Virus record (IMG/VR): IMGVR_UViG_3300030085_005071
Coordinates: 39,716 to 76,704 of that record
DNA length: 36,989 bases
Strand: one strand, 5' to 3'
Origin: a virus
A model generated the notes under the pieces. The model ran no database searches. It saw nothing but the letters and a program-made list of their open reading frames with translations, and had not been told where the DNA came from. This document shows positions 1-36,989 of the stretch, piece by piece. The translations under genes were made by a program, and so were the position numbers. Within the stretch, counting starts at the first letter, position 1. Each line of letters starts with the position of its first letter.

Positions 1-90
1 AAAGAAGGAAATTTGTACAGAAGAGACTTTTTGACAAAAAATGGTTGGCAAATAGTTGCAAACTTTAATGAAGACGATCTTAACAGGTAG
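1..90 (+). CDS. 3' end of an unidentified protein (partial)
   Basis: An open frame enters from the left edge and stops with TAG at 88-90, giving 29 visible residues ending in NEDDLNR. The next gene starts 5 bp later with an AGG-type ribosome site covering the stop, as in other operon junctions here. Too little is visible to name a function. That it is coding is inferred from the open frame and the tight spacing. Confidence 0.5.
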   Translation, partial: KEGNLYRRDFLTKNGWQIVANFNEDDLNR

Positions 91-95
91 GAAAA

Positions 96-308
96 ATGAA
101 AAAACAATTATTGCACGCAGCCTTAATACACTTTGAGGCTTTAAAAAGTAGAGCAGAAGCTAACTTAGAAATCTATTTACAAGGAGCAGTAGGTGTAGGT
201 GAACATCCAGATCTAGTTGAGGAGATAGTAAAACTGACGAAAGAAATAACTGAAGCTGATGAATCAATAAAATATTTAGAAAAAGCTTTACTAGAAAAGG
301 TGGGTTAA
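96..308 (+). CDS. Small conserved phage protein of unknown function
   Basis: A 70-residue, probably all-helical protein. It has a central GVGEHPD segment (about residues 32-39) followed by a charged helix. Short proteins with a GVGEHPD-like segment recur in marine phage genomes as far as I recall, with no assigned role. ATG 96 follows the weak site AGGAAAA. The stop at 306-308 directly touches the ATG of the apt-like gene, so the two are probably translated together. No membrane segment or catalytic motif is visible. Confidence 0.7.
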   Translation: MKKQLLHAALIHFEALKSRAEANLEIYLQGAVGVGEHPDLVEEIVKLTKEITEADESIKYLEKALLEKVG

Positions 309-866
309 ATGGGTGAATACGATTTTATGCTTAAACGAATAAAAAAATTAATTATTGATGTGCCTGATTTTCCAAAACCCGGGATATTATTTAAAGACAT
401 CTCACCAGTATTTGGGGATCAAAGCGAGTTACGTAATCTTATCAAAGCTCAAGCACGCTTTATTAAGAACGACGGTCGAGATTTTGATAAGATAGTTGCG
501 ATAGAGTCACGAGGTTTTCTTTTAGGGACACTTCTTGCATATGAAACCGGTTTACCCCTAGTACTTGCTAGGAAAGCAGGTAAGCTACCGAGAGAGGTTG
601 TGCATCAAGATTATGGCCTGGAGTACGGAAGTGATAGAATTGAGATCCACAAAGACGACATTAGTCGTGATGATCGGGTTTTAATCGTTGATGATGTATT
701 AGCAACAGGAGGCACAGCAGCTGCAGTTGGAAATATTATTGACGCATTAGAAGCAAAAGTAACAGGTTTTTGGTTTCTAATGGAGATAAAAGAATTAGGC
801 GGTCAGGATACTTTAATTAATGAATTTTCTTGTATTGATGCCAGTGATATTGAAGTAGTATTATAA
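309..866 (+). CDS. apt: Adenine phosphoribosyltransferase
   Basis: 185 residues, the usual APRT length. The enzyme makes AMP from adenine and PRPP (purine salvage, cytoplasm). The type I phosphoribosyltransferase PRPP loop is clear at about 124-139 (VLIVDDVLATGGTAAA). The APRT-typical segments FPKPGILFKDI (about 21-31) and AIESRGFLLG (about 64-73) are also present. The start at 309 is supported by AGGTGG five bases upstream; an alternative ATG lies at 327. In a phage it would recycle adenine released by host nucleic acid breakdown, which fits the thymidine kinase and dCMP deaminase downstream. The family call is secure; the role during infection is inferred. Confidence 0.93.
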   Translation: MGEYDFMLKRIKKLIIDVPDFPKPGILFKDISPVFGDQSELRNLIKAQARFIKNDGRDFDKIVAIESRGFLLGTLLAYETGLPLVLARKAGKLPREVVHQDYGLEYGSDRIEIHKDDISRDDRVLIVDDVLATGGTAAAVGNIIDALEAKVTGFWFLMEIKELGGQDTLINEFSCIDASDIEVVL

Positions 867-883
867 TTTCATAGTTAACAGTT

Positions 884-894
884 TATAATATAAT
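884..894 (+). promoter_or_regulatory. Possible -10 elements upstream of the epimerase gene
   Basis: Two overlapping TATAAT hexamers (884-889 and 889-894) lie in the 45-bp gap before the epimerase. No convincing -35 box is seen at the right distance, so this is an AT-rich promoter candidate only. Confidence 0.3.
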
Positions 895-911
895 GTTACG
901 CAGGAGAGCAT

Positions 912-1928
912 ATGAAAAAAGTATTGGTGACAGGAGGCTGTGGTTTCATTGGAAGCAATTTGACCAAAGCACTTGTTAAAAAAGGCTGGCAAGTTGACGT
1001 TGTTGATGACATGTCAAACGGACATTATGAGTTACTAGAAGGTTTAAACACAAGAATTCTTCCTAACGGAAGCTTTTACGATGCATATCAGTATACGTTG
1101 ATGTCTGAAGGGAAAGAGCGCCCACAAGACGAAGTGTTATTAATTCAAGACGACTTTGCAAACGATAACACATGCAATGCATTAATGCAAGGGATGTATG
1201 ATATTGTATTTCATCAAGCAGCAGTTCCTCGCGTGAGTTATTCCGTTGAACAACCTTATCACACTACGTACGTCAATATTGGTAAGACTGTTAAGCTTTT
1301 TCAAGCTGCCAGAGGTGGTGTGAATAAAATTATCTGGGCATCTTCTTCGTCTGTTTACGGTGGTGCCAGTGTTCTACCAACTCCAGAGTTATGTGAAAAA
1401 AATCCAAAGTCTCCCTACGCATGGCAAAAGTCTGCAATCGAAGACTTTGCAAAATTAAGCTGCCAGCTTTATGATCTAGATATTGTTTGTTTGAGATACT
1501 TTAATGTTTTCGGCCCGGGCCAGTATGGTGATAGCCCATATGCAACTGCAGTCTCAGCTTGGTGCAATGCTATAGCAAACGGGCTAGAGTGTAGATCCGA
1601 TGGCGATGGGCTCCAAACTCGTGATATGTGTTATGTCGATAATGTTGTGAGTGCTAATATTCTCGCAGCAATTTCTGATAAAAAGTTTAAGGGAGAATGC
1701 TACAATATTTCTTGTGGAAGAAGAACATCAAACAGAGAGATTTTAGAAGCTATGAAAGAAAGATTTGGAGAAAAAGTTAGAGTTAAGAATGCTCCGGAGC
1801 GCCCAGGTGATGTAAAGCATACTTTGGCAGATTGGTCAAAAGCAAAGAAAGACTTTGGATACGAACCGCTCGTTCATTTTTGGGAAGGGTTAGAAAAAAC
1901 TTACGAATGGTGGGGGCTCAATGACTGA
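912..1928 (+). CDS. NAD-dependent sugar epimerase/dehydratase
   Basis: 338 residues of the extended short-chain dehydrogenase family, closest in style to UDP-glucose/UDP-N-acetylglucosamine 4-epimerases. The Rossmann NAD-binding loop TGGCGFIG lies at about 7-14. The catalytic Ser region SSSSVYGG lies at about 144-151, and the YxxxK pair is Y169/K173. The RDMCYVDNVV segment (about 238-246) is typical of the substrate domain. AGGAG at 902-906 fixes the ATG at 912. Its last 8 bases overlap the thymidine kinase gene. The exact nucleotide sugar cannot be read from sequence. Likely roles are modifying host surface glycans, supplying sugars for phage glycosylation, or altering DNA-base modification. 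Confidence 0.9.
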   Translation: MKKVLVTGGCGFIGSNLTKALVKKGWQVDVVDDMSNGHYELLEGLNTRILPNGSFYDAYQYTLMSEGKERPQDEVLLIQDDFANDNTCNALMQGMYDIVFHQAAVPRVSYSVEQPYHTTYVNIGKTVKLFQAARGGVNKIIWASSSSVYGGASVLPTPELCEKNPKSPYAWQKSAIEDFAKLSCQLYDLDIVCLRYFNVFGPGQYGDSPYATAVSAWCNAIANGLECRSDGDGLQTRDMCYVDNVVSANILAAISDKKFKGECYNISCGRRTSNREILEAMKERFGEKVRVKNAPERPGDVKHTLADWSKAKKDFGYEPLVHFWEGLEKTYEWWGLND

Positions 1929-2499
1929 ATTAGTATTATATACTGGGCCGATGTTTAGCTCTAAAACGACAAAATTGTTAATGGAGGCTGATAAGCGACA
2001 GTACCAAAAACAAAAGATTGTTTCATTTAAATCTAGAATGGATGACAGATATTCAGTTTTTGGTGAGATCGTCACACACAATTTTAATAAGCTCCCAGCA
2101 CATCTTGTATCAACTGGCGATGAAGTAATCAATAAGATAGTGGAACTAGAAGATATATCTGACATAGACACAGTAATTATTGATGAGTTATTTTTAATTG
2201 ATGGTGGTGCTGATGCCTGTGTAAAACTTTTTAAAAAAGGTTATAATGTTATCATTGCTTCTATTGACCTCTCCTTTACAGGAGAACCCTTTGAAGAGGT
2301 AAAAAATATTATGCCTTATTGCACTAAAATTGAAAAATGTACTGCAGTGTGTACCGTATGTCAATCAGACGCAAGATACACAGCAAGAAAATCTCAAAGT
2401 AGTCTTTCAAACACAAAAGACGAAAACCAAATTCAGGTAGGTGGGTCAGAACTTTATGAAGCAAGATGTCAATTACACCATAATTATATGAGAGACTAA
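1921..2499 (+). CDS. tdk: Thymidine kinase (type II)
   Basis: 192 residues, standard for the small type II family, which phosphorylates thymidine to dTMP with ATP. The P-loop GPMFSSKT sits at about 9-16. The Walker-B-like VIIDELFLID segment lies in the middle. The zinc-binding lasso ends the protein: CTVC gives one C-x2-C pair and CQLH gives C-x2-H, so all four ligands are present. It overlaps the epimerase stop by 8 bp, indicating translational coupling, and has only a G-rich stretch upstream as ribosome site. It belongs with apt and the dCMP deaminase in a nucleotide supply group. Confidence 0.95.
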   Translation: MTELVLYTGPMFSSKTTKLLMEADKRQYQKQKIVSFKSRMDDRYSVFGEIVTHNFNKLPAHLVSTGDEVINKIVELEDISDIDTVIIDELFLIDGGADACVKLFKKGYNVIIASIDLSFTGEPFEEVKNIMPYCTKIEKCTAVCTVCQSDARYTARKSQSSLSNTKDENQIQVGGSELYEARCQLHHNYMRD

Positions 2500-2510
2500 A
2501 TCAGGAGAGA

Positions 2511-3350
2511 ATGATGTTAGACCCTTCAAGTGTTAACTGTGTTATTTATCATGCAAACTGTACTGACGGATTTGGATCTGCGTATTCAGCTTGGAAGCTT
2601 CTTGGTAACAGAGCTGAGTATTATCCATGCAAACATGGCGATAATCCACCAGATGTCAAAGGCAAGACTGTGGTGATACTAGATTTTTCGTTTAGTAATG
2701 CGACAACCAAACAAATGATAAAGGACGCAAAAGATTTGATCGTAATAGATCATCACAAGTCTGCTGTAGTAGAACTACACGATATATCAAATACAATTTT
2801 TGATATGAATAAGTCTGGTGCAACAATGGCATGGGAATTTTTCCATCCGGGAAAAGAATCACCCAAGTTTATTCAGTATATTACAGATAGAGACTTGTGG
2901 CGATGGGAATTACCATATTCAAAAGAGTTTAGCGCAGCTTTTGACATGGTACCTTTCGAATTTGAAGAATTTGAAAAATTCGAAGACGATTCTGTTTTTG
3001 ACGATGCTGTTAAACGTGGGAGTTATATTCTTGCTTATTCTAAAACTGTAATTAAAAAAGTTTGTGATAAGGCTGCAAACAGAAAAATCGACGGCAAACA
3101 CGTTATGGTTGTTAATTCATCCCACTGGATGAGTGAAATAGGAGCAAAGCTTTCACCAGACTGCGACTTTGCACTTATCTGGTATTATGATCACAACGAT
3201 AAAAGGATCAAAGTGAGCCTCCGTGCTTTTCACGAGCACATTGATGTTTCTGAAATATCTAAAAAATACGGTGGTGGAGGTCACAAAAAAGCTGGAGGTT
3301 TCACACTACCAGGAGATTTTAAAATAGAAGAACTTTTCGACAAAGAGTGA
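2511..3350 (+). CDS. DHH-family phosphoesterase
   Basis: 279 residues. Known members hydrolyse phosphodiesters such as nanoRNAs, pAp or cyclic dinucleotides, using two metal ions. The first metal-binding segment is YHANCTDGFGSA (about 13-24), followed by the family signature DHH at 80-82 within VIDHHKS. The C-terminal DHHA1 substrate-binding segment GGGGHKKAGGF lies near residue 255-265. Two adjacent ATGs (2511, 2514) follow AGGAG at 2503-2507; either may be used. A phage copy could clear short RNA or signalling nucleotides; the substrate is not decided by sequence. Confidence 0.88.
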   Translation: MMLDPSSVNCVIYHANCTDGFGSAYSAWKLLGNRAEYYPCKHGDNPPDVKGKTVVILDFSFSNATTKQMIKDAKDLIVIDHHKSAVVELHDISNTIFDMNKSGATMAWEFFHPGKESPKFIQYITDRDLWRWELPYSKEFSAAFDMVPFEFEEFEKFEDDSVFDDAVKRGSYILAYSKTVIKKVCDKAANRKIDGKHVMVVNSSHWMSEIGAKLSPDCDFALIWYYDHNDKRIKVSLRAFHEHIDVSEISKKYGGGGHKKAGGFTLPGDFKIEELFDKE

Positions 3351-3356
3351 GGTTCT

Positions 3357-3743
3357 ATGAAGTACAGCGATAAAATAATTGAACATTTTAATAACCCAAG
3401 AAACGTCGGTAGTTTTGACAATTTAGAGAACGTTGGCACCGGATTAGTTGGAGCTCCTGCCTGCGGTGATGTAATGCAACTCCAGTTGAAAATATCTGAT
3501 GAAGGTATTATTGAAGATGCAAAATTCAAGACATTCGGTTGTGGGTCTGCGATAGCTTCGAGCTCATTAGTAACAACGCTTGTAATAGGAAAAGATCTAG
3601 ATCAAATCAAAGAAATTAAAAACATTGATATTGCAAAACAATTAGAACTCCCACCCCAAAAGATACATTGCTCTGTTCTCGCAGAAGATGCCATTAAAGC
3701 CGCAATACAAAATTATCACGCACGGAAAAGTAGTGAGACCTGA
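3357..3743 (+). CDS. iscU: Iron-sulfur cluster scaffold protein IscU
   Basis: 128 residues, the full length of bacterial IscU, and strikingly close to proteobacterial IscU along its length. All cluster ligands are present: C36 and D38 in APACGD, C62 in FGCGSA, and H104/C105 in KIHCSV. The chaperone-recognition motif LPPVK appears as LPPQK (98-102), a one-residue change in the HscA-binding site. IscU assembles 2Fe-2S clusters with the cysteine desulfurase IscS; no IscS, HscA or ferredoxin gene is in the window, so it would rely on host partners. Its end overlaps the dCMP deaminase gene. Such high similarity suggests capture from a proteobacterial host. Confidence 0.95.
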   Translation: MKYSDKIIEHFNNPRNVGSFDNLENVGTGLVGAPACGDVMQLQLKISDEGIIEDAKFKTFGCGSAIASSSLVTTLVIGKDLDQIKEIKNIDIAKQLELPPQKIHCSVLAEDAIKAAIQNYHARKSSET

Positions 3744-4140
3744 CTGGAATGAAATATGGAAACGCTTTGCCCTTGATATTGCAAAGCGTTCACCTGATCC
3801 TAAATTTCAAGTCGGTGCTGTCATAGTTACTGATGACAATACACAGGTCTTAGCATTAGGTTATAACGGTGATCACAAAGGTGGACCTAATTGTAGGGCG
3901 TCTTTGGAGACAGGAAAGAGTGGTTTTATTCATGCTGAAGTTAACGCTTTGATCAAATGTGATTTCAACAACCCGAAAAAGAAAAAAATGTATTTAACAC
4001 ATTCACCCTGTCCAGTTTGTGCAAAATGCATTGTTAATGCTGGTATTGATGAAGTTTTATACATTAAAGATTATGAACCTGACATGACAGGTGTGAGAAT
4101 ACTTAAAGATAGTAATATTAAAGTTAAGAAATTGTCATAG
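3733..4140 (+). CDS. dCMP/cytidine deaminase family zinc enzyme
   Basis: 135 residues from the GTG at 3733; an ATG at 3688 would add 15 residues and overlap iscU by 56 bp. The GTG start gives MRPDWNE, matching the usual start of dCMP deaminases. The zinc site is complete: H67-A-E69, with C93 and C96 in SPCPVC. GPNCRAS (about 51-57) is also typical of dCMP deaminases. The expected product is dUMP, precursor of dTMP, which fits the adjacent thymidine kinase. No thymidylate synthase is in the window. The family is secure, the dCMP substrate probable. Confidence 0.88.
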   Translation: MRPDWNEIWKRFALDIAKRSPDPKFQVGAVIVTDDNTQVLALGYNGDHKGGPNCRASLETGKSGFIHAEVNALIKCDFNNPKKKKMYLTHSPCPVCAKCIVNAGIDEVLYIKDYEPDMTGVRILKDSNIKVKKLS

Positions 4141-4158
4141 GAGACATATATATATAAT
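4132..4158 (+). promoter_or_regulatory. Candidate sigma-70 promoter before the SOD operon
   Basis: TTGTCA (4132-4137) and TATAAT (4153-4158) are separated by 15 bp inside an alternating TA run, just after the deaminase stop. The spacer is short, so strength is doubtful, but this is the first real gap after a packed operon. Confidence 0.4.
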
Positions 4159-4178
4159 TATCTTTAGGTGGTGCGTCT

Positions 4179-4418
4179 ATGAAAGAAAATCTTAAAAAAG
4201 GAATCAGGAAGAAGAAAAATAAAGTCATATCAATGATATCTGATTCTCTTTTGATACGTCACAAGAAAACAAGAATTGAGTATACTATTAGTAAGGTTCT
4301 ATTTAAAGAAGGACAACCTGTGATAATTGCTTATAGATATTATGGCAAAAAAGGAAAAAGAAAACGTGTCTACATTAAATTAGACGCAAAAGAATTTAAC
4401 AAATATGAGTCGGTGTAA
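4179..4418 (+). CDS. Small basic protein of unknown function
   Basis: 79 residues, very rich in lysine and arginine (for example KKGIRKKKNK near the start and KKGKRKR near residue 63). It has alternating hydrophobic stretches that suggest a small beta fold. The charge would suit nucleic acid binding, but no known domain is recognised. AGGTGG lies upstream of ATG 4179, and the gene ends 2 bp before the superoxide dismutase gene. Confidence 0.6.
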   Translation: MKENLKKGIRKKKNKVISMISDSLLIRHKKTRIEYTISKVLFKEGQPVIIAYRYYGKKGKRKRVYIKLDAKEFNKYESV

Positions 4419-4420
4419 AT

Positions 4421-5101
4421 ATGAAAGAAATTTTTAATGAGAAGGCAAAGCAAGCGATTAAAGAAACTTTAAGTTTAAATGAAGCGCTATCAGCACAACA
4501 AAAGCAATTTAGTTTCAATGTAGACCTTTTAAGCGGTGACAATTTTCAAAATCACCTAGAACTTTACCAAGGATACATTAAAAACTTCAATGAAGTAAGT
4601 GCTAAACTTGACACTGCTGACAGATCTAATGTTAATTGTAACCACTCAGAGTTTAGATCGCTAAAATTAGACGAAACTTTCAATATGAATGGTGTCTACT
4701 TGCATGAACTTTATTTTGCTAACATTGGGGATCCTCACTCAGAAATAAAAATGGATTCACTTTCTTACATGAGATTATCAAGAGACTTTGGTAGTTTTGA
4801 CAATTGGCAAAAAGACTTGATGGCATGCATGGCAGCATCACAATGCGGCTGGGCAATAACATACTTAAATACGTACACACAGACATTCATGAATGCTGTT
4901 GTTGATTTACACTCTAATAACGTCCCTGCTGGATGTTTTCCAATTATTGTACTTGACGCATGGCAACATGCATACTACAGAGATTATCTTAAAGATGTAG
5001 ATACTTATACACGTGCAATGATGAAAACTTTAAAGTGGCCTATCATAGAAGAAAGAATCAAAAAGGCAGATAAGATAATTCAAGTTTTACGAGGAAACTA
5101 A
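4421..5101 (+). CDS. Iron/manganese superoxide dismutase
   Basis: 226 residues, within the Fe/Mn-SOD range (about 190-230). The family disproportionates superoxide to oxygen and hydrogen peroxide. All four metal ligands can be placed: H45 in NHLELYQGY (with gateway Tyr at about 52), H95 in YLHELYF, D179 and H183 in LDAWQHAYY. That last block is the SOD signature, with Gln in place of the common Glu. The sequence is otherwise divergent. Fe versus Mn preference cannot be set by eye. Its stop overlaps the next ATG (TAATG). It may protect infected cells or phage Fe-S proteins from oxidative damage. Confidence 0.88.
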   Translation: MKEIFNEKAKQAIKETLSLNEALSAQQKQFSFNVDLLSGDNFQNHLELYQGYIKNFNEVSAKLDTADRSNVNCNHSEFRSLKLDETFNMNGVYLHELYFANIGDPHSEIKMDSLSYMRLSRDFGSFDNWQKDLMACMAASQCGWAITYLNTYTQTFMNAVVDLHSNNVPAGCFPIIVLDAWQHAYYRDYLKDVDTYTRAMMKTLKWPIIEERIKKADKIIQVLRGN

Positions 5102-5742
5102 TGAAAAATTTTAAGCAAAAATATCTTTTATTTGAACAAGAAGACATCCAGGACTCTGACGTACCTGAAGAAAATATGGGCGTTGATGGTGAATTAGTTG
5201 CCAGAAAAGCTGACGATAGTGTCGACGATCAAATTGATTCACTTATTTTAATGTACGAGAAAGAAAGTATTAGGGACGAAGAAGATGAAATTGAATCTAT
5301 TAATGAATCTTTGCAAAGATTATCCTTGCGCGCTTTACTCAGAGAACAAGAAGAAGAAGACCCCGCGGCGCCGCCTGAAGCAGCTGAAGATCCAGTCGAG
5401 GAAGAACCTGATGTAGAACCCACAGGGTCAGAAGAAATATCAGCAAAGCCGGCTGATAAGCAAAAAGTACCTGACTTAGATATTGATAAATTTACTATCG
5501 ACGTCGCCAGACTAGTCATGAATTATAAGCAATTGCTAGATGTTGAGAAGGCAATTATTAATAGAACTAAAAACTTTTTAGACGAGAACTACGGCGATAC
5601 GTTTGTTGAAAGATTCCTAAGTACATTAGAAGAGCAATTTGGATTATCAATTGATGAATTTGATGATGAGGACGTGCAAGATGCGCCTTTTGCTATCGGC
5701 GCAAATCCAGCGGGCGCAGGCTCTGTTGGTGGTGGAAGTTAA
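5101..5742 (+). CDS. Acidic protein of unknown function, possible prohead/internal protein
   Basis: 213 residues, strongly acidic, with a low-complexity Glu/Pro/Ala stretch at about 80-120 and a more ordered C-terminal helical region (from about 125). It ends in a Gly/Ser tail. The start, MKNFKQKYLLFEQ, and the later LLREQE have the L-x-E form of T4-type prohead protease sites. It overlaps the SOD stop by one base. No enzyme motif is seen. A structural or scaffold-like role is inferred from composition and neighbours only. Confidence 0.6.
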   Translation: MKNFKQKYLLFEQEDIQDSDVPEENMGVDGELVARKADDSVDDQIDSLILMYEKESIRDEEDEIESINESLQRLSLRALLREQEEEDPAAPPEAAEDPVEEEPDVEPTGSEEISAKPADKQKVPDLDIDKFTIDVARLVMNYKQLLDVEKAIINRTKNFLDENYGDTFVERFLSTLEEQFGLSIDEFDDEDVQDAPFAIGANPAGAGSVGGGS

Positions 5743-5743
5743 C

Positions 5744-6013
5744 ATGTCTAAAAAATATGACTTACTTGTGAAGAAATCTGTCCATTTTAGTTTGACAAAA
5801 GATAGCCACACCGCTTTAAAAATGGCTTGTGCTGCCAGAAGCCTCTCAATGCAAGAGGTAATTGAAGCATTTGCGAAGAGGCTGGAAATCGAAGACAGTA
5901 AAATGCTAAAGTTTCTTGATGAAGTTGTTGAAGAGAAAAGACAAAAATCTAGTAAAACTTTTAGCAAGTCTGATGTTGAAAGTATATTTAGTATGATAGA
6001 GAACGAGGATTAA
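5744..6013 (+). CDS. Ribbon-helix-helix-like DNA-binding protein
   Basis: 89 residues from the ATG at 5744, preceded by GGTGGTGGAAG. Residues about 12-45 read as a short beta strand (VHFSLTKDSH) followed by two helices around RSLSMQEVIEAFAKRL. This is the layout of MetJ/Arc-type ribbon-helix-helix domains found in small repressors and partition proteins. A lysine- and glutamate-rich tail follows. It may regulate phage transcription or bind DNA in the head. The fold is inferred by pattern, not by close homology. Confidence 0.6.
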   Translation: MSKKYDLLVKKSVHFSLTKDSHTALKMACAARSLSMQEVIEAFAKRLEIEDSKMLKFLDEVVEEKRQKSSKTFSKSDVESIFSMIENED

Positions 6014-6014
6014 C

Positions 6015-6356
6015 ATGAAAAATTTAAATCGATCAAAACTTAGACAGATTCTCATGGAAGAAGTAATAAACGCGTCTGAAATGTCACAGTTTTCTGGAAG
6101 CAAGTCTGGTAAGGCTGTGAAGAAAGCTGGGGCCAAAATTATGACAGCCGGAAAACAAATCAGAGATATTGCGGAAGATCAAACAGGACGTATGAGAGAA
6201 ACATTAGGAAGTCTTTCAGAGTTTGTTTATAAAATGGGTAATGCGCTAGAGCGAATGGATCATTTAGAAGAGGGTGAGACTGTTGCTGATAATCTCCCAA
6301 CAGTACAAGAGCTCAAAAAGCTTTATAAAGAAATAGTAAGTTTAGAAAAAAAGTAA
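6015..6356 (+). CDS. Small helical protein with capsid-targeting-like N-terminus
   Basis: 113 residues, helical, with basic and Gly/Ser-rich middle parts and no known domain. The N-terminus MKNLNRSKLRQILMEE follows the pattern shared by many proteins here: a basic amphipathic helix with Leu/Ile followed by x-E (here LME, residues 13-15). It starts 1 bp after the previous stop. An internal virion protein is a plausible reading, based only on the shared N-terminal motif. Confidence 0.6.
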   Translation: MKNLNRSKLRQILMEEVINASEMSQFSGSKSGKAVKKAGAKIMTAGKQIRDIAEDQTGRMRETLGSLSEFVYKMGNALERMDHLEEGETVADNLPTVQELKKLYKEIVSLEKK

Positions 6357-6365
6357 GAGGTCAAT

Positions 6366-6635
6366 ATGAGCTTAGAAGAAATAAAAGAAGCAGTGGCTAA
6401 ATTACCTGAAGATAAAGTTGAAAAACTTAAGAAAGACTTCTATCTTGGAAGCAAGACAAAAGGTGTGCTCGACGGTCTCCAAGAAAAGATTATATCCCGC
6501 AAGTTACTCGTGTTCTCAACTGCAACAGCACTGTTAGTGTATTCAGGTTTGGATGCAGACACATGGGGAATGATCGCAATGATGTACATTGGTGGTCAAT
6601 CTGCGATTGACTTTGCAAAAGTATGGAAAGGATAA
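6366..6635 (+). CDS. Small membrane protein, holin-like candidate
   Basis: 89 residues: an acidic/basic helical first half (to about 45), then two hydrophobic segments (about 47-60 and 66-80) separated by LDADTW. It ends in a short cytoplasmic-type KVWKG tail. Size and topology resemble small phage membrane proteins sometimes called holins. Two more membrane or coiled-coil genes follow at 7729 and 8058. AGAGG lies just upstream. Function as a holin is unproven. Confidence 0.55.
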   Translation: MSLEEIKEAVAKLPEDKVEKLKKDFYLGSKTKGVLDGLQEKIISRKLLVFSTATALLVYSGLDADTWGMIAMMYIGGQSAIDFAKVWKG

Positions 6636-7729
6636 AAGACAACAAACATAAGATATCTAGAAGATATCTTCGTGCCTTAATAATAGAGTCCGTCGAAAAA
6701 GAAGCTGAAAAAAACTCAAACGCAAAAATGGTCGCAAAAGCCATCAGCAAGGCTGTAAAAGTGTCAGGTTCTGTTGACTTAAAAAATCAATCTGCAACAG
6801 CAACCGTTAAAGGACCAAAAAACTTAAGTGCAACCGTTAAAGGATCCAAAGATAACATTCGTTTAACTGTTCCCTTGACAATTGGTGCAGAAAAAGTAAC
6901 ACTAAACTTATCTGTTCCTCCTGAAGATCTTCAAGGCGCATTCCAGGGTAAAAAATCCAAGGTTAATTTAAACGGAACAGTTGGGAAAGGTAGTGACAAA
7001 AAAAGTGTGTCGGTAGTGTTAGACCCTAATTTAAAAGCCTATACTGGTAACTTAAGAGGAAAAAACGTAGGATTTGATATTAAGTTTGATGCTAAGAAAA
7101 ATGTTGGATCTACGGGCGCACAATTTAAGCTAGCTGACATGTTGCCCGCATCGAAACTTACACCTGACAGTTTAAAAATTGGGACGACGCACAGCTTCGA
7201 CGCTAAAGATACAAATATTTCTTTAGGGATATCTAAAGATTTTAAATTCAATGACGGGAAACTAACAACATCAATTTCTGGCAAGGCAGGTGTTACGCCA
7301 GGTAGTGAAAAGTCTGGATTTGTTAATGTAACTTATAAACCGAAAAGTAAAAAGAAAAACAAAGGCAAGATAAGTCGCACACTTGATAAACATGGTGTGC
7401 CATTGGTTACAAAATATGCTGATACAAAATCAGGTGGGCTTAAGAAGACAAAAGATAATAAAACAACCAAGATCAAGTCTGATATCGATTCTGTAAAGAA
7501 AAAAGTAAAGGTAAATGAAATGAAGTTAACAAGAAAACAACTAGTAGAGTTAGTTTTAGAATCAACAGAATTAAAGAGACATTTAACAAACACACAAAAA
7601 AGCCTAGATTCTCTCCAGAATAAGCTTATGACAAGTGTCGACAAAGAAATACATATACTAGAAATAAACGATGTACTAAGAAATATAGTTGAATATTTGC
7701 TAGAAAAATCAAAATTGGAAAATACTTAA
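6623..7729 (+). CDS. Repetitive beta-rich protein with two capsid-targeting-like motifs
   Basis: 368 residues. Near the N-terminus is KISRRYLRALIIESVE (about 10-25). A nearly equivalent motif, MKLTRKQLVELVLESTE, begins at internal Met 300 (ATG 7520), preceded by AAAGG at 7507-7511. The middle (about 45-270) is Ser/Thr/Lys/Gly-rich with alternating beta-like strands. It includes a 30-bp-spaced duplication at 6801-6850 that repeats ATVKG. The protein overlaps the preceding gene by 13 bp. It may be a fusion of two internal proteins, or may also produce a separate 69-residue C-terminal product from ATG 7520. No catalytic motif is seen. Confidence 0.65.
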   Translation: MERIKDNKHKISRRYLRALIIESVEKEAEKNSNAKMVAKAISKAVKVSGSVDLKNQSATATVKGPKNLSATVKGSKDNIRLTVPLTIGAEKVTLNLSVPPEDLQGAFQGKKSKVNLNGTVGKGSDKKSVSVVLDPNLKAYTGNLRGKNVGFDIKFDAKKNVGSTGAQFKLADMLPASKLTPDSLKIGTTHSFDAKDTNISLGISKDFKFNDGKLTTSISGKAGVTPGSEKSGFVNVTYKPKSKKKNKGKISRTLDKHGVPLVTKYADTKSGGLKKTKDNKTTKIKSDIDSVKKKVKVNEMKLTRKQLVELVLESTELKRHLTNTQKSLDSLQNKLMTSVDKEIHILEINDVLRNIVEYLLEKSKLENT

Positions 7730-8058
7730 TGATTAAATGGATTAAAGAGCAGTGGCAATGGATAGTCGGAGGCCTCCTCGCAATTATCGCGATCGCAGCC
7801 TCAAAAAAAAGAGATAGTGTAGATAGGGTAGAAAAAAGTGACAGCAAGGCAAAAGCAGAACGCGATCAGAAAGTTAATGAAAGTCAGAAGAAAGCTTACG
7901 AAGAATTTATATCAAAGAGATCAGAAGCGGAGGAAAAATTCCGTGAAGAAGTTGAGGCGATCGCTGAAAACAAGGTAAAGCGTCAAAAAGAATTAGAAAA
8001 CAATCCCGAAGAACTAGATAAGATATTAAAGGAAAAATACAAGCTAAAGGGGGAATAA
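7729..8058 (+). CDS. Membrane-anchored coiled-coil protein, i-spanin-like
   Basis: 109 residues: one N-terminal transmembrane helix (WIVGGLLAIIAIAA, about 11-24) followed by a long, highly charged coiled coil to the end. This is the architecture of inner-membrane spanins (Rz type), although other phage membrane proteins share it. It is coupled by one-base TAATG overlaps to both neighbours. With 6366 and 8058 it may form a lysis cassette, but no endolysin is recognised here. Confidence 0.55.
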   Translation: MIKWIKEQWQWIVGGLLAIIAIAASKKRDSVDRVEKSDSKAKAERDQKVNESQKKAYEEFISKRSEAEEKFREEVEAIAENKVKRQKELENNPEELDKILKEKYKLKGE

Positions 8059-8453
8059 TGTTTTTATATGCTTTTATTGCATCGCTATGGGCAGCAGACT
8101 TAGACTACGCAAATGTTGACAAAGGTGATCCAGCACCGTTCACTGGAAAATTATTAACACACGATGCAATTGCACAAATTATTGCCACACACGAGAAAGA
8201 ATTGCTCCAAGCAGACCTGGACAAGGAATTTGAACTTCAGAGAACAGCTGATAATTTAAATCTTAAATATGATTTGTATTCTACAAAGTGTGAAGCAGAC
8301 AAGGAAATGTACATTCAAATGATTGAGGCACGCGATGTAGAATTAAAAGCCCAAGCACGTAGAGATTGGATCCAGCGCTTAGCATTCTTTGGTGGATTTG
8401 CACTAGGTACTGCAACAACAATAGGAATTACATATTCTGTGAATCAAAATTAA
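8058..8453 (+). CDS. Exported/membrane coiled-coil protein, possible lysis accessory
   Basis: 131 residues: a short signal-like N-terminus (MFLYAFIASLWAAD), the segment KGDPAPFTGKLLT (about 22-34), a charged helical middle, and a C-terminal membrane helix (about 108-126). The KGDPAPF-x-G-x-L stretch is one I recall from many phage membrane proteins near lysis genes. One-base overlap with the upstream coiled-coil gene suggests a pair. The exact role is unknown. Confidence 0.55.
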   Translation: MFLYAFIASLWAADLDYANVDKGDPAPFTGKLLTHDAIAQIIATHEKELLQADLDKEFELQRTADNLNLKYDLYSTKCEADKEMYIQMIEARDVELKAQARRDWIQRLAFFGGFALGTATTIGITYSVNQN

Positions 8454-8495
8454 TTTTCGTGTAATAATTAATATAAATAGTTTAGTGAGGTTTAC

Positions 8496-11138
8496 ATGAA
8501 AGTTGCTGTTAAAAAGAGTGTGCTTTTTAATTTATTAAAAAAAAGATTAAATGAAAATAGAGGGATGGGACATGATCACGGTGGAAGGTTAATTCACCCC
8601 TTCAATATACAGTCACCAAATTCAGATCCCTTTGGTATATACGATGATGACTTACCAATTAAGTCAAGTAGTCACATGGCATCACAGTTATCGATAGAGC
8701 AACCACCTGTTGATGATGAAGATTATATACCCGGTACAATAAATGAGCTCTGCGCAGCAGCTTCTGTGATTGCTAAAGAGGTACCTATTAATCAGATAGA
8801 ATTCTTCTATAGAAAGCTTCACATAATTTTAGATGAGGCTTTTGACAAAGAAGATGAAGAAATGGGACGAGGTTTTTTGAGTGAAACAATTAATATCTCT
8901 AGAAAGACAACAATAAAAGACTTCAATATTATTGCTGAAGCTTCAAAAATAAGACGAAACACAACAGTGACTAGTCTACCTGCTGAACTAGGACCGGAAG
9001 ATCTACCAGGTTATCAAGATGCTGAAGACAAAGACGAGTATATGCGTGGGTATGGCTTCGCTGCAGATTTTGAAACTGAAGGTAAGTCTGAAGATGAACT
9101 AGAAGAGCATGAAAATTATGTAAGGGCACAATCCGAAGACTTTGTGTCAGGCTACACAGCAGGAACTAGTATATCAACCGGAATTCAACCTATAGATCGC
9201 GAAAGCTTAAGACCATTTTTTGCAAAACAACCGGGAGTCGACGAGGATCCTGCCATGCGAGGCGAAGGAAAACCGTTATATAGATCGTATCAACAATACC
9301 TGACCAGAACCGGTATTAAAGAGACAATGGGGAAAGACTACGAGCAGCTGGAACCTTTTGAAAAAGCTGTTTATGATGCACATGATGAGCTGCAGCTTTT
9401 CTTTAAGCAAATCGACGCTGAGTTTACTAATGAACTTATGAACCCAGATCTTAAAAAAGAATTTGGTGCTTTTCTTAAACCGCTTACACATGAATTCGAA
9501 ATTACTCCAAAAACAGTTCTAACACCAATAACAGTAAAAATTATGTTCGCTGTGGTTAATAATATCAAAGATCCTGTAAGAAGAGACAATAAAATAAATG
9601 AATTGGTAATGATTGTATATCAGCGAATATTTGGAATATTAAGTAAATTAGTGGAAACAAGAAAGCATGTCAACAGAATGATGACAGGTTTTGCAAGTCA
9701 AACAGGTGATGATATTATCACTTTTATCCAAAAGGTATCACACGCAATCTCTGCTGACTACGCAAATTACGGTGTGTCTACAAGGTTTAAAACTGCAGAT
9801 GAGATTATAGTTAATGCGTTAAAAATAGCTTGGTCATCGTGGATATTAACTGTTCCTATGTCTGAAGACAGTGATAAAACGTTTTTACATCAAAAACATT
9901 TTGAGAAGAATGTTGATCTAGATGCAGAAGAAGACTTCATGGCAATGTTTTTTGAACATGTTGAGTCTTTATTTAAAAAGTCCGAAGATGAATTTGAATT
10001 TAAACATGCAGATACCACAGTCTTGGTTACACCTGACGAAGCCCTAAGGGCTTCTAACGGTAAAGTTGCAGGTGCTTTTTCATTGGCAAGAGAAGAGCAA
10101 AAGTCTAGGCAGCCTGATGAAGAAACAACACCACCAGAGCCGCCTGAAGAAAGTTTAGAGGGGTTAACAGAAGAAGAATTATATGTTAAAAAGTTAGAAA
10201 AGTACGCTAAACGACTTGCTGAAGGAACTCCATTTGACTGGATCGATCTATTTCCTTATTTTGGTTTTTCAAACGTTCCCGGGATTAGACAGTGGTATTT
10301 ACAAAAACTAGAACCAAAAATCAGGATCATGACCTACAAATACACAGATCCCGAAACAGATGAAGTTATTACATCGGCAATGACTGATCTTTTTGATCAA
10401 AATATGGAATTAATATCACAAACATTGGTAGAACCGCTCCAAAAACTAATTGCTAAATTAGAAAAGTCTGCTGCTAAAGGCACACTCAAACAAAGAGTCT
10501 ATGACGAGAAAAAGAAAAAGGTGAAACAAGTAGACGAAGCTAAAATGCTCAAAACACTAAAAAATCAAGTACTCCCTATGATTGAAGAAATAAATAAAGC
10601 AATTGCATCAGGTGCTTCGTATGACGACATTGTTGAAGATACAGAATTTTTGCAAACAATTGGTGGATACATGTTAAGAAATATTGGATCATATCCTTTT
10701 GATGGTTTTATTGCAGGATTTTCAAAAGACTGGGCTGATCAAATTAAAGGCGTAATTAATCCAATCCGCGTAAAATACAATCCGGATGCAGGTGAGGATC
10801 TCAATAAAGATCAATTAGACAGTCTAGTTGAGTACTGGACCGGTCTAAAGGGTGAGCCTGATTTTGAAGACAAGAACAAAGCTGCTAAAAAATTACTAGA
10901 TGCAAAAATTACGCCTGAAGCATATGCAGAGATCGCAATTAATGCAAAGCATGCATGGCAAGATTTAGAGTCTCAGATAGACGAAAACCAAGGCGGGCAA
11001 ATGGCAGAATTGTTTACTGATGAAGTTGATAGTTTGCTTGACGACGAAAAAGCAATGACTAATGCAATCAAAAAAGCATACAAAGAAATGATACAAGAAA
11101 TTGAAGACGCTGCGCGACAAAAACAGGCAGGTTTGTAA
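8496..11138 (+). CDS. Large unidentified protein, probable virion/internal protein
   Basis: 880 residues, soluble, mostly helical, acidic. The basic N-terminus (MKVAVKKSVLFNLLKKRLNE) ends in L-N-E at about 18-20, matching the prohead protease site form, and is followed by a His/Gly segment. A Pro/Glu-rich linker at about 537-560 splits the protein into two parts. No enzyme motif or known fold is recognised. GTGAGG upstream supports the ATG. Length and position among other motif-bearing proteins suggest a major internal head protein, as inference. Confidence 0.65.
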   Translation: MKVAVKKSVLFNLLKKRLNENRGMGHDHGGRLIHPFNIQSPNSDPFGIYDDDLPIKSSSHMASQLSIEQPPVDDEDYIPGTINELCAAASVIAKEVPINQIEFFYRKLHIILDEAFDKEDEEMGRGFLSETINISRKTTIKDFNIIAEASKIRRNTTVTSLPAELGPEDLPGYQDAEDKDEYMRGYGFAADFETEGKSEDELEEHENYVRAQSEDFVSGYTAGTSISTGIQPIDRESLRPFFAKQPGVDEDPAMRGEGKPLYRSYQQYLTRTGIKETMGKDYEQLEPFEKAVYDAHDELQLFFKQIDAEFTNELMNPDLKKEFGAFLKPLTHEFEITPKTVLTPITVKIMFAVVNNIKDPVRRDNKINELVMIVYQRIFGILSKLVETRKHVNRMMTGFASQTGDDIITFIQKVSHAISADYANYGVSTRFKTADEIIVNALKIAWSSWILTVPMSEDSDKTFLHQKHFEKNVDLDAEEDFMAMFFEHVESLFKKSEDEFEFKHADTTVLVTPDEALRASNGKVAGAFSLAREEQKSRQPDEETTPPEPPEESLEGLTEEELYVKKLEKYAKRLAEGTPFDWIDLFPYFGFSNVPGIRQWYLQKLEPKIRIMTYKYTDPETDEVITSAMTDLFDQNMELISQTLVEPLQKLIAKLEKSAAKGTLKQRVYDEKKKKVKQVDEAKMLKTLKNQVLPMIEEINKAIASGASYDDIVEDTEFLQTIGGYMLRNIGSYPFDGFIAGFSKDWADQIKGVINPIRVKYNPDAGEDLNKDQLDSLVEYWTGLKGEPDFEDKNKAAKKLLDAKITPEAYAEIAINAKHAWQDLESQIDENQGGQMAELFTDEVDSLLDDEKAMTNAIKKAYKEMIQEIEDAARQKQAGL

Positions 11139-11172
11139 TATGTCAAAGAATGAAAAGAGAGAAGGTGTATAA

Positions 11173-11550
11173 GTGAACAGATTATTAGAAAACGCTTTTA
11201 AAAATCGTTTTAAGGGTAACATATATGAACAAGTGAATGATAGCGATATCGTAGACATGCCAATCGAAGTCGAAGACGCCGGCTGGGAACAAAGACAAGA
11301 TGATCAAAAATTCTTCTTATTTAGATCTTACACAATCAGTGATATCAAGCTTTTAAAATATTTTGTGGGAGAAATCATCTTGATGGGGAGTAAGTACAAT
11401 CACCCAGCAGAAATTTATATTTACGATGACGTCGTTGAAGTCCAACTGTACACACAGGGCATGAATGACATATCACACACAGATATTAAGATGTCAAAAG
11501 ATATCGATGCAATAATCAACGACATCAATATTTTAACACAAGAAAAATAA
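11173..11550 (+). CDS. Pterin-4a-carbinolamine dehydratase-like protein
   Basis: 125 residues with a GTG start placed by GAAGG at 11161-11165. The C-terminal two thirds follow the PCD/DCoH fold pattern: a GW near residue 36, an aromatic-rich strand, then YNHPAEIYIYDDVVEVQLYT and a trailing DI helix (about 75-115). The catalytic His-His-Pro is N-H-P here and the later Thr-His is Thr-Gln, so dehydratase activity is doubtful. The N-terminal 20 residues are an added basic helix ending IYE, like other putative targeting segments here. The family assignment is by pattern and moderately sure. Confidence 0.5.
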   Translation: MNRLLENAFKNRFKGNIYEQVNDSDIVDMPIEVEDAGWEQRQDDQKFFLFRSYTISDIKLLKYFVGEIILMGSKYNHPAEIYIYDDVVEVQLYTQGMNDISHTDIKMSKDIDAIINDINILTQEK

Positions 11551-11897
11551 TGTCTTTCTTTTTGAGTAAATCATTAGAGGGTAGAATTGCTGAGGAAGAT
11601 TTATTAAACAAAGAATCAGAGGTAATTTACGAAGATGTAAAAGAAGACATCTTACCATTGTCAATTAAAGTAAATGATGTTTCTTTTGAAATGAAAAGCC
11701 TTGAAAAGGGTAGGTTGACATTGAGCCTAGACTTCGTGGGATATAAAAATTACTCGAATTTAATTGACAAAAGTGATATAGTTGAATTTTATATCTTTGA
11801 TGACATGTTGTTTTCGAAAAAAACTAAAGACCTATTTATTGAAAGATATGAAAAGTTAACGAGTAATTTAATCAAATTAGATATAATTATTAACTAA
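11550..11897 (+). CDS. Small alpha/beta protein of unknown function
   Basis: 115 residues. The N-terminus reads MSFFLSKSLEGRIAEEDLL, with an I-A-E site form at about 13-15. The rest alternates beta-like hydrophobic strands and charged helices. It starts by a one-base TAATG overlap with the PCD-like gene, and its size and strand order are similar, so a diverged relative is possible but not shown. Confidence 0.55.
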   Translation: MSFFLSKSLEGRIAEEDLLNKESEVIYEDVKEDILPLSIKVNDVSFEMKSLEKGRLTLSLDFVGYKNYSNLIDKSDIVEFYIFDDMLFSKKTKDLFIERYEKLTSNLIKLDIIIN

Positions 11898-11912
11898 CGG
11901 TAGGAGAATAAA

Positions 11913-12590
11913 ATGTTGAAGGCGAATAGCGAAAGTGAATTGTTAAAAATTCTTAAGATTATATCAGAGGAGTCTGTCAGAAAGACTAAACGCATGCTCA
12001 AAGAATCTGCTGATCCATATCAGGAAGCATATATGAACAGTGTAAGACAAAGCGAAAGCGACTACGGTGTTAGTCTTTCTGAACAAGAAGAAGCAGACCC
12101 ATCACAAGAAAGAGAAGATGATATTGAAGATACTACTGAAGAAGATCAGTCAGATGAAGAATTAGGCAACACTGACGATTTCGGCGTGTCTTTCGATAGT
12201 GTTTTAAAAGACATCAATACACTTCGCTCCGGAAGATCAACTAAAGATAAAGAAATTAAAGAAGAGCTACTAGAGTATTATGACAGGCTCGACGAAGATG
12301 AGAGGGTAATATTGCATATTTTCTTGAGAGAGCTATCCAAAATCTTAAGGGGCGCAATCGATGGTAGTGAAGCTTTAGATCCTAGTGATGCGCCACTCTA
12401 TGCAGACATTGTATTGGGTAAGGAAGCGGAACAAAGCAGTGAGCCGAAACAAAAACCCAAGTCAAAAAGATCGTCAGGATCGAGCGAAGAAGATGTCACA
12501 CCTCCATCAAGCACACCAATTCAAGTTAACGAGGCACAAAACTTACAAGAAGTTAGAAGAAAGTTTAGAAGATTATTAAAAAGAATATGA
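11913..12590 (+). CDS. Acidic protein with targeting-like N-terminus, unknown function
   Basis: 225 residues. The N-terminal helix (ELLKILKIISEESVRKTKRM) contains I-S-E, and L-K-E follows near residue 30. A very acidic low-complexity segment spans about 55-90. A helical domain follows at about 95-165 (DINTLRSGRS ... ILHIFLRELSKILRG), then a Ser/Pro/Lys linker and a basic C-terminal tail. GGTAGGAG at 11900-11907 supports the ATG. It overlaps the next gene by ATGA. It resembles scaffold or internal proteins only in composition. Confidence 0.6.
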   Translation: MLKANSESELLKILKIISEESVRKTKRMLKESADPYQEAYMNSVRQSESDYGVSLSEQEEADPSQEREDDIEDTTEEDQSDEELGNTDDFGVSFDSVLKDINTLRSGRSTKDKEIKEELLEYYDRLDEDERVILHIFLRELSKILRGAIDGSEALDPSDAPLYADIVLGKEAEQSSEPKQKPKSKRSSGSSEEDVTPPSSTPIQVNEAQNLQEVRRKFRRLLKRI

Positions 12591-13651
12591 TTGTAACTGA
12601 GCAAGACATAAGAAAGGCTCTTTTGAAATCACTCTTGGAAGACGATCAACTTATCAAGGAGTTTAAGTTAGGTGCTATGACTACATCGGGAATCAGTACG
12701 AATGCCCGATGTGACTTCAGTGATATACCAAAAGAGTTTTTTGATTATTTCAAAGCTATAAAAGACGGTAATGAATCACGACTAGTCGCACTTATTGACA
12801 ATGATATTGAGAAGTTAAAGAATGGAGAGGCTACTTTTTTCAAAGACTCAAATGAAGATACAATTGCAAAACTGGAAAATGCGAAATCAGATCTAATTGC
12901 TAAATCACTAGAAGACGGAGGTCAGTCTAGACGACTTGAACGCGCCCAAAAATTTCACGCCGGCAAAGGTTGGTATGGCATCGCGACCAAGCTTTTATTA
13001 CCCTTAGGGGCATTTGGTTTATCTATGATGGGATTTAGAAAGTCGACCTGTGACAATATTAAGTTAGTTGCAAAAACAGCACTCAATCAAGTTATTGCGC
13101 CTCTCCTAGGTGCCAATATCGATACATCATGGGCTGCAGATGTCAAAAAGTCTCCAAGAAATAATAAAAACACAGGTGGTAAATCATATGAAGATTCAAC
13201 GTACCAAGACTTTCCAATCGATTTCTCAAAAAATCTTTTTCAAAACAACCTTATTGATCGCTCTCTACGAAAAGAATTAGTAACATATTTTGATTATGAG
13301 AAATACAGCCTGACTAATTTTGATTTAGATATGTTTGAATTATATGCTAATGATTCATATGTAAATTTAAGCAAAAATAAAAAGTTAAGCAAAGATGAGA
13401 CCAACACTGCAAAGCACAAAATTAAATTTATAAAAGATGAGTTTAAAGAAAAAGGTGTGAGTTTCAAAGCTATAAGGGCTGTATTAGGCAGATATCTAGA
13501 CTTAGACGAAGCTCAGTCTTCAAGAGTAAATAATTATATTAAATTTTTAGAAAATTTTCCATTTGAGGACTATTTTAAAGATTCTTCAGAATGTCAAAAA
13601 TTTATTAATCATAGGTTCGCAGTTCTTCTTAAATTTCTTAAACAATTTTAA
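12587..13651 (+). CDS. Unidentified 354-residue protein
   Basis: The start (ATG 12587) overlaps the previous stop as ATGA. The N-terminus MIVTEQDIRKALLKSLLEDD again carries L-L-E. There is a glycine-rich hydrophobic stretch near residues 125-150 (GWYGIATKLLLPLGAFGLSMMGF) that could touch membrane, then a Lys/Asn-rich linker and a helical C-terminal half. No domain is recognised. An internal virion protein is possible from context. Confidence 0.6.
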   Translation: MIVTEQDIRKALLKSLLEDDQLIKEFKLGAMTTSGISTNARCDFSDIPKEFFDYFKAIKDGNESRLVALIDNDIEKLKNGEATFFKDSNEDTIAKLENAKSDLIAKSLEDGGQSRRLERAQKFHAGKGWYGIATKLLLPLGAFGLSMMGFRKSTCDNIKLVAKTALNQVIAPLLGANIDTSWAADVKKSPRNNKNTGGKSYEDSTYQDFPIDFSKNLFQNNLIDRSLRKELVTYFDYEKYSLTNFDLDMFELYANDSYVNLSKNKKLSKDETNTAKHKIKFIKDEFKEKGVSFKAIRAVLGRYLDLDEAQSSRVNNYIKFLENFPFEDYFKDSSECQKFINHRFAVLLKFLKQF

Positions 13652-13665
13652 TTTACAATTTAATC

Positions 13666-13692
13666 TTGACAAAATAAAATTAAAATTATTTT
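13666..13692 (+). promoter_or_regulatory. Weak promoter candidate
   Basis: A perfect TTGACA (13666-13671) is followed at 15 bp by the poor -10 TATTTT (13687-13692) in an AT-rich gap of 54 bp. The perfect -35 after a long operon is the only support. Confidence 0.3.
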
Positions 13693-13705
13693 AAAGAGGT
13701 ATTAT

Positions 13706-14062
13706 ATGAAACAACAAAACTGGATTCCAGAGATTATGTACGAAGAATCAGACGACGGTATGTCAAGTAACATTCCTTTCATTATGGTTCCGGCAGGTGA
13801 GCAAATGCCAAAAATGATTTTCATTTTTGAAAGTAGAGAAACAGGTGAATTTGAACCCAACGAGGAGGGTGATCCTGTACCTATTTTAGAAATGGACTTA
13901 CATCAATACGCGGACATGCTCCAACTCAAAGAAGGCTTAGATGAAAGTACTTATGACAAAGTAAGAGAGTGCTTAGGCTTGCAACCGCTCAGGCAGGCTG
14001 TCGTCGCAGGTAAAAAAATTACTGAAAATGTTAGAAAAAACGTGAACAAAAGTAATAATTAA
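13706..14062 (+). CDS. Conserved phage protein of unknown function
   Basis: 118 residues. The start WIPEIMYEE is followed by a compact beta-type region with IPFIMVP and FIFESRETGEFEPNEEGDP (about 45-70), then a helical tail. Proteins with this ESRETGEFEP segment recur in marine phages as I recall, without known function. AGAGG at 13695-13699 fixes the start. Confidence 0.65.
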   Translation: MKQQNWIPEIMYEESDDGMSSNIPFIMVPAGEQMPKMIFIFESRETGEFEPNEEGDPVPILEMDLHQYADMLQLKEGLDESTYDKVRECLGLQPLRQAVVAGKKITENVRKNVNKSNN

Positions 14063-14114
14063 CATTTAAGTAGATACTTACATTATGCAATAATAAATCT
14101 TGTGGAGGAAAATT

Positions 14115-14603
14115 ATGCGTATTAATTTTGATAGACTTAGTAAATTAGCCGGTTTGCCAGAGAGTAACACTTCTCGCAGATCACTTAATGAACACAATGA
14201 AGGGAAAAAGCACGATCACCCTCATAAAGATGTTGAAGAGATGGCAGACATCGCTTATATGGATGAAATGGCTGATGCTGAAGCAGCTGATGAAATGGCG
14301 GATCCGATGGAAGAAATGGTTGAAGTCGATGAAGCAATGTTAGTTCAAGAACTAAGACGTGCAAAAAGAATCATGCAAGAAAACAGGCGAAGAAAACAAT
14401 TGTCTGAAAGCAAAAGACAACAAAGAAAACAGAGAATGTTTGAAGCGCAACTTAGATCTATTATCGATGAAGAAGTTCAAAATGTTTTTGACGAAATGAA
14501 CTACAATAGCGGTTGGGTCTATGGTAATAATAAGCCTAAAAGAAGCCGTAACGGATATACACACCAGGGATCTTTCATGCCAGGGTTAGGTTTTAAAAGA
14601 TAA
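14115..14603 (+). CDS. Acidic/basic protein, possible prohead core or internal protein
   Basis: 162 residues from ATG 14115, set by GGAGG at 14104-14108; an upstream in-frame TTG (14100) is not needed. The N-terminus MRINFDRLSKLAGLPES carries L-P-E, then L-N-E near residue 30. A Met/Glu/Asp/Ala-rich repeat segment (about 45-75) is followed by a strongly basic helix and a C-terminal GWVYGNNKP ... GLGF tail. This composition is typical of scaffold-like phage proteins. The precise role is unknown. Confidence 0.6.
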   Translation: MRINFDRLSKLAGLPESNTSRRSLNEHNEGKKHDHPHKDVEEMADIAYMDEMADAEAADEMADPMEEMVEVDEAMLVQELRRAKRIMQENRRRKQLSESKRQQRKQRMFEAQLRSIIDEEVQNVFDEMNYNSGWVYGNNKPKRSRNGYTHQGSFMPGLGFKR

Positions 14604-14638
14604 CAGCAATCCACAATTTATTATAAATTTGTCCAATT

Positions 14639-14647
14639 TGATATAAT
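14639..14647 (+). promoter_or_regulatory. Extended -10 promoter
   Basis: TGATATAAT gives the TGn extension directly before a perfect TATAAT (14642-14647), 28 bp before the next ATG. An extended -10 can act without a good -35, and none is seen. It would drive the exonuclease-GroEL block. Confidence 0.5.
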
Positions 14648-14674
14648 ATATTCTTATTACACAGCGGAGGATAT

Positions 14675-15127
14675 ATGGAAAATTATCAAGTTGGGCAAAT
14701 TTTATTTTTTATTGCAGACAGTAGTAAAGTCATTCCTATACAAGTAATTGAAGAAGTCGTTAGAACTACGTTAGAAGGTAAAGAAAAAACTTACATTGCT
14801 AAGCTTCCTGATAAAAAAGAAACAACTGTCGACATAAAAAAGTTAAAAGGTCACTTGTTTACTAGTAAGGAAGACGCCAAAAAATTTATGATGCATAATG
14901 CAAATGAAGCAATCAATCATATGATTAATCAAGCAGTTGAAATTGCGTCAGGTCTATTTAATGATAGCCCACCAGCTGAAGAGGTTACTTTTGAAGAAGT
15001 TGATAATGAAATTTTAGAAAAAGTGCAACCAGATGAAGAAGATGATATAATAAAAGTAGATTTAGGTAACGGCACTTTTGGAAAGGTGTCAGTTAGCAAC
15101 TTAAACCAAGCAGGAGTGGCAAAGTGA
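14675..15127 (+). CDS. Conserved phage protein of unknown function
   Basis: 150 residues. The first half looks like a small beta barrel (YQVGQILFFI ... VIPIQVIEEVVRTT ... YIAKLPDKK), reminiscent of KOW or SH3-type barrels. A helix and an acidic tail follow. CGGAGG lies 7 bases upstream. The stop region overlaps the exonuclease gene by 4 bp (GTGA). Its steady pairing with a replication-type nuclease hints at DNA metabolism, but this is weak. Confidence 0.65.
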   Translation: MENYQVGQILFFIADSSKVIPIQVIEEVVRTTLEGKEKTYIAKLPDKKETTVDIKKLKGHLFTSKEDAKKFMMHNANEAINHMINQAVEIASGLFNDSPPAEEVTFEEVDNEILEKVQPDEEDDIIKVDLGNGTFGKVSVSNLNQAGVAK

Positions 15128-15921
15128 AAGTACTTTTATTAGACGCATATAATTTAATATATCGAGCAAGAAGCGGATATCTCAAGGGTGATTATCCAGT
15201 AGTATACAATTTCTTTAGAGGGCTAAGGCCGCTTATTGAGAAATTTTCTCCTGACAAGGTTTACTTTGTCTTAGAGGGTAAACCAGAGTTTAGAATGCAA
15301 CTTAATGATGCATATAAGGCTAATAGAACTAATAATGATAGACACTTTCATGAACAAAAAGCGCAAATCATCTCTATAGTTAAAGCCTGTTTCCCAATAA
15401 CTACAGCTCGTCACCCTAAGCTTGAGTGTGACGACACCATCGCAACATTAGTAAAGGTTCACTGTACAGATGGAGACGAGTGTACAATAATTTCTTCGGA
15501 TTCTGACTTTTATCAACTACTCAATGTTTTTGATAATTGCGCCATTTACAATCCTGTTAAAAAGAAAATGATTGATAAACCTGACTACGACTATGTCACA
15601 TGGAAAGCTCTAAGAGGAGATGCCACCGACAACATTGCAGGAATTCCTGGGTGTGGTGATAAAACAGCAGACAAGCTGGTACGTTCTCCAGAATTGCTTT
15701 CAGAGTACTTTAAAAAAGAACCTATTAGACAACAAATATTTGAACGAAATGTTAATCTAATAAGGCTTGTCGACTTCTCTAGCAGCATGGATGAGATGGA
15801 GAGACATGAAGGTAATGCAGATTTTGAAGAACTTTATGATATATTCGATGACATGGGATTCCAATCGATGTTAAAGGAAAAAACTTGGAATAAATACGTA
15901 CAAACATTTGGAGGATTATAA
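15124..15921 (+). CDS. 5'-3' exonuclease / flap endonuclease (Pol I N-terminal type)
   Basis: 265 residues with a GTG start inside an overlap. The metal-binding acidic residues of the FEN family are all visible: D7 in LLLDAYN, E101/D103/D104 in ECDDT, D126/D128 in SSDSD, and D166/D169 in LRGDATDN. A helix-three-turn-helix IPGCGDKTADKL follows (about 174-185). YKANR (about 64-68) marks the helical arch. Such enzymes remove RNA primers and 5' flaps, like T4 RNase H. The next gene overlaps by one base. Confidence 0.93.
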   Translation: MKVLLLDAYNLIYRARSGYLKGDYPVVYNFFRGLRPLIEKFSPDKVYFVLEGKPEFRMQLNDAYKANRTNNDRHFHEQKAQIISIVKACFPITTARHPKLECDDTIATLVKVHCTDGDECTIISSDSDFYQLLNVFDNCAIYNPVKKKMIDKPDYDYVTWKALRGDATDNIAGIPGCGDKTADKLVRSPELLSEYFKKEPIRQQIFERNVNLIRLVDFSSSMDEMERHEGNADFEELYDIFDDMGFQSMLKEKTWNKYVQTFGGL

Positions 15922-16130
15922 TGTACTTAGACGACAATGTTCAACAGGCACTGCGACAGATGAATAAAATTTCTGTCAACGAAGTTTTAAAAAAAGAAGC
16001 TGATTTATTTGTAGCAATTAACGTTGAGACACAACAACGTAGAATTGTACAAATCGATCAATCACTAGTCGAAAACTTAGCAAAGGGTCAACGCCCACCT
16101 AATACTGGGAAGGGCCTATTAAAGGGGTGA
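15921..16130 (+). CDS. Small conserved protein between exonuclease and GroEL genes
   Basis: 69 residues with no recognised domain. It starts with a TAATG overlap and ends one base before groEL, so the three genes are one unit. Sequence features are a hydrophobic/charged helix, a short strand around LFVAINVETQQRRIV, and a basic Pro/Gly tail. It is too short and lacks the mobile loop to be a GroES. Confidence 0.65.
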   Translation: MYLDDNVQQALRQMNKISVNEVLKKEADLFVAINVETQQRRIVQIDQSLVENLAKGQRPPNTGKGLLKG

Positions 16131-16131
16131 A

Positions 16132-17742
16132 ATGCAAATCAAAAGAGAGATTTATTCTGGGCAAGAATTAGATTTAAAACTTAAAAAAGGAATTGATAAA
16201 TTAGCTAATGCAGTTAAAGTTACCATGGGCCCGAAGGGAAAATTAGTACTAATCAATAGAGAGGGTATGCACCCTATAGTTACTAAAGACGGCGTAACGG
16301 TTGCACAGTCAATCAATCTTGTTGATGAAGTTGAAAATTTAGGTGTACAGGTTTTAAAAGAATCTGCTAGTAGAACAGCAGAAGAAGCAGGTGATGGCAC
16401 AACAACAGCAACAGTTTTATCTCAGTTTATTTACAATGAAGGTTTAAGATATAAGACAGCAGGCTTTGATATTGAGCAACTTAAGTCAGGCATTGACCTG
16501 GCAAAATCGAATATCATTGATTTGATTGAAAAAAACTCTTTACCGGTCAACGGCACAGAAGACTTACTTAAAGTAGCAACTATTTCAGCGAATGGTGAAA
16601 AAGATATTGCAGAACTAATTGTTTCAGCGATTGAAGCAGCAGGTCCTGACGGGCATGTCTTAGTCGAAGAGGCAAAAGGATTTAGTAGTTCGCTAACTGT
16701 CGTCGACGGATTTCAAATGGAGCGAGGTTTTCTCTCACCTTATTTTGTAACTGACAAAAATAAAATGGTTGCAGAGTTTAAGAAGCCTTTAATATTAATG
16801 GCCGATCGTAATTTTAATTCAATCAGAGAATTAATGAAGCCTCTAGAGGTTGCGCTAGATACTGGCCGGCCAATCGTCGTTATAGCAAATGATATCGAGG
16901 GTGACGCGATGCAAGGTCTAGTACTCAATAGAGTCAAGGGTACACTCCAGGTTGCTGCAATGAAATCACCTGGATTTGGTGGAGCTAGACATGATCTTCT
17001 TTTAGATCTTCAAACAATTATTGGTGGTAAAGTTATTGATAGTGGTTTTGATATGACGTCATTTGAATTAGAAATGTTTGGTTCATGTAAAAAAATAATC
17101 ATACACAAGAATAAGTCATTGATTATTCGTGATGAGTCAAAGTCTGATAATGAATCAGCTGAGAGAATGAAAGTCATCAAAGAAAAATTGTCATACCCGG
17201 GTCTAAGTGAAAACGAAAGGCTTTTGCTTAAATACCGACTCCAGCAATTATCTGGAGGTATAGCCATTCTTAGAGTTGGCGCGGCGACTGAGTCTGAGCT
17301 AATCGAGCGCTACGATCGCGTTGATGATGCACTTCATGCAACTCGTGCTGCTTTAGAAGAAGGTGTATTGCCCGGTGGGGGAATAGCGCTGTATCAATTT
17401 GCGATCGAACATGAAAGTACTATCGATCATGAACATACTGACAAAGAAGTTATTGTTGGACATGATTTGTTGATCAACGCGTGCAAAGAACCCTTTAAAC
17501 AAATTCTAAGTAACGCAGGTTTGTCACATCACAATATCTTAACAAACATACACAAGCACGGTAAAAAAGCTTCTAACGTTGGTTATGACGTAAGAAATAA
17601 ACGTTTTGGTGATATGTTTGACCTAGGTGTTATTGATCCTGCAAAGGTTTCTAGGTGTGCTCTAGAAAACGCTGTTTCTGCTGCGACGATGCTTTTGTCT
17701 GCTGATTGTTCTTTAATTGAAGTTAAAAACGAATCTGCTTGA
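16132..17742 (+). CDS. groEL: Phage chaperonin GroEL
   Basis: 536 residues, close to the 548 of E. coli GroEL. The ATP site is intact: TMGPKGK (about 31-37) and GDGTTTATV with D88. The C-terminal equatorial block VDDALHATRAALEEGVLPGG carries the second catalytic Asp. The apical domain SPYFVTD and the SPGFGGAR block are recognisable. The C-terminus ends EVKNESA, without the GGM repeat tail. No GroES or T4 gp31-like gene is nearby, as for several jumbo-phage chaperonins that fold without a co-chaperonin. It probably folds phage structural proteins or enzymes. GGGG precedes the ATG. Confidence 0.97.
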   Translation: MQIKREIYSGQELDLKLKKGIDKLANAVKVTMGPKGKLVLINREGMHPIVTKDGVTVAQSINLVDEVENLGVQVLKESASRTAEEAGDGTTTATVLSQFIYNEGLRYKTAGFDIEQLKSGIDLAKSNIIDLIEKNSLPVNGTEDLLKVATISANGEKDIAELIVSAIEAAGPDGHVLVEEAKGFSSSLTVVDGFQMERGFLSPYFVTDKNKMVAEFKKPLILMADRNFNSIRELMKPLEVALDTGRPIVVIANDIEGDAMQGLVLNRVKGTLQVAAMKSPGFGGARHDLLLDLQTIIGGKVIDSGFDMTSFELEMFGSCKKIIIHKNKSLIIRDESKSDNESAERMKVIKEKLSYPGLSENERLLLKYRLQQLSGGIAILRVGAATESELIERYDRVDDALHATRAALEEGVLPGGGIALYQFAIEHESTIDHEHTDKEVIVGHDLLINACKEPFKQILSNAGLSHHNILTNIHKHGKKASNVGYDVRNKRFGDMFDLGVIDPAKVSRCALENAVSAATMLLSADCSLIEVKNESA

Positions 17743-17775
17743 TATTTATTTAACACGTAAGCAACAGGAGTAAGT

Positions 17776-18105
17776 ATGCAAGATTATAAACTAAAAAGAA
17801 AGTTAGCAACTGCAATTGTCAATTTAAAAATTGAGAACGAAGCACACGTTCCTGACTTAATGACTAGAATTAGAATCCTTCCTGGTATAGCCGTTGTCGG
17901 TCAAAAAGATAAAGTTGCTCGTTTTTCTGATGGTGACGGCTCACTCTTGCTTAGTATCAAATATTTGCCAGAGTCTGATGAAATATTTAAAAGTTTAGAA
18001 GACATGTCGAAATTAGTTAAACGTTTACCAGGCGTAAAAACAGTAGCAATTGTCACTTTTAATAAGAGGAAAATATCCCTACATGGAAAAAAATTAATTT
18101 TTTAA
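17776..18105 (+). CDS. Small ferredoxin-like-fold protein, unknown function
   Basis: 109 residues: a repeated strand-helix pattern with two similar segments, TRIRILPGIAVVGQ (about 25-40) and KRLPGVKTVAIVTF (about 80-95). This suggests a duplicated beta-alpha-beta or ACT-like fold. It lies between groEL and hsp20 but shows no GroES features. CAGGAG lies about 7 bases upstream. The fold is a pattern-based guess. Confidence 0.6.
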   Translation: MQDYKLKRKLATAIVNLKIENEAHVPDLMTRIRILPGIAVVGQKDKVARFSDGDGSLLLSIKYLPESDEIFKSLEDMSKLVKRLPGVKTVAIVTFNKRKISLHGKKLIF

Positions 18106-18134
18106 TTGTAAACACTTTAAACTCAAGATATAAT
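18106..18134 (+). promoter_or_regulatory. Sigma-70-type promoter for hsp20
   Basis: TTGTAA (18106-18111), an exact 17-bp spacer and TATAAT (18129-18134), 45 bp before the hsp20 ATG. The same TTGTAA-17-TAt/aAT form precedes the tmRNA. This is the best-formed promoter in the window. Confidence 0.75.
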
Positions 18135-18179
18135 TCTAGCACCATGTTAAATGGTATACGAAACATAGGAGGAGATTAT

Positions 18180-18575
18180 ATGTTTTTAACTGATTTTTTT
18201 GATGACAAATATTTTAATTCATACATTTCTGGTAACAATGCCAGACTTAAAACACAGACAAACACACCCTGTAATATCTATCAATCAGAAGGTTCATACA
18301 TTTTTGACTTATATTTACCCGGTTTTTCTCGCGATGACTTTGACATAAATATTGATAACAATATTTTATCCGTCAAAGGTACTTCTGACTTTGCAAAGAA
18401 AAACTACATCCATCAGGAACATGTCCAGGCTGCAAAATTTGAAAGATCCTTTTCTTTGCCGAAAAATGTCAATATTGATAATGTTGATGCCGACTATACT
18501 TCTGGTGTACTGTCAATATCAATTCCAAAATTTGAAGAAAGAAAGCCTCAGGCTAAAAAAATTACTGTTAAATAA
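18180..18575 (+). CDS. Small heat-shock protein Hsp20
   Basis: 131 residues from ATG 18180, chosen because GGAGGAG lies just upstream; an in-frame ATG at 18144 has no such site. The alpha-crystallin domain is clear: YIFDLYLPGFSRDDFDINI, NNILSVKG, and the A-x-Y-x-x-G-V-L hallmark ADYTSGVLSISIPK. The C-terminal tail has the I-x-V oligomer motif in KKITVK. Hsp20 holds unfolding proteins in solution without ATP. Known in cyanophages and other large phages. It complements the GroEL upstream. Confidence 0.95.
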   Translation: MFLTDFFDDKYFNSYISGNNARLKTQTNTPCNIYQSEGSYIFDLYLPGFSRDDFDINIDNNILSVKGTSDFAKKNYIHQEHVQAAKFERSFSLPKNVNIDNVDADYTSGVLSISIPKFEERKPQAKKITVK

Positions 18576-18594
18576 TTAGGTGATTTTATATTTT

Positions 18595-18632
18595 GTGTGC
18601 GTTTACATAGAAAATGTAACGCACACATTTTT
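18595..18632 (+). terminator. Rho-independent terminator after hsp20
   Basis: Arms 18595-18608 and 18614-18626 pair over 13 bp with one bulged T (18604), closed by the 5-base loop AGAAA and followed by ATTTTTA. It ends the hsp20 transcript. Its right arm overlaps the likely -35 region of the sigma promoter. Confidence 0.85.
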
Positions 18633-18642
18633 ATTGTATAAT
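18614..18642 (+). promoter_or_regulatory. Promoter for the sigma factor gene
   Basis: ATGTAA (18614-18619), 17 bp, then TATAAT (18637-18642), with a leader of about 40 bases to ATG 18690. The -35 is poor (it lies in the terminator arm); the -10 is perfect. Confidence 0.5.
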
Positions 18643-18689
18643 ATATACATACAACTACTACAAACTATAAATTAAACATTGGAGACTAC

Positions 18690-19460
18690 ATGGAAAGAAC
18701 TGTTCTTGAAACATATTTTCGAGATATTAAAAATAAAACTAGTTTACTTACGCGTGAACAAGAAGTTGAATTAGCAAAGCGCATCGAAAAAGGTGACAAA
18801 AGAGCTAGAGATAAGATGATTGAATCGAATCTTCGGCTAGCAATATCAATAGCAAAGCAATACGCAAGGTACGGATCTACGCTAGAAGACTTAATTCAAG
18901 AATCTAATATTGGTCTCATGAAGGCTGTGGAAAAATTTGATTGGCGAAAAGGTTTTAAATTTTCAACTTATGCATCATGGTGGATCAAACAGGCAGTGAC
19001 TCGTAGTTTAACTTCGAACAGCACACTTCTTAAAGTTCCGTCCCATACTTTAGCAAATGCAAGAAAAATTTGGCAACTCAAGCAAGATTACATGGAAGAA
19101 TTTGGCGTTGAACCTTCTATGGAAGAAATATGTGATGCCCTTGACATGACAGAAAAACATGTCAGATTAGCTATTTCATCGATTAGAAGTAAAAACATTG
19201 CTAGTATCGACCAGCAAATTGGTGAAGAAGGTGCAAGAACACTAGGGGATATTATTCCAGACAATTCATCAACAAACATCGAGCAGATACTAGATAATAA
19301 AATTATAAGACAGAAGATAATTAAAGCGCTTGGCTCTCTCTCAAAAAGAGAAGAACTAGTTCTTCGTTTGAGATTCGGTCTCGATGAAGTACTAGAAGAC
19401 GACAAAAACATTTACGATATCAACGAAAACAACGAAGGAGTTAACAATGGCAATGCCTAA
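18690..19460 (+). CDS. Sigma-70 family factor lacking region 4.2
   Basis: 256 residues. Region 1.2 lies at the start, then region 2 with the core-binding and melting segment (LIQESNIGLMKAVEKFDW, about 68-85) and FSTYASWWIKQAVTR (about 91-105, -10 recognition). Region 3 lies at about 137-170. Region 4.1 begins with LSKREELVLRLRFGL (about 217-231). At that point the family normally continues into the -35-binding helix-turn-helix; instead an acidic/Asn-rich tail (EDDKNIYDINENNEG) ends the protein. The next gene, overlapping by 14 bp, encodes a separate helix-turn-helix. It probably directs host RNA polymerase to late or middle phage promoters. Confidence 0.92.
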   Translation: MERTVLETYFRDIKNKTSLLTREQEVELAKRIEKGDKRARDKMIESNLRLAISIAKQYARYGSTLEDLIQESNIGLMKAVEKFDWRKGFKFSTYASWWIKQAVTRSLTSNSTLLKVPSHTLANARKIWQLKQDYMEEFGVEPSMEEICDALDMTEKHVRLAISSIRSKNIASIDQQIGEEGARTLGDIIPDNSSTNIEQILDNKIIRQKIIKALGSLSKREELVLRLRFGLDEVLEDDKNIYDINENNEGVNNGNA

Positions 19461-19740
19461 AGGATTTAAATCAGAAAACGGTTATGGTACATCAAAACAA
19501 TTTGACGGAGCAACTTATCATCAAATTGCTGATCAATTAAATGAGAAAGGTTATAAAATGAATCATTCCACAGCAAGAAATGTTTATGTTAAAGCCCTTA
19601 TGAAGATTGCATCTGAAGTTACTGATCTTTATGATGTAAGCATGGATCAGAAAAAACTTAAAAAGATCGCTATTAATCCTGAATTCCAAGAAACCATAAG
19701 GGACTTTATGGATGAGTTAGACAATGGTATCGGGAAATGA
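19447..19740 (+). CDS. Helix-turn-helix protein resembling sigma region 4.2
   Basis: 97 residues; AAGGAG at 19434-19439 sets the ATG at 19447 inside the end of the sigma gene. Residues about 25-55 (TYHQIADQLNEKGYKMNHST then ARNVYVKALMKIA) read as a helix-turn-helix plus following helix, in the order of sigma region 4.2. It could supply the DNA-binding function missing from the upstream sigma, or be an independent transcription factor family starting MAMPKGFKSE. Coupling by overlap favours joint function. Confidence 0.7.
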   Translation: MAMPKGFKSENGYGTSKQFDGATYHQIADQLNEKGYKMNHSTARNVYVKALMKIASEVTDLYDVSMDQKKLKKIAINPEFQETIRDFMDELDNGIGK

Positions 19741-20006
19741 TAGATATATTTTCTATTATAGATGATCTTCGTTTTAGAACATCTTTACTAGAGAGTCTGG
19801 AGTGGGACGAAGATCTGCTCCAGACTTTTTTATTTTACTTTGATGACGCTCTTAAGTCCGACACCGATCCTCAATCTTTACTCTCAGACATTCAAAAATA
19901 TTTTGGCAGAGGAACTCATGATATTATTGTCAAGCTTTTTAAAGAAGAAGCTTTAAATGTTGATGGATATTTAGATAATATTGATGGAGAAAATGATGAC
20001 TATTAG
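19737..20006 (+). CDS. Small acidic protein of unknown function
   Basis: 89 residues, acidic and helical, starting with an ATGA overlap on the HTH gene. No domain recognised. A strong terminator-like hairpin lies inside its coding sequence at 19794-19831, so it may be expressed less than the sigma pair. Confidence 0.6.
   Translation: MIDIFSIIDDLRFRTSLLESLEWDEDLLQTFLFYFDDALKSDTDPQSLLSDIQKYFGRGTHDIIVKLFKEEALNVDGYLDNIDGENDDY
19794..19835 (+). terminator. Intragenic terminator-like hairpin
   Basis: AGTCTGGAG (19794-19802) and CTCCAGACT (19818-19826) form a perfect 9-bp stem with a 15-base loop, followed by TTTTTATTTT. It has the form of an intrinsic terminator but sits 57 bp into a gene. Confidence 0.5.
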
Positions 20007-20292
20007 TTTGAATATTATTTTAAAAAAGAATAAGATGTGCCTTGAAGACTTTATTAAGAAAAATAAATTAACTTCATATATATCTTTAGTAGAATATTGC
20101 CAAGGGCGCAGTTTTGTTCCTTGCAGTGAAGAAGATTTTAAAAAAGCGCTAGGCATCAAGGAAAAGGTTAATGTCATCAAGAAAAAACCTAGTAGGACAA
20201 CTAGTAAAACACAAGAACCAAAAAAACGTAGGAATCGTCGTAAAAAGCAACAAGACACACCCAAATTACCTGACGGTTCTGACAATGGGTAA
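19993..20292 (+). CDS. Small protein with very basic tail, unknown function
   Basis: 99 residues from ATG 19993, after GGAGA; ATG 19996 is an alternative. The N-terminal helical part (CLEDFIKKNKLTSYISLVEYC, in part) is followed by a Lys/Arg/Thr-rich tail (PKKRRNRRKKQQ) suited to nucleic acid binding. It overlaps the preceding gene by 14 bp. Confidence 0.6.
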   Translation: MMTISLNIILKKNKMCLEDFIKKNKLTSYISLVEYCQGRSFVPCSEEDFKKALGIKEKVNVIKKKPSRTTSKTQEPKKRRNRRKKQQDTPKLPDGSDNG

Positions 20293-20354
20293 ATTGGAAG
20301 AATGGAGTATTTTTTCAATTGTTCTAGATAATTAGTATTAAAAAGGAGTTTATC

Positions 20355-20693
20355 ATGGCAACCAATTGGCCAAATTCAGGAATTAGTAATGTAGGTGAAT
20401 TCCAAGTTTCTGGACACACACTACCCATAACCGGTTCGAGCGCAATTATTAAATTAAACTACGTAGCAAGTTCGATTACTGTAGCTGCTATCGATGGTGA
20501 TAGAGCAGTTACTTTTTATGATGGTTCACATAACGCAGTGAATTTTACAGTACCTGTAGATACAACTGCAAAATTCAAAGGCAAGTTTCTAACTTTTAAA
20601 GTTCCAGCCAACGCGTCAGCATTAGTCGAACTAACTAATATTCCATCCGGATCGTACTCAGTGCCTACATTCACAGATTTGTTTTACGAGTAA
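20355..20693 (+). CDS. Small beta-rich protein, possible virion decoration protein
   Basis: 112 residues made almost wholly of alternating strands with Gly/Ser/Thr turns (VGEFQVSGHTLPITGSS, then KGKFLTFKVP). It has no signal peptide, no cysteines and a neutral charge. Compact beta proteins like this often decorate phage capsids or tails, but no family is recognised. AAGGAG at 20343-20348 is a strong ribosome site, suggesting high expression. Confidence 0.6.
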   Translation: MATNWPNSGISNVGEFQVSGHTLPITGSSAIIKLNYVASSITVAAIDGDRAVTFYDGSHNAVNFTVPVDTTAKFKGKFLTFKVPANASALVELTNIPSGSYSVPTFTDLFYE

Positions 20694-20703
20694 GCCTCAC
20701 TAA

Positions 20704-20916
20704 ATGAAGTATAAGGTAGGCGATTTAATCTATGTGCCTTCTTACGAGGCTAACGGTATAATAGTCAGTGCATATGTAATTAATGAAACACAAACTATAG
20801 ATGATTTGTGGAATACAAAAATATTAGTTCAAGAAACTTTGTATAAAGTTCTAATTCAAGGTAAAATAGTAACACTTACAAATCCTTTAATTGAGAAAAT
20901 ACAGAGGTTAACATGA
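20704..20916 (+). CDS. Small SH3-like protein, unknown function
   Basis: 70 residues, starting MKYKVGDLIYVPSYEANGI and continuing as strands, similar in style to SH3/KOW barrels. No clear ribosome site precedes ATG 20704, which is unusual in this window. It may be translated by coupling to the gene ending 10 bp upstream. Confidence 0.55.
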   Translation: MKYKVGDLIYVPSYEANGIIVSAYVINETQTIDDLWNTKILVQETLYKVLIQGKIVTLTNPLIEKIQRLT

Positions 20917-21506
20917 ATATGTTTGTATTAGATGAGCAGCCTTTAAAAGCTGCTGAATACCACTGCAACAAGCATGTGGTTAAGATGATTCTAGAAGCAG
21001 GACAAATGTTGTGCGCAGCACACTGGATGAGCTGGCTTGATAAATTTGGAAAAACGCGATCAGACTTTAGATTAATGCGTGACGTCAAACAGTTTTTAAA
21101 AGATAATGTGCCACAAGATAAACAACCCCCTTGGGGTCTGACACACGTCAATCATCCTTGCACTATCTGGACCAGACAGTCGGCCGAAAACTATGGATGG
21201 CATATAGAGCTAATGAGGTGTTTGCTACGAGAATATAACTTGAGGTATGACAAGGTTCATAAGTCTACTGAAGTTTATTATTGGCTTGTACAAAATAGTC
21301 CTGTCAGTTTTCCTGTCAAAGGGAGAACCCCGTTTCCTATCTGCATGAAAGAAGAATATAAAGTTGGTGACGATCCTATACAAAGTTATCGAAAGTATTA
21401 TATTAAAGATAAGGTCAGGTTTGCAAAGTGGGAGCCTAGAGCAAAAACCCCTGACTGGTTTTTACAAGGAGTAACTAATGAAAATGAGCCAAGAAGACTT
21501 GAATAA
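20913..21506 (+). CDS. Conserved phage protein with CxKHVVKM and NHPCTxWxR motifs
   Basis: 197 residues. Landmarks are FVLDEQPLKAA, CNKHVVKMILEAGQML (about 18-33), HVNHPCTIWTRQSAENY (about 78-94), YDKVHKS and TPFPICM. This family is widespread in phages. I recall it being annotated as related to pyrimidine-dimer DNA glycosylases, but I cannot confirm this by eye, and conserved His/Cys/Arg residues only show a likely enzyme. It overlaps its upstream neighbour as ATGA, and AGAGG precedes the start. Confidence 0.7.
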   Translation: MNMFVLDEQPLKAAEYHCNKHVVKMILEAGQMLCAAHWMSWLDKFGKTRSDFRLMRDVKQFLKDNVPQDKQPPWGLTHVNHPCTIWTRQSAENYGWHIELMRCLLREYNLRYDKVHKSTEVYYWLVQNSPVSFPVKGRTPFPICMKEEYKVGDDPIQSYRKYYIKDKVRFAKWEPRAKTPDWFLQGVTNENEPRRLE

Positions 21507-21669
21507 AATGCTAGAAATTAGAAAATCACTAGTTTTGGAATTTGAAAATTTAAGAGACTATAAACAAAACCCGAATGCACTTATGAAAGAAGCCGATCAT
21601 GCAGTTTTTATCGGTAAAACAATCAATAAAATAGACGAATTTTTAGGTAAGTACGTTCAATTTAGTTGA
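21478..21669 (+). CDS. Small helical protein of unknown function
   Basis: 63 residues, fully helical and charged. AAGGAG lies upstream of ATG 21478 inside the previous gene (29-bp overlap). No domain recognised. Confidence 0.6.
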   Translation: MKMSQEDLNKMLEIRKSLVLEFENLRDYKQNPNALMKEADHAVFIGKTINKIDEFLGKYVQFS

Positions 21670-21696
21670 TTAAATTGTTAAACTTTGATAACAAGT

Positions 21697-21738
21697 AAGC
21701 CTCCGCTATATAGTTAAATTATGTAGAGGAGGTTTTTT
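21697..21738 (+). terminator. Terminator-like hairpin that also contains the next ribosome site
   Basis: AAGCCTCC (21697-21704) pairs with GGAGGTTT (21728-21735), 8 bp including one G-T pair, around a 23-base AT-rich loop, and runs into a T tract. The right arm GAGGAGG is also the Shine-Dalgarno sequence of the vWA gene at 21739. The structure could end upstream transcripts, hide the ribosome site, or both. Confidence 0.5.
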
Positions 21739-23322
21739 ATGTACTATTATTTTCTTGTCTTTCTTCTGTTTGCATGCAATGATTATGCGATTAAAAACGA
21801 ATTAAATATCGGCCCTGAATTAGTTGTTTATCCGGAAAATATTGATTTTGGTCACCTCAAGTCAGGAACTGAATCTGGTCAAGAGGTATTCGCGGTAATT
21901 AACGCTGGTGACGAAGACTTGGTTATAAGTCACCCAGCTCTTATTTCAAATACTGCTAGATTTAGTCTGGACCCAGATTTACAAGAAAATTATACAATCT
22001 TGCCCGGTGATACGCAAGAATTTAACATTTACTATACACCTGAGACATATGAAACAGGTGAAGCTATCATCAGCCTTGTATCAAATGACGAGGATGAGAA
22101 TCAGTACGAAATACCAGTGACAGGTTTTGGAGATGCCCCAGTTATATCTGTAACTCCGGAGACATTTGATTACGGGCAAATAAGTATAGGTTGCGATAAT
22201 GAAGAAAGAATTACTATTCGCAACGTAGGAAACCTAGAGTTGACTGTTGATAACATTACACAAATGGTGACGTCACCACCGGACATCATCATGGAAATGG
22301 GATCTTTACCTCCACCACCATGGCATTTAGCGCCAGGACAAGAAGTTGATTTTCTCGTATCTTATATACCGATTGATATTAGCTATGATGAAAGTGTAAT
22401 TAGAGTAGAGAGTAACGATCCTATACTACCGCTAGTTGAAGTTGTGCAGTACGGAGAAGGAGACGTTGAACATTGGCATACACAAACGCATGTCCAAGAA
22501 GAAATTGCACTTTTAGATGTACTTTTTGTGGTCGATAATTCTGGGTCAATGAATATATTTCAGCAAGAGTTAGGAAGTCAAATGAATGCATTCATGAATG
22601 TATTTGACAGTTCGGGAGCAGATTATCATCTTGCTGTTATAACTACAGATGAAGCTCGATTTAGACAATACGATGGTTATACTTGGATCGATCAGACTCA
22701 CAGAGATCCTGTTTTATGGATGCAGAATGTAATAGCTTCAATAGGTATTCACGGAAGTGGTTTTGAAAGAGGGATAGAGATGGCCAAGTACGCACTTGAA
22801 GATGACGCAGCACCCGGAAAAGACTACAATAGAGAAAACGCAACCATGGTCATTATATACGTATCAGATGAACCAGATCATTCGCAAGGAGGATTTACTT
22901 CGTACCTTAGTTTCTTTGACAATTTTAAAATCTCACCGAGCTTGATGCGTCAATTTGCTGTCATTGGCGATTATCCAACTGGGTGTCACTTTCCTTACTT
23001 GAATCGTTCTAGAAATATTACTTTTGGTGGCGGCTACTATGAGATGACCCAAAGATACAACGGAGACTGGTATTCAATATGCGCTGTAGATTGGGGGCAG
23101 CAAATGCAAAACTTAGCAAACACTGTCACAACGCAACGATCTTTTAATATAGATGAAAGTGATCCGATTGAATCAACAATAATAGTAACAGTTAATGGAC
23201 AAGCTAGTAGTGATTGGGCATACGATTCAATTACAAATTCTGTCATATTTAATGAAGCAAGTATACCTGAACCAGGTCAGACAATTATTATAGAGTATGC
23301 AGTGTGGGGCTGCGGGGGATGA
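21739..23322 (+). CDS. Exported lipoprotein-like protein with ASH-type repeats and vWA domain
   Basis: 527 residues. A short hydrophobic N-terminus ends LLFAC with Cys13, a fair lipobox, so it may be lipid-anchored. Two Ig-like ASH/Hydin (choice-of-anchor D type) domains follow at about 28-131 (with VVYPENIDFG) and 135-240 (ISVTPETFDYG). A von Willebrand A domain begins near 258, with the MIDAS motif D-x-S-x-S as D266-N-S-G-S270 in VLFVVDNSGSM. A beta-type C-terminal domain with Cys closes it. This architecture is typical of surface proteins in Myxococcota/Bdellovibrionota-like bacteria and odd for a phage. It is coupled by ATGA overlap to a protease gene. A host-surface or superinfection-exclusion role is inferred. 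Confidence 0.85.
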   Translation: MYYYFLVFLLFACNDYAIKNELNIGPELVVYPENIDFGHLKSGTESGQEVFAVINAGDEDLVISHPALISNTARFSLDPDLQENYTILPGDTQEFNIYYTPETYETGEAIISLVSNDEDENQYEIPVTGFGDAPVISVTPETFDYGQISIGCDNEERITIRNVGNLELTVDNITQMVTSPPDIIMEMGSLPPPPWHLAPGQEVDFLVSYIPIDISYDESVIRVESNDPILPLVEVVQYGEGDVEHWHTQTHVQEEIALLDVLFVVDNSGSMNIFQQELGSQMNAFMNVFDSSGADYHLAVITTDEARFRQYDGYTWIDQTHRDPVLWMQNVIASIGIHGSGFERGIEMAKYALEDDAAPGKDYNRENATMVIIYVSDEPDHSQGGFTSYLSFFDNFKISPSLMRQFAVIGDYPTGCHFPYLNRSRNITFGGGYYEMTQRYNGDWYSICAVDWGQQMQNLANTVTTQRSFNIDESDPIESTIIVTVNGQASSDWAYDSITNSVIFNEASIPEPGQTIIIEYAVWGCGG

Positions 23323-23822
23323 AGAAAGCTTGGCCGTTAACTGCTGCTTTATTCTTAGGATTCTTAATAGGTTTAACCATTAAGAACGTTTACAATTTAA
23401 CTGCAAGACAACCTAATCAATGGAAAGATAGACCGGTTATAGTTAACTGCGCTGGTGACGACATTAAAGAATCAACAATAAAAAGGGCAGTTAATTTTTG
23501 GCATGAAAAAGGTGAAGAAATATATTTTTATGAGTATAGATTTATTGAGAGTGTATGCAAAGATGTTAAATTAATGGACGGGTTTATTATTATTACGACT
23601 TCAAAAAATGCTAAAAATAGTGATCTCACCTTAGCATCAACAACAAGATCAGCTAGGCTAGGCGTAGTTCAGTCAGCAATTATAGAATTCAAACCAGGTA
23701 CACATAATTTTATTTTACTATTAGAGCATGAGCTAGGTCATGCCTTTGGCTACACACACCGAAAGATTCCTGGTCATATCATGCACCCTTACTATGACAT
23801 GATGGGGGATAAATTTTGGTAA
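23319..23822 (+). CDS. Membrane-anchored metzincin-type zinc metalloprotease
   Basis: 167 residues from ATG 23319, which overlaps the vWA stop; a GTG at 23304 is less likely. An N-terminal hydrophobic segment (WPLTAALFLGFLIGL, about 5-19) acts as signal or anchor. The zinc site is complete: H137-E138-L-G-H141-A-F-G144-Y-T-H147, followed by Met155 in HIMHP as the Met-turn. This is the HExxHxxGxxH form of matrixin/astacin-like metzincins. There is no obvious pro-domain Cys switch, though C44 and C80 are present. It would act outside the cytoplasm, perhaps on the partner protein, on host surface proteins, or at release. Confidence 0.88.
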   Translation: MKKAWPLTAALFLGFLIGLTIKNVYNLTARQPNQWKDRPVIVNCAGDDIKESTIKRAVNFWHEKGEEIYFYEYRFIESVCKDVKLMDGFIIITTSKNAKNSDLTLASTTRSARLGVVQSAIIEFKPGTHNFILLLEHELGHAFGYTHRKIPGHIMHPYYDMMGDKFW

Positions 23823-23825
23823 CAA

Positions 23826-24632
23826 TTAAAGACCCGAAGCAGTCTCAATTGACATTTGTCGATCTGATTGACCTGCTATAGCTGCAATTTGAGAATCAGT
23901 AAGTGCGACACCGTCGCCAATTTGTATTGAGTCTATTTGACCGGTGACTGATTTTGACCCAAACATCTTCCCAGTGCCAGATGCAAAACCACCCCAACCT
24001 AACGTCGGGTTTGAAAGTGGAGGGAGTATTTTAGTACCTTGGGGCGCAGTATTTTGGCCATTTTGCATTGTTATTTTGGAGCCATTTACAAATAGATCTA
24101 TGTTTAAAGCAGAACCGGTATCCTTGATCCGAATTGCAAAGTGATTCCAGGTGTTTATAAGCGTAACTGAAACACCGTTTTTAAATTTAGTAATATTACT
24201 AGATCCATTATTATGAATAATTCGTGCAGTCATTGAGTTTGAACCAAGCCCCCAATCACAACCGAATCTTCTTGTTCCAGCGTTACCTCTACCGAATACC
24301 GCTTTATTGCCACTTTGATTGTTACTGACGTTTGAAAGATTTTGCCACCACGATATTGTGAATTCGTCATTTACAGTCTCACCTGTACCACTATCGTATG
24401 CAACGTATCCATTTGAGTTTAAATTGACAGTAAAATTTCCGGCTGGATGTGTACTAGTATCATTAAAGATCGTGTGCCCAGCTTCTTCTTCAAAAAAAGT
24501 ACCTGCCACTTCACCACCGCCACCACCAGACGGACCAACACCTAATACTTTTTCGGCATTTTCTACACTAACACTTAAGACTTTTGTGATGTTATCTAAT
24601 GCTACACCAATGACTTTTGTAAATGTAGACAT
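23826..24632 (-). CDS. LamG/ConA lectin-like fibre protein
   Basis: 268 residues on the minus strand. ATG at 24632 overlaps the upstream stop (TAATG) and has GGTGGA as ribosome site. N-terminal residues 1-40 form a repeat-like stretch (TKVIGVALDNITKVLSVSVENAEKVLGV) ending in a Gly5 hinge. The rest is a jelly-roll lectin domain of the laminin-G type (TISWWQNLSN ... NTWNHFAIRI ... IDLFVNGSKI). Such tips bind host glycans. It ends 3 bp from the convergent protease gene. Receptor binding is inferred. Confidence 0.8.
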   Translation of the reverse strand: MSTFTKVIGVALDNITKVLSVSVENAEKVLGVGPSGGGGGEVAGTFFEEEAGHTIFNDTSTHPAGNFTVNLNSNGYVAYDSGTGETVNDEFTISWWQNLSNVSNNQSGNKAVFGRGNAGTRRFGCDWGLGSNSMTARIIHNNGSSNITKFKNGVSVTLINTWNHFAIRIKDTGSALNIDLFVNGSKITMQNGQNTAPQGTKILPPLSNPTLGWGGFASGTGKMFGSKSVTGQIDSIQIGDGVALTDSQIAAIAGQSDRQMSIETASGL

Positions 24633-25519
24633 TATAATTCCACCCACGCTGATGACGGATTAAAGTAAATAACATTTGACGTCGTTGTGCAATAACCCAC
24701 TACTCTAACAAAGTCACCTGCACCAGACGGAGCAGTAGTATCCATTCCTCCAGCAGTTGTGCTTATGTAGACTGCTTTTCCAGCAGAGAAATTAGATAAG
24801 TAACTGTGTGCATCAAAGAACCCTCTAATTAAAACGCCGTCGGAAGATGGACTAGATCCTAACGCAATTCCTAACAGCTGATCTGCACCTGATGCAACAG
24901 CATCTGCGTCAACTTCAGTCCAAGTAGAAGAAGTATTAAGATAATACAGTTTTCCTGCTGTTAGTGTACCAGATCCGAAAGTTACGACTTCGCCTCCTCC
25001 GGTATCATTAGCCAAACTAGTAGGGTTATGATGTATATCTAATTTTGTAACTGGCGTAGTATTTCCAAAACCAACGTTTCCGTCCACAGTTAAATTTGTT
25101 GCATTTAATAATTGCAGTGAATCCGATCTCAGTCTAGCTGTGATAGTTTGACTTCCTGCTTTTATATTTGCAAATTCTATAATGCCGTCTTCTGTTCCAT
25201 CACTGGCATCATTGATTTTACCAGTGATTTTTGAGTATGTGATTTGTTGATCGGCATCATTTTCTCCTAAAAATTTAATTTGCCCTAAGTAATCTGCATC
25301 TGCCGGAGATCCACTGTTTCTTTTTAGAGAGAATACTGGGCCTGCTGTGCTACTATCTTCAGTTGTTTCTAGGCTCAACATTGATTCCGTGGTTGTTCCA
25401 ACCACACGTGCACTGCCTGTCACTACAAACGAGTATGTGTCTGTACCTGCAGAACCAGATACGATAATACCTTCTGCAAAACGCATCGTTGCTGTTCCCA
25501 TATTTTTAATTTTTGGCAT
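24632..25519 (-). CDS. Tail fibre-like structural protein
   Basis: 295 residues from the minus-strand ATG at 25519, supported by ACGGAG just upstream. The sequence is a Gly/Ser/Thr/Asp-rich beta protein with a segment LRSDSLQLLNATNLTVDGNV then GFGNTTPVTKLDI (about 130-165), common in phage and bacterial fibre/needle proteins. A small beta domain follows (GADQLLGIALG ... GVLIRGFFDA). With the lectin-like gene it forms the only minus-strand operon. It probably encodes a host-recognition fibre. Confidence 0.8.
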   Translation of the reverse strand: MPKIKNMGTATMRFAEGIIVSGSAGTDTYSFVVTGSARVVGTTTESMLSLETTEDSSTAGPVFSLKRNSGSPADADYLGQIKFLGENDADQQITYSKITGKINDASDGTEDGIIEFANIKAGSQTITARLRSDSLQLLNATNLTVDGNVGFGNTTPVTKLDIHHNPTSLANDTGGGEVVTFGSGTLTAGKLYYLNTSSTWTEVDADAVASGADQLLGIALGSSPSSDGVLIRGFFDAHSYLSNFSAGKAVYISTTAGGMDTTAPSGAGDFVRVVGYCTTTSNVIYFNPSSAWVEL

Positions 25520-25538
25520 AATAACTCCGTAAAAACAT

Positions 25539-25550
25539 TGTATAATTATA
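25539..25550. promoter_or_regulatory. Palindromic divergent -10 region
   Basis: GTATAATTATAC is a perfect 12-bp palindrome holding TATAAT on both strands (+ 25540-25545; - 25549-25544). It lies between the divergent fibre operon and membrane protein/kinase operon. Neither side has a good -35. It could be a shared bidirectional promoter or an operator. Confidence 0.5.
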
Positions 25551-25570
25551 CTTGACACGGAGTGAATAAC

Positions 25571-25945
25571 ATGCTAGCTAAAATAATTTCTTTTTTCTCA
25601 CAAGATATGCTGTACGGAATTGGTTTTTTAATAATTGGACATGCGATGGGATGGTTTGCAGGAAATTCTCAATTTGTTTGGGCGTACTGGGAGGATAAAC
25701 CTATTTTGGCTACACTTTTATTTGGCACACCTGCAGGATTGGCTTTTTGGTACGGTTCAAAATATTGTTTTGCTGCGACTGGTGGAGAGCTTTGGAGTGT
25801 ACGTTTTATCGCTGCAGTTTTCTCTTACACAGTTTTTCCAATCATGACCTGGTATTTTCTGAATGAGTCAATGTTCACACCCAAAACAATGATGTCAGTA
25901 TTTTTAGCACTTTCTATTCTTTTTGTCCAGATTTATTATAATTAA
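25571..25945 (+). CDS. Four-helix membrane protein
   Basis: 124 residues from ATG 25571 (CGGAG 10 bp upstream; a GTG at 25562 is too close to it). Four hydrophobic segments are seen at about 9-31, 43-60, 70-90 and 98-122, with GWFAGNSQF and FGTPAGLAFWYGSKY between them. I recall similar membrane proteins in marine phages with no known function. It begins the operon that continues into two histidine kinases and a response regulator, so it could be a sensor partner. Confidence 0.7.
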   Translation: MLAKIISFFSQDMLYGIGFLIIGHAMGWFAGNSQFVWAYWEDKPILATLLFGTPAGLAFWYGSKYCFAATGGELWSVRFIAAVFSYTVFPIMTWYFLNESMFTPKTMMSVFLALSILFVQIYYN

Positions 25946-25965
25946 TAATAAGACCGAGGATAAGC

Positions 25966-26967
25966 ATGAAAGCTAAAAAAGGGGAATGGTTTTCTTTAAA
26001 ATGGGAACCAAAGGATTATTATTGTAAAGAATCTTATTTACAACTGACACATTGTCCAGTTTTTGTTTGTGCAGAAAGAGACACAGAATCGATATCGTGT
26101 GACTTAGAAAATAAGTACCCGAAACTTTCATTGGCATCAATAAAGCGCACATCAATGTTCATAAGTTTAAAGAACGGTATTAAGGTTCCGACTCATTATC
26201 AGATCGGAATGTTAATGCCAGGAGAAGATTTAAAATACGATACATGGTTGCAAAGATATTTCAATATTGATGATGAAGTTTCTGAACAAATTAAAAATAA
26301 AAACTTATTACAGCAAAAAAGTATTTACTTAGAACATACAGCAAAAATTATAAGACATGATATGCACAGTGGTATCAACACTTATATTCCGAGAGGCCTG
26401 TCAATACTACTTAACAAGTTACCTGAAGAGGTGATAAAAGAACACAAATTAAGTCTAGGGCTACGACTTCTGGAAGAAGGTCTTAAGCACTCACAAAAAG
26501 TTTACAAAGGTGTTTATGAGTTTACCAATTTAGTAAAAAGAAAACCAGAATTTAATGTCGAGAATCATAATGTAACTAAAGTTCTCAGTCAACATCTTGA
26601 AAGTACTTCTTACAAAGACAAGGTTAATATTTCGGAATTATGTGACATCGAAATTAATAGCACATTATTTACTATTGCTATTGATAATTTTATTAAGAAC
26701 GGCATTAAGTATAACAATAATTTTTGCCCTAGGATTGAAATATTCATGAACGATAATAATGAGATAGTTATACAAGATAACGGTATAGGTATGTCACAAA
26801 TGGAATACGACATGCAATGCATGCCTTACATGCGTGAAGAAGTAAGTGATGAAAAACCACAAGGACTAGGAATCAACATTGCAAATTCAATCTTAGAGGA
26901 ACACGGTTTTAAAGTTAGTGTTGAAGAGTTAGAAACGGGGACAGCAATAAAAATAAGAGTAAGATGA
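25966..26967 (+). CDS. Soluble histidine kinase
   Basis: 333 residues. The N-terminal 110 residues (with several Cys: LTHCPVFVCAE) are an unrecognised sensor-like domain with no membrane segment. The dimerisation helix carries the H-box RHDMHSGINTYIPRG with H131. The HATPase domain has an N-box with D240/N241/N245 (AIDNFIKNGIKYN), G1 box DNGIGM (271-276) and G2 box QGLGI (299-303). All residues needed for ATP binding and phospho-transfer are present. The core is strikingly similar to the kinase encoded next. It probably phosphorylates the regulator at 27906. Confidence 0.9.
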   Translation: MKAKKGEWFSLKWEPKDYYCKESYLQLTHCPVFVCAERDTESISCDLENKYPKLSLASIKRTSMFISLKNGIKVPTHYQIGMLMPGEDLKYDTWLQRYFNIDDEVSEQIKNKNLLQQKSIYLEHTAKIIRHDMHSGINTYIPRGLSILLNKLPEEVIKEHKLSLGLRLLEEGLKHSQKVYKGVYEFTNLVKRKPEFNVENHNVTKVLSQHLESTSYKDKVNISELCDIEINSTLFTIAIDNFIKNGIKYNNNFCPRIEIFMNDNNEIVIQDNGIGMSQMEYDMQCMPYMREEVSDEKPQGLGINIANSILEEHGFKVSVEELETGTAIKIRVR

Positions 26968-26968
26968 A

Positions 26969-27919
26969 ATGAGTATTGATAAATTAATAGCAAAATTTAA
27001 ATTCATGAATATTTTGGTTGATAAGATAAGCACACAGTCAAAAGTCTGCTTGATTGTTTCTCTTTTGATACTTGCTAGCTTGTTTGCAATTCAAAGCCTG
27101 ATTGTGTTTCGTGTTTATGAGCCCAGCTACAATCTTGCTCTAATAGATTATATTTGTGTTGTTATTTTTATGATACCTTTTTCTGTCTTTATAAGGGATT
27201 TTTTACTTAGTGTCAAAAATAATGAGAAAGAGTTATTAAAAGAAGTTCTAGAAAAAAACACTTACTTAGAACACGCTGCAAAAATACTTCGCCATGACAT
27301 GCATAGTGGGCTCAACACTTACATTCCAAGAGGAATAAGATCATTAGAGAGAAGATTGCCAGAAGAATTGGTAAAAGAGCACAAGCTTGAATCACCACTT
27401 AGACTTTTAAAGGAAGGCTTGGTCCACTCTCAACAGGTCTACAAAGGTGTATACGAATTTACTAATCTTGTCAGGAAAGATGCAACGCTTCATTTAGAGT
27501 TAGTAGATATTGGGGAGGCACTCGAGACTCACTTAAAAAGAACAAGTTACTGCGATCAAGTTTTATTATCAGAAGACTTACCCACAATTAATATCAATGA
27601 GGCACTCTTTTGCACAGCAATTGACAACTTGATCAGGAACGGCTTGAAGTACAATGACAGCAAAACTAAACAAGTCAGAATAGAAATGATAGATACACAT
27701 ACACTTGCAGTCATAGATAATGGTCGTGGTTTGTCTAGTCAAGAATTTAAAGAATTATGTAAACCCTATACACGAAAAACTAATCAAAAAGAAATAGGCT
27801 CCGGATTAGGATTAAACATCTGCGTCGCCATACTTAAGGAACATGGGTTTAGCATATCTGCGCAAAAACTGCAACAAGGCACAATGATAAAAGTGGGGAT
27901 CAATAATGGAAATGATTAA
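26969..27919 (+). CDS. Membrane histidine kinase, paralogue of the preceding kinase
   Basis: 316 residues. Two transmembrane helices at about 25-48 and 58-80 are separated by a loop of some ten residues, so there is hardly any outside sensor. The H-box LRHDMHSGLNTYIPRG has H109. The N-box AIDNLIRNGLKYND, G1 DNGRGL and G2 GSGLGLNI are intact. From the H-box through HSQQVYKGVYEFTNLV it is nearly the same as the upstream kinase, showing a tandem duplication with different N-termini. It overlaps the regulator by 14 bp. No clear ribosome site is seen. Confidence 0.9.
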   Translation: MSIDKLIAKFKFMNILVDKISTQSKVCLIVSLLILASLFAIQSLIVFRVYEPSYNLALIDYICVVIFMIPFSVFIRDFLLSVKNNEKELLKEVLEKNTYLEHAAKILRHDMHSGLNTYIPRGIRSLERRLPEELVKEHKLESPLRLLKEGLVHSQQVYKGVYEFTNLVRKDATLHLELVDIGEALETHLKRTSYCDQVLLSEDLPTININEALFCTAIDNLIRNGLKYNDSKTKQVRIEMIDTHTLAVIDNGRGLSSQEFKELCKPYTRKTNQKEIGSGLGLNICVAILKEHGFSISAQKLQQGTMIKVGINNGND

Positions 27920-28343
27920 TTCAATTTTACTAGTAGACGATGAGTGTTTATTTCATCTGGTATTTGAAGATGCGTGTAGTCTTCTTGACATAACACTTAA
28001 TTTAGAATCAATTGATTCTGCCGATGAAGCTGCTAGGTTATTTGATGCATGGAAGTCTACACCAGAAAAGAAACCGGACTGCGTTTTTGTTGATTTAAAT
28101 ATCATAGGCTCATCATTTAACGGCATTGAATTAATTCGTAAGATTAATTTTGAATATGGGAATGGTGTGGTCATTGGTATTATATCTTCTTCAGCAGACA
28201 GTGAAGAAATAGCAAAGGCTGTCCAAGCTGGTGCACAATTTTGGATTGTCAAGTCAGACGATATCGAGCCGAGACTAGAAGAGTTTAAAAAAGATTACAG
28301 CGGTTATGTGGATAGAACAGGAAGTTTTAAGGTATATAAATGA
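27906..28343 (+). CDS. Single-domain response regulator
   Basis: 145 residues, a stand-alone receiver domain. The acidic pocket is D11/D12, the phospho-acceptor D63 (FVDLN), the switch Ser94/95 (ISSS) and the conserved Lys116 (IVKS). There is no DNA-binding or enzyme output domain; a short charged tail follows. Like CheY or Spo0F, it must act by binding a target or passing phosphate on. It overlaps both the membrane kinase and the next motif-bearing gene (ATGA), so all are co-translated. Confidence 0.9.
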   Translation: MEMINSILLVDDECLFHLVFEDACSLLDITLNLESIDSADEAARLFDAWKSTPEKKPDCVFVDLNIIGSSFNGIELIRKINFEYGNGVVIGIISSSADSEEIAKAVQAGAQFWIVKSDDIEPRLEEFKKDYSGYVDRTGSFKVYK

Positions 28344-28903
28344 AAATAACAAGAAGACAATTAAAGAATATTGTTCTAAGGGAGTTTAAGGAAACCGGGC
28401 AGAATTTTTACGATATATTTTCCGATACTCCTCCACCTGAAGCTGTACAAGATCGAGGTGATGGTGGCGGTAGAATTCATCAGGTAGTATTTGTTGGTAA
28501 CGACTATAATGATCCTAGTTCTTGGCGGTCAATTCCAGTAAACATGAGCATTTTAAATGCAATGAGAAACGCTTTTGATTCTCTTTCTAGAGAAACGCAA
28601 AGAACGCTATATTCTTATATGGGTGGTATGATTACAGTACCTGATAATGAGAAAGCCAGTTTAAATGAGTTAGGAAAGTTGTATCGTGAAATGTTAAATA
28701 GTCAATTTGAGACAGTTCCGCAACCTAATATTAGAGAATATTACGCAGTTTTTCACCCAAGTTTTGCAGCTCATGGAAAAAATACACCAGAAGGCCAAGA
28801 AAAAGCATTAGCGTTTTACAGATCAGTTGCAGGATACATGCCTGACAGAGAACTGCTTAGCGAGTATGAATTCATAATGCATAGTTCGAGTGCGCTATAT
28901 TGA
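28340..28903 (+). CDS. Unidentified protein with capsid-targeting-like N-terminus
   Basis: 187 residues. The N-terminus MKITRRQLKNIVLREF is the clear form of the shared motif, with L-R-E at 13-15. The rest has Asp/Gly-rich and helical parts (MSILNAMRNAFDSLSRETQR), without a known domain. ATG overlaps the regulator stop. It may be an internal head protein or, by position, a target of the regulator. Confidence 0.65.
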   Translation: MKITRRQLKNIVLREFKETGQNFYDIFSDTPPPEAVQDRGDGGGRIHQVVFVGNDYNDPSSWRSIPVNMSILNAMRNAFDSLSRETQRTLYSYMGGMITVPDNEKASLNELGKLYREMLNSQFETVPQPNIREYYAVFHPSFAAHGKNTPEGQEKALAFYRSVAGYMPDRELLSEYEFIMHSSSALY

Positions 28904-28906
28904 GTC

Positions 28907-29473
28907 ATGAATTTTAGCAAAGAAGATATACAACAGCTTTTACATCTAGCTAAAGAGAGACGCGTTTATCTTGAAGGTAACATCATAAAAATCATCAAGA
29001 CAGACAATGAAGATTTTAAAAAGTATCTTAAGGAAGCAAAAGAAAAGGATAATGAAACCAGAAAGAAACGATTAGAAATCACAAGGCAAGTTCAAGATCA
29101 GAACAAACAATTGGCAGCGAAAGCAAAAGAAAATGAGTCGCTGATGTTAGAGCTTAAGGAAGCGTTAGAACAGGCAGAAGGTGCAAAAGAATCTGCATTA
29201 AATGATCTAGACCTCATGCAAAAGAAAACTCAGTTTGAACTAATTGGTAACATTGTCAACGTTGCACTCTGGATCATTGTAGGTGTAGGAGTCATGACGA
29301 CAATACTATATATGGTTGCATTATACACCAAAGGCTCCGGAGCTGACACTACGCTTATTGGAAACACATGGTCTAACTTATTAGGCATACTATTAACAAA
29401 CTCTTTTAGCATAATAGGTACTATTATGGGTGTTAAGTACGCTAGTGAAAACAGTAAAAAGGAAGAAAAGTGA
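28907..29473 (+). CDS. Coiled-coil membrane protein of unknown function
   Basis: 188 residues: a charged coiled coil over about 28-112, then two transmembrane helices (about 116-140 and 158-178) joined by KGSGADTTLIGNTWSN. Proteins with a similar LIGNTWSNLLGILLTNS-like C-terminus recur in marine phages as I recall. No motif gives a role. No good ribosome site; it starts 3 bp after the previous stop, so coupling is likely. Confidence 0.65.
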   Translation: MNFSKEDIQQLLHLAKERRVYLEGNIIKIIKTDNEDFKKYLKEAKEKDNETRKKRLEITRQVQDQNKQLAAKAKENESLMLELKEALEQAEGAKESALNDLDLMQKKTQFELIGNIVNVALWIIVGVGVMTTILYMVALYTKGSGADTTLIGNTWSNLLGILLTNSFSIIGTIMGVKYASENSKKEEK

Positions 29474-30222
29474 AAATTTCAAAAAGACAATTGATACAAT
29501 TAATTAATGAGCATGTTTACGGAAGTCGTCAATACAATTCGCGAAGGCGTCCGGTTAATCCAATTGATAGAATATTTGATCCTGAAGACAGAGAAAAAGC
29601 TCAAAATATGTTTAATGCCCCTGATGATGGCATGGGCTTCGGTGATATGGCATTCGAACTAGGGCGAGGTGCAAACCAAATTATACCTAACGAACCTGGT
29701 GATGCTCCAATAGAACCTCAGTCAAGAGCACAGTTTGATGCAGATATGGCGAGATATGAATCAGAAGAGTTACGTAATAATATTATGAATAGCTATGATT
29801 GGCAAACAGAATCACAATTAATAAACAATAATTATGATTATAAAGTGTATCTAGATCAAGTAATGGGCCGGCGGTCATATTATGGAGAATGGGGAGCACC
29901 AGCTAAAAGCCCGCATGAAGATTATGCAGAAATACTAGGTTGCAATGTAAATGATTTAAGATTTTTATACAATCAAGGACGCTCAGATTATCATTATCCT
30001 GAATTTAGTTCTATGATGTCCTTACTGTACAAACTTGAAAAAGTCGGGTCATTTGTCAAACGAGGTATTAGGCTTCCTAAAGAAAGAAGCGAAGATATAT
30101 TTGGTTACGCCACCACGGTCATGACAATATTTTCTCCAAAGACAGACAAGACAGAACCAACTCGATATAAATATTTGACTATTGATGACGGCCATCTTAA
30201 ATTAATTGTTACGTGCAAATAA
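29470..30222 (+). CDS. Unidentified protein with capsid-targeting-like N-terminus
   Basis: 250 residues with a GTG start in a GTGA overlap. N-terminus MKISKRQLIQLINEHVYG, with I-N-E at 12-14. The region after it is Arg/Pro/Asp-rich and probably disordered to about residue 110. A helical part then carries SPHEDYAEILGC, and the C-terminus is beta-like. No known domain. The stop is followed directly by the tmRNA promoter. Confidence 0.65.
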   Translation: MKISKRQLIQLINEHVYGSRQYNSRRRPVNPIDRIFDPEDREKAQNMFNAPDDGMGFGDMAFELGRGANQIIPNEPGDAPIEPQSRAQFDADMARYESEELRNNIMNSYDWQTESQLINNNYDYKVYLDQVMGRRSYYGEWGAPAKSPHEDYAEILGCNVNDLRFLYNQGRSDYHYPEFSSMMSLLYKLEKVGSFVKRGIRLPKERSEDIFGYATTVMTIFSPKTDKTEPTRYKYLTIDDGHLKLIVTCK

Positions 30223-30223
30223 T

Positions 30224-30252
30224 TTGTAAATGATAGAATTAATTGCTATTAT
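30224..30252 (+). promoter_or_regulatory. Promoter of the tmRNA gene
   Basis: TTGTAA (30224-30229), 17 bp, TATTAT (30247-30252), with the mature 5' end 9 bases later at 30261. Spacing is ideal and the -35 is the same as at hsp20. A TATAAT at 30252-30257 is too close to the 5' end. Confidence 0.65.
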
Positions 30253-30260
30253 ATAATTAT

Positions 30261-30600
30261 GGGCCGCTAATGGCTTCGACGGAATAGAATCAAGGAGACA
30301 GTGCAAGCAGGTGAGACGCGACCTCAACAGTTCAAACAATTTAGTTGCAAATAATAACGCACACTTCGAATCTGTAGCTTTAGCTGCTTAATCGGGTGGT
30401 TGCCTCTGACCATCTTTCCAATAGAGGCTTTAGCAGTTGGAGCTGCCAAGAAATAAAATGACAACAGTCCTCCCACATCACAGCAGAGGCAAAAAAGCGG
30501 TGGATATCCCTGTTATCCGGAGAAAAATGATAACTATGCTTGTGAATGACTAGAACTAAGACTATTGCGGACGTGGGTTCGACTCCCACGCGGTCCACCA
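30261..30600 (+). ncRNA. ssrA: Transfer-messenger RNA (tmRNA)
   Basis: 340 bases. The 5' end GGGCCGC pairs over 7 bp with GCGGTCC near the 3' end. The third pair is G-U, the identity element for alanine charging. The T arm GTGGGTTCGACTCCCAC and an encoded CCA end (30598-30600) are present, and TGGCTTCGACGG near the 5' end matches the tmRNA signature. The resume codon GCA at 30347 opens the tag ANNNAHFESVALAA, stop TAA at 30389-30391. ALAA is the classic C-terminal protease signal. A run of T follows the CCA. The RNA frees stalled ribosomes and tags the protein for ClpXP-type breakdown. Confidence 0.95.
30347..30391 (+). other. tmRNA tag reading frame
   Basis: The 14-codon tag ANNNAHFESVALAA (including the resume alanine) plus TAA. 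It keeps the hydrophobic ALAA end recognised by ClpX but differs in its inner part from the E. coli tag. Confidence 0.85.
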
Positions 30601-30626
30601 TTTTTTTAATTTTTCATATTCAGCCG

Positions 30627-30632
30627 TATAAT
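30627..30632 (+). promoter_or_regulatory. Possible -10 box after the tmRNA
   Basis: TATAAT 21 bp before ATG 30654, without a convincing -35. It would restart transcription after the T-rich end of the tmRNA. Confidence 0.35.
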
Positions 30633-30653
30633 TATAGACTGCAGAGGTGGAAT

Positions 30654-31544
30654 ATGAAAATTACAAGAAGACAACTTATGTCATTGATTATCGAAGGATT
30701 ACGTGACGTAAAGTATTTTGACAAAGACATACAGCAGATTGACGCGTCAGACATGTCAAAAAAAGAATTAATGCAGATGTATGGTAGCAAAACAGGTAGG
30801 TTGGCTATCGGTGCAAAAATTAAAAATTTTAGCAAAATGTTTGGTATGCTAGATCTTGATGTCGATGTTTTTTTTGTTCCTAGGCAAATACTTTACACTG
30901 CCTTTAAAGATACGTTTTCTCACCTCTCAACAGGAGATATAGAAAACTTGACTAATCCCATGCAAAGTGTAATTAATAACGAAAAAAGCACGACAGCAAT
31001 TAATTTTAAGTCAAAATTATCTTCGATTGCGACGGGAGCTAAAAGCGAAGAAATCAACAGGTTGACGGACAGTATTAACACAGACGGTCTGACAATCATA
31101 GTTCAGACAAAAGAAGGTACACGGCAGCCTAGCAATAGCTTTTTAGATATTAGTCTACCTTGGATATTGCATGATATAGGACATAGTGTTATCGACGTCG
31201 AGTCACCAGGAATACATAACATATTTAAAAGTGTTAAAGGTGTCTTCGGTAAAACTGGATTAAGAGGACGCGGAGGAGACAAATTAGGTGGAGAGAGAAT
31301 GGATCTTATGCTCCAGACAAAATATCCAGATCTATACAAGTTTTTCCAGGAAAACAATTTTACTAATACTCTGCAACCACATGATGTTTACGCTTCACTA
31401 TTCGCTTATTATTTAGTTTATAAAGATTTTCCTCCCCAATTAGATGGAGAAGACAGAGGTAAGCTAGGGTATATTTTCGATAATGTTATTGACTCTCTAA
31501 AGGGAAGGGTTTATATTATGGACATGTATGAGCTAAATAAATGA
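30654..31544 (+). CDS. Targeting-motif protein with HDxGH motif
   Basis: 296 residues from ATG 30654, fixed by AGAGGTGG. The N-terminus MKITRRQLMSLIIEGL is the shared motif with I-I-E at 12-14. In the middle, PWILHDIGHSVID (H173-D174-x-G-H177) resembles metal-binding HDxGH/HExxH helices, with an upstream beta strand (TIIVQTKEG). This hints at a hydrolase such as a metalloprotease or HD-type phosphohydrolase. A later His (PHDVYASLFAYY) could be a third ligand. If cleaved at I-I-E it would be a packaged enzyme. Function is unproven. Confidence 0.65.
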   Translation: MKITRRQLMSLIIEGLRDVKYFDKDIQQIDASDMSKKELMQMYGSKTGRLAIGAKIKNFSKMFGMLDLDVDVFFVPRQILYTAFKDTFSHLSTGDIENLTNPMQSVINNEKSTTAINFKSKLSSIATGAKSEEINRLTDSINTDGLTIIVQTKEGTRQPSNSFLDISLPWILHDIGHSVIDVESPGIHNIFKSVKGVFGKTGLRGRGGDKLGGERMDLMLQTKYPDLYKFFQENNFTNTLQPHDVYASLFAYYLVYKDFPPQLDGEDRGKLGYIFDNVIDSLKGRVYIMDMYELNK

Positions 31545-31554
31545 GGAACACTAT

Positions 31555-32001
31555 ATGAAAATTACAAGAAGACAATTAAGGCGTTTAATCGCTGAAGCTG
31601 AGTTTACACCCGGGCGACCGTTAAATCGAGATGCAATGTACTTTGCGCTAGGTATGCATCCATCCCAGATAAAAGAAAAAGAAATAAGAAGTCACCCTTT
31701 TTATGAAGAGGGTCTATATAGCTTATATAGTTTTATTGAGGTAAATGCAACACCTGGGCGATTCTATAGCCCAGAACACATAGACGATATTGTTGAATCT
31801 GGAACCGCCTATTTGGAAGGACTGTATGAAGGATCAGTCATTGCTGGTAGGGTTGGATTTGAAAGAGAAAATCCTGTTGATGAAGACTTTACAAGTGCTT
31901 TACTTCAAGATCTACTAAGTAACGGTTACGTAGACGTCGATGTTGACGATTTAGTTGTACCCACTTCCGCTGGTGAAAGGTGGTATGACGCGCATGCCTA
32001 G
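31555..32001 (+). CDS. Unidentified protein with the clearest capsid-targeting-like N-terminus
   Basis: 148 residues. N-terminus MKITRRQLRRLIAEAEF holds I-A-E followed by Ala, the same site form as the end of the T4 capsid-targeting sequence (FIAEA). The rest is an acidic alpha/beta protein with no recognised domain (SHPFYEEGLYSLYSF, then DVDVDDLVVPTSAGERWYD, a winged-helix-like end). It overlaps the nuclease gene by 8 bp. Confidence 0.65.
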   Translation: MKITRRQLRRLIAEAEFTPGRPLNRDAMYFALGMHPSQIKEKEIRSHPFYEEGLYSLYSFIEVNATPGRFYSPEHIDDIVESGTAYLEGLYEGSVIAGRVGFERENPVDEDFTSALLQDLLSNGYVDVDVDDLVVPTSAGERWYDAHA

Positions 32002-32362
32002 AAAAAAGAAAAAGAAAAAGCTATGGAGTAAACAATCGTTATACGAAAGAAAAGACGGTAGCAAAATTCTCATGGACAGCACGTGGGAAGTTGCCATGGC
32101 AGAGAGACTAGATCATCTTAAAATAGCGTGGGATCGTAGAGAAGATATGAAGCTTAAGTACTTCTCAAAGACAGGTCGAAAAAGAAACTACATCCCTGAT
32201 TTTTATCTGCCTGACCATGATATATATATTGAGGTGAAAGGTTACTGGACCGATGCCGCACGTTACAAGATGAAAAACGTAATGGAAGTCAATGAGGTAA
32301 AAATAGTAATTCTTGAATCCCTTGAGGCGATTAAAAAATTTAGTAGGAGAAAGTTAAAGTGA
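31994..32362 (+). CDS. PD-(D/E)XK endonuclease-like protein
   Basis: 122 residues from ATG 31994 (AAGGTGG about 10 bp upstream; ATG 31985 is an alternative). A Lys-rich start (MPRKKKKKKLW) is followed by a compact nuclease core: E32 in DSTWEVAMAERLD, D69 in YIPDFYLP, and E80-V-K82 in YIEVKGYW. This is the full E...PD...ExK active site seen in homing, Vsr-like and restriction-type nucleases. It lacks the targeting motif. It may be a phage DNA-processing nuclease or a small free-standing homing enzyme. Confidence 0.8.
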   Translation: MPRKKKKKKLWSKQSLYERKDGSKILMDSTWEVAMAERLDHLKIAWDRREDMKLKYFSKTGRKRNYIPDFYLPDHDIYIEVKGYWTDAARYKMKNVMEVNEVKIVILESLEAIKKFSRRKLK

Positions 32363-32727
32363 AAATTACAAAAAGAAAATTAAGAAATATCTTGCTAAAG
32401 GAAGGGCTAATTAACGAAGGCGATATGATTAGCATGGTAGCTTTATTAGCACAAGCTGCCATAGCAGTTTTAGCCGTAGGTACACCAGCTGCAATACTTT
32501 ACGCACACAACATGCTTGATGAGCGCATGAAGAAAGCTTTTACTAGAAGAGATCTTGAAAAGATCAGGCAGTCACCTAATCCTGATGAGGTCGCGAAAGA
32601 AATACTCCAGCAAAAGGGTTTAATGATGGGTGACTACGGAATTCCCACAATGGACTTAGAAGATCCGGATGCTGCAAGAAGAAGAAAAAATTATTTTAAA
32701 ACAGCACATCCTTTTGATAAGAAATAA
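32359..32727 (+). CDS. Membrane protein with capsid-targeting-like N-terminus
   Basis: 122 residues, GTG start in a GTGA overlap with the nuclease gene. N-terminus MKITKRKLRNILLKEG has L-K-E, then L-I-N-E. One hydrophobic helix follows (about 24-47, MVALLAQAAIAVLAVGTPAAI), then a charged tail. A membrane segment right after the motif would suit a packaged protein that acts at the host membrane; this is speculation. Confidence 0.65.
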   Translation: MKITKRKLRNILLKEGLINEGDMISMVALLAQAAIAVLAVGTPAAILYAHNMLDERMKKAFTRRDLEKIRQSPNPDEVAKEILQQKGLMMGDYGIPTMDLEDPDAARRRKNYFKTAHPFDKK

Positions 32728-32746
32728 TAAGATATATCGGTGCTAA

Positions 32747-33856
32747 ATGAAAATAAGTAAACAACAACTACGAATGATTATTAATGAAGTGTTAGGCAGT
32801 GACTTAACTTCTGACATTTCTCAAAATGCCCTAAGTCTTTTACAAACTTTACTCAGACCTGCTATTAAATCAAAGATAATTAATAACGTCGAAGATTTTT
32901 TATCTCGGGCAACATTACTAATAGCAGATGATCCATATACCGGTCTTGACATGGTATTGAAAATTGATGATGTGGCAGCTGCTTATGTTGAATATAAACG
33001 ATTAGGGCGGGAGGAAGCAAGGTACGGTGTCCATTGCAGACCAGATCCTTACGCACAACAACCTACTTACATGTTAACTAGAATAGCTAGTTCATCATCT
33101 TTTAGAGGTGGTGGCTTTGGTCAAATTTTAGGATTTTTGTCTGTGTGCTTTGTTAATAAAGAAGGGCGGACAGTTACATCTGACCGAAACACCAGCGATC
33201 TAGCTGGAAAAGCTTTAGTAGACGCTCTAGATTCAATTGGTGCACAAAAGTCAGAAAGTTTTGACTATGTGGGGTGGCTACTCGGTTCAATGCACAGAGC
33301 ACTTTACAAAAACAGAGAACTTAACACAGACACTTTATCATATCATTACGATGATGTCATAAACACATCAAAATCTGGTGCGAAAGGTGTAAGACAAAGT
33401 AGAAAATTAGAATCAGAGTACAACAAAGAAATAGAATTTTTAATTAAAAAGTTTTTTGCAAAACACAAACCACTAACACAAAAACTTTCTGACGACTGTG
33501 TTCCTTCTCTTAACCTTACTTTTGGAAGTAAAAACCATCCTGTCGCAGATATTTACAATCGCTCATCTTTTAAACAGTTTCTAGAAAAATATATCGATCT
33601 ACCAACAGAACAGTTGCAAAATGATTTAAACGCTGACGAAAGAGTTCAAGGATATACTTTTATTTTAAATAGTGAAGTAATAAACATTGGGCTCGAGATT
33701 GTCAACGTTATTAACAAATCCGAAAAATATAATGATAAAGTATTCGATAAAGCATTTGATGATGCACAGGATATGTTTGGCGACGAATATGAAAAGAGTG
33801 TAACTGAACCAGGTGTAGGATATAGAAATATAGGTAATCAGTCTAACGATCCTTAA
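32747..33856 (+). CDS. Unidentified targeting-motif protein, possible acyltransferase-like region
   Basis: 369 residues. N-terminus MKISKQQLRMIINEVLG with I-N-E at 12-14. In the middle, GGGFGQILGFLSVC then VTSDRNTSDLAGKALVDAL (about 121-165) has the order G-x-G-x(2)-L ... SDR-x(3)-S-x-x-A seen in small phage proteins with GNAT-like folds. The C-terminal half is helical, Lys-rich. The fold is suggested only. Confidence 0.6.
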   Translation: MKISKQQLRMIINEVLGSDLTSDISQNALSLLQTLLRPAIKSKIINNVEDFLSRATLLIADDPYTGLDMVLKIDDVAAAYVEYKRLGREEARYGVHCRPDPYAQQPTYMLTRIASSSSFRGGGFGQILGFLSVCFVNKEGRTVTSDRNTSDLAGKALVDALDSIGAQKSESFDYVGWLLGSMHRALYKNRELNTDTLSYHYDDVINTSKSGAKGVRQSRKLESEYNKEIEFLIKKFFAKHKPLTQKLSDDCVPSLNLTFGSKNHPVADIYNRSSFKQFLEKYIDLPTEQLQNDLNADERVQGYTFILNSEVINIGLEIVNVINKSEKYNDKVFDKAFDDAQDMFGDEYEKSVTEPGVGYRNIGNQSNDP

Positions 33857-33909
33857 AATATTTTAATTTTACTAACGACAGAAGATAATTAAGGCATGTG
33901 GAGAAACAT

Positions 33910-34524
33910 ATGTCTTTTTTATTATCTGAGGGTATGAATTATCATATTGACAATGACATTCCCATTAGGGAGAGTGTCTACAGGCCTGGGTCAAAATCAT
34001 TCTTTGCTTTTATTTTAGAAGCAAAAAGAGCTTATCGAGCAGGGTTAATTGAAGCTGATGAGTATGATCATGATTTGTTAACGTCAGACATAGGAGAATA
34101 CGGAGAGTTTAACGGAGGGTTTGTTCCCCTTGATTACCCTATCCCTGCTGAGTTAGATGAATCTGTTGACAACGTGGACAATATTGATGAGAAGCGAAAA
34201 AGAAAGCGAAAAAAGAAAAAATCTAAATCAAAGTCAGGCTCGTTTTATCAGGGAAAGAAAGTTCAATTGAATAAGCCAAAACGTGGTGGCTCTAAGAAAT
34301 TCTATGTATACGTAAAAAATCCAAAGACAGGCAAGGTTAAAAAAATATCTTTTGGGTCAAAAGGTATGTCAGTCGGTCTCAAAGATCCTGCTCGTAGAAA
34401 ATCTTTTGTCGCACGCCATAAGTGCAAAGAAAAGAAAGACAAAACAAAAGCTGGGTATTGGGCGTGTAGAATTGGTCGATACCCACACTTGTTTGGTGGT
34501 AAGCAGAAGTATACTTGGTGGTAA
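33910..34524 (+). CDS. Basic phage protein with Cys/Arg C-terminal domain, probable head-related
   Basis: 204 residues from ATG 33910, using GTGGAG; an in-frame GTG at 33898 overlaps that site. N-terminus MSFLLSEGMNYH has L-S-E. A Lys/Arg/Ser-rich linker (about 95-110) leads to a conserved C-terminal domain: KKFYVYVKNPKTGKVKKI, then SFGSKGMSVGLKDP, ARRKSFVARHKC and GYWACR. I recall this domain from many phages, sometimes fused to prohead proteins. The two Cys and nearby His might bind metal. DNA-associated head protein is inferred. Confidence 0.75.
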   Translation: MSFLLSEGMNYHIDNDIPIRESVYRPGSKSFFAFILEAKRAYRAGLIEADEYDHDLLTSDIGEYGEFNGGFVPLDYPIPAELDESVDNVDNIDEKRKRKRKKKKSKSKSGSFYQGKKVQLNKPKRGGSKKFYVYVKNPKTGKVKKISFGSKGMSVGLKDPARRKSFVARHKCKEKKDKTKAGYWACRIGRYPHLFGGKQKYTWW

Positions 34525-34525
34525 T

Positions 34526-36989
34526 GTGAAATTTAGTAGAAATCATTTAAGTCTTATTCTTGAGTATGTCATTCTCGAGACAAGAGCAGCAAGGCAGTGG
34601 ATCAATAAAAACGTGGATCCTCAGGATCTAACAGAAGGAGCTGATCTGCTCATTGCTTACAACTCAGGCATTACAGATATCAACATACTCTCTTGGATCA
34701 AGAAAATTAGAAAGATTGTTCCTAAAAATTATAGGGAACTGCGCATTCCTCTCTCTGCAGGAGAGGTCTCTAGAGAAGGCATACCTTTGTTCGAGAAGTC
34801 GATAGAGATAAACTTTATAGTAAAAGCGATCAATGAATTTAGAAAACCAAAACATCAAGCCATATTAAAATCTAACGGGTACCCCACTAATCTATCGACA
34901 AGAACTTACTCTGATATACTTGCCCTAGTAAGTGTAAATGCACAAGTTGATAGCGCAATAAAAGCAAAAGAAGCTGCAAAACGTAGAAAAAAGTCTGGTG
35001 ATGCAGGCCTAAATTACGATCCAACTAGCGTAGACTTTATAGGGGATTTTGGCCCATGGACAGTGTTAATGCCTAATACAGTTGAAGGTTCGATCAGTTG
35101 TGACATGAGCACTGCAAGGACAACAACTTGGTGTACAACAAAATCAGCAGGGGAAAATCTCTTTAATCAGTACGTTGGCAATATATCTGAAGATGAAGAC
35201 ACTATTCTTTTTTATGTCATGGATTATAATCGTGTTCCTGATAACCCTAAGTTGCAACGCGAGAAGGCTGCCACGTACAATAATGACAGTAGAATGTCAA
35301 TTGGTTTTCGTGGCGGAGAACCTCAACTCACCGGCGCTCATGGAAGCTTGTCAGTCGATGCATCAAATGCCGGTCTTACGGAAAAGGTTGTTAAGGATAA
35401 GCTAGGTATATTTTACCAACCGATCATGTTTGCAATGACAAAAAAAGCTCGGATAGTAGGGACTAATCACCCAGCAAAACAAATTATGAGAAATGCTGCC
35501 CAAAATTTATTAGTGCTTAAGCAGATCATTAAAGATTACAAACCTGTATCTAAAAGGGCATTTTTTACCGATTTGAGAAACTATTACCATAATAAGCCTG
35601 AGGCTTTTTCACCTCAAGTTGTTGATTACATTACCTTTGGTGTGAGTTATGAAGAACACAGAAGTCTTCTTCCTACCTATATAAATAAAGCAAGCGTCCA
35701 AGAAGTTGCTAAGTATGTTGACATGGTTGAGAAGTCAAATGGTAGTGAGCCGTGGATAAAACACTCAGCGTTTGAAGACAGCACAGAAATAGTTGATGCT
35801 GACTTTAATGTTGTTAAGAACACCCTTGATTACAGAAAGTGGACATGTCTAAGTGATGTACTGGTTAATCGTGGACACAACCTTCCAAAAGACTTACTCA
35901 CCAAAACATATCTTCTAGCAAGAGAATATTTTAAAGAATATATTCCAAAATTTCGCGAATTTCTTCCTCCGGGCCTGTTACCGGAAGAAGAGCGCAAAGG
36001 TTACCACAGCGATCAGTTTATCTTCCAATTACTGATGGATAGTGGAGTTCCTAAGGAAGGTATTCCCGATGAATTGGCGATAAACTTAGAAAAAATAAAT
36101 GAGCTCCAATCGTCTGAGGCTTACTTAGACTCTGTAGAGCAGGCAATTAAAGACTTAAATTTAACAGAGCACGAACAAGCACCGCAACATATTTCAAAAA
36201 TTGTGACCACCATAGCAAAGGTTGATAGTCAACAAACAGAACAAAGCTCGAGGCTTGCTGACAGGTTTAATGTAAAAGAAAAATTTAAGGATTATTTTGC
36301 CCTGCAGAAAGAATATGACGTCAGAGGCACAAAATTTATGGACAGAATAATTCCTCCAGAGTTGATTTTTGGAGTTAGAGTTTACAATTCCATAACAAGT
36401 TTTCGGAATCCTGTGCGAGTCCACGATCTCCCCGAAGATATTAAGACTACTGATACCCATATTGCAGATTACGATTCAATTGTAGACTATTTATTTGAAC
36501 TGTTTCCCCAATTGAAAACTCTACCACTAATGGAACCTGATAAACTAGAACCCACCCTAGAAGATGCAGGAGCAATAGGTTTGCTTAAAGCAACTAATTT
36601 TATTGGTAAGCTCATTGCAGGCTCACCTAAACCAGAGACGGTACGAAGAGTTTTTGACATGTCATCCGGTGTCTTCTATCAATATTTACTATACACAACC
36701 AGAAATTATTCTATTCCAGATGATATCTATTATGATTTTTTCAAGAAAGCTGAAACAAACAATCTGAATCCTGACCGGTGTGATTTATTTGTAAGAAGTC
36801 TAGGAGACACACTCATGTTTAGAATAGAACGCAAATACGCTATGAGAGTAGGTATGACTATGCCTAACTTCGTAAGAAGGCTTGACATTCCACCCGATGA
36901 ACCTGAGTATAAGTTAAGAGAAGAAGTCGAAGAGATGATGGCGCAGAAAAACGAAGCTCATAAAGGAACTAAACCAGATAGATACATTG
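34526..36989 (+). CDS. Large targeting-motif protein with WCT motif (3' end beyond window)
   Basis: A GTG start at 34526, right after the previous stop, opens a frame with no stop to the window end (821 codons). N-terminus MKFSRNHLSLILEYVILE has I-L-E sites. Near residues 193-240 is DMSTARTTTWCTTKSAGENL, then FNQY and ILFYVMDY, followed by NDSRMSIGFRGGE. A tryptophan-cysteine-threonine motif with a following LFY strand is one I recall from large phage proteins of unknown function. The rest is helical with Pro-rich links. It may be a big internal protein or effector. Confidence 0.8.
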   Translation, partial: MKFSRNHLSLILEYVILETRAARQWINKNVDPQDLTEGADLLIAYNSGITDINILSWIKKIRKIVPKNYRELRIPLSAGEVSREGIPLFEKSIEINFIVKAINEFRKPKHQAILKSNGYPTNLSTRTYSDILALVSVNAQVDSAIKAKEAAKRRKKSGDAGLNYDPTSVDFIGDFGPWTVLMPNTVEGSISCDMSTARTTTWCTTKSAGENLFNQYVGNISEDEDTILFYVMDYNRVPDNPKLQREKAATYNNDSRMSIGFRGGEPQLTGAHGSLSVDASNAGLTEKVVKDKLGIFYQPIMFAMTKKARIVGTNHPAKQIMRNAAQNLLVLKQIIKDYKPVSKRAFFTDLRNYYHNKPEAFSPQVVDYITFGVSYEEHRSLLPTYINKASVQEVAKYVDMVEKSNGSEPWIKHSAFEDSTEIVDADFNVVKNTLDYRKWTCLSDVLVNRGHNLPKDLLTKTYLLAREYFKEYIPKFREFLPPGLLPEEERKGYHSDQFIFQLLMDSGVPKEGIPDELAINLEKINELQSSEAYLDSVEQAIKDLNLTEHEQAPQHISKIVTTIAKVDSQQTEQSSRLADRFNVKEKFKDYFALQKEYDVRGTKFMDRIIPPELIFGVRVYNSITSFRNPVRVHDLPEDIKTTDTHIADYDSIVDYLFELFPQLKTLPLMEPDKLEPTLEDAGAIGLLKATNFIGKLIAGSPKPETVRRVFDMSSGVFYQYLLYTTRNYSIPDDIYYDFFKKAETNNLNPDRCDLFVRSLGDTLMFRIERKYAMRVGMTMPNFVRRLDIPPDEPEYKLREEVEEMMAQKNEAHKGTKPDRYI

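Follow-up and report, generated by a model that had tools for sequence, protein, structure and literature searches.

A phage-borne two-component signaling cassette and its proposed membrane effector, D2

Introduction

Few ways are known in which phages sense their circumstances, examples being the lysis inhibition of T4 and peptide signals. Lysis inhibition in T4 involves the holin T and the antiholins RI and RIII (PMC11413866, PMC6832632). In Gram-positive bacteria, LytSR-LrgAB ties a two-component system to holin-like membrane proteins and murein hydrolysis (PMC2996381, PMC3507848). The cREC domains of jumbo phages are described as never occurring with histidine kinases (PMC7824862), and a literature search, made mostly without subscription journals, found no phage pathway running from a kinase through a receiver to an effector. 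The cassette described here is a variant of two-component signaling found in phages, and it comes with a new family of proposed effectors, D2.

Gene content and viral origin of the locus

The stretch of DNA analyzed, referred to as the window, is 36,989 nucleotides long and comprises bases 39716-76704 of a viral contig of 76.7 kb. The order of the open reading frames was confirmed, with a small membrane protein, the histidine kinases HK1 and HK2, and a lone receiver forming one tight operon (Table 1), in which the membrane protein and HK1 are separated by 20 bp, HK1 and HK2 by 1 bp, and HK2 overlaps the receiver. An earlier note made from the letters of this DNA had described these four frames, with H131, H109, and D63 as intact catalytic residues; all are present, and the three residues are invariant in the aligned relatives. 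The case that would have undone that note, a cassette lying in a host region, was also examined. The DnaB, ribonucleotide reductase (RNR), PolIII alpha, and GroEL of the record all belong to phage families, and 13 of the 20 related large contigs carry a terminase. The nearest relative by identity of the receiver (88%) and D2 (89%), L084, has the same gene order as the window on a 236 kb contig that includes a terminase.

The boundary drawn in the earlier note (25571-28343) falls too early, as it omits D2, a constant component and the likely output of the cassette. In this phage, the link to D2 is hidden by an unrelated, non-constant gene inserted between D2 and the receiver. A different gene is inserted in L084, sharing an N-terminal motif with the insert of the window. 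The small membrane protein had been counted as a member of the cassette and is instead an occasional accessory, found in 11 of 160 loci: it immediately precedes the first kinase in this phage and its close relatives, stands just after D2 in a few others, and is unlinked elsewhere. It matches no family in Pfam, PHROG, or NCBIfam. An anti-phage defense system was rejected, since none of the PADLOC models was matched by five proteins of the cassette region at E<=0.01.

Table 1. Features of the cassette region, in window coordinates.
Feature	Position	Strand	Description
Small membrane protein	25571..25945 (start 25562/25571)	+	about four hydrophobic helices
HK1, soluble histidine kinase, 333 aa	25966..26967	+	N-domain 1-100; DHp with H131 in RHDMHSG; CA with N, G1, and G2 motifs
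HK2, histidine kinase, 316 aa	26969..27919	+	N-terminal hydrophobic helices aa 28-46 and 57-75; H109 in RHDMHSG
Single-domain receiver	27912..28343 (ORF from 27906)	+	D11/D12, D63, ISSS, and K116 conserved
Inserted gene	28340..28903	+	start MKITRRQLKNIVLREF; non-constant, between receiver and D2
D2, proposed effector	28907..29473	+	N-domain aa 1-51; coil ~52-108; hairpin ~112-141 and ~148-180; Lys-rich tail

Several neighboring genes were noted in passing. A helix of about 15 residues, M[KR][IL][ST].RQLR.LI.E, opens at least 11 proteins of this record that are otherwise different (window 28340, 29470, 30654, 31555, 32359, and 32747; L003 3495, 4506, 8627, 14533, and 17799); it also occurs in the relatives L084 and L092 and looks like a common N-terminal tag for targeting or packaging. 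Window 21739-23322 encodes a lipoprotein with choice-of-anchor-D and von Willebrand-type parts that resembles Bdellovibrio adhesins and myxobacterial CglD, and it adjoins a matrixin-like peptidase with a signal anchor (23304-23822). The pair lies near the cassette in L084 and L092 as well and may hint at a host of the predatory-bacterium or myxobacterium type. The window also encodes a phage Fe/Mn superoxide dismutase (4421-5101) and a sigma-70 family factor comprising regions 1.2 to 4 (18690-19460). In 13 loci, a full-length phage DnaK is found near the cassette (e.g., L119 5117-7003, L068 3136-5007, and L072 5933-7798).

Histidine kinases with a constant core and exchangeable sensors

HK1 and HK2 belong to the histidine kinase (HPK) superfamily, as they contain the H-box His, the ATP-binding N, G1, and G2 motifs, and a DHp hairpin with a CA fold. 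Pfam HATPase_c matches both above the cut-off (6.8e-12 for HK1 and 9.3e-14 for HK2) and was detected in the kinases of 68/68 relatives. Pfam HisKA (PF00512) matches neither HK1 nor HK2 at E<=1, nor any of the 68 relatives at E<=0.01. The AlphaFold2 model of HK1 (pLDDT 82.8), compared with the PDB by Foldseek, has its best fold match in HK853 (2c2a/3dge; E 6.7e-10). Searches of IMG/VR yielded at least 254 relatives of HK2 and at least 314 of the receiver. The earlier note had proposed a search for such kinases with adjoining receivers; in the kinases of the family, RHDMHSG is found in 279/279, DNGxG likewise in 279/279, the G2 motif in 275/279, and the N box, by a strict pattern, in 230/279.

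The family combines a constant core of about 200 residues with differing sensors. In the 94 loci whose upstream sequence was long enough, one recognized kinase is encoded in 68 and two in 25. With membrane helices assigned by hydropathy only, some sensors are a two-helix membrane hairpin with or without PAS or GAF domains, others have two membrane helices flanking a periplasmic loop, and others lack a membrane part altogether. PAS domains were found in 41/68 of the relatives' kinases and GAF domains in 18/68. The flavin redox sensors MmoS, Aer, and NifL are among the nearest PDB matches of the PAS domains in one relative's kinase. A periplasmic loop is seen only in the second kinase of two-kinase loci, and loci with such a kinase tend to encode an exported protein in the interval between the two (16/21 vs 0/73 loci without such a kinase). 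This exported protein, family c6 (L056 6756-7385 and 17 other loci), precedes the periplasmic-loop kinase, contains a coiled coil and a Bacteroidota-like signal peptide, and is likely a periplasmic co-sensor or spanin-like protein. A YceI-like lipid-binding gene, family c16, often lies directly upstream of the first kinase (L012 362-898, L033 4326-4850, L050 3888-4412, and others), and a YceI domain is also matched by Pfam within one kinase of alignment A2.

The two kinase cores of the window had been taken for near-duplicates. HK1 and HK2 are 44% identical overall, and HK1 lies in its own old clade of soluble kinases common to several relatives, so that a recent tandem duplication is ruled out by the kinase tree. 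Redox sensing through a Cys-rich N-domain of HK1, as had been proposed, was likewise not supported, as C30 alone is conserved among the four Cys of that domain.

A single receiver without an output domain

The receiver probably starts at the second ATG, because most relatives begin with MI[ND]SILL. Pfam Response_reg matches residues 7-117 of 145 (8.6e-12, above the cut-off), and no other domain was detected. Its sequence is nearest to the NarL type and lacks the HTH. The paired Asp, the phosphorylatable Asp, the Ser/Thr, and the Lys of a single-domain response regulator are all in place: D11/D12, D63, S94-S96, and K116 are invariant in alignment A4, and the motifs occur in 91-94 of 94 loci. 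The receiver is strongly conserved, the 35 diverse members of alignment A4 being 69-85% identical to the window copy. Operon structure and conserved residues together make it very probable that this is a phage-borne two-component system in which the kinases transfer phosphate to the receiver.

Exactly one receiver of this family is encoded in each of 50 large contigs, in keeping with the earlier proposal that two sensors feed one receiver. Pfam detected no further receiver in the 20 large contigs scanned or in this record, and additional receivers continuing a relay were therefore rejected.

D2 and the conserved unit

A D2 homologue is present in 149 of the 160 fetched loci, normally overlapping the stop codon of the receiver (usually as ATGA), and D2 follows the receiver in all 121 non-redundant loci holding both. 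When loci were seeded with D2 and joined with the two loci from bacterial genomes, kinase, receiver, and D2 were found together in 76/81, and in the remaining 5 D2 lies close to a contig edge. This strict co-occurrence defines the conserved unit as kinase(s)-receiver-D2. The cassette is carried by hundreds of uncultured large-phage contigs of up to 430 kb. Among 50,697 records of deposited phages, no relative of the receiver or D2 was found, and the kinases gave generic matches only (26-33% identity).

The AlphaFold2 model of D2 (pLDDT 82.9) consists of a small N-domain, a helix of 107 residues, and a second helix. Lys-rich flanks place both ends of the protein in the cytosol by inference. Each of the 276 D2 readings from phages has the membrane hairpin at its end. 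Of 135 sequences, 134 have a coil of 45, 52, 59, 66, 73, 80, or 87 residues between two conserved anchors; the remaining one has 98 (87 + 11). When the coil was measured more strictly, 55 sequences gave no reading, and with looser anchors all but 2 could be read. The lengths thus differ by multiples of seven, and at least 21 changes of length are counted on a tree built without the coil. Since arbitrary insertions would not yield whole-heptad lengths, the pattern of lengths indicates selection on the coil's register, the mark of a signaling coil.

Known functions were not recovered for D2. No alignment column exceeds 10% His, and a role as a histidine phosphotransferase (Hpt) was rejected for want of a conserved His. 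Against known holin families D2 stays below the cut-off, with weak matches to Phage_holin_9 only (best 0.005, in 3/47 members), and hhalign revealed no relation to the neighboring holin-like families c4, c8, and c11. A known holin is accordingly unsupported by Pfam, PHROG, or profile comparison. A fold search returned nothing significant.

Without a conserved His, hand-over of phosphate to D2 is unlikely, and binding by the receiver is the simplest link; the earlier suggestion that the receiver acts by protein contact fits this picture. The link to D2 is well supported, and it is likely that the receiver acts on D2.

A bacterial copy with a D2 N-domain fusion

Only two matches were returned when 84,980 bacterial and archaeal genomes were scanned. 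One (L164) is a phage sequence in which a terminase-like protein was recognized by reading. The other (L165) lies in a Bacteroidota MAG amid genes that read as chromosomal, encoding secreted proteins with a sorting tail, a transporter, and a phosphonatase-like hydrolase. L165 5709-9090 encodes a PAS kinase, a receiver with 71% identity to that of the phage, and then a protein in which the D2 N-domain is fused to a complete histidine kinase where the coil and the hairpin would be. The D2 N-domain was found in no other of 390 genomes of the same order, and neither a cassette common in bacterial chromosomes nor many decayed phage copies were seen. Capture from a phage is the probable origin of this cassette, the other being a bacterial ancestor.

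Because the fusion follows the same receiver, on this single MAG contig, the D2 N-domain looks like a swappable input module that takes the signal of the receiver and can drive another output. The fusion suggests that the input domain of D2 is movable to other outputs.

Lysis genes near the cassette

An endolysin (PG_binding_1 with an amidase or GH19 domain) is found nearby in 51 of 121 non-redundant loci, and some lysis-type gene within 6.5 kb in 65 of the 121. Of 50 large contigs, 32 were usable, and in 17 of these the receiver has a PG_binding_1 protein within 6 kb, vs 3.6 expected from random placement; 20,000 random draws never gave more than 12, a test that is too optimistic because the contigs are related and not independent. 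In the 430 kb contig, the endolysin lies 3.0 kb from the receiver. Six contigs have an endolysin of a separate family, M15, and in 5 of them its distance to the receiver is 1.0-2.3 kb. No terminase, the gene used as a control, comes within 6 kb of the receiver. The endolysin is downstream on the same strand in 21 loci, upstream on the same strand in 18, and upstream on the opposite strand in 12, so the association probably formed more than once.

The record of this phage holds two endolysin-type genes about 41 kb or more from the receiver, and the close relatives of the window have theirs at 8-60 kb. A lysis role for this copy therefore rests on homology and on other branches. Lysis timing, as the earlier note had conjectured, gains genome-context support from the relatives, and no known endolysin lies near the cassette in the phage's own clade; the steering of host behavior, offered as the other outcome, found no specific support. 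A role in lysis is moderately supported, and from the clustering of endolysins in relatives the chance that lysis timing is the purpose of the pathway may be put at about even.

Proposed pathway and its alternatives

In the proposed mechanism, one or two kinases, built from the constant DHp-CA core and exchangeable sensors, would autophosphorylate on His, an activity suggested by their conserved residues. The inputs in the window would be the soluble N-domain of HK1 and the two-helix membrane hairpin of HK2, and in relatives PAS, GAF, or periplasmic domains. The phosphate would pass to the single lone receiver, which has no DNA-binding part, and the phosphorylated receiver would bind the cytosolic N-domain of D2, as suggested by strict co-occurrence, operon overlap, and the natural fusion of that domain to a kinase. 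D2 would then relay the change through its register-locked coiled coil into the membrane hairpin, a step to which the heptad rule points. Lysis would in this way be timed or delayed by the energy state of the host or by periplasmic signals. That the pathway is self-contained, with a dedicated membrane output that most likely times lysis, is as far as we can judge an evenly balanced proposition. More tentatively, a lineage of large phages may time the burst of its host by gating D2 through the receiver, with PAS, GAF, cytosolic, and periplasmic sensors reporting the energy state or arriving phages.

The same pathway might end in a D2 that acts as a membrane scaffold or superinfection-exclusion protein, altering the envelope on phosphorylation of the receiver and thereby the entry of other phage DNA or host membrane traffic. 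This is rather unlikely, even though D2 is present in every complete receiver locus while endolysins are near in about half of the testable contigs, D2 is unrelated to known holins, and no known lysis gene is near in this phage's clade; the clustering of endolysins in three main arrangements and the M15 peptidases within 2.3 kb would be left unexplained. More doubtful still is a receiver that mainly intercepts host signaling, joining a host phosphorelay or occupying the partners of a host receiver, with D2 merely as a tether. Known lone receivers serve as links in phosphorelays and as hubs (PMC5964349), and conservation at 69-85% in A4 looks as if maintained by a conserved partner, but the heptad rule and the fusion of the D2 N-domain to a kinase mark D2 as the partner that carries the signal. 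An ordinary captured host system, a passenger without a special role, is very improbable: two-component genes are common in bacteria and a few phage families have kinase-like domains (phrog_857), but here the catalytic motifs and the three-gene set are kept across hundreds of contigs, and a single bacterial chromosomal copy turned up in the genomes scanned, with no other in its order.

If the cassette does time lysis, phages would encode a counterpart of lysis inhibition that is driven by kinases, with D2 as a new family of signal-gated effectors. A complete and widespread chain with a membrane output would show phages running their own classical kinase signaling during infection, and the way from a host condition that is sensed to a decision by the phage would be open to direct testing. 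As a new protein family with a strict heptad rule, D2 offers a ready model for coiled-coil signaling.

Comparison with known systems

The phage kinases share with HK853-RR468 (PDB 3dge/2c2a) the DHp-CA fold and the H, N, and G motifs, and the receivers share the active-site residues. The phage family differs in having no Pfam HisKA match and a family-specific H-box, RHDMHSGxNTYIPRG, and in being phage-encoded, with a single-domain receiver and a pathway that ends in a membrane protein. In chemoreceptors (MCPs), coil lengths vary by whole heptads and the register is under selection. The whole-heptad changes of the D2 coil resemble those of these proteins and of sensor kinases with signaling coils; unlike in MCPs, to which no sequence relation was seen, the D2 coil runs from a cytosolic input domain toward a membrane hairpin.

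With CheY, Spo0F, and Caulobacter MrrA (PMC5964349), the receiver has in common the lack of an output domain, the convergence of several kinases on one receiver, and, probably, output by protein contact. It differs from these single-domain regulators in being nearest to the NarL type, in its co-encoded membrane partner, and in being the sole receiver in the contigs scanned. The proposed sensing of the environment to set lysis time through a membrane protein resembles T4 lysis inhibition, whereas the T4 antiholins bind directly, with no phosphorylation. LytSR-LrgAB likewise links a two-component system to holin-like membrane proteins and to murein hydrolysis. It differs in that LytR regulates transcription by binding DNA, whereas the phage receiver has no DNA-binding domain and its membrane protein is encoded within the same operon. 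Like cREC, it is a receiver-like domain of large phages, jumbo phages in the case of cREC, but it differs in adjoining histidine kinases.
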